Source of the DNA: Polytrichum commune
Lineage: Eukaryota > Streptophyta > Polytrichopsida > Polytrichales > Polytrichaceae
NCBI GenBank assembly: GCA_950295325.1
Contig: OX485805.1
Coordinates: forward strand, 6,016,501-6,080,500
Reading direction: 5' to 3'
Length of the DNA: 64,000 bases
Shown here: positions 1 through 64,000 of the stretch, piece after piece
Layout: each line of letters starts with the position of its first letter
Numbering within the stretch: position 1 is the stretch's first letter
The notes under the pieces: generated by a model
Databases searched by the model: none
The model's input: the letters and a program-made list of their open reading frames with translations, nothing else
Told to the model about the DNA's origin: nothing
Program-made: the position numbers and the translations under genes

Positions 1-96
1 TGTAAATCTAATCGATTGAAGTCGGAGAACTTGAAAAACGAACCGAATAAAACCCACAAACCTTAAGTACATGTGCTTCAGGTGGCGGGCCTCAGT

Positions 97-106
97 ATCC
101 CATTCG
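97..106 (+). promoter_or_regulatory. USE-like element of U1 copy 1
   Basis: The 10-mer ATCCCATTCG lies 68 bp upstream of the inferred U1 5' end. Plant snRNA genes carry an upstream sequence element (RTCCCACATCG) at about -70, so both position and sequence are suggestive, although the match is imperfect and no clear TATA box is seen near -30. The second U1 copy has a near-identical block at exactly the same distance. Confidence 0.5.
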
Positions 107-164
107 GATTGCGGTTGTTGTGAACGGCAGTGGCATTCAAGTAGCGATCGCGAAGACTTTGAAT

Positions 165-325
165 TCACTTACCTGGGCGGGGTGTATCCATGATCCTTGA
201 GGTGGATGGCCTGGACGAGCCTGCCCCATTGCACTTCGGGCCGGGTCACTCTAGTATCTTCCTACGGGAGGCATACGCGTCATAATTTGTGGTAGCGGGG
301 GCTCGCGTTCGCGCGGCCCTTACCC
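165..325 (+). ncRNA. U1: U1 snRNA, copy 1
   Basis: U1 snRNA pairs with 5' splice sites through its 5' end. The window shows the diagnostic ACTTACCTGG block two bases from the inferred start, followed by the GC-rich stem-loop region (TTGCACTTCGGG), the Sm-binding region ATAATTTGTGG and the terminal stem-loop around GCTCGCGTTCGCGCGGCCC. The length of about 160 nt fits plant U1. An AGTGAAA motif just downstream (around 332-338) matches the plant snRNA 3' box consensus AGTNNAA. The unit is repeated 1,390 bp downstream with its upstream region conserved, so this is an array member. The exact 5' and 3' ends are inferred by alignment to remembered plant U1. Confidence 0.9.
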
Positions 326-1467
326 GACTGATAGTGAAACCGGAGAAGAACCTGTAAAGGGAGTCGGAATTGAACAACTATTTATATACTCTTGCTTATC
401 CTGTGATGTGATATACATCTTGACATTTTGTGGCACACCTGCTCTGTGGTAGTGTCATAGGCAATTTTTTCTACTCTAGTACGAAAGTGTTGAAAGTGAG
501 GGGAACACAGATTATAGTTCCTAACAGATGGGAGTGTCACTTGATCATGTTAAGATGTTGAGCTTGGGAGGAAATTTGATAAATGCTTCAAAAACATTCG
601 CAACCCTTTACTAGGGTTTTTTGTTGTTTTGTTTTATGCGTACTTAATCATGGGGCCATCAATAGGTTCGTAGCAGATTTCTGTGGATTGTTTGCGCGTA
701 CTTGTGTTTAGGTGAGTGAATTGCTGTGGTTGTTTGTTCTTCTCATCTTCTTTGAGTATTTAATTTCTTTGACAGGAAACAGTATTTCCTACACCCAACG
801 TCAAAGATCTACTTATTATACAGTAGCTACTACATATCCACATTCGTGAACTCCACACACTTGTAGCAGGATTGTGTGTGGAAATGTGTGAAGTTGGGGA
901 ATGTCCATATGACTTTGTATGAAGATCTCAAGTCAAGGTCCGAACTGCAAAAACTGCCAGATAGAGGAGGCACCAAAAGATGATATCTTGTGGAAGCACT
1001 GGGCAAGGGCCACCAACAATCTGTGTGACTTGTCAAAAGAGATGCAGAGTGAATTGTCTAGAATTTTGTGAATTTCCCATCAAGAAATCCAGCAAGGAAA
1101 GCAATAGCGACAGCACTGCTTTCACATAATTCTCTTGGAAGGAGTTGAACATCAGCATCCAAGGATATATCATCACTACTGAGTATTCAAGGAGAGCAGG
1201 CATGATCCTCTTTCTTGCCGCAATTCAAGTCCGGGATAACTGTCAAGCTGTTTCATAAAGGTGAATGACAGTATGGGGTCTCCATGGGCGCATTGTGCGG
1301 AACGTTGCGATGGTTTAGGACAGCAAGAGCCTTAATGACTTGCACAGGACCTCAAAGACTTCCAAATTGTCGAGAATTGGAGGACCAAATCTCCAGTTAA
1401 CCCTACCTTGAAGATAGAGTAGAAGAGATGGAAATGTCAGGAGAACGGAGATGAGAATACCTATCCT
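326..1467. other. spacer between U1 copies 1 and 2
   Basis: No supported gene. A stretch of about 1.1 kb that does not visibly repeat the spacer after copy 2, so the array is not a simple recent tandem duplication of whole units. Confidence 0.6.
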
Positions 1468-1486
1468 TCAGGTGGCGTGTCTCATT

Positions 1487-1496
1487 ATCCCATTTG
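1487..1496 (+). promoter_or_regulatory. USE-like element of U1 copy 2
   Basis: ATCCCATTTG, 68 bp before the U1 start, differing by one base from the copy-1 element. The conserved block shared by both copies begins about 20 bp before this point, at TCAGGTGGCG. Confidence 0.45.
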
Positions 1497-1554
1497 GATT
1501 GCAATTGTTATGAATGGAAGTGGCATTCAAGTAGCGATCGCGAAGACTTTGAAG

Positions 1555-1715
1555 TCACTTACCTGGGCGGGGTGTATCCATGATCCTTGAGGTGGATGGC
1601 CTAGAGGAGTCTGCCCCATTGCACTTCGGGGCGGGTGAGTCTAGTATCTTCCTACGGGAGGCATACACGTCATAATTTGTGGCAGCGGGGGCTCGCGTTC
1701 GCGCGGCCCTCACCC
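1555..1715 (+). ncRNA. U1: U1 snRNA, copy 2
   Basis: A second U1 gene, nearly identical to copy 1 over its whole length. ACTTACCTGGGCGGGG at the 5' end, the Sm-site region CATAATTTGTGG and the 3' stem-loop GCTCGCGTTCGCGCGGCCC are all intact. The few differences lie mostly in stem-loop II (for example CTAGAGGAGT against CTGGACGAGC). No clear AGTNNAA 3' box follows, unlike copy 1, so its 3' end processing is less certain. Confidence 0.88.
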
Positions 1716-3020
1716 GAGAAATCTCAGAAATCGGAGAAGGGTGCTACATGGAAAGGTAGAAACATTTCCTTGGCTTATCAAATATCCGAGCATTTGTATC
1801 TGTCGGGTGGTTTTCCTGGAGAGTAATGTGTCTGTTGCAGCAATCTACACCGAGAAAGAGATGGACTATGCAGTGACAGAGAATAACTCTGTGTGCAGGT
1901 TTTGGACGCGTAAGAGACAATACCGCAATCTTTAACTGAGATTACATACTGAGTGGTACCACTATTTCAATGAAAGTTTCAACGGCTGTTGTCATAGTAC
2001 ATGTAATTGTGAGGTTTCCAGACTCAGGTTAGTTTGTGTGAGGCGGTGTAAGTTGTCATCATTTATAGAGGTGCGTCCTTGTCGACCTACCTCGAGATAA
2101 TGCTTCATTGGCTATGTTGCTTCTGCTAAACATTATGTCATGTGGACATTTCCGATATAGGTTTATGGCATATCTGCTGGACAATAGTGGTGGTATTAGA
2201 GGCAGTAATGGGTATCAGGAAACTATTTCAGGTGATAGGCAACTCAATGTGGTCCAACTCCTCACTCATGTCGTCTTAGCTGTGGCTTATCGTTGGTTTA
2301 GGGGGGAAGTTTCATAAACCTTGTTTCTGAAACGTGGTGTCTGTATGTTCTCCCTCTTGGAGCTCAGAAGCCGTTGTTTGCATGCACGCATTCAATATAT
2401 ACAATCGTTTTCTCTTCTCGAGTTGTGTATTGTCGGTGTTCATCTCAGCACATCTTTACTTCTTTGAACTGTGCAAGAAGGTGGGTGTTATTGCAGTTCT
2501 TGCTCTGTTTAGAGTTTATTCTTCTACTCAAAATATGGGAATTGACTCCTCTAATTGGACAAAGAAAGAATAAATTACCATATTGTGTACTGTAATGGAT
2601 GTACTGTAGAAAGGCCACCGTTAGCCATTCTATGAAAGACATGCAACAGAGTTACTTGTGTGGGTTGTATACTTCCATCAAGGTTTCCAGCAAGAAAGAG
2701 GTTGTGATATCATTGCTTTACATTCTCAATGTAGGAGTTATTTATACTAGTATACAGTTCTTGTACCAAGATTGTGCTAATTTGCATCTCCTTCGTGCAG
2801 GATTCCTCTTAATTTGTTTCACATATGAAGTTACACATTGTGGAGGATTCAGCAGGACTCATGTTCTAGTTTCAAAGAAACTTGCCTACATAGTCAATGG
2901 TATCAACTTTCTGAAGATTGCAGTCACCTTGAATCCACCTGGAAACCTGAAGATGCCGAGATGAACAAAGGATTGAAAGAGTCGGAATTTGTAGAAGAAT
3001 GCCTTGTGGTGGGGTCTTTT
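1716..3020. other. spacer between U1 copy 2 and copy 3
   Basis: Only scattered short reading frames and no codon or splice evidence for a protein gene. Nothing else is recognised. Confidence 0.5.
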
Positions 3021-3090
3021 TATCTTATTCGTATTGCGATTTTTGTGAACAGCAGTGGCATTCAAGTAGTGATCACGAGGACTATGCAAT

Positions 3091-3250
3091 TTACTTACCT
3101 GGGCAGGGTGTATAATGAACTATAAGGTGGATGGCCTAGAGATAGCCTTGCTCATTGTACTTCAAACTGGGTGAGTCTAGAATCTTCCATTGGGAGGTAT
3201 GCACACCAAAAGTTTGTGGCAGCAGGGCTCGTGTTCACACGGCCTCACTC
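3091..3250 (+). pseudogene. U1 snRNA pseudogene, copy 3
   Basis: A decayed U1 copy in the same orientation. The 5' splice-site-pairing block ACTTACCTGGGC survives, but the Sm region has become CACCAAAAGTTTGTGG and the GC-rich loops are altered, often by C-to-T or G-to-A changes (AGCGATCGCG upstream has become AGTGATCACG; GCGGGGGC has become AGCAGGGC). Its upstream USE is also degraded. It is unlikely to make a functional U1. The mutation style fits a methylated, silenced repeat copy. Confidence 0.8.
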
Positions 3251-4649
3251 CATTAATCTCAAAAACTGGACAAGTACAAATGTCTCTTCATTAGAGTTGT
3301 AATTTAAATGGCCTATATGATTATGTGCAAGCTGTATGCTGTGTATGTTGGCTGTGACTCTTTGTGTATCAAGGCATTCTTACAGTGATGAAGGTCTGTG
3401 TGGAATCATTGGTTTGAGGTTTCTAGTTTTTTCCAATTTCCAATTTTGAAGTGTTGGAATTTAGGATCTTATTAGATTGTGTTTTGTGCAAGTTTTGATA
3501 CAACGAGGGAATCTCCTATAGGAGATGAAGTCACAAGATTTCTTTTCATATTGGATTTGGCAATACTTGAGGAAACACACATTCCGACACATATGTTTTG
3601 CAAACATCGGAAGAGACAATTCCTTTCCCGATGGAAGTGTCTAGGATAGAACTAATGATATTGATCAGAGACCTCTACGATCCACATCAATGTTTAAAAA
3701 ACAGAGAGAGTTAATCTTTTGAAACTGACACCCTCGAGCGTTTGCTTGAGGGACAGTGGAGCTCATCAACAAGAGTCAAAATTGGGTTTTGGGATTCAAT
3801 CAACGTGTCCCACAATTAAAATGATTCAAGTGGCCAATTGAGGAGTTGAGATTTAACATCCGGACGTTGGATGGTATTATGTAGCGGGCAAACAACGAAC
3901 CTAGACAATTCAAAACCTATTGTCAAAGTTCACGCAAAAGTTTTGGCCATTGTTTAGGGCAATGCCTTTGAAAAAACTGCATCATATGTTTTTGTAGAAA
4001 AATTCAATCTTTGGGGAGAGTCACCATCGACCTTGCATATATTTTGACTTAAAAGTGACTACAAGTATAATCTACACATGATTAAAAGAGGCTGGGGGGT
4101 GAAAGGAAGATCATCAGCGTATGTGACTTCCTTCTCTAAGGTTGGGTGGAGAACCTTCTTTACATCTCTCTCTTCTCTAACATCCTAAAGGTTAGTTTTT
4201 AGAGACGAAAACTATTTTCATTCAAAACAGCACACACAGGTAGGACGTACACGACAGAACATTAGAAAAGTCCCTTGGTTTTAAGCAGTATGAATCTTTA
4301 GCGACACATAACTCCAAACAGTAAGTCATAGGAAAACCAAAGTAGTTGAACAAGACTGAGATTCAGAATATACCTCCCCAGCAGAAGCCTCCAGTACCTA
4401 TGGACCTTATGTCTCGATCCTTGATAACTGGTGGATGTTTCTGGTACGTAATCTCTTCCAAATATGCTTCAAGAGTAATTTTTTAGCGCATCGGGGATGG
4501 AAGGTCCTTGACTTGCCTTGAGAGGGAACGAGATAAAGTGTCAACTTGAACATTCAGGCGTGAAAGGATAAAGTGACTGTGTACCAGAAACATGCAGGAC
4601 CAAGATGAAAGCAGCCACAGCTGAGGATGAACCACTAAGGTTCACTCAC
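3251..4649. other. intergenic, no gene seen
   Basis: No supported gene. It contains a small hairpin-forming sequence near 3732-3753 (CCCTCGAGCG, loop, then GCTTGAGGG), a form I associate with LTR-element remnants, but no LTR boundary or target duplication could be found. Confidence 0.4.
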
Positions 4650-5098
4650 AGACTACCCGGTGTGCCCTCATTTTCCTGCGAGATGTCTGTGGCCTGAGGT
4701 GCAGTTGTGCAACATGCTTCTGTAGCCATGTTCACTTCCTCCTGAAAATTCAAGACAAAAACATTTGTTGTACGTCTATCAGGATGAAGGCTGAAAGTCA
4801 GTACATGTAAGCACCTGAAATTGAAAGGGGAGAGATCATTGAAGAAATTCATATGAACAGCAAACAAGAAAGGCGCACAGGAATTCACAGAGACGCATGA
4901 CCTATATCAGATGTGATACTGGATATGGTGCAGGCCTTAATATAAGATGAAGGATCCCCAAGCTGTGTATGTGCATTGTTCATTGTCAACGTCCTCATTC
5001 CATCACTTGAAGCGAACACAGGAACGTCGTTCAAACTAAGGTAAGTGGGCCCAAAACGGACACTCTTAGCTCTGCGCCCACTTCTCCTTGCGTAGTAA
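4650..5098 (-). other. possible unrecognised coding exons
   Basis: Two minus-strand segments look like exons without a recognisable product. Segment 4902-5098 is open and of coding-like composition (it contains RRSGRRAKSVRFGP and LNDVPVFASSDG). Segment 4650-4741 follows a good acceptor (TTTTCAG) and ends at a good donor (GTGAGT), encoding a Glu/Thr-rich stretch with NMATEACCTTAP. The donor proposed for the upper exon (GTCATG) is weak. No start codon, family motif or complete gene model can be given. It may be the remnant of a gene or chance open frames. Confidence 0.25.
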
Positions 5099-5099
5099 A

Positions 5100-6677
5100 C
5101 ACGTGATTAGTTTGAGATGATCAGCAAATCTGAATCAAGGCCCTAAACATCGTCGAACTCTCTTGGTGCCGAGAAATGAAGATGCACATGTGAAAGTAAA
5201 CAAGCCCTAAAATAAACCAATTCCTGAATTCACAATATACTAACAAGGTGCATGAGATGGAATCATATACCTCGGTACGAGAAAGCAAAAGATCTTCAAA
5301 CACATAAATTCAATGTGTTAGAGCAGCCGGCACTGCGATTAGCGTACCAAGTCAAGATGACGTTGGGCAATATCCAATCAAACGCACGCGATGACTTGGG
5401 ACTAAGTTTTGTTTTGTAGGGCACTGAGTCTCAATATAGCGGTAATTCTCTATAACAGACCAGTCTTCTTCACAGATGAAGAGGCTTCAAAAGATTCTGA
5501 GGATTACCAAGAAACGCACATTCAACAAGCTCTCTACAAAGTGTGCTGTCAGGAGAACGAAGCCTCACTTCCTCTTCAAGCAGAAGGGAAAAAGACCTCC
5601 TAATCGAAAGGAAACCAAGATATGCACCAAATCAAACGCTTATCTCATTGCGAGATACAGATTGAGTTCAAATTTCTGATTGAAAATGATTCAATAGACA
5701 GAATCGATAAATTTCGCTATTCTCAGATTTCAAAAGGTGAGCACTCTACAAGAAAGAGGAATGTCAAGTCAACTAACTGCGAAAAAACACGAGACAACTA
5801 CCTTCTCCTCACCTTACGTCAATTCCTTGTAAATACCAAAAGGTCCACAGGATCGCCATTCCTTACCAATGCGAAACAAAAGTCTTCTCAACTCCTGTCA
5901 ACAAATCCACCAAATCGACATTCCCAATCGGACACTCTTAGCTCGTGGACAGAATATGAAAACGATATAATGAAGAACCCGCCTGCCTTCAAGATAACAT
6001 TTAGATTCCTAGTGGGAGAGAATGCGCGCACAATCCAAGAACAGAGAAGGTCGTTACAATTCTATTTATATACACTTTCCAGTAACCCTATGGATACGAC
6101 ATTGTGACAACCACTCGTATAGAAACGACATACTCTGCCTTACCAATATCTGCAGAGTACACCAATAATTTAATGAGTATACCTCACCAAGTGATAATAA
6201 AATGAGTATCCAATATCATATTATTAACATATGAAAAGCACATACACCACGCAAAAGTAAACACAAAAAACTAGAACACAACCAAGAGCTGCACAAGGCC
6301 AATCGCTATCAATTATCTACAAGCGAGAGAAATGAGAACTGAACCCAATCTTCTAGGCACTGTATCCTAAGTCCCTCTTGAAACACCTCACACAATCCAA
6401 TTTCCAATCAAATGTACATATTTTACCCTGCATCTGAAACGTACATGTGGCAAACACAATCGCTTGCAATCGATACTCTTCCTCTGGTATGCACCGCCAA
6501 AATCTACAACGAACCTACTACATCCAATTATCCACAATGAAAGAAACTGCAACAAAAGCGAAGACGTTGACCGACTCATCAGGCACCACGTCAACCGTAG
6601 AATTGACAGAAATTCTTGAAAGAGGTGGTGTTAAATAACACCATTTATGAAAAAAGGAAGCTGGAACCAAGGGATCT
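5100..6677. other. intergenic, no supported gene
   Basis: A plus-strand open frame at 5622-6107 (161 codons) has no recognisable domain, is rich in polar low-complexity residues and has no splice or homology support. It is not called as a gene. Confidence 0.4.
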
Positions 6678-7040
<363 letters not shown>

Positions 7041-7101
7041 TCACAGACAGAGAGGCAGAGGAGATCGAAAGAGAACGATTGAGGCTCTGACGAAGAGGAA
7101 G

Positions 7102-7108
7102 CTATATA
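7102..7108 (-). promoter_or_regulatory. probable TATA box of histone H4
   Basis: TATATAG on the minus strand, 113-119 bp upstream of the H4 ATG, is suitably placed for a short 5' leader. No clear plant histone octamer (CGCGGATC) was found nearby. Confidence 0.45.
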
Positions 7109-7404
7109 CTCAGAGAAAGCGAGGGAAAGAGGATTTGAAATTCGAAAGAGAGTCTTACCATAAAGAGCGCCAAAAATTACTATGTCTCAAATAGCATATA
7201 TTTTACTCATCTACCAATTTCCGGAGGTTTCAGTACAAAATCTACATCTAAATCGTCAAGAGCACCAAACTCCATTATGTCCCTTGTGATGTAGATTTTA
7301 GACATCCATGAATTTCCTGATGTTTCTGCGAAGAACCTAGAATTAAGCTGTCAAGAGCGCCAAAAAGCTATTATGTCCCAACGGGATACATTCACGCATC
7401 TAAT

Positions 7405-8081
7405 ACGCTGTATACTGTATTTAGTGTCATATGGCATTTTACGTCACTGTGGTAATTATTCTAATGACACTTGGTAAACTTATAAGAGAAGTCTACAAGT
7501 ATTGTCATTCAACTTAATTTTAGTTCAGACACTAGTAGTTTATCTGCTTTTAGTTTGGTACTCCCTCCATCTCAGAATGTTTGTCCGTGTTCTGAACTTT
7601 GGCGAGATTAAGGCATGTTAACCATTGATCGAGTAGTCGTAAGTATGATTCATAAAATAACAATTATTCTGAAATGCCCCCCGAAGTTGCGGTTTCGAAA
7701 GACTTCCTGGTGATGAAAGTTTGACGCAATTTTCTTTGACTTCAAGCTTCGAATTTCTAGCTAGGCAGATAAACTGAACAATCATTTTGGGACCAAAAAA
7801 TTTGGGAGGTAGGACAATCATTTTGAGATAGAGGGAGTATATTCTACATCCTACCATTTCTGCAACAAAATATTGTCATGGATGATTAAATTTTGGATAA
7901 AAATCTACTTAGTAAGTGAGTAAATGCAACATCAACATTGTAAATCTATAATGACCCATATTTTCACAAGGAATGATAAATAATGTTAGGTTTACATTTA
8001 GCTACACATGCCATCTACAATTAGTATTGAGCAAGAAATATAGAATCGGCGACACTAAATGCAATATTTAGTGTAGTTTAC
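7405..8081. mobile_element. MITE family A, copy interrupted by a Stowaway MITE
   Basis: The left end (TATTTAGTGTCATATGG) matches the element end at 19162, and the right end (GACACTAAATGCAATATT, then TAGTGTAG) is its inverted counterpart and matches 31432-31560 in reverse orientation. The inferred terminal inverted repeat is close to CTACACTAAATATT. It is non-coding. A 277-bp Stowaway element sits inside, so this copy is the older of the two. Confidence 0.6.
7561..7837. mobile_element. Stowaway-like (Tc1/mariner) MITE
   Basis: Terminal inverted repeats of about 26 bp: the left end begins CTCCCTCCATCTCAGAATG and the reverse complement of the right end begins CTCCCTCTATCTCAAAATG. Both ends are flanked by the TA dinucleotide (7559-7560 and 7838-7839), the target duplication expected for the Tc1/mariner superfamily. 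CTCCCTCC is the hallmark terminus of Stowaway elements. The 277-bp length and absence of coding capacity fit a MITE. A transposase elsewhere in the genome would be needed for mobility. Confidence 0.9.
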
Positions 8082-8200
8082 TCAAGTTTATGTTAGGTCT
8101 AAACCGTCAAGAGTGCCAAGCTACATTATGTCAACAATTTGAACTATCTGTGCGGAACGTAGATCTGAACCGTCGAGAGCGCCAAAACTGCATTATGTCT

Positions 8201-9020
8201 CAAGAGGCGTAATTTTCATGCATCTATGAGTTCTCCGGAGAATCTTCTGGAAAGCTAGATTTTGTTCGTCAGAGTTGAGAGGTCGTTGATCGGCTAACCG
8301 GCATTTTTGGTCGATGACTTTATCCACGGATGAATGTGTCGATGAATTCTTTGAGAGAGTAAATCCAGGATCATTTCATTCATCATGTAGATCCAGATGA
8401 TGCACATAGATCACAAACATCTATGATGGTATGCATCAAGTATCCTGATGGATTGAAGTACAAACATCGATATTAAGGTTTTGTTTCTCGTTTCTATTGA
8501 TACATTACAATGCAAAAAAAACTCTAATTCATCAATTAATTTGATGGGCAGAACCTCGTGAGCTTAAGGGGCATTTCATACTAAGATAAAAACACCTAGA
8601 ACTAACATTGAACCTAAATCCAATACTATCTACTACAATCTTACATTTGAAGCCCCTAAAGGTGGTGTTGATTGTTAGTATACATACTTTATCTCCTTTA
8701 TTTTTTCTTTGAAGTGGGTGTGGAACCATCGAATTTACATTCTCCCACCTGTTGGCCATATCCGTAAATGCCTTTGAGGAGTGTAAAGTGCCATTCTAGC
8801 CTCAAAGTGCCATAGGGAAGATGGGGACAACCTTATCAAGAAACGGAAATAGGGGGTGGACGCTTCGGTTTTGTGGATATGGATTTGGAAATGGTGGGCT
8901 TGCTTTAAAAGACATTTTACACTAGTTTTGAGGGCCCATGACCATTGAAATCTAAAATCTTTCATTTGTGGAAAAGGCCAAACCTATCCCTTTCACTTTA
9001 CACTAGAGCATGCTTGAGGG
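8201..9020. other. intergenic, no gene seen
   Basis: Nothing supportable. Short minus-strand frames at 8532-8965 have no recognisable content. Confidence 0.4.
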
Positions 9021-9260
9021 AGAGAGGGAAAATTATTGTATTTGAGCATACCTCTCATCCATCTAACATAGAAACTTGACCCCCTACAAGTTTGTTGCCG
9101 AATCATCTCAAATGACCTAGAGTCAACTAATTCATAGTCTTTAAAGCTAATTCCGGTGTTAGATGAACTAAAAAAATGAAACCTCCATACTACACACTAT
9201 TTCGGGTTTTTTTTATGTTGGATGAATGAGAGGTGTGCTTGTATACAATAAGGTGGAGGG
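9021..9260. mobile_element. MITE family B, copy 1
   Basis: About 240 bp with imperfect inverted ends: left CTCTCATCCATCTAACATA and, reversed from the right, CTCTCATTCATCCAACATA, extending outward through TTATTGTAT. The interior (TTGACCCCCTA, AAGTTTGTTG, TAAAGCTAATT) is shared with a second copy at 23513-23746. No coding capacity. The exact termini and target duplication are not resolved. Confidence 0.65.
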
Positions 9261-9880
9261 TGCTTAAACCAACACTTCAAGCTATTGCACATACATATGG
9301 CTATGTGGTTGATATAAACAAAAAATCATACTAGCCTTTGGCCCAAACATAGGTATCAAGAAAGAAAATATATTTTTAGTCTCAATTGAATATTCGATGA
9401 ATATTCAAAGTCCGAACTACTAGCTTCCTTAAACCAATCCATAGGCTTTGTGTATGGCAACCTTGCATATGATGAGGATCCCCACCTTCATTGCCTAGAA
9501 TCAACACAACATAGTTGGGTACTAGACCCAAACTACATCAAAGCCCAAGTAGTAATGGTATGCAAAGCCACACGGCTACCTCCATGATCCCAACCGGTTC
9601 GCTTACAAAACCATCACCTTGCATCCTAGGAACCGACCCCCTTGCATCCCGGGAAATGACCCTTTTGTGCTTTGTGGGCCTACCTTGTTGGCGTTGTGAA
9701 TAGAATGGCTAGAATAAGCATTGACAAGCCACCCTAATCCCACCTTGAACCAACCCGAGATAGAGTGGAGTCCGTTGCCTACCCTACATGGAGGTAGTGG
9801 AGGCCGCTATGAGGTGACACCACTAATGGCACCTAAAACCGTCACTCCGTGGGCCCAAACCCTCCTACACCGCCGAGTAC

Positions 9881-11001
9881 GACAGACATTAAACACTCCC
9901 CCTACGAACTTTGGGGGTGTCAGATCCGGGCGGGGGCAACCCTCCCGGTAAATTTTTGAACCCGACCGAAAACTACTAGCCGACCCGCCCAACTTCAAAA
10001 AAAACATTGCCCTTGCATTCTTGAAGGCTGCTTGACTATAAATCCCATATTGAGTGCACTTCACTTTCAAGACTCAAAATCCAATATATATGTTGACTTC
10101 CATTGAGTAAATAAGCAATTGACTAGGATTTCATTATCAAAGTGAAACCGTCAATAAAGCATGTAAATGACTTGGAAGTCAAAAATATTACAAAACCCTC
10201 ACTACCACTGAGGTTATAATTTTTGTGACTTACAATTTGAATTTGTCTTTGTCATTCTAAAATGACACTTAAATTAATGTGCTGATTTAGTATGTATATT
10301 TTATAATATTTTAGGTCATGTTGTCTACTTTCACATGTATTCGTATGCATTCAATAAATAATTAAGATTGAAAATAATAATTATTATTATTTCACTGGAA
10401 TTAATTCCATTAATAAATTAATTACAGCGCATTTTATTATTAATTATGTTTACTTAACTTGGTAAACATATTTTCTGATTTATTTGGGATTAATTAGAAT
10501 TAATTACATTCAATCACACTTAATTATTTTGAATGCATATGAATACATGTGAAAGTAGACAACATTACCTAAAATATTATAAAATATACATACTAAATCA
10601 GCACACTAATTTAAGTGTCATTTTAGAATGACAAAGACTAATTCAAATTGTAAGTCACAAAAATTATAACCTCAATGGTAGTGAGGGTTTTGTAATATTT
10701 TTGACTTCCAAGTCAATTACATGCTTTATTGACGGTTTCAATTTGATAATGAAATCCTAGTCAATTGCTTATTACTCAATGGAAGTCAACATATATATTG
10801 GATTTTGAGCCTTCAGAGTGAAGTGTACTCAATATGGGATTTGTAGTCAAGCAACCTTCAAGAATGCAAGGGCAATGTTTTTTTCAAAGTTGGGCAGGGC
10901 GGGTAGTAGTTTTCGGTCGGATTCAAAAATTTACCGGGAGGGTTGCCCCCACCCGGATCTGACACCCCCCAAAGTTTGTATGGGGCTGTTTAATGTCTGC
11001 C
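9881..11001. mobile_element. foldback element with ~484-bp inverted arms
   Basis: The left arm 9881-10364 and the right arm 10519-11001 are inverted copies along their whole length, with roughly one difference per 10-15 bp, separated by a 154-bp AT-rich loop. Shared landmarks include GACAGACATTAAAC at the outer ends, TTACCGGGAGGGTTGCCCCC, CTCAATATGGGATTT and CACATGTATTCGTATGCATT. The short open frames in both arms are simply the same sequence read twice and are not genes. The structure fits a foldback or long-TIR (Mutator-like, non-autonomous) element. Target duplications could not be defined because the outer ends fade. Confidence 0.85.
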
Positions 11002-11175
11002 GCCGGGTACAATTCAAGGTCATACATTGTTGGCAAGTGAGAGGCGTTTATAGGTGTTGGTTTTAGCACCCTCTGCCTTAATTTTCTATCTCCATGCTTG
11101 AGGCACCGAGCCACCAGGGAACTTTAAATGGATGAAAAACTTACAGTGGGCCCTACACGACATGAAATGGATAAT

Positions 11176-11555
11176 AGGGGTTGTCACACCTCGGAGAATG
11201 GAGAATGGAGAATGAGGAGAAAGAGGAGCCAATAGGATAGCTTCTCCATGGAGAAAGGTGTGACACCCCTTTGTGGCCTATGGAGAATGGAGAATGGAGA
11301 ATGGGAATTACCATTGTTGCTCGCATGTGGTAAGAATTTGTGCTCTATTCACACGCTCGGATTTGAATGAAATCAACTAAAGCCCTGCCGCAACAAAAAG
11401 AAGCGACCCTAGGTGAAAAACAGTAAAACCTTCGCACAAGAAGTTTTCTCCATTCTCCATTCTCCATTCTCCGAGAATGGGCCCTCCGCCATTCAAGGAG
11501 AGCGTGCCGCGTATCCATTCTCCGAGAATGGGAAGAAAGAGGTGTGACAACCCCT
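11176..11555. mobile_element. 380-bp TIR element with an internal third terminal repeat
   Basis: The ends are AGGGGTTGTCACACCTC and its perfect inverse GAGGTGTGACAACCCCT. They are flanked by AAT on both sides (11173-11175 and 11556-11558), a possible 3-bp duplication as in PIF/Harbinger-type elements. A further inverse copy of the terminus, GGTGTGACACCCCT, lies at 11257-11270, so the first 95 bp could form a smaller element. Tandem GGAGAAT heptamers occur just inside three of these ends. Non-coding. Confidence 0.75.
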
Positions 11556-11558
11556 AAT

Positions 11559-12370
11559 GTTTCAGGGTGTCCCGAGTTTCATATTTCAGCCCACATCGAA
11601 GAGGTGGGTCTAACACAAAACCAAGATATGTTGACATTTGAATGTCTTACAATCATCATAACTTATTACGAGGGAAGGGCCCCCGTGAATAGGATGGTAA
11701 TGGAATAGCATTCAGTTGAGAGCCTGGTTGTGTGTTTAGTATTTACACCGAACTTGACCACACAAAGTTAGATTTCATTTTTCCATGGTAGGGCCTGTGG
11801 ACGAGTTTCAAGACCCTCAAAATTTCATGTGGCCATGGTGTAAAGGGGCCCAAGTTTTGAAGTGGAAAACGTGGAATTAGTTTTCAGAAATGCGTTGCTG
11901 GGGAGATGCAAGGGATGTGGGATTATTGTGGACATCTACCTACAAGTGTTCACATGCTCGTGCGAGACAAGTACACACAAACAAAAATTTCTTTCATTAT
12001 CAAATATACAAGAGGGCCAATGAACTCGAATTGTAAATTTTGGACATCATGTGATTCTGATATGAATTTCGGAACTCAAGATGCTCAATGACAATAAACG
12101 GTTTATGTAGCCCTCCACCACCCCCCCTTCTGATTGTTTGAAGCTCAAGTCACATGAATACAGCCCGTTGAACTCACAAAGCAAGCTCAAAATATTGAAA
12201 ACAGGGAAAAGCATCTACATTGAGAAACTGGCCTTTTAACATTCAATTGATTGTGCTTAGAATTTGGTTTGTTCCTGCTGAGAAACCAAGCGTTTCCTTA
12301 CTTTACATCTCTTTCTAACAGAGTTATTCTAGAAGGTAACTTTAGGACAACACTGTATACTAGGTAGCGG
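11559..12370. other. intergenic, 3' flank of the O-fucosyltransferase-like gene
   Basis: No gene seen. The last 150-300 bases before 12371 probably include the 3' UTR of the minus-strand gene. Confidence 0.4.
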
Positions 12371-15300
12371 CTAAGAGTCCAAATCCTTGCCTTGATGGCC
12401 TCTAGTTTGGGTTTGTTCAGTACCTCCAGTGGTGGTTGCAGTGTCTTCAAGCAAAGGCTCAAAATCACCACCAGCTTCCGCAACAACGGTGTCGGAATCC
12501 ACCATACCACCCTCCACCTCCTGATCAGCTTCTACCTGAGCCAGCAATTGTATGTCACTGGGACACTGATCGCTCTTTTTGGTGGCACGAGGTTTACAGA
12601 AACACTCGGGCCACGGGTTCGTGTAAAATGACTCTGGTTCCACTCGCGCGTGAGGTCCACCTATCCAAGTGCTCTGCATCACAGCCCTTGCTTTGCTCTC
12701 AAACTCTTCATGGCCGAGTGTTCCTTCCTCCCGCTGAATGAAAAGTGGGGCCAGTGCTTTCCTATCGGGTCGGATCATTGTGCGGAACCCAAAGTATAGT
12801 CGATGTCCCAACAAGTTATTGGCAAAGTTACTGGGACCATCATAAGTAGGCACAAATATGTCAGACAGAAGACACACCATATAGTCCACTGCAGGACCAA
12901 GTAAACCCCTGCCCTCTGTGCTTATTCTCTTTAGTTCAGCTGGAGTGGCCATTGTAGTCCGATTCTCGAGATGAGGGAACAGTTGGTGCAATGGCTGCAT
13001 GAAATGCTCTCCACCGAAAATTTCACCTGGAGTACAAGGAACAGGTTAGGAAAATAGTGCGGACTTCCCCAAAAAAGGTGTTTTCTATCCTATGATTGCT
13101 ATAGGTGTTTTTGTCATCCCAAAGTACATAATGATGACAGAGAGACTAAGCATAACCTCCACATCTGCAACTATTATGAGATTTCCTAGCTTACCCTCTA
13201 TTTGAGGAACTAAATGGAAAATCCAGAGATGCAGGTTGAACAGATGAAGAATACAGGACACCTATATAACCTTTCAGAAGAGATAGGCTCCATCCATTAC
13301 TATTGACATGCATGGTAGGCATCACAATTTTCCAGGGAGTTTTGGAATAACCTGCAGCTAGATATATCCGGGTGGAGCTGTCATATCCCAGAGACCTTAA
13401 TATTAATCCAACCTGATTCACAACATATCACCAAAATTGACATCAGGATTGACAAACTGTCCATTTTTTATCACTAAAAATATTCGGATTCATCCTACCA
13501 GTCTACTTGCTCTGAGCAATTCAGTTATGCTGCATGCTACACCATAACTATTAACATACTGTAAATCTCATCATCAGAATTGCTTGTCAACAAATCATAT
13601 GCATGAGTACTTTCACTCAGATATACAGAAATGCAAATATTACAATCATTAACACGATCAAATTGTCACTGACTCGCTAATAATCTACAAGTCATATAAC
13701 AAAGAAGATGGTGTCTGGCCAATACAACACAAAGAATGAACATTACAAGAGGAAGAGGAAAATTTGCAGATGTGAGGTGCTTTAAACTGTTGACTCTTGG
13801 CTTGTCAAGGAAGACATGACGATATTTTATATGGATGTGTTGTGAGCTGGGGAGGGCTACGTACTTCTTCTGGAGTGAGAGGACATTTTCCTATCAGGCG
13901 TCTCTCTGTGTAATTCAACGTTTTTTCAGCAAAATTGTCTTTCCGATATTTCATTAGGATCACCTGCTCTGCAGGTGGGAAGATGTCCACACATCTGTGT
14001 TTCACAACACCAACATGTTAGTCCCATGTCATTTATATTGTACAGCATGCACCCATAGTTTAAAATGTTGTGTAGAAACTCAAGGATTGACTACAGAACT
14101 GTACATAGGTCCAGATCACCTCTCATTAACAACAACCAAAATGGTTAATCAGAACACCGGAAAGTCAAGGAAAAGAAGCCTCCTGTATAGAGACTTCAAA
14201 TTGGAATATCAAGTCATCTCTTTTATCATACTCCTGCAGATAAGCAAGCTGTCAAATGTACAGAGGGACCAGACTCACCCTGCAAAAGCAAGCATATCCA
14301 ATTCAAACCGGAGGTGGATGGCAAGAAATTGGCCTTCTGCTCGTAACCGCGAAACGATTTTGCTACTGAGTTCCATTACATCTTCCCGAAAACGCAATGC
14401 ATGAAAGTTGACCCGGCAGCGCAATCGTTGATACTCATGGTTATCCAATGATTCAGTCAACCGATGAGAGAATGGACTCAGAAATATAGCACCATGCTGC
14501 CGCATGCTTGCAAGAGCAACTGTCTGATACCATGACGGACTTGCATCTCGTGGAGGCCTCAGCTGTCATTTGGACATAACCCTCTATCAGCAATGACAGT
14601 TTGAGCACCAGAGCAGAATAAATATGGACTGAAAATATGAGTTGCTGAGTTGCAGAACCACCCTTACAACAACACCTTGGTGAAAACAACCTGTCTGTGC
14701 TTACAAAACAAATCTGTGTGGAATGAAGATAACATCATCTATAAGAGTTTTTGTATGTCAAGAAACCCATTGCATCAGGATCTACTCGAAGGCTACAACA
14801 CATCATGTACCAACATTTCCCCATGTAGTGAAACGTACATGAAAAGGCTTCATCCTCCTTTGCCTCTTGCGGCCAACAAGGGGTAGTGCTTTAACAATGG
14901 TCACATCATTGGCAAGGGCAGCTATAAAATGCTCCGTGTCATATATACCTGAAAAGCCACTGAAATGGAAGAAGTACAGTCACTAACTTATACAAATTTG
15001 CCATTCCGTGTCCATCAACACAACTATTATGAGCAATGGATCTGAACTGTCATTCATAAACTGCAGGACCTTCAGCTCTATCTGCAGGAAACCTCCACCC
15101 AATTGATGAGGTTCAGGATAACTACCACATTATCATTATAAACATTGTGAGCCCCAAAAGCTAATAGAAAACATGAATGGGTAGATTACATGAACATGGG
15201 TCCCAATGAGCATGCAAAATTTCACCACACAACTTTCATTTCCACCACTTGTTGTAATTGATTACCATAAACAAAAATATTTTCTCTTCCATATGGGTAG

Positions 15301-18300
15301 AGAGTGTGGACACAATAAGAAAACTCGTAAGCAGTCATACCTATTATCATGCCAGAAGGAGTTTGTATCTAACTCTGGCAGAACCAAAGTTGCATTCATT
15401 ATCCTTGCTGCTAGTACCGCATTGCATATCTACATGCCACAATGGTTACCTTGTTAAGCACAAGTGGAAGTCTCAGCGTAGAACAAGATACAAATAAGTA
15501 TCCAGGGCAACACTGACAAAACAGAATGAATGCTGGAGGCTTACTGCACCCCGTTGCTGGTTGAGGCCTCCATTGCATCGAACAACTAAATAGCCGTTGG
15601 TCCTTTCAGGTGGTGCTGCAATAGAACAGGATTCCGCAAGTGCAAGAGTATCAATATTTACTGACGAAATTGGTGGGAAATTGTCATACAGACTGGTAAA
15701 ATGTATAATATGCACTAATATTCGTGTACACTAAATAGAAAAACTGAGATTGCAGGATCAGGAGTTTGCCAACTACCTACGTGGCCAGTCAAGATTGCGC
15801 ACAGCTGATGATGCTTGCCAGCCCAATGAGGGAGAGCTGCTCTGCAGTCTCTCGGCAGTTACCTGCACATCACAAACCAAGGTTCCACTTCTCTTAAAGA
15901 CACAATCGCTGATAAGCCTCAAATCGATGGACAAGGAGAGCAAGAGAACACAGCTGCTAAGGGCGGGTCACCAGGTGACAGCAAGCAGAACAAGGCTCTT
16001 GCTTAAATAAGAGGATGATAATGGACACGCAAAAAGTGTCTGCCAGTGCAAGTTTTGATTGCTACCTAGTCATACAGAGGTGCTAGGATATATAGTGATA
16101 TCCACCAACCTCATCAGATAGAGAATCACAGGAGGATGTCTTGAAAATTCAAGAGAATGCAAAGGATGTATTCTAATTCATCAGCTATCATATGCAACAT
16201 TCATGTCTCACCTGTATTCTAAATTCTTCTGAATGTGCTAAAGCTGTTGAACCACTTTGTCCTCTCCCTGGACCACCTTGAACAAAATCTACATCCTGCA
16301 GGAACAAGCCACACAATAAAATCGTATCACAATTACAAAAGCAATGAAAACCTGTATGATACAGTGCAACGTGATCAACAAATATGTTAACAACTATCAT
16401 AGACGATAGACTGCCACATATCCTTATTTAGCATAAGCCACTGGACGCATATCTGTCATAAAGAAGTAAGAGCTGTACTACTGGATACTAATGTCCAAGA
16501 CCAACGAACCATCAAAATATACACGTTTATAAAGTAGAAAGGGGCACAACGTGAGTTTCATCATCTCTTGTTTTATCTCTTAACTGCTTTTAATGAAGTT
16601 GCATTAGGAGCTAGTCTTGTCATGCACAAACCTTCACAAAAAGGAGAAGAATGATAATGATTGAACACCTGAGCAGTAGTAATTGGCGATCGGCACTCTT
16701 TGGTGAAGTAAAAGTTACAGTCATAAAAGAATTCATCAGTCTTTAATGCAAGGTTGATACATACCAGATAAGTGAATTTCAATTTCTCCTGCCTCATTCG
16801 AAAGAGGAGAGAAATCATGCACAGGAGGAATACCACGCCTGGTGCACTCCGGCGTTTGCTTAGCGCTTTCACTTTGGAACTCCATGGTTGCTCCGCTCGA
16901 ATAATCTCTTCCTCAGTGTCGCGCCCCTTCAAAGAAGCTACTCTGTCACAGATACAGGTGTCTTTTTAACACTATCTCCTAACGAAAAATATGGCATAGT
17001 CATGTTTGCAATGAATAGCACGCGAGATATTCACAAGCATGAAAATCTAGATAAAAACAAAAGATTTCAGAAACTCAGATCGAAGTGAAAAACTGTGTTT
17101 CACGTTTTTTTTCTGCCGGAGTTTCTACTTTCCTTTGCATGTATAACAAATTAGGCTATCAACTTGACAGGATTCCATTCAGGTCCACCATATTGTTTAC
17201 TAAAATGACTAATAGGGACCACCTCCGACAGGAGGCAGTAGCACTTATCCCGTAGCCCTGCTGAGTTTCACATAAAAGGTGAAGCCTCCCTCATTCACGC
17301 CAACACTAGAGGTTATCGTCGTCTCTCTCTCTTAATCGAAGAGCCAAAGGCTCCAAGTATGACAACCAGCAGGAGATTGTCTGATCCCAGGTCAATTTTG
17401 AATAGAAATATTATCAGGAGATATCTTAGTAGTATTTTGACTGACGACTTAATCTGAAAGGACCGTGACCTCCAGGGTGCATAGCAACAACAAACTGCCA
17501 CCATAACCTACTGAACTCATTGATTTACAGCACAAACATGAAATTGTTCCTAAGAAATACAATTCAACACAATCTCTACCAATCGTATTTACGGTACAAA
17601 TCCGAGAACTCTATGGCAATAGAACACAATTGAAGGAGTACCGGTGGGTAGTGTATACGAAAAAAGAAAATCTACACGGGCATCAGGCCTGTTTGTCTTG
17701 TCAAAATCGCAGAATGGAGTGCTAAAACGAGAACCTAGCAAACACTACAATCAAAGTCAATTCGAAGAAGGAACAGGACTTCATTCATTTAAACAAAGCC
17801 GATGCATTGTCGGCAACTATTTTATTACTAGTGATGCACAAACATTTGAACCTGCTGCTGTCTAAGGCGTCCAGGCCTTCAGCTGCATCTGGTTGATCAC
17901 AATGTGAGGAACTCAAAGCCGGAATCATAATCCCCGAATGTTCAGACCTTCCAAATTTTGTGGACTGATTTATGATACTATTTTTTCCAACAGGCACCAA
18001 AAGCTTCAGTAGCTGCCTCAATTTTCCGAGCACCATAGGAAAAAATCGGGCTAGGGACTGCCTGCCTGTTATTCTACAATTTCACTCAAGCGTGAATTGC
18101 TCCGCTCCACTAGGACGAATTTAGACTTCAACCTGCGAGGAGAATCCCTCTGTCGTCCCTGTGAAAAATCTAGACACAACAAACCCACTCACTCCCCGGT
18201 GTGCGCAAGACAGCAAACTAGACCCTAACTTAGTGAAAACTAGCCCGATTCGACACAAAGCGAATTCGAATTGGGAAAAGAAAAAATAGAAACAGAGAAC

Positions 18301-18319
18301 TACATACTTACCTGCGCAT
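12371..18319 (-). CDS. O-fucosyltransferase-like (GT106-type) protein, 11 coding exons
   Basis: Coding exons read on the minus strand: 18312-18319, 16765-16942, 16212-16295, 15781-15862, 15545-15615, 15341-15429, 14839-14959, 14279-14562, 13865-13994, 13352-13412 and 12371-13026. All junctions use GT/AG, the phases agree throughout, and the product is 587 residues. A basic stretch and a short hydrophobic segment (residues about 36-50) make it a likely type II Golgi membrane protein. Family motifs are NGGLNQQR (132-139), NATLVLPELD, FSGIYDTEHF, SPFSHRL, YQRLRCRVNFHALRF, HLRFELDMLAFAGC (294-307) and GKCPLTPEE. These identify the plant O-fucosyltransferase/GT106 clan, which includes rhamnosyl- and fucosyltransferases for wall glycans and proteins; acceptor and sugar cannot be told from sequence. 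The acidic Thr/Gln-rich tail after about residue 510 is unusual. The first coding exon contributes only eight bases (ATGCGCAG), because no in-frame ATG exists upstream in the second exon. Confidence 0.9.
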
Positions 18320-19161
18320 GCCGAGCTCGCGGGGATGGCAGGCAAGCAAGCAAGCAACCGCAACGGCTTACTAACTAACCACCTGCCCTGGCCGTAGAGT
18401 GGAAAACGCGCGCTGTCCGTGTAGCACCGAGACTTCTTGGCCTGCTCCTGTCTACTACGAAGCACTTCTTGATCATGGTAGATAGACCCCTACAACAACA
18501 AGAAGAAGCCACCAACTCTAATCACACCATACAGGTAGGTAAATACTAGCGAGAGCGAGTTCGCGTATCGGCGAGAGCGGCGACAGCAATACAGGCTTCA
18601 CGAGGAAGAGGTACGTAAAGCTTGAGTTCTAAGTTAAGTTTGCTCCCATTCTCACAGGTCCCTACATACTGCGACTGTGCACGCGAAAATGCGAATCGTC
18701 AGTGGTCCCAGAGGAGCGAGACGGGACAGCAGTGGGAGACGTCCTTCCAAGTACTTACGATTGTGGCAGCGTAGGCAAGCTTGACAGACTCAACTACTTT
18801 ATGTCGCAGAGTGCTCAGGTGACAGGGGAAGGTGTGTCTGTGTCTGGGTTTGTGTATGTATGGATGTGGGAGTCTTCGGAGACGAAGCGACTTCATCCCC
18901 CTCACAGGAACAAGGGATGGAAGGTGCGTTTATCACTACGTTGATCTATAGTAAATACTTGGGGCACCTTTAATACTCAAGAATCCACACTAAAAACAAC
19001 TGCGAGAGGGAATTATTGCATAAAGTATGCAGGTGTTATTTGGTTACTTTCTTAAATTAGATAATTACATTTGATTGGTGTGTGGGTGAGTGGGTGCGAA
19101 TCAAAGAGCAAACACCATAGGACACATGTTTAAAAGAGATTAGACACTTCTTCAAATACTA
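18320..19161. other. 5' exon and promoter region of the O-fucosyltransferase-like gene
   Basis: The strong donor CAG then GTAAGTATG at 18312 implies a transcribed leader upstream, with repeated CTTG/CTTGC units around 18340-18360. No start site or TATA box is clear. A plus-strand open frame at 18702-18944 has no recognisable content. Confidence 0.4.
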
Positions 19162-19265
19162 ACTACACTAAATATTTGGTGTCATATGGTATTTTATGTC
19201 ACTATGGTACCTTTTTGGATGACACTTTTTATAAATAAGAGGACAACTATTGTCATGGATGATGG
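19162..19265. mobile_element. MITE family A fragment (one end)
   Basis: It begins CTACACTAAATATTTGGTG and continues GTCATATGGTATTTTATG, TCACTATGG and GATGACAC, matching the left end at 7405-7510. Only one end was recognised, so it is either truncated or diverged on the other side. Confidence 0.6.
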
Positions 19266-21696
19266 ATGAGTTCATCGATTGACCAAAACCCTACCTTCTT
19301 TTGTCAGCAACTTGACAAATCAAATTTTGATGTGAGCACTCTGTGAGGTATATATGAAAACTATTCATGTAATTATATGATCAAGGTTTTGGAGGTGATA
19401 GACAAGTCTAATGCTATGTCAAATTTTTTATTTAAAAAAATTGAATCATTATAATCAAGATCCATAATTGAACTTTTAGACTATTATAAGTTTAAGAAAA
19501 AACTTGAAGGAAAATAGTGTGCAGTCCTATATAATTAGACAAATTTAGTATTCCTTTGTGATTGAGAATTATATATGTATAATTATTCAATACACATTAT
19601 TTTCAATACTCAACAATAAGTGTGGACCATAGTTTATCATTAGATTCTAACAAGCTGTGAGTTGGAGAACAGTGTGGGCCACAATGTTTACCGTAATGAA
19701 AGTGATCAAAAGCTCCTCCAATACATACCACACCACGAGCTGAATAATATGGCTTGGATAGTCCTGAATAACTTCCATGAAAATCTGACTATTAAAGCTT
19801 CCAAAATTGATGGACTAATGATTACCAAATAATGTCCACACAACCTACCTACCTGGCCGTCTCTGATAATGTGAAGCATAATTATGCAATATTTCTTCTT
19901 AAATATCAATCCTTGAAAGTTACTACACGTGCGCTAAAAATAGTCTAGAAGTGTGGCTCCATGGTGATTAGCCATGAATGCCGTGTACAGTTCAGAGGAC
20001 CTAACTAAAGCTGTGCTTTCAAATGTTTTCATGAAATGGACCTAGTCATGCATCTATACATGAATTCTCCTGCAAACTAGACTATAGAAACATAAGTAAG
20101 CTGATATAACCTATGTGGCTCTATCATGGGCTCTTCCAGCTCACAGACGTTTCCGACCGTTCAAACCAAGTCAGGAAGAATTTCACCCAGTACACAATTG
20201 CAGATCATGAAAATTGTGTTGTCGAGTTTCATAAGCTTCAAAATCGTGTTGAGATATAATTAATGAGGATACAGTGAAGGATTTTTTCATTGAGCCAACA
20301 TATCACATAGACCCTTCCATCGTGTTAACTGTTGAACCTTTCATGGTGTTTACATTTCCAGGATATACTCCAATCTCATCATAACAAGTGTCTTTATGGT
20401 GTCCGTTTTTAACTAGATGCCTTGCCATACATCAATCTAACATGAAGTATCTGATTAAGAAGAGAGACCACATGGGGGCCATCCACCTAATACGAAAATT
20501 CCATCATGTTTTAGAAAGTCCTCAAGTGATTGACACATGCCACATGCTGAGGTAGAATAGTTACAATAAGTACAGCAGAAGCTCCTGGTTCAAATGCACA
20601 CTTCAAAATTCTTCTCAAGGTTTGTTTTTAGCCCTACTTTCAAAGCTTATGAACGTATGTGAAGTAGGCAACACTCGAGAATCCCCGAGAAAACCTAACT
20701 TTCTGATTAAAATCAAGCCATGGGAAATGTAGTAGCTTGACAGGATTCAACTATCTGTTACAATTCAAAGACAGAAATCTGATAAAATTCCCAGACGAAT
20801 TGTTACAGCACCCCCCTAACTTTAAGAATGTGCATGTAAACCAAAAACAACAAAGATTGAGATTAGGGTTGCATCAAGCTTGTGCCAACATCTTCTGATC
20901 GACACAATCCTATTCAAGCCCTCCTGACTGTTCGTGTCTTCCCAGTGCAAGACATTGTATTATGCATAAAATCTGATACTACTCACATTAGGTTCAATTA
21001 GAACGTCCACTTTTAGATTCGAAGAGCTCCGCTAGCTTTGTATCGAACATGGAACAGAGTTCATAAACACAAACCCACAATCACTTGCACTGAATCCAAT
21101 CCTGTCCAACCATACCTGGCACGACGCTTTGTATTTTGGAGACATGTCTCACTTCAAGTGTAGCTGAAGTATTTCAGTCCTAACCCTAATATTGTGCACA
21201 TATCGCAAAATAGCATCGTTTACCTAGTCTGCACTGTACTCGTTTAATTATCAATGACAATTTCATGTCATCCATCTCCCACAACAAGCCTCAAGTGCGT
21301 CCAACATTCCAAGGACCTTCCAGTCAGGCTGCAAATTGACAGCAAGCTTTAAGAGATGCACCGGTTACCACCTAAGTGTACTTAAAAGTATTTTCTACTC
21401 TAGCCTATGAGGTTCTACTTGCATTACCAATACACCTTAACATCCTAACTCAACCCAAGCGAATTACCTTGCTACAAGGGAGGCTGTATAAACCTTGCTA
21501 AATATCATAATCTACGATGACATGCCTATGAGAAGCGTATGTATCTTAAGTGACCTCCAACTCCATTGTGTGACGAGGATAGAAGAAAATGCATCAACAC
21601 AGCTGCCACGGACTGAACATCCAGTAGCAGATTTGTTTTTTTGAAGGAGTTACAAAGAATTTATGGAATGAAAGTTGAAATTCGCATATCATTTGA
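19266..21696. other. intergenic, AT-rich, no gene seen
   Basis: About 2.4 kb with only short, unrecognised open frames. The part next to 21697 probably includes the 3' UTR of the coiled-coil gene. Confidence 0.4.
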
Positions 21697-22281
21697 TTAG
21701 AAGACATCGGGATGAAACCGACCAGACATCGTCGTGGATTCCTGCGCCATTCGCAGATGCATCCTCAAGGAATAATTGTTCAACTCCAACATACGCACTT
21801 GCTCCTGGTACTGAGCGATCACCTGCTTCGCTTGTTGCAACTCCTGGGACAAACCTTCGTGCTTCAGTTGCCGCTCATGTTGTATCGCCACTGCCCTTTT
21901 CAGAATGTGGCTTTCACGAAGTGACACCTGAAGCTTCTCTTTCAAGTCCACGTTCTCCTTTTGCATTCCTTCTATAGCCATCGAAGATCGAGATGCGAAA
22001 ACCTTCTCCACAGCTTCCAGTGCATTCTTACCACGCACTCGCGCATCGTTCAAGTCGCTCGCACTCATCATCTCCTTCACCAGATGTTCCACCCATTCCT
22101 CGCTCTCAGACTGCACATGTTGAGTGACATTCTCCACTTGGCCTTCTGTCACAATCCTCTCTGCTTGACCGGGAGACCTAATCGGAGATCCACTTTGTGT
22201 GAGGCACATGCGTTTGCTCCTTAGCGGGGAGATCTGTTGTTCTTCAAAGAGTGACCGCTTTCGGCTCACTGCCACAGACAT
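21697..22281 (-). CDS. conserved plant coiled-coil protein of unknown function
   Basis: An intronless 194-residue protein starting at the first ATG (MSVAVSRKRSLFEEQQ); the open frame extends upstream only through a TTG. The N-terminus is basic with SRKRS and RSKRM, which could be a nuclear localisation signal. A segment MMSASDLNDARVRGKNALEA is followed by a long predicted coiled coil (about residues 95-180, with LKEKLQVSLRESHILKRAV and LSQELQQAKQVIAQYQEQV). The C-terminus LELNNYSLRMHLRMAQ with GRFHPDVF is a pattern I recognise from a family of uncharacterised plant proteins; I cannot assign a function. It stands alone, with no apparent neighbours in the same pathway. Confidence 0.8.
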   Translation of the reverse strand: MSVAVSRKRSLFEEQQISPLRSKRMCLTQSGSPIRSPGQAERIVTEGQVENVTQHVQSESEEWVEHLVKEMMSASDLNDARVRGKNALEAVEKVFASRSSMAIEGMQKENVDLKEKLQVSLRESHILKRAVAIQHERQLKHEGLSQELQQAKQVIAQYQEQVRMLELNNYSLRMHLRMAQESTTMSGRFHPDVF

Positions 22282-23512
22282 TGCTCCTCGCTTGAAATGG
22301 TACTCCTCCTTCACCTTTTCCTCCAACCCTCAAATCGCACCAAAGCACAAAAGCCTTTATACAAATCACATGTTCGAGCTGTCTTTGCAGTACAGCATCC
22401 ACCACAGATTCAAACCGACAGGAAGTGTCCGCAAAATCTGGCTATAAGAACGACCCCGCCGCCCCTCTTAAAACGCACAGTATCCAAGAAAACTCCTGAA
22501 AATTCCCCTCGATGCACAGCAATATCGCTCACTGCAATTCTCTCTGGGTGACCATTTAAGCAACCTGAAGCGAGAGAAAGAGGAGCAGCACAAAGACTTG
22601 AAGGATTGAAAGATTGGTGCAACCCTTGCTGGCTGCTTTCACCGATGACTGTGGCATAAAAGAAGAGATTCCACTCCTTCAACGACTCTACGGAGATCCC
22701 GAAACATGGCCACAAGAAGCAGATGTATGCGCCCTCAAATTCACCACAACAGGATACCCTAACCTACACGAAAGGGCTCCGGCAGAGAAAAGAACAGGGA
22801 CGAGCGCCTCACCCTAACTTAAACCCTGGAACTAAGGAGCCGTGACACATTGAAGCACTGGACACGCTAATCTTATGTAATTTGATCGTCAATGCACATC
22901 GTCAATCCCTTTCTTATTGGCCACCCACTTATTATTATTACTCGTTCAATCAACGACCGCCATCCCCCACCGTCCAGCATGTGGGGGGAGCTTCGAAGGG
23001 AAGTGCATGAAGACGATGAAGGAGAAGAAGAGGGCAAACTGGCTGCATCCACGATCTTCGCTCGGCGTATATTTCTGGTCCTAAATGTAGCCATTCTGTA
23101 GATTTCATCCCGTGCTCAGGGCGCGGGCATTCATCCGGAGCTTGCTTCAATAGGACTCCTCCATATGGGCTCTCTCACCACCGACGAACAAGGCTGGAGG
23201 CCGTCGATGTACGAGTCAGTCCGTTCGTCCAGTCGGCTGGTAGTAAGTTACTACTGCTGCGATTGGATTTCTGCGAGGCTGGCCTAGGTGTCCAGATAAA
23301 GATGTGTGGTCCACCTGTCATCTCCAAATGGATGATTTCGGATGGATGAATGCTGAGGGGGCCACGGCAGTCGCAGACTCGGCCCAGTGTCTTTTATCTT
23401 TACCATATAAACGTTATTGTTGCACTTTCCAAAGGGCCCTTACTATTTTTGGTCGATACTACTAATAATCGAATTTGAATTTTCACATTTAACATGGCTC
23501 AGCTTATCATGA
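22282..23512. other. upstream region of the coiled-coil gene, no other gene
   Basis: Promoter/5' UTR DNA for the minus-strand gene, then unassigned sequence. Several overlapping short frames on both strands (22410-23150) show no domain and overlap each other, so none is called. Confidence 0.4.
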
Positions 23513-23746
23513 AGAGAGGGAATCATGGTATACCACCATACTTCTCATCCATCCGACATAAAAGTTGACCCCCTATAGGTTTGTTGTTGATTCATCTCAA
23601 TGATCTTATGTACATTGATTATGGGTCGTTAAAGCTAATTTCAATGTCAAACCAACTAAACAAAGTAATCTCCAAATTGCACGCTAATTCAAGGTTTTTA
23701 CGTTGGATGAATGACAAACACATTCGTATACGAAGATTCCCTCCCT
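23513..23746. mobile_element. MITE family B, copy 2
   Basis: It shares the interior with the 9021 copy (CTCATCCATCCGACATA, TTGACCCCCTATAGG, TAAAGCTAATTTCAATGTC) in the same orientation. The ends are inverted repeats: GAGGGAATCATGGTATAC on the left and, reversed from the right, GAGGGAATCTTCGTATACG. Confidence 0.65.
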
Positions 23747-24004
23747 CTCCATCTACCACCTTTTCCCATCAAATAAATAATATATCGATATACATAAACC
23801 CCAAACGAGTCTCCCTGCCCTATGAGATTTTCATATACAGATAGATAGAAACTCCAACCCCTTTCAACCAAGGGGCCGGCGTGAATAAAGTGTCCGTTCG
23901 TAATGCCAATGACCCGATGCCCATTGGACAAGGGGACATTGGGACAAATACTACTCTCCCCTTTCGAGGATGGACACTACAGTGACACACTATACAAGTT
24001 CCTA

Positions 24005-24205
24005 GCTAGCCACTAGTGCCTTGAAGATAGCGGACATGGTATCCCCCCAAAGGGCTTTGAGGTACCCATACAACAAGGTCCAAGGACCCCCCACCATAGT
24101 TGGGTGGACTAAGGTGGTGAGCACCACGCCGGCATGGGGAATAGAACCCACAACCTCCTCGTCGGGGGTCATGAGCCCTAACCACCAAGTCAAGGCCCAT
24201 GGTGC
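24005..24205 (-). mobile_element. tRNA-derived SINE-like element
   Basis: The minus strand reads as a pol III promoter: an A-box-like GGTGGTTAGGGCTC at about 24174-24187 and a B-box-like GTGGGTTCTATTCCCC at 24136-24151. They are about 35 bp apart, as in tRNA genes. The rest is not tRNA. The long open frames across it are incidental. No poly(A) or poly(T) tail or target duplication was found, so the 3' end is approximate. Confidence 0.55.
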
Positions 24206-26159
24206 CTTTTTCATATACAAATCACATATTGTTGAAAGTAGTTCCCAACCAACAACAACACCAATGGTCACACAATTGTCGTTTCAAAGTTATGAATTGT
24301 TTGAACATCAATCAATGGTGGTATGTTGAGCTAACGGTTTGGGGATGGTCAGACGTATCTACTATATAGTTTGGAAAAGGTCGAACAACAAGAGCACATA
24401 TGTGATGAAGTTGTCAATGTTCAACCTTTCCAAACAACCAGCCATCGATAACACGTTCAAATGGGTTGGGATGGCAAGAATCCACTGTAGTAAGGTCGAT
24501 GCATCCATAGTTGACTATGTCCATTTAAGCACTCACTAGGGTCATGTAATGTTGTCACATATGAGATCTAAATTTTTGGGCGGCAACTTGTGAATGATTT
24601 CTCTCATTAGAGTTTTTATAATTGCAATAGCCAAGCATTAGCATTTAGATGAGTTGTTATGGGTTAACTTAAAAATCAACTATGTGTTACCCTAACTATG
24701 TGTTAAAGAGGCTTCAAAATTTGTAGCAATTTCCAAATTCATGGAAAAAAATTGCTTTCTCCTTAGAATTTTTTTCTTCAAAAGAAAATTAAAATATAAT
24801 ATAATAATAACAATGATAAAATATAATAAAATAATCCCACCATTACTCCTCCTAAACAAATGCGAAACTCTCTTATCTTATCGGTTGTAGATGCCTCAAC
24901 CTTATCCTAAGGTAGACGTGGTTAGTTTAAGTCATTTTCTCTCTACACCCACTTCTAGCAAGATATGAAAGATGCAATTGGTGTGTAATATCAAAATATC
25001 TTATTTGTGCCCCTAACCATTTGCCTAGACTTCTTGGAATTCATACACACATCTTGTTCATTATCACATACAAAAATATTCATGCTCATTGATTGGCCAT
25101 TTAGGTCCCCTCAAGTTACTCCTTTGGTAAGATGAATTCACATATGTGTAAACTCAATTTCATGGTTTTACAAACCAATTTGGTAAGAGGTTCTACCAAT
25201 TTCATTGGAATCATGAACCAAGTTCATTATGTAGACAAACAATTTAACTTGAACTTCCAACCAATTTCATTACATGTTGTGAACAGTTTCATGATTTGGT
25301 ACCCATTCTCACAACTTCACAAAAATCAATTGCATGAATTGTATAACTTTATTTCACACAAAACTTGTTCTCACATGGTCAACACCCTTCCCAAAATCAA
25401 ATCCACGAGATTGCACATTCCAACTACATTGGTTTCGTGTTGCTTGCTTTGATGTACAATAATCAAAGACCAAAGAAGAACCAACATTGCTTGCTTCTAG
25501 TTTTGAGGTATTGTAATAAAAGCCCAAAGAAAAATCAACGTACAAGCTAGAAGCTTCTAGGTAAATATAAAACAAATAAGAACCAATGAACACCAAGACA
25601 ACAAATAATGCTAAACGAGAAGGCTAGATGTTGAGAAGTTGAGAATATGAAAACTACAAAGTGCGAAAAGATTTATGAAATTGGTTTGGAAGATTTATGA
25701 AATCGCTAGAGATAAAGGTCCACTATCATAAAATTAAGGTGTGCCACATGTCAAGTTGATTTAGAAGAATCATGAGCTAATTTAGAAAATTCATGAAATT
25801 GGTAGAACACTATGATAATATTGGTTGTAAGGTTTAGGAACTAGCTTGGAACCTTCATGAAATTGAGTTTGCACAATTATGAAGTCATCTCACTAATGAA
25901 ATATACTCACTACGAAGTTCATTCATGAATCTAAAATGATTAGAGTTGAACCATCTATTCTTGATCAAGATCCCATCAGGATTATATGTGAATTGTGATC
26001 AAGCTAGGATTCAATTTTGATCATGCCGAAATCCACGGTGCCATGACACATGTACTTGATTTTTAGTGCTAAAACGAGGAGTTTGTATGAAAATGAGCGG
26101 TTATGGCATACTTGACATTGGTAATCTGCTTGGCTCAACTTTTGACCCTACCCCCTTTC
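24206..26159. other. AT-rich intergenic DNA, no gene seen
   Basis: Repeated TTCATGAAATT-like words in both orientations (for example around 25130-25330 and 25670-25930) suggest an old degenerate repeat. No coding or terminal structure was found. Confidence 0.4.
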
Positions 26160-27180
26160 AATTCTACCCATCAACTAATTATTTTTCCTAAAAAGAGCCA
26201 AAAAGCTTGCCAAACATTGTTCCTAGCATTATGGTCCTATAGTTCCATAGGGAGCATCTTTCACCAAATTTGAAGATCATTTGAATGATGTGTGATAGTC
26301 CCTGAAGTCGGGAAACCCTCTTTAGCCACCAAATTAAATAGCTTTGTGATTGGTTCACATAGGTCATTTGCAACCCATTTTAGAAGCTCGAGTTTCAACC
26401 CATGGATATCCCCGCCCTTGTGATTTGCTTGACCTTGTGATTTGCTAGGTCTTTCATATGGACCCATATTTTCCCCTTTGTAAAAACACCATAAAGCTAA
26501 ATGGTTGGAACAAAGTGATCATTGATACTTTGACAAGAGGTGTTTAGTTTTGTCCAATAATCTACTGCTTCTTGTGGCGTAAATGGGAGAGTTGAATCAT
26601 CTTTTTCTTAAAAGCTCTTCCAAAACAATTTTGGGTCACTTTTGGGTAGATGTAAATCCTTTTATTTGCACTCCAAGTGAGTGTTTCTTGTGCCAAATCA
26701 TCATGCCGTACTTTTATGAACATTTTGTTTGAACAACTAGAGTTTAACACCATATGGAAGTTTCACCAAGCCTCTTGACAATTGTTATCAAACCATGTGT
26801 TGGACGGTCTACCATGTTGTTTGCCACCACCTAATTTTTTACTTAGAGAAGATTAGTTGAGCTGCGTGTAGTATCAAGTGTAACCAAGCTTGACCACAAT
26901 CGTCTAATGAGGTGTAGGTCCTTGCCTTGCACATAAGTGAGTTCATGTTTGATATTGAGAACATATTGGTTTACCTTCTTGGGATTGGGACGAAGAACTT
27001 GACCTTGACTAGATGGGGCTAGAGGCCTCGAACCCATTGTGAGGAAGAGAGGACAATGATACAAGTCAGGTTGTTTATTACCTACAAAAAAACCAGAGAT
27101 AGAATTGAGAAGGGAGTTGGGATCACCCATGAGATAATCAATTACGTATGGGTCTCTTGAGTGTTTTCAAGAGCCTGAAC
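26160..27180 (-). pseudogene. LINE (non-LTR retrotransposon) ORF2 fragment
   Basis: The order on the minus strand is that of a LINE ORF2. First the end of an apurinic-type endonuclease (VIDYLMGDPNSLLNSISGFF, then a DHCPLFLTM-like motif read as YHCPLFLTM), then LAPSSQGQVLRPNPKKV, then the start of the reverse transcriptase (ELLKWVANDLCEPITKLFN, LVAKEGFPTSG, NYRTIMLGTMFGKLF). The pieces are spread over at least three frames, so it carries frameshifts, and the RT catalytic YADD block is absent. It is a truncated, dead copy. The clade (L1-like) is inferred from these partial motifs only. Confidence 0.7.
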
Positions 27181-28408
27181 TTTGAGTTCATGTTTCAAAT
27201 TTTTGACACATAACTGTTGAAAGTGCCTGGGTCCCCTATCCAAAAGTTTTTTGTTTGTTTTATTTCAGGTATTAGCTCACCTCAGGTGCTTTTCACGTTG
27301 AAGTGAGGAAGGAGGAAACAGGACCCGCAATACATGGATTTTCTTCAGATGCATTGTGAAGTTTATTCACAGTATTGGTCGAGTAAATGGCACATAATAC
27401 AAATTAGCTTGGTGCCAGCCACAATTGTGAGAAGTAATTTTAGCAGTCTCAATAAGATAGGTACTGTAAAGCCCTGGAGAGACTTCCCAAATAAAACCAC
27501 CAGCACAGCTTATTAGTAGCCTATATGTACTACAATCTTCTTTCTGCATAGAGGTGACATACCACCTCCATGGATCTCATGAGCTCCAAAGAATGGGTGA
27601 AGAAAACTGCATGAGTGCATCCCCAGACTCTTGCATCTCAAACGGCAGAGTATTGTCAGTGTCATAATTCTCAATACTTTCAAAGTAATACGAGAACCTT
27701 GAAGTGTACCAGAGAGCTACATGATCTGGTTACAGGCATATTATTAACTCTGTCCAAATAACTTATCCAACTCTGGGAAGGCAGAGAGCAATCTCAAGCA
27801 CATTCTCACAAACAAAGCACATTGCTTTCTATGGAGGCTGACCCTGAGAAATCTCCTTATGTGTTTCCATATCCCGAGTAAAATGTATGTTGTACACAGG
27901 GGACGATAGGTGCCAAAATCACAATAGGAGCCTGCATGTCCACAGACAGTATCAATTTTAGCAAAGGATGACGAGGCATTAAACATTGTCATATGGCTCT
28001 AGATTTGAACGAATAGAATTGATGGTGCAGCCTGAATTATCAATGAGTGGGTAGAACACCATAGTACATTAGATAATACACTCCTGGTGAAAGTCTTGCA
28101 AATGAACACCAAGTTGAAAGAGCAATACCTCACTGCCATGCAAGTAAAAGTCCGCCTTGTTGCAATCCAAGTCAGACAGCTAACCTGCACAAACAACTTA
28201 AAGAATGAAATGCACAGTATGACATCTTTCAGCTATGCACTTGCTTCAGAACTAGAATTGGACAACCACATTCTTTGCCAGGAACATCCTGAATACAAAC
28301 ATTTTCACCAATCTAGAAGACATTCACCCATGTTTGTGGACCTTGTAAACATCATAAGCCTTGAACACTAACAGCAACCACATGCTCTGGGGTTTCTGAT
28401 GCCCTACA
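27181..28408. other. 3' flank of the RNase H1-like gene
   Basis: No supported gene. The stretch probably holds the 3' UTR of the minus-strand gene. Open frames at 27744-27992 and 28087-28371 show no domain. Confidence 0.4.
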
Positions 28409-31058
28409 CTAGGTGCGAAAGATAGAAAGAAGGTGGAATGCAGGTGCAAGAGGAAGGGGAAATTCAAATGAACAAAGGAAAAATTCAGCTGTACAAAGAT
28501 ACAGATTTTGAATATCTGGCTTGTTTGCCATGCAGGGCAAGCATAGTAGGTATACCCTAGGTCTTGCTACTACAACAACTGCTCGAGTTTTCTTGATAGA
28601 GGAAAACATGTTCTGGAACCACTGGGCTCCAGCCATAGAAGGCGAGCGGTAGCCCACACAGTATGACTTGCAGGCCAACCGCAACTGAGAACTCTGCAGA
28701 GAGTCAAAGGCCCCATAGGTTTTGCTACCCCTGCTTTGTCGTTTCTTCTGTATCTCTGCTATAGCTTCAGCCGAAACTCCTTCCCATTTCTCCCACTCCG
28801 CTGTCAAGTTACAAGAGCTGACAAACTTCGTCTCTGCACAGTAAATACGACATGCAAAAGGTGAGAGATAGAGAAAAAAAACCTTTTCAGAGCAATTATG
28901 ATTGTTACTGATTTCTCAAAAATCCTACATAGACAATTTGTAACCTCCATACTCAGAAACATCTAAATTGACAAATGAGTTGACCTTCATGACAAAGGAT
29001 ACCTTCATGACATAGAACCAACTTCAGTGAAATTGAAGACGCTTTCATCTCATGATGCACACTACAGACTGCACCTTTGGTAAGTGACATGCTTCATGTC
29101 ACAGTTTGTTGCATTGAAATGCAGATCTCAGTACCTGGAAGAGCAACAGCTTCATTTGCTAGTCGATCAGCCACTGAATTGAGCTCCTGCAATAAAGGCA
29201 GGACAAGAGTTTTGTCAGAATAATCAAGGACCTATGCTCTCAAAGTCAACCTCTTGATAGCAACAGGTACATAGAGCCATATTGTACTGACACACATACA
29301 AATTGCACAGATTTAAAAGACAGATGTCATGCACATTTTAGTTGACACTTTAAATCTGAAATTGAAGTAGATAAGGTTTCTAGAATTGTATAAAATGTAC
29401 CCTGTCAACGTGCCGGATGGAGAATTCTGAGAAATTCAGCATTAAATTCTGTGCCTCTTTACATAAAACTTGAAGTCTAGGGTGGTGAGCCCGCCATCTT
29501 CCTAATACCTGCACCAGGTCAGATTGTATTAGTTTCTGACAGACATCGCAGGTAACTATGAGCATCACAGCAGTGATGGCACTAGCAATTTGACTTCATG
29601 AAGATGCAGAACAACTTTACAAGGAGTTCAAAAATTACTTGTTCACACACGAGCTTCGAATCTCCCTGGACTCTCACACGATAGATGCCTCTGTCCAGAG
29701 CACCACGTAGACCTAATATAAAAGCTCTATATTCAGCAACATTGTTTGTTGTTGACCCCAAACCTTCTCTGAGCTCACAAACCTGTGGTGTGCCCGCATC
29801 CAATCACATGTATCCACCGTTACTTTATGGTTACTTTATTCAATAATGCACGTGATACATCTGTTGTAATTGAAATAGGTGTCACCTTATGACACTAGCT
29901 TGAAACATGTGGAAATTAAATTTATAAACTTGTAAACTTCATGAATACTTTACACATTGGAAGGAGAATCAGTGCAATTACATCTCACCTAAAGCTAAAA
30001 CATCCTATAATTTCAAAAGTGATGAGACATACCACAGATCCATCAGGATGCCGAAGCAAGGCCCCAGCACCAGCTGGTCCTGGGTTGCTTTTTGAAGCAC
30101 CATCATATTCTACTTGGTACACATCATCCTGCAAAGAAGAAATTGATGTATGTGAGAATCCCCACAGCCAACCTGAAACTAGTCAGTATTGCAATGTCCA
30201 GTGCTTCTCTTTCCAGAATGGTACTATCCAGTTCACCCTTGAAGAAAATTATCAGAGGATCCGTTCAGGGACGCCCTTTCCCCCATATTCTCATATATCT
30301 GACTTTAGAAAATGCACATAATGGAGCTATATGTCAAAATTCATCTGCTTGCCTGCTCTATCTATTACTGAAATAAGAAACAAAATTCAAAAGAACCCTT
30401 TGTAATTCTTCCATAGACCATGATTGCTACGTGACACACAAATGGTTTTAATGCCAAGAGTTATCAGCAAGTACATTTATGACACCCTGGTTCCAATCAA
30501 AAAACCCTCAGATTGACATATACCATTACATACTTGTACATGTTCCACCCAAGGTATGTGATGCAAACCTGAGTTGCTGGAATGTAAGTTTCTGGAACCT
30601 GAGGTGAAGGAGGTCGAGCTACCATGGATGTATTGATATAAGAATGCTTTCGCTTTAAACTTAATGGTGTTGGAGATTTTGGTCTTTTTTGTACTGTTTC
30701 TGACAGTGCTGGTTTCTGCAGAAGTGAGGGTCCTGATGTGCTGGGCTTAGAATCATCCATGTACTGCTGCGCTTCAATACGTGAATTGAAGCTTTTAAAC
30801 ATATTCCCCTTAAATCCTTGGACCTGATCACCCCACATACAAGTGCACACACTAATCAACCTCCATGCTCTTGAGTATATTCTAATTGAACCCTACCACC
30901 TGTCACTTGGAGAGAAAATTTTGTACCTGGTTGCTGCAGTCTGCCCAGGTGGTGTAGATGCCCGGGACATGGCCCTTCTTCACCGCGTAGAACTTGGTCT
31001 TGGACGCCATGTCCGAGGATGGGGCAGGGCCCAATGGCTTCTTCCGAGCGCGAGGCAT
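28409..31058 (-). CDS. RNase H1-like protein with N-terminal hybrid-binding domain
   Basis: Seven minus-strand exons: 30927-31058, 30569-30823, 30033-30128, 29639-29782, 29401-29508, 29135-29186 and 28409-28833, all with GT/AG borders and consistent phase, giving 403 residues. Residues about 20-60 (KTKFYAVKKGHVPGIYTTW, then VQGFKGNMFKSF) form the viroplasmin-like RNA:DNA hybrid-binding domain of eukaryotic RNase H1. A Pro/Ser-rich linker follows. The catalytic domain (about 133-262) has the four acidic residues D138 (VEYDGAS), E178 (NVAEYRAF), D202 (QGDSKLV) and D252 (SVADRLAN). The enzyme cleaves the RNA of RNA:DNA hybrids; the compartment (nucleus, plastid or mitochondrion) is not evident. 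The 140-residue tail in the last exon, with EWEKWEGVSAEAIAEIQKK, is an unrecognised extension and its terminal hydrophobic part could be an intron read-through. Confidence 0.9.
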
Positions 31059-31226
31059 GTAGCCAAGCGTAACTCACAATTGCATTGAGTGGCGAGGGCA
31101 GAGTAAGAAAAGCTTTTCTGTTGCCTGCGAGTCTGGCTTCTCCGAGAAGATTTCGTTCGATGCTTCAATACACAAGAGAGTGAAGACTGCGAGTGCGAAG
31201 GTGGCGTTCAACACACAGAGAAGAAC

Positions 31227-31275
31227 AGGAGAGAGAGGGAGAGAAAGAGAGAGACAAGAAAGAGGAAGATAGAGA
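31227..31275 (+). repeat. GA-rich microsatellite upstream of the RNase H1-like gene
   Basis: Imperfect (GA)n tract, for example GAGAGAGGGAGAGAAAGAG, about 170-215 bp upstream of the start codon. On the coding strand it is a CT-rich tract, a common feature of plant core promoters and leaders. Confidence 0.7.
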
Positions 31276-31431
31276 GTGACCGTGGTCCGTGCTTACTATT
31301 CTTGAGCCCCCTTCCAGGCCTCGCCCCTAAGGGCGGGACACAGGAGGGCCTCCGCCTCTCTGCCCGCCCGGCCACTCCTGCCCGCCCGAGCCCGGCCCCG
31401 GCCTCCTTGCGAGCGCCACCAACTCGGGTAA

Positions 31432-31560
31432 GCTACACTAAATATTATATTTACTGTCACCAATTCTAATTGTCTTACTCCATAATTATTTGTAAACCGC
31501 GGTGTAGTGTCACCAACACTAAATGTTAACCCAACATTATTTATCATTCCTTGTAAATGT
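31432..31560. mobile_element. MITE family A fragment (other end, inverted)
   Basis: CTACACTAAATATTATATTT and onward is the reverse complement of 7969-8081, including CAACATTATTTATCATTCCTTGT. The opposite end was not recognised. Confidence 0.6.
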
Positions 31561-34500
31561 TTTGGAGGTTATAAATACATGTGTTGCAATTACTGTCACT
31601 TACATGTGTTGGTAAGTGACAATCTTTGCAACACATTATGATGTATTTTCAATCCCATCAACCTTTTTGGCTTCCCAACCTTTAAAATCATGTTCATTTC
31701 ACTTCATCATACCAAATATCTTTAATCATTTCAATATAGTTTTATTTTTAGAGTATATTCCATTTTTAAAATAGTTTGACTATAAAGGAAATGCAAGGGG
31801 ACATTTGACATTCAAGAAATGAACCCTAGAACTATGGAATTTGTGTCTACATCTTGTCAAAGGATCTATTTGTGTAATCAACTTGGCATTTGTATGTCTA
31901 GAAATTAGCCTTAGTATATTAGTGTAGCTTGAATGTTAGTAAGTGGGCCTCAAAAATAGTTGCAAGTACCTACATATTTTGAAAGTTCATAAAATCTATA
32001 TATATACCAACAATGTACTTGTCATCCAATTTTTTGGGATGGCATTGATGCATTTTGAAAATTTGTTAGTATTTAGCTTAAATTTTCTCTATCAACTTTC
32101 ATTTAGCAAGCAAATGTTGAATTTACTGCTTTTAAGGTAAAACATGGGATTAATGAGTTAAGGGCTGGATCGTTTTTTACTTTTGGCCGGAGATAGCAAG
32201 AGTGTTGAGTAGGGGCCATAAACATGTGCAAAATGTGGCGAATTAGGGCAATGTTTTATGAGTTGGGCTATGGATAGACACACCTCCTAGCCGAGCCTCT
32301 AGCTCTTCTTCCATATATATAATTTTGGTAGGCAATAGTTAGGACAATTTGGAAGACTCTAAGAAAGGCATGAGCATTGGAATCCCTCTCAAGAAGAGAG
32401 AGGACTTTGTATTGTCAATCAAATTGGTTCAACCATGGTCTGAATGTAGTACTGGGTGTGAAGCCCTTTTTACTATCAATATATGCTTGAGGGATTCATG
32501 ATTGTGAGTGACCATTATCTTTGTGTAATTTGGTGAACTAACATTCAGATTTCTTGTGAAGAGAGTGAGTTGTTGTGATCGTTAAATTGTTAAATGCCAT
32601 AGACTAAGCACAGTAAGAAGGTGAGAGACCTTATTGTGTTGATCAATATATCTCTTGTGGGTGTGACAAAGAGTCGCATGTAAGCAATGAAGGTGTCAAT
32701 TCTCAAGAAGAGAATGTGAAATTGAATTTAAAGTTTCTTGATTACTATTGTATGTGTGGAACTCTGGGTGCAAAACGTTTTTCCTCGAAATTTTCATGTG
32801 GGTATGACTATAATCTCAACATGAGTCTCTAAGCTATTGTTGATGTTAATGTCAAGGTGTGAAGCCTCTCATTTACAAGGCAAAGTCTTGAAATATCATT
32901 CTCAAATGGTCATGTCAATGTGTATGGCCATGATTCCAATTGGAAGCACGGGATGTGAAGCTCTATGTTGAATCCGAGCAATAACTGAACTTGTCAACTT
33001 GGACAAATACTATAGTCTCGCCTAATCAATTGGTTCAAATGCCTTATGAATAGTCCATTCATATTTCCATTGCCATTGGATCAGATTGTCGTGGTGGTAA
33101 AGACTCGATCATCATGAGAAATTAATTGAATGATATTATGTCATTGATATATTTCATCAAGTACCATTGTCTTAACCATGGAATGGGGGTGTTGAGACTT
33201 TTATTTCTAAATTGTAAATTTTGATGTGCAATCAATGTTATGGTGGCAATTAGCTTGGTGTAATTGTGTAACACAAATGTTTGTACTTTTAAGTGGTTGG
33301 AAGAAGATTACACATTGTTAAAACAATTAGCTCAATTAGCCGCAGGGCGTGAAATTCAAAACCTCTCAAATATATATTGGGTTTATTTCATGATCTTACG
33401 TATCGGTCATTATTTGAAATCATAAAATGACTTGAAAAATTCAATCAAGTTCACAAATGGAGTGTGAAGGCCAATGCTACAAGTTGGCGATGGTTTCTCG
33501 AGAATTGAAGAGACGTAGCAAGATAAATGAAGAGAGTATTGCTAGTATATTCCAATTATTCCATGACCAAGGGAATCTTTCCTTAAGTAGTGCTTAAAAT
33601 GAAGCTGAACAAATCAACAAGCAAATACACTTGCCCAAAGACACTTGATGATTACACAATACATTTTGACTATGACATGCGTACTCATCACATGGCCATA
33701 CATACAAATTCATGATACATGATTATATAACCTTAGCTACTTTGTATTAAAAGGCTAATGGTCATACAAATTGATCATTGTCTTTTGTGTATGTCTTTTG
33801 AATTAAATTATTTGAAGTTACAAGTTTCTTAAGAATATAAATTCGTATTATAAAAATATTTAATCCACAAACATTAAAATGAACTTCATAATTTCACATA
33901 ATTAAAGGTTCCTTGCAAAAGGAACATAAGCTAATGACATGTGAATTATTAATAAATGTCAATGAATCAAATAACCCCATGCAATGCACTAAAATCAAAT
34001 CAAGATAAGACAAGAATGAACCATGACATAGGCATACATACTAATTTATTATGGCCTATGATTTTAGAAACTTACTGGATGTTGGCATTCAATCGGTCGA
34101 GTTAAAGCCAATTGTCCCACTGCCTCATCAAAGGTTAGATAAATTATTGAACGCCACAACTTGCAGGGCTCGTTCCACTAAATTTTTAATCCACTAAATT
34201 ATCATATAATTAATATGAGATCATTATTCAAGGCAAGGCACCTTTGGCCCTAATTATATGTGGTCATGGGTTACTCAAAAGATTATTGACAAGTTATTCC
34301 TCCCTACATTGAATAACCATGATGTAACGAGTCGTAACTATTGGACTGTGATTGGCTGTAAATGATAGCCTACGCAATTGCATGTATTGTCCTAACTGAT
34401 CATAATAAATAATTATTTAAATCCCGAATATTTGAAATCCACATTAAAAAATATTTTATATAAAATTAATGTTTTAATTCCGCTTTGAAGTCATTGTGAT

Positions 34501-35170
34501 CTACCATATAGCATAATAATGACATTGAGAGTTCAATTTGGCATTTATTTAATATTTAATATTTAATTTTGTTGAATAAAATCCAATAAAAATGTATTTA
34601 TAATATTAACATTATTTATTGATTATATATTATTGACAATTAATATTCGATAATAATTACAATTCTAAATGATGTGATATGTTGCACATGACTTTGATTA
34701 AGCTTAACGAATATGTCCGCATTTATGATGACATTCGCCATCGTGTAGTCAAATTTGCATATATACATGAATACATGATACACATTTGTTTGTAATGTAA
34801 CCCGTTCGCATTCTTTTCTCATTATGGCATACATTGTAAGTAGTACATACTCTCCCATTTGTTTTTAAGCTTTGCATTATTAACATTTACATTATGTCAG
34901 ATTATCATAAATTAGCAAATGCTAGGATGGGTTTTGAATTGGATCGAACTTAGAAAATTAAGGAAACTTAAAGATAAATTTAAATATTTGATATGATGAT
35001 AATACCCTAATGTTTTATGAAGTTTGAAACCAACATTGTACAAATCAAAGGTAAATTTTAAAAAATCAAAAATATTTTTGAATTACTTTGAATATCTTCA
35101 TATTTTCACCGTGATTAAACAACCTAATTACAAATCATCTCAAAAAAATTCAACTTCATTCTATGTTTTC
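31561..35170. other. 3.6-kb AT-rich stretch, no gene seen
   Basis: No coding, RNA or terminal-repeat structure was recognised. Recurrent GTGTGAAGCC-like words between about 32450 and 33480 hint at an old, diverged repeat. Confidence 0.4.
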
Positions 35171-35611
35171 TGTCGTGTAAATACCGATCGTGTATCACTA
35201 CAGCTCGAGTACCAACCACCACTAACAAACAACACTAAAACATAGCAAGGTCAAATATGAACAACACATCTCGATAGAGAAGGAAGAGAGTAGAACACTC
35301 GTAATAGCTCTAAATCTCTCTTCAAATGCACACAATTAGTCAAACTATCTCTCACTCCACCACGGGAGAATCCAAAAGTGCAAGAGAGGGGAGAAGAACT
35401 CAAGATTTATTGCAAAAACATGCAATCTACACCTTACACAAGCTCTCTTCACACACTCACTCACAAGACTTGATTTGGCAAGAATGCCAAGCCAAGGAGG
35501 AGGCTCCTCACTTAGGAGCCTCACTTTCCAAAACTAAGGTTCATCCATCTAACTCTAAATGAATGAAGCCCAACGGATGAGGTGCGGCCGCCGACGCCGC
35601 ATACCGTGACA
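35171..35611 (-). repeat. full-length 3' LTR copy, 441 bp
   Basis: On the minus strand it runs from TGTCACGGTATGCGG to GTATTTACACGACA, so it has TG...CA ends with short imperfect inverted repeats. The segment 35397-35611 matches the right-hand LTR at 45609-45824. It lies two bases away from a second, 106-bp LTR piece. Confidence 0.75.
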
Positions 35612-35613
35612 AC

Positions 35614-35719
35614 TGTCGTGTAAATACCGATCGTGTGTCACTACAGCTCGAGTACCAACCACCACTAACAAACAACACTAAAACATAGCAAGGTTACATA
35701 TAAACAACACATCTTGACA
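35614..35719 (-). repeat. truncated LTR piece next to the polypurine tract, 106 bp
   Basis: It begins TGTCAAGATGTGTTG directly after the polypurine tract and ends TTTACACGACA. All but the first few bases match the last ~105 bp of the neighbouring 441-bp LTR (35171-35275). It looks like a 3' LTR with its U3/R part deleted, standing in tandem with a complete LTR. Confidence 0.7.
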
Positions 35720-35731
35720 TGCCCCCTTTAG
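35720..35731 (-). other. polypurine tract
   Basis: The minus strand reads CTAAAGGGGGCA directly before the TGTCA start of the LTR piece. This is the expected site for plus-strand priming in reverse transcription and fixes the 3' end of the internal region. Confidence 0.75.
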
Positions 35732-36046
35732 CTGACTATGGAGTCCCGCCAAGCAGCTAGGACCAACACCAATCGAAGGGTATGGATAATGAAGGATTGC
35801 TCTGCAACCAACTAGTGTAGTGAAAGTCATTCTAAGGAACTGTAGGCTGGGTGCAATGTGAGCCCCATCCGTAATTGCCTCTGATGGTTGGCCATCAGAT
35901 TTCACAGAATTAATGTCACCGCCTCATGTCGATTGCGTCTCTAAGCCATAACTCCTCATCTTCCACTTGGGCATGCATAAGATGATGAAAACCACACAAA
36001 ATTATTAAGTACGATTGGTAGAAGCACCAAGTACTGAAGATCCTCG

Positions 36047-36181
36047 ACAGCGAGGACAACTCCACTATCCAGATGGTAAAGAAGTCGAGGGTGGCCTCAA
36101 GCATGCCATGTGCCAACCACGTTGACATTCATCACACAAGAGCATAGTTGCCGCTCCTTTCTTCTATCCACACACAAAACA
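36047..36181 (-). pseudogene. PHD finger at the C-terminus of the retroelement polyprotein
   Basis: In one frame following the integrase C-terminal region lies the C4HC3 pattern CFVCG ... LLCDECQRGWHMACLRPP ... WSCPRC, with the conserved Trp two residues before the seventh Cys. The eight zinc ligands are all present. PHD fingers read histone H3 tails, mostly the methylation state of Lys4. Two in-frame TAG codons (36164-36166 and 36065-36067) interrupt it; the polyprotein then ends at TAA 36005-36007. Its position is where chromoviruses carry a chromodomain, so a role in choosing integration sites is a fair inference. I know of no standard Ty3 clade defined by this feature. Confidence 0.85.
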
Positions 36182-37611
36182 TGGAAGACCCTCTGGCACG
36201 ACGACCAGTTCAGGATGAACTGTACCCTCAATGGGTAGATGACATGGGGCACAGTTTTTGGAATGCTCGCAACATTCTCTGCCATCATTGCCTTCCAACA
36301 ACAACAAACCACTCGGCAACACCTCCTTCACCCGAAGGATAGTGCGCCCCGCCCTGATATCCAATGTCGTAGGCGCCTCACGTTGGAGATAAACATAATC
36401 CCCTTGCTGGAATCTCCGCAACTGAGGTCGGCAAGCACCACTGCGAATGCGTGCATAACGCAATGTGTCATGGTGCTGAACAATGGACAAATTCTCCATG
36501 GCTATAGGCATGGCCCTTTGGAAAATTGAGCCCGCTCCTGTAAACACTCTGCCCAAATGTTTGGGTCATCCAAGTCCACAATAGGAGTTAACTTTTCCCG
36601 AATAGAACTCGGGAGAATAGGCTCACGTCCATACAATAACTGATACGGGTTGTAGAATGCCAAAGAGGTCTGCCTACTAAATTGATAGCCCATAGCAATC
36701 CAAGGCAACATAAGGTCCCAATCCCGGTGGCTTCCCCGAAGTAATCGATATTTCCTCAAGCCACGCTTGATTGTCTTAACAACCCGTTCAGCCAAGCCAT
36801 CTGCCTCCGGATGATCCCGAGAGGTGGTGCAGTGATCTATGAGCACCTTAGTGCACAACTCCTCAAAAGCACCAAGGAACTCCCTCCTTTGGTCCGTCAA
36901 CATCTCAGCCGGTGCTCCAAAATGTGCCAACACACGATCCAAAAAGGCGGCCGCGGCCAACTCTGCAGAGTTTTGGGGTAGAGCAACAAGCTCAATCCAC
37001 TTGCTAAAATGCTCCACTATCACCAAAACGTACTTTGCTCCACGTGGCGTGACAACCAACGGCCCCGCAAAGTCCAGCGACCAACAGTAACCCAATCCCA
37101 TGATAGGTAAGGGCTGTAACTGAGGTGACAAGGTGTTAAAGCTAGACCTGACCCGGTCACAAACTTCACACCTCTCGACATAGGCAACCATCTGCTGATA
37201 CATGCCAGTCCACCAATATTGGCCACGCAACATCGAATGTGTCCTGCGTATGCCAAAATGACCAAGTTCCTCGTGCACTTGTCGCACCAAGGAGGCCCTC
37301 TAATCCGGCCTAGGAACAATACTCCTTGTCCCATCCGGCCACAATCGAAATAACAAACCGTTCTCCCAACGGAACCTTGTTATTTGATGTCCAATCCTAT
37401 CCATTTTCATTGCCGAAATAGACAAATGAAAGGTACCTTGTTGAAGCTTATGCAATACGGGAAGATCCTCCCATATATCCGCAATAGCTTGAGGCCGATC
37501 AGTCTCATCATCCGAGCCCTGTATCGGAATCTCAACAGATGCACCAGAAAATAAAGTGAGGTAAGCAACCGCGTGCCAACCTGGAACCGCATCTCGATCA
37601 CAATCTCCATG
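36182..37611 (-). pseudogene. retroelement integrase
   Basis: The zinc-binding N-terminus is present (HEELGHFG, then CEVC), followed by the DDE core: D in SLDFAGP, D in LTDQRREF and E in DGLAERVVKTIKRG. The Gly usually found after LTDQ is Arg here. The C-terminal region contains FQQGDYVYLQRE and ILRVKEVLPSGLLLLEG, a basic DNA-binding type domain. Lesions: TAG 37612-37614 and TAG 37300-37302 before the zinc finger, and a one-base frameshift near 36530 (ERAQF... to FQRAMP...) that moves the C-terminal part and the PHD finger to another frame. The active element would have inserted its cDNA into host chromatin through this enzyme. Confidence 0.9.
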
Positions 37612-39147
37612 CTACCTGGCCCCGGTCAAGTCCTCATCCGAAGGACTTGGATTGCGTGAGAGTCCATCTGCATCCATGTTGGTAATCCCAACACGGTGTA
37701 CCACCTGAAAGTCATACTCCTGGAGCAACAAAACCCACATGGCAAGCTTACCAGTAAGTTTATCCGACTCCATGAGCCACCGTAACGGCTGATGGTCAAT
37801 CACTAAAGTAAAGTGTTGACCATAAAGATACGGCCGAAAATGAGCAATAGCCCATACCGCCGCCAATACTTCTCCCTCGTAAGATGAATAATTAGCCTCC
37901 GCCGTGTTATTGCTTCGCGAAGCGTAAGCAATAACATACTCCTGGCCAAAATCATCCTTCCGAGTGAGAACCGCTCCCAAACCCAATGAACTCCAATCCG
38001 TATGCAACTGGAAGGATTTGGAAACATCCGGACGTCGAAGCACTGGAACCGCACCCAATTTCTGCTTCAATGTCTCAAATGCCTGTTGCTGCTCACGACC
38101 CCAAGTCCAAGGTTGGTCCTTGCTTGTGAGAATGGTAAGAGGCTTGGCGATCAAGCTAAAGTTCTTGACAAATCGACGATAGTAATTCGCCAAGCCCAAG
38201 AAAGCACGAAGTCTCGGCACATCGGCCGGTGCCGGGATCTTCTGCAAGGCGTCCACCTTAGTTTGTTGCACCCTAAGACCTCCTGGAATAATCATATGAC
38301 CTAGATATGCTAGTCGGTCATGGAAAAACTTGCACTTGCCATGGTGCAAACGCAATTCCCACTGCCATAATCGCTCAAAAATGGCTTGAAGATGCTTTAC
38401 ATGCTCCTGTGGTGTTTTGCTGAAAATGATTACGTCATCAATGTAACACTGAGCAAAAGGCAAGCCACACATAATTTGGTCCATCACTATTTGAAACTCA
38501 GCATGTACATTCTTGAGGCCAAATGGAAGAAACTTCCAATGGTATAGTTAATCCTTTCCATCATGATCAACTCCCCAAAATGTGGTCTTCACCCGATCTC
38601 CCGTAAGTAATGGGAGTTGGTGATGTCCGGATCTCAAGTCCAAGGTGCTAAAGACCCGAGAAAATCCGATGGCATCGAACAACTCCTCCGGGATTGGCAT
38701 GGGATACCGATCCGATTTGGTCTTCCGATTAACTAGACGGTAATCCCCACACATCCGTTTCTCCGTCCAATTGCTAAAGATATCCTTATTTGATGGCATA
38801 ACCGTAGCACAAGCATACTCCCCGTTGGAAAGTTCGATTAGCCATGCTGCCAAGAGCTCTCGGCAACGAGCCTGAACGCCAATCCGCTCAGAAACACTGA
38901 GCCTGTAAGGTTTCCGAAAAATGGGATGGTCGTCCTCCAACTGAATGTGGATGGGTTTTTCTTTATAACCTTCAAGATCCTGAAGGCTAAAAGCAAAACA
39001 TCTACAGTACGAGCGAATAAATGCTCGTACCTTCGGTGCCTTAGCACTAGTGAGACGATGGCCTAATTCAAGTGGCCAATCATCAAACTCTGTAGTCTCC
39101 CTCTCCACCAAAGGAGAACCACCTGATGCTGGCACAAACTCTAATTG
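37612..39147 (-). pseudogene. retroelement reverse transcriptase and RNase H
   Basis: RT motifs in order are PYRLSVSER, CGDYRLVNRKT, FSTLDLRSGHHQ, LPFGLKN (just after the premature stop) and the active site YIDDVIIFS. The RNase H region has D in LHTDWSS, E in YEGEVLAAV and D in VIDHQPL, so its catalytic residues are preserved. The order RT, RNase H, integrase is that of Ty3/gypsy. TAA at 38548-38550 breaks the RT between the DLRSG and LPFG blocks, in a position where the family normally has Gln, so a CAA-to-TAA change is likely. TAG at 39148-39150 lies in the Ser/Thr-rich linker before RT. Confidence 0.93.
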
Positions 39148-39312
39148 CTATTGAGAAGAGGGGGCATTGACCGTGCCCCCAGTCTCAGTGCTAGTACTAG
39201 AGTCTGGTATTTCTTCATCACCACCAATATGTGATGATGAAGCCACCACCGGAGGCGAAAAAACTGAAGCAGTGTAAAAATGTTGAGCTCGAAGCTCCTC
39301 CATCACATGCTG

Positions 39313-40450
39313 CTAGAATTGAAAAATTTGTTCGGTTTCTCCAACCATGGCGTGAATTTCCTCCTCCATGGATGTAGACCGCTGTGCCCCCTGACCAGAG
39401 TCCTCTGCCCCCAGAGACAACCACTGGTCATCACGATGCCTTTGCAATGAAAGGCATAAAGCAACAGTCCACACCATGGTATGAAGATCCATGGCTTGGC
39501 CCAACACGAAGCGTTGTTGGCCCTCAGAAAGGCCGGGAGCTGCGGTGGTGCCAGTGCGGAATCCCATAGTACGCTCCCGTTCGTCAGCCATTGGTTTGGT
39601 GTGGGTTTTGGTGTGAACATCCCACACCATACCCGGCCCCCGATCGCGAAAAACGAAGGACTGTGGAAACGTCATAAATGTGGGAAAGGCCCGCCGTGGT
39701 GCCCCCACTTTATTGACCAATGCCAATGGGGGTAAATCATCTCGAACAACCGGCAAAAAAATCCGGTGCGGATCCAAAATGTCATCCACCTTTTGATCGA
39801 AAGGTGAAGATACCGCCGAAAATGATGCGGCCAAAGTAGATGACGGTGCAAGGTTGGTCCAAATCCACCGAGGCTGGTGGGCATAAGAACCAATGCTCAC
39901 GGCATCCACAAAAATGGGATCTCCAAGGTGTTGACGAACATAATGATCGCCTTCCAACACCTTGTCCCGAGAGTCTCCCAACAAAGGTACATTCTCGAAA
40001 ATATACCCTGAAGGGGAAGGTTGGTGGGAAAACCACCACTGCATGAGGCGGATGAGGTCCCAAAATAGACTAGACCTGAGATCCTCTAATCCTCCGCCTG
40101 CTCCAGCACGTGAATGGCCCTGGTATGGCCATCCTGCAATCACCATATCCACTGGACCCAAGTGTCGTAAGTCGGCCTCACTGATGAGTGTGACATCACG
40201 AGGGAGACGTGAAAAACACCCATGAATGGCAGTCGGGTGTAACTGTTGAGGATACAACACCATCAACTGGTGAAGATGATGACGAGCCACACGGGTGGAC
40301 ACTTGAGAGTTGTCCACATAGACATACCGCTTGACCGTAAGGCCAACCTCCAATACGGCTGCTAATCCTGTGCCAATGCCCCCAAACAGCTTCACCAAAG
40401 TAATCCCAGTGTCTGGAGGGCGCCACAAAATGGGGCGTGCCAATGTGGAT
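39313..40450 (-). pseudogene. DNMT3-like cytosine-5 DNA methyltransferase domain in the polyprotein
   Basis: The motifs come in the canonical, unpermuted order of C5-methyltransferases: motif I LVKLFGGIGTGLAAVLEVG (about 40345-40400), motif II YVYVDNS, motif IV AGWPYQGHSRAG (40100-40140), motif VI YIFENV (about 39990), motif VIII PRWIWTNL (39851-39879), and motifs IX-X ADERERTMGF ... LSEGQQRFVLGQAMD. Similarity to DNMT3 rather than DNMT1 or CMT is suggested by FGGIGTGL and by the PRWxWxN block; DRM proteins are excluded because their motifs are rearranged. The enzyme type transfers a methyl group from S-adenosylmethionine to cytosine. Here the catalytic Cys of motif IV is Tyr (TAC 40123-40125), so this copy should be inactive. 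It lies in frame between protease and RT and ends at TAG 39313-39315. Confidence 0.9.
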
Positions 40451-41056
40451 AGACTATCCGATATGACTGGTGTGATAGAACTGAGAGAGAGGACAATGTC
40501 GTCACACCGTTGGAACAAGCCGGAGGAATCACGCCACGGAGGTAGAGGGTGTTTAGGATGGCGTACCAAGGTATGCCTAGGTGCCATCTCTCGTGGGTCT
40601 TCAACAACCCCCATGAATGCTAATGATTCCTCCAATAATGCAGATCCATAAGGCAATGTATCCACAATAACACTGCATCCAAAAACCATGGATAATGGTT
40701 CGATAGTGGCGGCCGCTGCAAAGGCCATAGGAATAAGTTCCCTACGGCCGTCTCTAGCTGACCAACCTGGTCGGATCCAAGCCTCCTCAGTCCAGTTGTC
40801 CAAACCAAAACCAAAGGGGTAAAGTGCTTGCTGACGAACTAAAATGTCATAGTTGGTCGCATCCGTCACCGCACACCTGAGAAGAAGAGATGCGGGTGAA
40901 TCTCTAGGCTTCACTTGGAAGCTAAGCTGTAATGGCTCCCGAGTATAACCAGTGGCCTGCTCCATGTGGCCAATAGATGTGACGATGGTAAATGGGCATG
41001 GAGCCAAGTCGTCGGTTGTCAACCGCAATGCCTGCACCAACTTTTTGCCGATCATA
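40451..41056 (-). pseudogene. retroelement protease, C-terminal part, and linker to the methyltransferase
   Basis: From MIGKKLVQALRLTTDDLAP onward it continues the aspartic protease begun at 42040-42375, with the flap/core pattern FTIVTSIGHME and ATNYDILVRQQALYPFGFGL. A linker of about 100 residues then leads to the methyltransferase. The first ~63 residues of the longer open frame starting at 41247 are not part of this protein; they are the inserted solo LTR read antisense. Confidence 0.85.
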
Positions 41057-42038
41057 TGTCGCGCACCTCTCCATGAGGAGTGCCCGAAACACCATGGGCA
41101 CAAGGGGGACCCCGGACCCCGGAGTGACACCCGGGACTTGTGGCGCCGTTGGTGAGAGGGCCCAAGTGATCCTACTGTGGGTGAGGACCCTGGGCGTTGG
41201 GAACGCCTCCCACCCACGGAGACTAGGAGGCATGAGGGTAAGGCCATGAGCTATGCCTAGCTCATGGCGTGGTGATTCTAGAATGCTCAAGAACACCTCA
41301 ATCGGAGGTGTGAGCTAGGAGTTATGGCCATTTGAGTGGGGCGCTGTCCCGGGACAGCGCCCTGCTACAGCAGTGCCTGGGAGTGATTCCCGGGACTGCC
41401 AAGGTTCAAACAGGCATAACTTCCTGAAGACTTGCCCGAATGCGGCAAGTGAGGAGTTTATTGGCATCTAAGTGAAGCGTAGATGAAGATAGAGTGGTTG
41501 GTTGTTCTGATCAGACATCATACAAGGAAGTTATGATGGTCTGAAGCTGCTGGGGGGGTTCTAGGCCCAGCAGCTAAAGGAGAATGTCCACTTGGCCCCA
41601 ACTCTTGGTAGAGAGACAAGAGGTTGGTTGACGGTGGGGTAGGGGCCCCGCGTAGGGTCCTAGAGGCTTATATGGGTGAGGTGGTGTGGCCTCACCCACC
41701 CGAGGCCGAACGGCATGGCTTCCATGGGCATTGGCCCATTGTGAGGCCATAGTTGCCTAGTATGGTTCGGGTTGTTGTAGTGTTGCTCCGGCAACGCGAA
41801 TGATCAACATAAGATTGGACTTCCATGGATGGAAGTCCACATCTAGGAATGGGTTACCGATTAAGGGGTGAGTCCCGAAAGTAAAGTAGGAGGGTTGGCT
41901 CCCTCCTATGAACTATAAGGTCCGGGGTAGGAGGAGCTAACCATTCGCATGGCGGAATGCGAATGGTTAGCGCTCGTAACCTTTGCTAGAATTGAAAATC
42001 GGCAAGATTGTCAAGGGGGGCTAGCAAGGGTTGCGACA
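41057..42038. mobile_element. solo LTR (982 bp) inserted in the protease
   Basis: The ends are TGTCGC...GCGACA (TG...CA with 6-bp inverted repeats), flanked by perfect 5-bp duplications TCATA (41052-41056 and 42039-42043; TATGA on the minus strand). Removing the LTR plus one duplication, 987 bp, joins DSGAQPVM to IGKKL in frame. There are no internal direct repeats and no coding capacity, so it is a solo LTR left after LTR-LTR recombination. Its sequence is GC-rich and unrelated to the host element's LTRs. It contains a perfect 24-bp palindrome (41339-41362) and a perfect 15-bp-arm hairpin (41936-41971). Confidence 0.93.
41936..41971. repeat. perfect inverted repeat, 15-bp arms
   Basis: GCTAACCATTCGCAT, a 6-base loop (GGCGGA), then ATGCGAATGGTTAGC. 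It lies 67 bp from the right end of the solo LTR and could form a stable hairpin in the LTR transcript. Confidence 0.9.
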
Positions 42039-42043
42039 TCATA

Positions 42044-42375
42044 ACAGGTTGTGCTCCTGAATCCATCATCATACACTGTGGAGCAACTCGAATAGGGTTG
42101 CCACCAGCCCGACTGACCATCAAAATGCCAGAATCATTCACCATCCGTACAACGCCAGGTCGAATGCCTCGACGCTCGCGAGCAGGCCGAGCAGCTACAT
42201 CTGAAAGATAAGCGGCGCCTGCAGAGGCTGGTGAATCATGAGACGAGGTTGGCTCTTGGCAATCTGAGTCGTGTGTCAAAAGACGCAATGGCCTCCGCCG
42301 CAAGCCTCGCTCGTAGTTTGGCGGCTTCCGTAGGATCCTCCGTGGTAGGAATGTCCGCGGTGGCTTGAGCCACAA
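42044..42375 (-). pseudogene. retroelement protease, N-terminal part with active site
   Basis: The segment ends MMMDSGAQPVM; DSGA is the catalytic signature of retroviral-type aspartic proteases. Upstream is a Ser/Ala/Arg-rich linker. The frame differs from that of gag, which stops with TGA at 42236-42238, and the two frames overlap over about 130 bp. This could be a native gag-pol frameshift or a small indel in this dead copy; it cannot be told from one copy. Confidence 0.8.
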
Positions 42376-44200
42376 TCAAAGAAGACGGGGATGCCTTTCC
42401 CTCCAAAATCCTACATGCTAGGTGAAAAACCTTAGCAGGTTGGACATCCAATGACAACCACTCCATCGCTGTGAACAAAGGGGTGTGCAACACTTTGGAT
42501 GCCAAAGTGTGCACCACGTCAGTCTCTGGATTCGAAGCCTCCAAGCTCGGATTACAACCACTGATAGATTGGGCAGCATCAACCAATCCAAAAGACAATG
42601 AAAGACGTGCCTGGCCAATCTGATCTGCAGGACCATTGTTCCGAGCGCGTAAGTTGTCCACATACTCCCCTATGGTCGGAGTGGCTTGTGATACGGTTTG
42701 AGCACGTGTTACCACTGCGGAACTCACCACTTGTCCAGAAGTTCCGAACATATAATAATCTGGAGTGGAAGAACTATCCTTAGTTCCGGAGGTAGATGGT
42801 GAGTCCAAAATTTGGCTGGATGACGCCAAAATTTTGAACCTCTCCTCCAAGATACCAATCTTCGCCTCCAACGTCTTTTCCCGTTCGGAAAAAGAACGTT
42901 TATCTGGATGGAGAGCGAAGCAGTTCTCCACCGCGTGATTGTTCCGCCCACAATGGGAACACTTCAACTGTTTGGATAACTGATTACACGCCCCCTTCGC
43001 CGCGCCCTTAGCGGGAACAAATGGTTTCCGCTTCGGAGTAATGACGGTCTGGGCTTGCCTTTGCTTCGAAGGACAATCCTTCTTAGCATGGCCCGCATGC
43101 CCACAATACCAACAATACAAGGTCTTGTCCACCTCTGCCTCCGCCAACCCTGCAGTCGCGATTAGAGCCTTCCGGGACTTGCTAGAATCCACTAGCAACG
43201 ACACCAAATCAGTGGTGTCGTGCTGACACAATGCACGATCACACTACTCTACCACGACAAATGCCTCTGCGAGTGTCGCCCGACCACCAAATTCCATGAT
43301 GATCCTGGGCAACGCCAAGTCAAGGAGGCGTTTGTTAATCTTTGACAATAACACCTTCACCAACTGACTTTCCGCGAACACACCTCCAAATTCTCTTGCA
43401 AACCTCGCCAACCTCGTATACATGGTACAAGGTGTATCGTCCTACTCCCGTCTGAAATCCTGTATCCGCTCCATCTGGTCACGACGAAAGCCTCCGTACT
43501 CCTCTTGTAGATGCAGCTCAAATGCCTGCAATGGCTCAAAATTTGGCGGAGCCCTTAAAGAAGCTAAAACCGCTTGGGTGGCCTGGGCATAACCCGATAG
43601 TGGAAGAACTGGGCTCGACGTACTCGCCACACTGGGAGCCCTTGGCTCAACAGGAGGAGCTCCCTCCACATCCACCACATAACCTCCCTCCGGTACCTCT
43701 GACTTAACCTCAGAAACAGCCATCAAACTGGAAGGTGCGCCTTCCTTCAATGCGGACACCAACTCAACCCGAGTCTCCCAGTACCGCTCCACCTGGCGCA
43801 GCTCCATCCAATGAGCATCCGTCCATTGCTCATAGGTCTGGAGGGCTTCGTGCTCCAAATGATGTGGTAGAAGCTCGAACGCATACCAATCGTTGAAGTT
43901 GGTATTGTGTTGACACTTCTTCCTCATCCATGTTTTGAACCGAATTTTCCAATCTTGCAGGGAAATGGTCCCCGCTCGACCAGAAAATTGGTTCCGGATG
44001 CCGTCTTGCGTCTCTTCCTCCATCTCGTCAAAGGATCTCACCCAAAGGATGTGAGACCGAGTGACAGTCCCCCACGCCGAAATAGGCTGAAAAGCCTCGT
44101 CGGGTACTATCACGAGTTCACTGTCCAAAAGGTCCAAAAATCGATCTTGCGATGATGCCGGAGACGGAGAACAATAATGTTGGCTCCGAGTTGTAACCAT
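42236..44200 (-). pseudogene. retroelement gag with two CCHC zinc knuckles
   Basis: Starts at ATG 44198-44200 (MVTTRSQHYCSPSPASS). The first part contains a capsid-like helical region (LQDWKIRFKTWMRKK, LELEH-type segments) followed by a Pro/Ser-rich linker. The third part, with EFGGV and LSKINKRLLDLALP, continues a retrotransposon capsid pattern. Two CCHC knuckles follow: CWYCGHAGHAKKDC and CSHCGRNNHAVENC, which bind the RNA genome. Two in-frame TAG stops, 43442-43444 and 43244-43246, interrupt one otherwise continuous frame. Function in the live element: assembly of virus-like particles. Confidence 0.88.
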
Positions 44201-45608
44201 AAAAACGCAATGGATTTGGTTACTGGAGCCAACAACCTAAACTAATGTGGTATTAAGGTAAAAACAACCTGCACATGCAACCACTACCAAATCTTATGGT
44301 CTGCTGGTTATCAATCCAGCCTCATCATAAGGGAATACAAGCACCACCAACTTGGTGCACACACAAGGGTCTCGTCGGTCATTACTCCGACATCACCCCA
44401 CAATATCCTATCACAAACTAGAACAACACAAAATGGGGCAATGTTGGAAGACTCCAACACAACAGTCCGCCAAGGGAGAAGGTACCACAACAAAATACAA
44501 GGAACAATACAGTGACAGTTGGATCCTCTTCCCCAAAACAACACTTAAAGAAAAATTGAAAGCGACCGCGACCAATTGGCACCCGCCTGCGGTTGGTGGT
44601 CAAAATGAAGAGCCCCTGTTGCTTAAAAAAAGAAAATGCATATCACTCATTTTTCTACCACTACCTCAAAATTTCTCCTCACAACAATGTCAGGAATATG
44701 TGTTTATAAACACAATTCGACCCTAATAATAATTTATTTTAGACCGAACGAAAATTCCACATGCCACCCAATTCTCAATGACACCCCCTCGAAAATTTCG
44801 TGCAACACAATTCCTAAAAGAAATCACAAGTACCTTAATGTTTTGTAAGAGATTTGGGTTTCATCTTGTGTTTTTGATAAATAAAAACAAGGAATTGACC
44901 TCTTAGAGAGAAAAAAATAGAAATAGAAAAGAAATAGAAAAGAAATAAATAGAAAATTAAAAAAATCTACTATTTATTTAATTAATGCATTAATTAAATA
45001 AAACAAAGACAAACTAATCTAATAAAGAAATTTAAAAAATAAAGAAATAAAGAAATAAAAATGATTATGAACACGTGACGAGTTGTACTTGCAAATACCC
45101 GGGTCTCAACCTATTATGCCTAAAATCCCGCGTATCATAACTTAAGTCTCCAGACAACAGACGGCGGGCAATAGAAAGCGGAAAAATAAAGTACCTAGTA
45201 GACGCCTGCAATCGCAAACAAACGCCGGCAGTCAGACAGACCAACAGACAGCCGGTGACAGACACTGACGCCGGCAGTCGCAGACAGTCTGCAGACCAGG
45301 GGCCAGGGGCGAAGCTGCAAAGGGAGGCATGCTGCCTCCTTCTTCTTCAAATTTTTTTTTTCAACTATTTGATCATTTTTGAAGATCAACAATGTCTCCT
45401 TCACCTCATACTTCACAAATTCAAGCCTCTAGACAACTCATGGTAAGAAATTCCATGTAGTATTGAGAAATTTCTCACCACAATTCAAAATGATGTCTAA
45501 ACTTTAAAGCAACCTCTTTCTTCTTGTTGCTCCGCTAATTCACGATGTTTGTTGTTCTCCACTCCACAATCCCGCGACCAATTGTCCTCACAGTCTTTCT
45601 TGAGGATT
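44201..45608 (-). other. 5' leader of the retroelement and unmatched LTR part
   Basis: About 1.4 kb between the gag start and the recognised LTR remnant. No primer-binding site complementary to initiator tRNA-Met was recognised. The LTR part equivalent to 35171-35396 is not found here, so the 5' LTR is either truncated or replaced at about 45608. The 44880-45060 part is A-rich low complexity. Confidence 0.5.
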
Positions 45609-45824
45609 AAACTCAAGATTTATTGCAAAAACATGCAATCTACACCTCACACAAACTCTCTCCACATATTCACTCACAAGACTTGACTTGGTAAGAATGC
45701 CAAGCTAAGGAGGAGGCTCCTCACTTAAAAGCCTCACTTTCCAAAATTAAGGTTCATCCATCTAACTCTAAATGGATGAAGCCCAACGAATAAAATGCGG
45801 CCGCCGACACCGCATACCGTGACA
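45609..45824 (-). repeat. 5' LTR remnant of the DNMT-carrying element
   Basis: 216 bp closely matching 35397-35611, including the CGGCCGCCGACACCGCATAC landmark and the outer terminus GTGACA. About 10% of positions differ from the 3' LTR, many of them transitions, which suggests an old insertion. Confidence 0.8.
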
Positions 45825-48800
45825 TCTCTCAAAAAATTATGACATTGTCGGTGTGTAGTTCTTAGGATAACTTGAGAAAAATGTAGCTCCTTCTGACTTA
45901 TTCAAAATTTCTTGAAAATTTTAACCATGATTAGATAAACTAAGCGCAAAGCATCTCACAAAATTTTAGACCTATATCATTTTCTGTCTAAAAGTTATGC
46001 CCATTTCAGCGTACAAATTTACGAAGAAATTTAAGAATATTATAACTGTGTCTAACTTATTCCAAACGCCTTCAGATCCCAACAATAATTAGAAAAAATA
46101 ATTTTATTATTTTATAAGAAAATATCTCATTCTAAATTTGCTAATAAATTAAATATTACATCTCTAATTATTTTTTCTATTAAATTTAAAGAAATATTAA
46201 AGAAATATTATTATTAATATGATATAATTCATAATATTTTTACCATGCCTTAAATCCAATATGATATAATATAAATTGCAGTACGAGCTTATGTATTAGG
46301 AAGTAATTACAAACATTAATAATCGGAAATACAAATAGAATACATTACTTAACACTAAAATTCATATAAATATGGAAAAAAAAATTCTAATTTTTATATT
46401 ATTGAATGATACAACTTACTACATCTTAATTTCATTTCAAGAAGCTCAATTATTATAGCTGGTCATTTATATATAAAATTGATTATATTATTTATCTTTA
46501 AAAAACTTCAATTTATCTTTATATAAAAATTATGTTTTATGGCCTAAATACTAAAAAACAATATCAAATGTGAAATCATATTATGAATATTCATGTGATA
46601 AATTAAAATTAATCCTTGAATATGACATCAAAAAATTTGCCTCTTATAACTATATTTTTTCTTAATTTCAATTTTTTATATTAAATAGTATACAAATATA
46701 AATTATATTTTCATGATAATAATTTTTTTATAAGAATAATAAAGGTTATTCCCAGGTATTGGTGTAATATGAACATTGCACTGGATCTAGTCTGAATAGC
46801 AATATCAACAACTTTATTAATCGCATGGTGAAATGCAGTGACTTGCACTTCAGTGCGGTTAGGGTGTTTATATTTTAAAGCGAATTTTTTACCAATTACG
46901 TCAGTGCTTTCTTAATAAATATGGTGATGAAAACGGTCGTATATGTAGCTCTCATTATCGTAAAGCCTACTTTACAACTATAATTATGAGACAATTTTTT
47001 GTTATTTAAGTCAATTGTATATTGTTAATTATATATTGATGAGTTGATTAGGAACGTCGGCCATATTGAGCTCCGGTCAAAATTTATTGTTGGAGCGATT
47101 TTTATAATTCTAAATGTAGCGGAGACTTATTAATTTAGACAAATTAATTCAATGATCTTGCCGAATATGTTTCGGCTTGCTCTAGCCAGTTTGCAACGCT
47201 TTCTTCAATTGGTACCATTTTATTTTCAGCTGTCTTTCTAGTGTTGCATGAAATACCTCCTCTATGACTCGTCGTGGATCTCCTTCATATTCAAAGGACA
47301 ATTAAGAAATTAATATTTTTGAATATATTTTATTCTTAAAATTTTAATATTATATTATACTAAGCGATGATTATTTATTTATATTATAGGCCAGAAAGGC
47401 TTTACAAACCATCTGACAACATGCACAAGACCATGTATTATATATTCATAAGATTTTTTGGATAGTTAAAATTTTTTTATAACTTATAATTACTTATGGT
47501 ATATGTAATTAAGTTGTTGTTAAAAAATTCATTACTGATTATAAATTTAATTAAAAATTAAAAAAATCTAATATTAAATATATTTCTTAAAAATTAACGA
47601 ATAGTTTTCATAATAGATATTTATACGTAAATAATTTTAGTATATATATTATATATAATTTATTTTTAAAACACTAAAAATACTATTTTTTAAATTTAAA
47701 TAATTCTCTTTACATTATGAATAACCGAATCATAAGATTTATAAGTAATTATTATTTATTCGTATGTAATTTATGTTATAAATAAATTATTTGATTTTAA
47801 TAAATTATTTAAAATATATGTTTCAAAACCGTCTAGAGAAAACGATTTTGAATCTTTTTAATTTTTTTAGAAATAATATGTTTGATTTTTGGAGAAAATT
47901 GGGAATGATGCAAAATTACTCCATTTCGGAAGACCTTAGAAAGAATAAGCAAGGAAAATACCTCCCTTTTAAGTTGACTTAAGAAAGAATAAGTAAGGAA
48001 AGAGAATTGTTGCCTTTCGGGCGACAGAAGAATGAATAAGTAAAAAAGGACAGTTATTATTTTTTCGAGGACTATATGGGTGTGCGGGAAAAATTATGAA
48101 GCTGGGGAGGGAGACTTGCGGCGTTAAAAGCAAACTAAGAAGAAGGTAACAAAGAAGAAGAAATAATTGTATTCGAATATATCGGAAAGAACTAGTAAGG
48201 AAACTGGCCTTAAAGATTAGTAGGAAAGAAAGAAAACTACGTAGAATGAGAACGTTCAGGGGAACACACAGGGGACATGAGATGACTAATTAAGTGTTTA
48301 TGTGGGTACAAAACAGCAGACTTATCATGATATTTGAAATTTTATAAAACAAGTTTTATTTAGCGTGCCCTCACGAGACACCTTACCATATTTAATTCAT
48401 AAGCATCTTAAGATGTTTAATAATATATTAAAGTGGGCCTTACAATGACACAATGTATATACATGTGCTATTGAAGTTTAAACACCTTGAATTTTTTTCT
48501 AAGATATTCATGACTGTTTCGAAAATTCAAGTAAAAAACTATCAAATCTAAATATTTCTAAATCTCTTATATGGATATCTGAACACTCTAGTCTCTTAAT
48601 TTATATGCTTTTGTAATTTAAACATTATTTTAACTGTTAAAAAAACTTTTGAATGGTCAGAACATTCAAAACTAATGCTTTAAAGGCGATAGAGTTATCA
48701 TTTAACTCAGCATGTGTTAGAGAGTTAACTTAATCGGGAGTTATCCATCCGACCCTTGTTTGACAAGTAACCGTTAATTGTGCCAACTAATGGTTGACTA

Positions 48801-48900
48801 ATCAAATAGGCGGTTGACCCTTCAAAATCCAAGTTGCGGTAAGAATATCGAGTACAGTGGGCCGCCCGGTTCCCATATTTAGACCCGTGCTAGGTGGCCA
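45825..48900. other. AT-rich low-complexity DNA, no gene seen
   Basis: Extremely AT-rich with many short A or T runs and no supported gene. A short open frame at 47791-47982 has no recognisable content. Confidence 0.4.
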
Positions 48901-48949
48901 TGATTTGTGGGTGACATTTCTAATGACTTACATGCGTTCTCCACGGAAA

Positions 48950-49440
48950 AATAACGTTCCAAATATTTTTTAGTGTTTCTATTGGCTTTTCTAAAAGGAA
49001 AATAGCGTTCCCACATATTTTTTTAGTGTTCCCGCTAGGTTTTCGGTGTTACTAATGGAACATCAGCGTTCCCAAATGAATATGCATCGTTCCCATGGAG
49101 TTATAGTGTTTCCAATCTTTTTTCGATAATTTCAATGGTTTTTTTATTTTCCTCATTGCAAAATCAACATTCTCAATAACTTTAGGGCGTTCCCAATGAT
49201 TTTTTGGCGTTCCCACATGACAAAGTTCACGTTCCTAGTGACATCTCAACGTTCCTACAGGACGTAGCCTACAAGATAAAGCTTTGAACGATTCAAACAG
49301 GTTCCCGATGATAAAATCGAAGCTTTCATTTATACATGAACGTTCTCACATGATGTACTATAACAAATAAAATTACCTATAATTTAAACGGGTTCCCCAT
49401 ATTAGATTAAACGTTTATTTTGCCGTATCAACGTTCCCAA
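48950..49440 (+). repeat. degenerate GTTCCC repeat with ~20-nt spacing
   Basis: GTTCC(C) words start at about 48956, 49007, 49028, 49068, 49089, 49108 (GTTTCC), 49189, 49209, 49231, 49251, 49301, 49342 (GTTCTC), 49392 and 49433. Most intervals are close to 20 or a multiple of 20. They are usually preceded by AGC, AGT or AAC and followed by an A/T-rich filler. Confidence 0.6.
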
Positions 49441-49443
49441 TAG

Positions 49444-49780
49444 TCTTTAATTCTTTTGTTTCTAAAATAGTATTCTAATCGTGAATGGTCTTAATGATAA
49501 AGTTATCATTTTCCCTATGGATGTGAAATTTAGGGTTGGAATGCGTCTTCCCCTAGTGGTTCAAAATTATTGGTCACTTGATAAATTTAATGACCTATCT
49601 ACTTTTTTATCTTACAAATTTTAATTAGATATCAATAAATAATAACAAACATCGAGATCTAATGCGACATAGTCTTTAATTCTTATGCTTAAAAAGTAGT
49701 ACTCTAATCGTGAATGGTCTTAATGATAAAGTCATCAGTTTTCCTATGGATTTGAGATTGGGGTTGGGATGCGTTCCCCA
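49444..49780 (+). repeat. direct repeat of ~108 bp, two diverged copies
   Basis: Copies at about 49444-49552 and 49673-49780 share TCTTTAATTCTT, TCTAATCGTGAATGGTC, TTAATGATAAAGT and CCTATGGAT, then GGGTTG and ATGCG. Confidence 0.7.
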
Positions 49781-50122
49781 CTATTGTTGTAAATTATTAG
49801 TCGTTTGTGTATTATAAGTCGGTTGTATATTATTGGTTGCTTTTGTATTATAGGGCCCCTCGTATATTTATTTATAAAATTTAACAATTAAAATATTCTC
49901 ATTATACGAATATATATGTTTCCTCACACCAAATGAATGTGATGAATTTTGTTGATTAGGGATACCTTATCACTTGTAATTTTTGTTGCATATATAGTCT
50001 TAGATACTCTTCTATCTCTATTGGGTTATAAATATGAATACATCATCATCAAATAGTGATGAAGTTCTTTATCTGAGTCTAGTACACAATCTTCTTTTAA
50101 TTCATCTAGTAGTGACGAAGAC
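49781..50122. other. region upstream of the Harbinger-like pseudogene
   Basis: A Ser-rich frame beginning near 50034 (ATGAATACATCATCATC) may be the original N-terminus of the transposase, separated by a frameshift near 50120. Confidence 0.35.
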
Positions 50123-51244
50123 ATGATTCATGGGTTGGATCAAAAGACGTTCATGTTTTTGCAACTCGCATTTGCAGCAACTTGTAATTCGTCTGAGTTC
50201 TTCAATACAAATGAGTTGGAGGCAGGAGGTCAGCCTTCTGTGAATTCTATAGAAGGTGTTCGGTATCAATTAGCTAGTGCGAGGGCAACTCCAGCACAAA
50301 TCAAGAATCTTACAACCTTCACGCTTGATGAGTTTAAGGATTTGTGCCTTGATGTGTGTCCAACTATTGCTGCGCACGCACGTATTACTGGTGAGCTACG
50401 GGTTGGCGGTGGGCGGTGGGCGGCCCTATAAACTCACTTCTCAACAACAAATTCTATCTTTTCTTATGTTTTTGAAGTATGACAACACATCCATGTTAGA
50501 TGCGTTCCATTGGAATTGGTTTAAAAGTGCTTTGAATGACGATGGTATATTTGTTGTTTCTTGTGTCATTGAGGCCTTTCAACATGAAATAGAGTGGCCT
50601 GATAGTTATGAGCGAGAAGTGTTAGGTCAACAACATCGTGTTTTTGAGGGTTGCATAGGGTTTATGGATGACACTTTGGTTATGATTCGCCGTCCTTATC
50701 GGGACCCAAATCACTCACGGTTCTTTAATGGTAGAATTTTTTTTATTCAACCAACAACACAATGGTTGTTGACCACAATGGTTTATTCATGTACATCGAC
50801 CATAGATATCCTGGATCTTTTCATGATGTGTCCTGCTTGCGTGCATCCTCATTGGATAGGAACTAGAGAAATTATTTTACGTACACAGATAATTATTTTG
50901 AGTATGTTCTCGGTGACCCCGACTATCAGGACCGAAATCAATACATTGTGCGAAGGCTAGGTAATCAAGAACAAATCTTGCTAGCTGATAATGATGCTAT
51001 AAATGCTTATAATAAGATGCATGCATGTTTAAAGGTACGGGTGGAGTGGGGATTAGGAGGTGTTAACCACAAATGGAAAAGATTGTTAAAAAAATTTGAC
51101 TCCACAAAATCCAAGTACATCCCTTTGTTTAAGATTGCTTGCTATCTTACTAATTATTTACACTGGCGAAAACTAGACTTCACTTACCATATTGGAGAAC
51201 GCAACGATGACGAAGATGAAGATGGTTGGGAGGGTGACCTTTAG
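50123..51244 (+). pseudogene. PIF/Harbinger (DDE) transposase, frameshifted
   Basis: The conserved blocks are those of plant PIF/Harbinger transposases (HARBI1 family): LTSQQQILSFLMFLKYDN, DAFHWNWFKSAL, a catalytic region GCIGFMDDTLVMIRRPYRDP, then NGLFMYIDHRYPGSFHDVSC (in a second frame), DNYFEYVLGDPDYQDRNQY, and a C-terminal VEWGLGGVNHKWKRLLKKF with an acidic tail. The first Asp is in GFMDDTL where the family has GxxDGT, so Gly is replaced by Asp. Frameshifts lie near 50415 and at the T-run near 50733, and a TAG stands at about 50869 where Trp is expected (DRN-stop-RNYF). It is a dead copy. The termini of the element were not found. Confidence 0.9.
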
Positions 51245-51571
51245 TGCAATATTGAACTTTCGGTATCACGATTATATTTGTATAGATTGAGGGTGTATAA
51301 TTAGCATATTTTATTCTATACATTTGCGAACTGTGTAATCATTTTTTTCTTAAATTTGGCCATAACCATCATGCACCCAACAAGTTGCATTTGCAGTCTC
51401 ATTTAAGTGTATTAAATTTCATGATTATGGTCTTTGTCTTCGTCTTTGTTTTATGACTTCATACAACGTTTGTCCTATATGCTCATCACACGATCTCATA
51501 TGAAGACTTGCGAACTAAGTTTAGGGTAGCGTTAAAAAGTCAATATATATGCTTACACAATGTCAATGATC

Positions 51572-51960
51572 GCAAAATCAGCCTTTTTGTGGCTATCATA
51601 ACCTCATTTCTATATATTCAAAGCCAAAACAACTTATATGCGACTCACATATACTCACATTAATCAATGAATTCAAAATCAACATTTATGCAACACATGC
51701 AACTTCAAGGTATTCAAAAAATATAACATCAGCCTTCATATGACACATACAACCTCAATTTGCCTTAGAATTGCAAAATCAGCCTTTATGTCAAGCATAC
51801 AACCTTGTATTAAGTAATTTGGTGCAAAATCTTACTTTATACTACTCTAATATCATAAAATTATGCTAAAAATGCAAAATCAGCCTTCTTGTGGCTAACA
51901 TAACCTCATTTCTAGACATTCAAAGCCAAAACAACTTATATGCGACTCATATATACTCAC
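51572..51960 (+). repeat. direct repeats of ~88 bp and shorter relatives
   Basis: 51572-51659 and 51874-51960 share GCAAAATCAGCCTT, GTGGCTA, ATAACCTCATTTCTA, AGCCAAAACAACTTATATGC and CATATACTCAC. Shorter relatives with AAATCAGCCTTTATG lie between them. The array occupies the gap between the Harbinger pseudogene and the convergent ORF. Confidence 0.7.
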
Positions 51961-52038
51961 AAAAAATGCAAAATTAACCTATATGCCTCTACAATAAGAG
52001 AAGGTTGGTCACTCTTGACTTGAAGGTTGTCTCCGAAA

Positions 52039-52572
52039 TCATTCCAAGATCACGGGTTTTTCCAAATTTTTAATCTTTTGCGAAATCTTCTTCTCTTCAA
52101 CGAAATCTCCCTTACGCTTCTCCGACTCTATACGAGCAAAGTTAGCTTGTGTCTTTGTACGTCTCTTCTCCACTTTTGCAAAGAACAATTCTTCTTTGCT
52201 AAAATCATTAGTAAAATGATTGGTAATTGCAACAAAACTTCTTGATTGTGCGGACAACATCTCAGCCTTGGTAAGAGGTTTCTCTATGGGAGTTTTGACA
52301 TCTTTGGGAAATGAGCCTCTCACCCCCTTAAAAGAATTTTGGGCACTAGGTGACACCAGTGTCAAACACTCCAAATCCCCACTTGAAGCACTCGGCGAAC
52401 AACGGTCGATGACGGATTGCCGTCTCTTTAGTACATTCCGGGCCGCATGACCATTGGTGCACTTTAATTGCTCCAACATCTCATCGCATTGGAGAGTGGC
52501 CTTGTTGGAATTGTCTTCATTGTTAGTGCATGTTTTAATTTCCTTTAAGGCCTCTCTTAAATGATCCTTCAA
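52039..52572 (-). CDS. hypothetical protein, possible partner ORF of the Harbinger element
   Basis: An open frame of 177 codons; an ATG start is not certain, so the true N-terminus may be further upstream or in another exon. The sequence has an acidic/Asn-rich start, a middle with FKGVRGSFPKDVKTP, and a charged C-terminal helix (FSKEELFFAKVEKRRTKTQ, RIESEKRKGDFVEEKK) that looks like a coiled coil. Autonomous PIF/Harbinger elements encode a second, MYB/SANT-like DNA-binding protein next to the transposase, and the convergent position and helical tail would fit its C-terminal half; I see no clear SANT repeat, so this is inference. Confidence 0.4.
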   Translation of the reverse strand: MKDHLREALKEIKTCTNNEDNSNKATLQCDEMLEQLKCTNGHAARNVLKRRQSVIDRCSPSASSGDLECLTLVSPSAQNSFKGVRGSFPKDVKTPIEKPLTKAEMLSAQSRSFVAITNHFTNDFSKEELFFAKVEKRRTKTQANFARIESEKRKGDFVEEKKISQKIKNLEKPVILE

Positions 52573-53354
52573 TGTCTCTTCAACAACATAACATTAAGTA
52601 GCAATGCTACGGGGGTACCCTTTGGGTCCGCGAGCGAGTATAAGGTAAATGTCCTAAAAGTGATAAAATGACCGGAAAGTGTAGGTAAAGACTAGGCTAA
52701 GCAAAGGTAAAATGCACAAATTTAGTGTCTTGCACAAAGTGCAAGCAATTAATGAAAAACAATTTTTAAATTTAGACTAGTACTCAACTTAGAGAGTTAC
52801 CTATTTTAGCCTTTGTTCCCAAGAAGGCGTTCCCAAGGACGCTTCCCAAGAAACTACATGGGGAGCCTCTCTCCCTCAATCTCCCTCCCTCCACAATCCC
52901 TCCTAAACCCCCGCTTTCTTATCCAACTTCTTATCCACTCTCACCACACATCCTACCTCTATTCTCTCATCTTCTTTCTTAAGCAAGGGTTTTGAAGGTA
53001 TTATTATTGTTTCATGTGTGCATTGGTTTTGGGTGGATCCCTTGAGGTTCGTAGGAGAACTCGGAAGGATTGTTCTTCCCAAGGTGAGGATTCTCTCTAC
53101 ATTTTGATTGATGATGGGAAGGGAGAGAAGTTGCACTTGTACATTGGGCAACTAGGTAGTTAGAATAGAGCTATCTCCATGATTGTTGGTGCTCATCATG
53201 TTGTCCTACTCGCATTTTTTTTTTTGCAGAGAGGTTGAAGGTTAGCTTCCTCACCTGGATAGTAAGGAGGAACATGAGTCTTCTATACAAGTAAGTGAAA
53301 TTTGTGTATTTAATTTCTGAGCATTTCGTCCTTCTGAGCAGTGATCAGGGAGAT
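52573..53354. other. intergenic, no supported gene
   Basis: CT-rich around 52860-52920. Open frames on both strands near 52813-53151 overlap one another and have no recognised domain. Confidence 0.4.
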
Positions 53355-53886
53355 TTTTGGACATAATAACTGGTTGAGATCCTAGTGTTTGCAAATCTGG
53401 CCGGTTACATGTTGACATCCTGCGGGTTTCTTTTTATTAAATTGGGGTATAATATTCTATTAACTTCCTCTAAAATGATCAGTAACTTTCCAACAGTCTT
53501 GAACTTCAACCGGTTATGGGTCACACTCAACCGGTTCATTTGTAACTAATTGTTGGTACTCCATCTAGATTCTGTAACTAGATTCTGTAACATTTGTAAC
53601 TAACTTCAGAATCTGCTTGGTTTTGGGCATAATAACTGCTTGAGATCCTAGTGTTTGCAAATCTGACCGCTTACATGTTGACATCCTGCGGGTTTCCTTT
53701 TATTAAATTGGGGTATAATATTCTATTAACTTCCTCTAAAATGATCAGTAACTTTCCAATAGTCTTGAACTTCAATTGTTATTTCTCACACTCAACCGGT
53801 TCATTTGTAACTAACTGTTGGTTCTCCATCAAGATTATGTAACTAGATTCTGTAACATTTGTAACTAACTTCAGAATCTGCTTGGT
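53355..53886 (+). repeat. tandem duplication, two ~266-bp units
   Basis: Units 53355-53620 and 53621-53886 are nearly identical (GAGATCCTAGTGTTTGCAAA, TTACATGTTGACATCCTGCG, GGGGTATAATATTC, TAACTTCAGAATCTGCTTGG). A third, more diverged relative lies at 63654-63800 in the same orientation, about 10 kb away. Confidence 0.85.
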
Positions 53887-54191
53887 TGGGTTGGTTTTTT
53901 AGACCGTCATTGAATTAAAAAAAAAACCAACCCAACTTTAACTTAGTAAATTTCCAATCCACAACTCAATCAACGTTGTTTTAAATTATTTTCATCATAC
54001 AATTAAGGTTTTTTGAGATATACTATAGACATTCAAGCTAGAGAGAAGCACATTAAGTTTGTTTATGTTATTTTATATATGATCAAAGTTTTTAAATGTA
54101 TTAAAACTATTTTATGCATATCATTTTGTGTCGTGACAATTGAAGTTGTTTATATTATTTGAGGATACTAAAACAAATTCTAATAATGTGA

Positions 54192-56525
54192 ATGGCGTCC
54201 CAAACCCCTCTGAGGACTGGTACTTCATCTGAAATTTATTCTGGAGGTTTGTCCCCTGCGGAGCGAGACGTCGCTCGAGCTGACTTTGCAGCGGTACATG
54301 CTAGGCTTCAAACTCCTTCTCCACGTGGTCGCCGGGCTTTGGATATGTCCCCTGAGGAGGTTATGGACTTGGTAAAAATACCCCAACCTCCCCCGTCTCG
54401 TCCTAGGCCATATTACTATCGACCTGGTCAGCTAGGTGAGGAGATCAGGGGTGACTTGTGTAGGCGATTGGATGCTACGCGAGCGGAGAATCGTTTCAGG
54501 GAGTCTCAAGTGCGACATGATCCTATCATAGAGCAAGTTTCGATTCTGAGGCCGAGTGTTCGTCCTCCGGTTTCTCAAGGGGGTGTTGGTGTGCAGGGTA
54601 GGCGTATTATGACCATTTTGGCAAGTCAAGGCATACAAATTCCCCCTGCCCATGTTGGGATACCTCCTATGCCTATTATTGCCACCTTGACATCCCATAG
54701 TGTCGAGCGCTCCATTGCTAGTGCATTAGGGGTTGATGGTCTTCAAGGATCACGTATTTTACAGCTTTTGGATAGTAGGGGCACTGCGGTGGAGGCCAGA
54801 TTAGCATTGGCGAAGGAAAGGGAAGTGTTTGATACAAATATGCAAGAGAGGAGGAGAGCTTTAGCTCGAGAAAGGACAAATATGTTACAGGAAATTGAGA
54901 GAGAGAGAGACATCATTACTTCATATTCGTACTGAGCGCGCCTTATTTTTGAGAGAGGTTGAAAACCGGTGTGCTCCCGTTGTCGCACATTTGTCTCCAT
55001 CAGTATGCGATGTCGATGAGCCTATTGTAGAGACTACGAGTGAGGCCGTTCATAGGCGTAGTTTGTCACATAACCTAGTTGAGGTACAATCCACTTTTGT
55101 TAAACGTGTTCCAAATTTCCACACCGTCGTAATTATAGAGGGTATAGAGGATACCCGAACAATGTTTCTAGCACAAATTACTTCGTATCCAGCCATAGAT
55201 GATCATTCGCAGGTGCTTCATCTTATGACATTAGATCCTTTCTCTGGTTTATATTTTCCGTCTTTGACATATGCTCAGCATCCTACTTGGTCTATGGTTT
55301 TTACATCCATAAAGATAGCTGATAATTCTGGAGGATTGTCATTGAGATCACCTTCCTTAGATGAGTTGTTTTCTATGCCTTTGCCCTCTTTGAATTTAAA
55401 CCCTGGTATAGATAGTGCACGGCCTAGTAGAGGGTATATTGGTGGTCGGGATGATGTATTTCCATCTATTACTATTGGATTAGGGGGGATCGTATATCGC
55501 ATACAGTGATGGTGCGGAGCATGTTAGACTTCTAGAGGTTTTGGAGTGTCTTGTTGGCGCTGAGGATGGCGAGCCGATGTTTATAGCTCGTTTGTTCGCT
55601 CGGGTTGAAGATATCACTAGTCGAGGTTATACTATTCCCGAGTTCATTCATTCTGATGGTGTAAGGCGGAGATGTTTACGACAGGAGGTATTCTATACAA
55701 CAAGTTCTTTCTTTGGGTAATGCATCCCAAGTGCACGGTAAGTTCTATACTGTTGTCAATTATGTTTGATATAGTTTTCATATATAATCATACCTACTAT
55801 ATCATACTAATGAAAATCTTGTATGTTGAATCATTGCAGATGTTGTGGATTGTTTCTTTACCGTGCAGTCTTATCATTTGTGGTCTGGTCGGATGTCATT
55901 GCTTATGGCATATTTTTGCGAGTATATGGTGGATTTGTCTATACCACATGGGATTTGGAGGCGTTTGTGTACATCTAGTTCCGCCGAGGCTGTGCTAAAG
56001 AGACTTGCTAGTAGCCGAGCTTACTCATAGGTTGGTGTGCTACCATCTTGTATCGGGATTCCTCAACCTCATGTGAGAGTTCTTGTGTTCAAGACTATTT
56101 TAGGTAGTCATATTTACGATCGGCTCACTAGTCTACGTCATATTCGAGGAAGTAGTGATGATTCATATATAGACGTTGAGTGTGATAGTGATACGTGGAG
56201 TGCGGTATTTGGTCCTATATTGCAGTATTGTATTGTGGAGCACCATACCCGCCATATACGTTTAGCTTGTACAGGGTATGACATTCTCCGACAGCATATA
56301 TTCTATTCTTGGTCCACATTTCCGGATCGTCAACTTGTTGAGCCCTCTGACGATTTCCCCCATCCACCAATCAGTCGGGTGGATAGTAGGATGGTTTTTA
56401 GTTTTTACGGCCACTCAGTTAGGGTTCCGCATCTTCGAGTTGGTTTTACATGGGATAGATATATTTGGGAGCCCATTCGGCGATATGAGAGCATTGGTGT
56501 AGTGGACCGTCACCTTAGTCCTTGA
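54192..56525 (+). pseudogene. large unrecognised gene with coiled coil and BAH-like segment
   Basis: Consecutive long frames encode one protein broken by frameshifts. Part 1 (54192-54930, from MASQTPLRTGTSSE) is Pro/Arg-rich then strongly helical (ALAKEREVFDTNMQERRRAL). Part 2 (about 54930-55490) is another frame with VPNFHTVVIIEGIEDTRTM. At a G-run near 55486 the frame shifts again to GSYIAYSDGAEHVRLLEVLE, EPMFIARLFARVEDI and LRQEVFYTT, a spacing that resembles a BAH domain. A donor-like GGGTAATG near 55710 and an acceptor before 55841 suggest an intron; the downstream exon has VVDCFFTVQSYHLWSGRM. Part 4 (56037-56525) has SRMVFSFYGHSVRVPHLRVG. No homologue is recognised. It converges on the minus-strand gene that ends at 56775. 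Confidence 0.55.
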
Positions 56526-56774
56526 GAGTAGTTTGTGAATGACATCATATGTATTTGGTTTTGATATTTATATATTTGATACTTTGGTTACATCTTGTAC
56601 ATACTATTGGATTGTAAATTTATACTAAATTCAACAATAAACAATCTCAATATATAAAATATAAAAACACCAATAAATGTAATCCAAAACATTCAATATA
56701 TGAAATATGATATAATAACAAGGTTATACAAATATATAAAGATGAATAAACCAATAAAACATCTAACTAGTCTA

Positions 56775-59700
56775 TTATGGGTGTTGTGAATCCCATCCGG
56801 CCACGTCCACGTCCACGAGAGCCACGAGCTCCACCACGAGCTCTACCTCGGCCACGTCCAATGTTGGATGGTATAATATTCGTAACGGTATGGACTATAG
56901 TAGCGGTTTCTGTTGCCTCAATACATGGAGCATTTAATGTGGACTGTAGTATAGGACGCTTTTACATGCGTCGAAAAATTTGTCTAGATATATCTACCTC
57001 CATTGCTAGTGTAGTCAATGGTCTAACTCGTTCCAATACACGGCGTCCCTGTCACAATAAAACATTTTATAATCATAAGACATAAGTTAGATAATATATA
57101 TATACCAATAATAAACCTTATAGATTTATTTTATAGATTTTGCTTAACATAATATTATCCAAATAAGACAATTAAATTTTTTACCTGATGAGGCTCGGTC
57201 AAGGCTGTGGGAGTTTGTATTGCTTTCAATTGTTCTCGTTCATGCCTATGATACCAATTCCTAAACAATTGGATCAATTGTTTAGCTGTAACGCGATCTC
57301 CATATCTCAAGGCTAGTATTTCTGCCTCGGGTTCAGTAAGAAATGAAGGATGCTCCAAAAATATCGACCTCATGGCATTTTTAATATCTGCATGAACTTG
57401 TATTTTTTCTCGATATTTCTGCAACACATTGCAAGCATGATGGAATTTTTAGGCCAAAAATCAAACAAAATATCAATAGAACATTCATAAACTGGTATGG
57501 TAGAAACTTGATAAATATAGTATATTTAGAAACATACCGGAATCATATCATTGCATGACATTCGTAATCGAATATATTGTACGAGCATCTCCTTATCAAG
57601 GTCCATTTTGTCCCATTCCGCAGTCTATTAAAAATTTATAATATTAGTCATTATAAACATATATTCAACCCTTACAAAATCATAAATTAAATAATCAAAT
57701 ACAAACATAAGTTAGGACTTATCCCACGAATACGAGCTGAAGGACCCCCACGACCTGCACCTTGTGCAGAGTGCATAATCTTGGCTTCTCTATGTTTCTC
57801 TCTAAAACCTCATTTTTCAAGCGCCCTAGTGTAATAGGATGTGGTAGCCCACGAGAAATTTGCCCAGCGTGAGCCATTTGGATATGAAAATATGGAGTAA
57901 ATTGAACAAAACACTTGGAGGCATACCAACCAAACTCATGTGCCACATATGATAAGCTGTACAACCAACAAAAACCATATTAATATACAAAATGTATCAT
58001 TTAAATTAAATAAATAATAATAAATACATTGAAATCATATTATATGTTACATGTCATACCTTTCTTCCAAAGGCAGCTCCAATTCGAGTAATAAACTATC
58101 ATATGATTGTTGTAACATATCCAAACGTCGGTAAGCATCCCACATCTTATACATATACTCATAACGAGTACTACCCGCTCCGTCTCGCACCACCTTAACA
58201 ATACCCAATATAATAATAAAATATGTCAATGGTCAATTGAATTTATCACATAACGTTAAGTTTTTCGCCATCATAACATTCATAGGAAAAATAAATCAAA
58301 ACAAAGATGTTTTACCTCTAGTAAAATATCCATATGACGTAGTAAACGATCACTGATAATACCATCCGATTGACCATAATTCAACGACATATACTACCGA
58401 CTTTTTTTCTGCTTGCCCATTTGTAAAGTCACTTGGATATTCAAAGGTTGACTCTGCATATTTTTCAAAGGTAGATGTAAAAAATCGTTAATAAAATTTC
58501 AATTTTATATATTAAAAAATAATGAAATCCAAAAGTTCAAAACTAAACCTAAAAACTACAAATTACCTGCATACAAACACGAAGCTGATTAAACCGTGAT
58601 GTAGTCTTTGGATTAGCAATATCCAAGTCTTGAGCAAAACGTTCTAAATGTTGTATAAGCTTCATGATTGTTCGAATAGAAGCATGTCTTGTGCAATACA
58701 CGAAATCTTTCATCGGTGGGGGAGTAAGCTATTTATAAAATAAATATATGGGTTAAAATATAAATAAATCATTACATAAAATCATAAACCCTAAACCAAA
58801 ATATCTAACAATATTATAAAAAAGATGGAGGAAATAAAATTTACCTTATGTTCATTAATTAGGCCTATCCATAGGCCAATCCCGCAAAACAAGAATCTTG
58901 GGAACCAAAACACCTATCTCAATGGGAAGTATCTCTATCAAAGGCTCGTGCACTCCCACATCGGAAGGAATACTCGGATTTATCTCCTGGATAATATACA
59001 TTAAACATTAAATATTACCAACATTCAATAAGTTAAATTTTAAATTTTAAAGTAAATTTGAAGTTTATAAAAATCACTATATTCGTTAATTTGGGATTTT
59101 TTCGGCATTTTGAGACAGTTACAAATATAAGAACATGGATAAAATCACACAGAGTTTGGAGAATGTTGTAAGATGCAAATACTTTGAAGCGGGTGTTCAT
59201 ATCAAGAACCCAATTAAGAACTCATATCAAGATGGTTTAGGTAGGACGACCCAAACATTAGACGATGTTGTTGTGATTCATATATTAATTTGAGACAAGA
59301 GAAAGTCTCAAATTAATGAATATAGTGATAAAAACGTAAAAAATAAAAAATAATTGAAAAATAAAAATCTTTGTTATATAATTTGAAACATACCCTCAAC
59401 AATGATTCACGCATATAGTAAGTAGCCCCGATTGAAGATAAAGTATCAAGAGCATTGAGGTCAATATGGATGGCCACGTTTGTTGAGGTAGGTTTTGTTG
59501 AAAAACACCAAGGACATAAATTAAACCCTATCGCTGATGCAACACCTCTGGTCACCAAACCATAAGAGCATGCTAGGTCGTGACACTCAAAAAGTCGAAA
59601 CTGCATATGTCGATTATCAATGGTAATCCCTAGCTGCATGAGATCATGAAGCTGATCTAAGATGCATCCACCATTCGGATATGCTTCTCGATTAGCAATA

Positions 59701-61593
59701 TGAACGAGAACTTCTTTGTCTGAATCTTTTCCTTCAAACTTAGCAATTGAAATGCAAGACAACAACCCTTGATCATGAAGAAGCTCCAAACAAACCTCAC
59801 AAACTTGACACACATAAAATTCATCAATAATGTAATTCAACCAATCAAAGATAATAATATTTGTTGTAAAATATTAAATAAAATATTAAAATTAAATTAA
59901 AATTCAAAATTCAAAATATTAATATACATGACCTCCACGATTCCAATGACATCTGGAATCGATTCCCAATTTAAAATAGACCACACCCTGTAAGATTTCA
60001 CCTGAACGTTGCTCATATAATAAAATCATAAAAATACACTATGCCTCCACGCTATTACTTGACACCCAAATGTAACTCCATCTGTTCGTTGCCACCCTAA
60101 GCCATCGTCGGTTGCCTCTGTGATAAATTTATGTAAAAACACAATAAAATAAAATTAATGGCATCAAATCAATCATAATTCATCAATTTAAAATATTTAC
60201 CAATAAAAAATTAAATGCCTATATTATAACTTTAACAAGTTCAAATATTTTTTTTACATAGTCATTATCACATAAAAATTACAATATATATTTTTTATAG
60301 CATACACAATTTGCAAAAACAATGATTAAAACTTACATGGAGTCGTTCGATAACATTTTTGCTATTCACGTGCTTGAAAATTCTCATAGCGTCGATAGCC
60401 TTGATTGCCCTCAATGCCTTATGTGTAATGCCGGCGTCCACCATCAATAAGGAAAAAACCTCGGAATTGAAATACGACCGAATCTTATTTATAACCCGTT
60501 TTTCAATTACATCTTCTACTGAATTGGGCATAGTCTAATTTTCCATTGCTCGATCTAATCCCAATCTTTTCCGTAATTGATCATTTGATCCTTGAAATTC
60601 TATTGCCTTTTTAATATCAGTAACACCTAGCTCGTTTATAGGTATCCCAGTAACTGCAGAAGCAGAATAACAAATGCCCAACCACCACTCTCTCCTCCTT
60701 CGACCTCTATTTCCTCCCGACAAATCTTTCATAGCCATCCTCTTAGACCATTTAGGAATTAGATCCTCATCTTTTTGGATTCCGTCAATACAGTACATAT
60801 CAAAAAAATCACCAACACTCTCCAAAATGTTGGTTACCGCTAAGTCATCATCTTCCTCAACAATATCCACACCTAAGTTGGTAACCAAATCAACTTCTAC
60901 AGCTCCAAAAGACTTTCTAAGAGTCTCCCCATCACTATCCTCTAACCCATCGACTGGGGACACTATAGAATATTCCTCTATCAAATCCTCAAATAAATCC
61001 ACTGTCGTCCCATCTTGTACAAATCTAGTAAAACCTTGGTTCGAAGGTTGCTCAATATTCTGAAGTAAGTTACACTCGGAGCCCCTCAATAAATCCTTCT
61101 CGAAATTCCTCGGTAATTCCCTCTCGAAATCCCTCGGTAACTCCCTCTCGACATCCCTTGGTAACTCCCTCTCGACATCCCTTGGTAACTCCCTCTCGAC
61201 ATCTCTCGGTAACTCCCTCAGTAAATCTATCGAAGGTAATGGAAAAATAGAATGCGATGGCTCAACATGATGGTTCACAATAGTGTCGGCTCGAATCTGT
61301 GGAATACGTCTTTCAGTGCACTGCGAGACATTAACAGCTATTGTGGGGATAGACATAGGTAACGTACAAGAGACGGGTATAGAAGGCCTAGTAATCCCCA
61401 CTCCCCTCCTGCAGGACCTTACTACGCCTCCAACTGGAGTGAAAACAAGCCCATCTGTGAAAGGTGCCAAAGATGACAATATTGTTGGACATCGCGCCTG
61501 TGGACGTCTCGTAGAAGGTGGTAGAGATAAAGTGGAACAGTCAGATGCAGAAGTAACTCCCTCCATCTGGGTATAATACTCTGATACGCCCAA
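56775..61593 (-). pseudogene. large multi-exon transposase-like gene
   Basis: Minus-strand exons with GT/AG borders include 60337-61593, about 60050-60120, about 59935-59985, about 59400-59810, several small exons between 57155 and 58990, and a last exon 56775-57047. The first ATG of the long 5' exon is at 61564-61566. Features in order: five to six 8-residue repeats ELPRDVER, an acidic segment, then a core with TDGVTFGCQ, SYRVWSILNWESIPDVIG, SIAKFEGKDSDKEVLVHI, FRLFECHDLACSYGL and NLCPWCFST. The pattern of an Asp in a DGxx block, a CHDL-type block and a Cys pair CPWC resembles a group of large DDE transposases seen in plants and animals. The tail is RG-rich (GRGRGRARGGARGSRGRGRG). In-frame stops at 60535-60537 (TAG) and within the last exon (TAA, RRM-stop-KRP) show that it is broken. 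Confidence 0.6.
61099..61220 (-). repeat. 24-bp in-frame tandem repeat (ELPRDVER)
   Basis: Five to six copies of a 24-bp unit, for example CTCGGTAACTCCCTCTCGAC on the plus strand, encode ELPRDVER with DFER and NFEK variants at the downstream end. The repeat is a multiple of three, so copy-number change keeps the frame. Confidence 0.9.
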
Positions 61594-62988
61594 AAAATAT
61601 CCAAAAAATGTTAAAAATGCTAAATCTACTTATTTGACCTCAACATATATCTAAAAATGACATAATCAACATAAGACTTCTAATTCATATGATATTATGT
61701 AATGAATTGTTATATCACATTCAAACTAATTTAACCAACTTTGAAATAATATATATTGTATCTTGAATATTTATCAAATGCCTTAAATTATTTTAAAATT
61801 AAGTCCATCATTTAAGGATATTATTTATGTATTTATAATATCTCATAATATCTAAATATGTATAAAGTTCTTTATGGGCTACATTACTATTATACACAAC
61901 ATAATTATAAAGCTTACATGATATTAAGTATGCTTAAAATATTGAATTAAAACATACAATAATACCTTTAAGTAGCCAAATTGGGTTTAATATGCCTAAT
62001 CACAAATTATAACAAATTATCTTAAATATCTAAAATATATGAAAATATCTTAAACATATCTAAAATATGAAGATATTTACTAATGCTTCCAAAATTAAAA
62101 CATGTTCAACTATATTTTATACATCTAAATTAAATTAAGTAAACCTATTTATGCCTAAAATAGATTCAAATATCTTAAACATCTTAAATATAACAATTTA
62201 ATGATAATTTCATGTTATTTTAAATTATATATTGCAAAATGCTTCAAAATCTACCTATACAATGCATTAAATTATTATTAAATTGACAACATATTAAAAC
62301 ACATATATTAACACCCTCTTATTTGAGTCTACACGTACGTCCGCGTTGCCAAAAAATTTAGTACAACAAAAGAATTTGATATATGGTGTGAACTTCTCTA
62401 ACCGATCCGCTTAAAGTTTATTCCAAATCTATGGTTTAAAATCAATCTACAAATTCAATGGCTCAAATTCGTCCTTTATATTATAATTTATAATAAACTA
62501 GAATTAGAACGTGATGACTTAACATTATTGATTTATAGATCCCGTCTTGCCTCAAAGAAGACAACTTAACCTAAACCTACCTACTTCGTAGACAAAAGTC
62601 TTTTGGACTATCTTGTAGAAGATTTGTCTCATCTTCACGTTTTGTTTTATATGCAGCGGCCCGTATTGGTCGCCGCCGGATTTCTCTTTTGTTTTAGATT
62701 ACATTTTTGTTCCAAGATTATTCCAAATCGTTCCCAATAGAGGTTCCGGAAGACTTTTTTAAAAAGTACAATTCATTTGTTGACTTGCACGGGTTATTTT
62801 TTGTTGTTTAGTTGCTTTCTAGTTTTGTTTTGATCTTGACCTACTCTAGGTGAATATCTTTTTTTTGGCTTCTAGTGTTGGTTTTGTCTTTGAAACTTTA
62901 TATTAAATGTTAACTAGTAAAAGTATCTACCCAAATCATTCAAAAATAGGCTAAGTAAAATTTTATATGTAGTGTTACATTAGCTCTC
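61594..62988. other. AT-rich, no gene seen
   Basis: Very AT-rich DNA with many ATCTTAAA/TAAATAT-like words between 61620 and 62300. Nothing else supportable. Confidence 0.4.
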
Positions 62989-63030
62989 AAAAGAGCATCA
63001 AACCGGCACGCGCCGATTTGATGCTCTTTT
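62989..63030. repeat. 42-nt near-perfect hairpin
   Basis: AAAAGAGCATCAAACCGGC, loop ACGC, then GCCGATTTGATGCTCTTTT: a 19-bp stem with a single mismatch. The flanks do not extend the stem, so it is too short for a standard plant miRNA precursor. Confidence 0.9.
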
Positions 63031-63114
63031 AATGAGGTCAAATTGAGGCCGCTAAATAATGTTATGAAAAGGAGAGTTAGTATAGTAATCCTTATACTCT
63101 TTAAACACTTCCTT

Positions 63115-63348
63115 TCACACAAGACTAGGTACAAGCTGGGTTACTTGCTTGCGACCTTTACAATACTTAACAAAATGAATGTTATAGGATGCTACTAGAT
63201 ATGATAAGTGGAGATAATCCACAATAGGTCTTGATCCCTTCTCCCGCCTAGGAGCTTTCGATGGGCGAGGTGGCAATGACAACCCATTAGCATCCTCGGC
63301 CTCATCTCCATCTTCTTCCAAACGCACCACTATTGGAGCGATTGATGC
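63115..63348 (-). other. possible terminal exon of an unrecognised gene
   Basis: On the minus strand the acceptor TTTTTGTAG precedes an open frame of 77 codons ending in TGA (63115-63117): ASIAPIVVRLEEDGDEAED, then SLPPRPSKAPRREKGS and PIVDYLHLSYLVASYNIHF. The residue mix looks coding, but no family is recognised and upstream exons would be to the right, partly outside the window. Confidence 0.35.
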
Positions 63349-63653
63349 CTACAAAAAGAAAGACAAAATGAACATCTTGCATAAACCTCAACCATAATCA
63401 AAGACTACACATAGAATTTGGAAGCAAACAAAGACTTGAAGGAAGAATTGAAATGAAGAATGAAGGAGCTGGGATTGTATCAATTAGGCCCTTCCCTAAA
63501 CCATACCCTACTGCTGTTCATTTTCTACTGCTGTATACAATTCCAACTCCTTTTACAGTGACTACAGCAGTACATGTTGAGCTCGCAATCCCAGAAACGG
63601 AGAAGCACATCCTCACGGCCGGAAGCAAACCTGCAGTCCGAAGATACTAGAGT
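63349..63653. other. no supported gene
   Basis: A short plus-strand frame (63453-63650) has no recognised content. Confidence 0.35.
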
Positions 63654-63800
63654 CTGGGGAGATTTTTGGGCAAAATCGGCCGAGAACCTAGTGTTTCCAA
63701 GTCCAACCGATTACATGTTGACTTCTTCTGGTTCGTTTGCATTAATTTGAGGTGTATTCTATAAGTTCCTCTAAATTATGAGTAATTTTCCTATTGTTGA
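63654..63800 (+). repeat. third copy of the 53.4-kb repeat
   Basis: Shares GGGGAGATTTTTGGGCA, GAGAACCTAGTGTTTCCAA, GATTACATGTTGACTTCTTC and the AGTTCCTCTAAATTATGAGT segment with 53345-53480. Same orientation. Confidence 0.7.
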
Positions 63801-64000
63801 GTGGATGGAGAATCATGTCCAAAAGATGATAATGCTCGGCACAAATAAGAGTTGCAGAAGTTTCGACGTCACAAGATTTATCATACAGAGAGTGACGCCA
63901 GAAAAAAAGACCTTCAACTTGAACTCACAAGAAGTTTTAGCCACCAATGCAAATAAGAAGTACCAAGTGCAATCAGATCCTCCCAAATACGTCCCAAAAT

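Follow-up and report, generated by a model that had tools for sequence, protein, structure and literature searches.

A Ty3/gypsy-like retroelement family of Polytrichum commune encoding a DNMT3-type cytosine methyltransferase between protease and reverse transcriptase

The window analysed here, a 64,000-nucleotide stretch of a Polytrichum commune contig, holds a Ty3/gypsy-like element on its minus strand (45824-35171), on which all features given below lie. The element measures 10654 bp between TGTC at the left and GACA at the right, ends that were set by comparison with other copies in the genome, and is flanked by a 4 bp target duplication with one mismatch (GAGA, 45828-45825; GAAA, 35170-35167). 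From 5' to 3' it comprises a left repeat remnant, gag with zinc-knuckle motifs, protease, a cytosine-5 DNA methyltransferase (DNMT), reverse transcriptase (RT), RNase H, integrase, the remnant of a PHD finger, a polypurine tract and the right repeats. The left repeat survives as part of a unit termed B (45610-45824; 91% identical to 35397-35617), and gag as two parts. The first (43445-44236), aligned by blastn to the gag of a related contig referred to as L002, is followed by a TAG stop below 43445; the second (42239-43243) has two CCHC-like knuckles, the Pfam zf-CCHC match of 0.039 falling under its cut-off. The protease is also found in two halves, one (42039-42150, limits approximate) with the active-site stretch MDSGAQPVM, which recurs in L002, where Pfam Asp_protease_2 gives 7.8e-4, and the other at 40780-41056 (lower limit approximate). 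Between them lies a 982-bp insertion (41057-42038) with the ends TGTCGC...GCGACA and a 5-bp duplication, TATGA, which looks like the solo LTR of another element.

The DNMT belongs to a reading frame of 645 aa (41250-39316), within which the methyltransferase domain occupies approximately 39440-40425. The residue stretches that we take to be the methyltransferase motifs follow one another in the canonical, unrearranged order: motif I (LVKLFGGIGTG, 40366-40398), motif IV (GWPYQGHS, 40111-40134), motif VI (YIFENVP, 39985-40005), motif VIII (AHQPRWIWTN, 39853-39882) and the motif X region (ADERERTMGF, 39559-39588). Downstream, a premature TAG (39313-39315) is private to the window copy, and a family-conserved stop, TAG CAA TTA (39142-39150, the TAG itself at 39148-39150), fits the UAG CARYYA rule considered below. 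The first part of RT (38551-39147) runs to a stop below 38551, and its second part continues into RNase H (37615-38547; Pfam RVT_1 4e-18, RT_RNaseH 1e-34). The integrase has H2C2 and rve domains (36505-37299; Pfam Integrase_H2C2 8.5e-17, rve 3.9e-13), with its C-terminal part in another frame (36167-36565, by blastn homology to the second ORF of L002), and is followed by a stop-broken PHD-finger remnant read by eye (36047-36181). The polypurine tract, AAAGGGGGC (35721-35729), precedes the right repeats A (35616-35720), B (35275-35615) and A' (35171-35274; 95% identity to A). The A/B junction, GACAGTTGTC (35608-35617), is the palindrome GACAGCTGTC in other copies and is the proposed integrase site.

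The original prediction, made from the letters of this stretch, was of a C5-methyltransferase between the aspartic protease and RT of a Ty3/gypsy-like element, and this arrangement is borne out by Pfam matches for DNA_methylase, RT, RNase H and integrase. The interval assigned to the enzyme, 39313-41056, was too generous, as it also takes in the protease half that begins at 41056, and the residues of the open reading frame upstream of 41056 belong to the 982-bp insertion. The predicted order of motifs I, IV, VI, VIII and X stands, but the set is not intact: motif IV reads WPYQG, with Tyr in place of the catalytic Cys at 40123-40125. Similarly, DNMT and RT do share one frame, as had been proposed, but are parted by the two TAGs, one premature and one conserved in the family.

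By motif order and by proximity in sequence and fold, the domain appears to be of the DNMT3 type. The Pfam DNA_methylase match has an E-value of 1.7e-7 (31.4 bits, against a cut-off of 22), and the closest sequences of known structure are DNMT3A and DNMT3B, with PDB matches to DNMT3A at 3e-8, to the plant DRM-type chain 4onj at 6e-5 and to HhaI at 0.04. A profile of 24 homologues gives DNMT3A at 3.5e-20, a plant DRM-type chain at 2.3e-10, HaeIII at 5e-7, and DNMT2 at 0.002 only. The predicted model is of moderate confidence (mean pLDDT 71.5, with residues 238-282 and 350-385 poor), and a fold search with it returned DNMT3-family structures for all of the best 50 of 1156 matches, the top one at 3e-16. 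A chance motif match is excluded by this combination of Pfam, PDB, profile and fold matches. An origin from DRM was rejected because the motif order is canonical, while that of DRM is rearranged (VI-X before I-IV), as it is in a host DRM-like gene; an origin from DNMT1 or CMT seems improbable, no such chain being present in the PDB match lists of the sequence and profile searches.

The window copy itself is dead: the motif IV Cys is lost, the protease is split and most genes are broken by stops. Stops or frame changes interrupt the DNMT tail (39313-39315) and RT (below 38551), besides gag, integrase and PHD finger, and without its catalytic Cys the enzyme of this copy was presumably unable to methylate. 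The two B remnants differ by a K2P distance of 0.093 over 221 nt. Of 31 DNMT changes private to this copy, the only one in which they were counted, 22 are C>T or G>A.

The DNMT is a property of the whole family and not of the window copy alone. Across the P. commune genome (407.8 Mb in 64 contigs), at least 107 places encode it, most over the full 385-residue query, with open frames of up to 1372 aa and with stops in many; a search by Pfam family scored 123 places. The motif IV Cys is present in 28 of the 30 best genome copies, exact IFENV in 27 of the 30, and the Cys also in 65 of 69 homologue domains, the window copy being counted in. At least 127 RT copies were found, with frames of up to 1048 aa. 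When those listed were paired with 190 listed DNMT places from three genome searches, 92 of 127 had a DNMT match on the same strand within 6 kb upstream, most commonly at a distance of 769 nt, and 35 had none among the matches listed. The original prediction would have been undermined had other copies of the family lacked the domain, which did not occur, and the capture of a DNMT by an LTR retrotransposon in a plant genome, which it proposed, is supported by these family copies.

Comparison of these sequences indicates that the DNMT is under purifying selection, weaker than that on RT. Within the family, dN/dS for the DNMT is 0.25 among 18 stop-free copies (139 pairs) and 0.30 among all 29 copies compared (392 pairs); in one set of 11 copies compared for both genes, the DNMT has 0.25 and RT 0.11. 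Between families, for which five copies of the window family and two of a second P. commune family were compared with each other and with L002, dN/dS of the DNMT lies at 0.08-0.13 in 11 of 17 comparisons, with dS of 2.0-3.2, the other six being saturated. Values of about 0.25 within and about 0.1 between families imply that purifying selection on the DNMT has been long.

The stop that separates DNMT from RT is strikingly uniform. Of 30 copies, 25 have TAG CAA TTA and one has TAG CAT TTA as the final in-frame stop ahead of RT; in the remaining four, RT was not found in frame, yet TAGCARYYA stands at the same place. L002 has TAG CAA TCA, and in a second sample of 20 loci, all of the 11 that were readable to the junction have the motif (five CAA TTA, and six CAA TCA, the latter from the second family). 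The change from TTA to TCA thus stays inside the UAG CARYYA rule, which, as a sequence in frame between two coding parts, corresponds to the type I read-through signal described for tobamoviruses in PMC3542737 and PMC2754532. The location of such a stop behind Gag, protease and DNMT implies that Gag and DNMT are probably produced together, and Pol at a lower level through the leaky UAG. At the other end of Pol, a PHD finger appears to close the integrase ORF throughout the family; the second ORF of L002 ends in one (4e-10), and a model derived from this finger is matched by the right-end stretches of ten out of ten genome copies.

Searches with the DNMT part matched 46 protein clusters, whose named plant and algal sources are Calypogeia fissa, Marchantia polymorpha and Klebsormidium nitens. 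In L002, a contig of 9.3 kb catalogued as part of a cyanobacterial metagenome genome, a single stop separates Gag-PR-DNMT from RT-RH-IN-PHD, which share one frame. The integrase end of L002 has 261 matches, and the names in the best 120 of these include Haematococcus, Volvox, Tetrabaena, Marchantia and Klebsormidium. One further candidate relative, L001 from IMG/VR, was set aside as a phage or bacterial methylase rather than a retroelement. Two domain orders are found: PR-DNMT-RT-RH-IN-PHD (type I) and RT-RH-DNMT-IN-PHD (type II), the algal relatives having the DNMT between RNase H and integrase. In a set chosen by integrase and not by DNMT, 53 frames extend from RNase H into integrase. Where the gap between these domains measures at least 583 aa, in 20 frames, it always contains a DNMT; in the 33 frames with shorter gaps it never does, and three of these encode a DNMT ahead of RT within one frame. 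Among all 250 clusters, partly chosen by DNMT, the gap holds a DNMT in 81 of 81 long-gap and 1 of 36 short-gap frames. In Volvox reticuliferus (P0073) and Tetrabaena (P0079), the DNMT is immediately ahead of the integrase, motif IV not being recognisable in P0079 and P0166 in the motif check of homologues; the frame of Haematococcus P0061 contains no DNMT. A search with an algal-type DNMT gave 94 matches, Scenedesmus being among the names.

In a DNMT tree of 57 rows, type II forms one side of a branch (100/97, starred), and so does type I, though weakly supported (67/10); a Klebsormidium-like metagenomic sequence, P0043, has a long branch and groups with type II (99/91). In an integrase tree of 71 rows built by a quick method, a single part contains the 36 type II rows along with two short-gap rows, and Klebsormidium P0161 is placed with the other short-gap rows, the window included. 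This pattern fits, without proving, one old capture and a later shift of the domain within the element. A further tree compared 28 retroelement DNMTs with the multi-exon DNMT3 and DRM-like gene of the same genome, both taken from the genome search and not from the protein database, which yielded no host DNMT3, human DNMT3A and a phage or bacterial enzyme. The 28 form one side of a branch against host and other enzymes (94/93, not starred), and a grouping of the host DNMT3 with them is not rejected (p 0.30). That the domain might be a recent fragment of a host gene in a single copy, an outcome against which the original prediction had warned, was rejected on copy number, selection and this tree. 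The host DNMT3 and DRM genes share the fold family of the element enzyme, and the host DNMT3 its canonical motif order, but they differ in being multi-exon and in lying outside the retroelement group.

The ends of the element depart from those of a standard LTR retrotransposon. Among ten genome copies for which ends were fetched, the left end was found in eight, in all of which it is B (approximately 340 nt) without A, and the right end in nine, where it is A-B-A' in seven (A' being shortened in one) and A alone in two, A measuring approximately 105 nt. Standard LTRs are therefore rejected, the left B facing A-B-A' or A at the right. The right end of the window copy matches at least 40 places in the genome over the A-B-A' length. 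All seven copies with both ends intact have 4-bp duplications outside TGTC...GACA, read by eye as CCTT, CAGC, GGCT, ATAA, ACTT, TGTC and GAAT. The order PR-RT-RH-IN with a DDE integrase expected of Ty3/gypsy elements (Metaviridae) is present, by Pfam domains and their order, but identical LTRs at both ends are not; conversely, the split direct repeats typical of DIRS/PAT elements are found, but with an rve integrase and target duplications in place of a tyrosine recombinase, none of which occurs among the Pfam matches to the window element and L002.

With A immediately preceded by the polypurine tract, and the left B immediately followed by the primer site, reverse transcription should yield LTRs of A+B, and B-A' would be a joint of two LTR ends. 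This junction reads TTCTC-TGTCGAGG (TTCCC in copy L088) in 10 of 12 copies; of the other two, one is without TGTC and one retains the polypurine tract. Junctions in two-LTR circles typically vary at the joined ends, and the B-A' junctions look like such circle junctions. Integration from circular DNA by the DDE integrase is therefore likely, with the A/B palindrome GACA-GC-TGTC as its inferred site, and the copies ending in A alone would fit one-LTR circles. The left and right B of single elements are separated by K2P distances of 0.006-0.018 in six out of six copies; this divergence of 0.6-1.8% implies that the two Bs of one element arose together. Either A/B junction of a two-LTR circle might be cut, but none of the eight left ends belongs to the mirror class, which would have B-A-B there, an absence that counts against the circle model and for which it does not account.

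The primer site that follows the left B, ACTTGGCAAGAAT, has its complement in an internal stretch of B. In eight copies, the self-complementary runs from the start of this site measure 16, 14, 5, 15, 9, 9, 13 and 14 nt; thus five have runs of 13-16 nt and three of only 5, 9 and 9 nt, compared with a maximum of 8 nt for shuffled sites and 9 nt for other leader positions. The primer site of L002, ACTTGACAAAGAT, has its own matching partner of 13 nt, which implies that both sides have changed together. This suggests self-priming as in Tf1, whose primer site is complementary to the element's own RNA.

The explanation considered best, to which a probability of roughly 0.55 is attached, is that the window holds a decayed member of a high-copy Ty3/gypsy-like family encoding Gag, protease and a DNMT3, which would combine a leaky UAG, self-priming and integration from circles with a particle-borne DNMT that methylates the new DNA copy. 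Read-through of the UAG would make RT-RH-IN-PHD at a lower level, and the DNMT, made at the level of Gag, would be packaged in the particle. Reverse transcription would be primed on the element's own repeat, and the DNA circularised and cut by the integrase at the palindromic A/B junction. Before or at integration, the DNMT would methylate cytosines of the new copy, which could then pass for host DNA that is already methylated, or be protected, while the PHD finger might steer integration by reading a histone tail. Marking the new copy as methylated DNA is the likeliest purpose suggested for the enzyme. Counting against this explanation are the lesser constraint on the DNMT than on RT, the 35 RT copies, out of 127 listed, for which the listing gave no DNMT match and the short runs at three of the eight primer sites. 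A broader and more tentative proposal, on the doubtful side, is that a green-plant Ty3-like lineage does without the integration of linear DNA through its LTR ends. Its one- and two-LTR circles would be cut at the palindrome by a PHD-ended DDE integrase after a DNMT3 made at Gag level, through the leaky UAG, had methylated the circle ahead of its entry into the chromosome. The capture would be old, the enzyme lying between RNase H and integrase in green algae and between protease and RT in liverworts and P. commune, the domain having moved within the element.

Other readings have been considered both for the ends and for the enzyme. It is rather unlikely that A-B-A' is inherited and copied as such, the integrase using linear DNA. 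The identity of 10 of 12 B/A' junctions would favour this, but all eight left ends are without A and the primer site comes right after B, so that RT should make A+B LTRs; the junction with an extra polypurine tract and that missing 4 nt differ as newly joined LTR ends do; two copies end in A alone yet show perfect duplications; and AATAAA in B, if it has its assumed role, would exclude A' from the RNA. As for the enzyme, the main rivals to the marking of new copies are self-restraint and an RNA target. Self-restraint, in which the DNMT would contribute to the silencing of new copies, to the benefit of the host and indirectly of the element, is unlikely. Plant hosts do silence transposons by methylation, the same idea is put forward in PMC5890265, and the share of C>T and G>A among the private changes, counted in the window copy alone, would fit the decay of methylated DNA; selection within an element lineage, however, should favour copies that lose such a brake, whereas families have consistently retained the domain, and the small distances between B repeats indicate recent insertions.

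Action on RNA, or non-catalytic binding of nucleic acid in the particle, in place of methylation of DNA, seems quite improbable. A position beside Gag and the inferred packaging would bring the DNMT near the genomic RNA, the window copy is without the catalytic Cys, and RNA methylation has been raised by de Mendoza et al. for the SymbioLINE enzyme (PMC5890265). Set against this are the catalytic residues kept in nearly all genome copies and homologue domains, the best matches being to DNMT3 with DNMT2 far behind, and the methylation of CG in yeast by a related retroelement DNMT (PMC5890265). Finally, stops in the DNMT of many copies and the Cys lost from the window copy could be those of a neutral passenger captured by chance, a reading of very low probability that is largely refuted by the between-family dN/dS of about 0.1 at dS near 2-3, the intact catalytic motifs and the presence of the DNMT in distant element lineages.

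The capture of a DNMT by Gypsy elements is already known, so the original prediction of an undescribed kind of system is not supported; what the window family adds is the gene layout and the end structure. De Mendoza et al. (2018; PMC5890265) reported Dnmt3 in multi-copy Gypsy elements of K. nitens under purifying selection (Ka/Ks <0.2), with DIRS-like repeats (Fig. 4 legend), and PMC12344493 repeats the capture of DNMTs by retroelements for streptophytes and dinoflagellates. A full-text literature search, with subscription papers and bioRxiv preprints mostly outside its scope, listed no paper on a land-plant retroelement DNMT, and, for a PHD finger in such integrases or split direct repeats with a Gypsy integrase, no title or opening of an abstract on the window family. 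Retroelement DNMTs were previously known from one charophyte alga and dinoflagellates. A plant family with many copies, open frames and a translational switch that would tie the dose of DNMT to Gag offers a concrete handle on why an element methylates although its hosts silence by methylation. Its end structure offers a reading of the alga's DIRS-like repeats without a tyrosine recombinase, integration of circular DNA by a eukaryotic DDE integrase becomes a checkable claim, and the two domain orders across algae and land plants allow the age of the capture to be tested.

KnitGypsy-Dnmt3 resembles the window family in its LTR Gypsy-type Pol, unrearranged Dnmt3, multiple copies, purifying selection and DIRS-like repeats (PMC5890265), the Gypsy Pol with a Dnmt3 under purifying selection being shared by both; the searches matched K. 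nitens P0044 (DNMT) and P0161 (RT-RH-IN-PHD), both on a contig of 65862 bp. The two differ in host lineage, and the UAG CARYYA stop, PHD finger, circle-type junctions and self-complementary primer site of the window family go unmentioned for KnitGypsy-Dnmt3 in the parts of PMC5890265 drawn on here, 'PHD' and 'readthrough' having no occurrence in its main text. The K. nitens DNMT did not methylate in yeast, a result that counts against the explanation favoured here but that its authors called inconclusive (PMC5890265). SymbioDIRS-Dnmt3 of Symbiodinium, which was shown to methylate CG in yeast, likewise has a Dnmt3 in a retroelement Pol and split-type repeats (PMC5890265), but is a tyrosine recombinase element, whereas in the window family the integrase is of the DDE (rve) type and the target is duplicated over 4 bp. 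PAT/DIRS elements share the split direct repeats, arranged A1-coding-B1-A2-B2 (PMC2685390), but the Pol of the window family is RT-RH-DDE integrase, no tyrosine recombinase having been found in the Pfam matches described. Tobamovirus type I read-through has the same UAG followed by CAR YYA, and the window copy also has the CAA before the UAG; PMC2754532 cites gypsy elements of rice as candidates for read-through. The window family would further resemble Tf1, in its self-complementary primer site, and, in the proposed cutting of a circle junction, IS911/IS3, which integrate by the action of a DDE enzyme on such a junction.

The DNMT-bearing family represented in the window is accompanied in the same genome by a second, found at L045, L048 and other loci, with frames of up to 1386 aa. 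Its DNMT-RT junction reads TAG CAA TCA, one form of the read-through-type stop UAG CARYYA, for which the window family has TAG CAA TTA. The genome also carries host methyltransferase genes. One is a multi-exon DNMT3-type gene with motifs in canonical order, on the plus strand of L066 (C7:33953500-33961500) at about 2090-4300; the other is DRM-like, on the minus strand of L065 (C2:4699500-4707500) at about 4068-5810, and its motif order is rearranged, the exon with motifs VI-X preceding that with motifs I-IV.

The protease of the element is interrupted by 982 bp (window 41057-42038) with the ends TGTCGC/GCGACA and the duplication TATGA, which looks like a solo LTR from a different element. A very AT-rich stretch (46001-48000, GC 0.225) lies just beyond the element's left end, and an open frame on the plus strand at 50274-50957 resembles, by eye, a transposase of plant-transposon type.

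Beyond this genome, a plant-type retroelement contig (L002, CADCWO010000201.1) is assigned to a cyanobacterial metagenome-assembled genome, a filing that probably represents contamination; the protein P0006 likewise bears the name of a bacterial MAG. Inspection of the DNMT domains of two type II (RT-RH-DNMT-IN-PHD) relatives, P0079 (Tetrabaena socialis) and P0166, revealed no recognisable motif IV, and these sequences may be either decayed copies or lineages in which activity has been lost. Motif IV of the methylase in the viral contig L001 (7965-9317), GWPCQGHS, is identical to that of the retroelement enzymes, from which this methylase is otherwise distant (32% identity).
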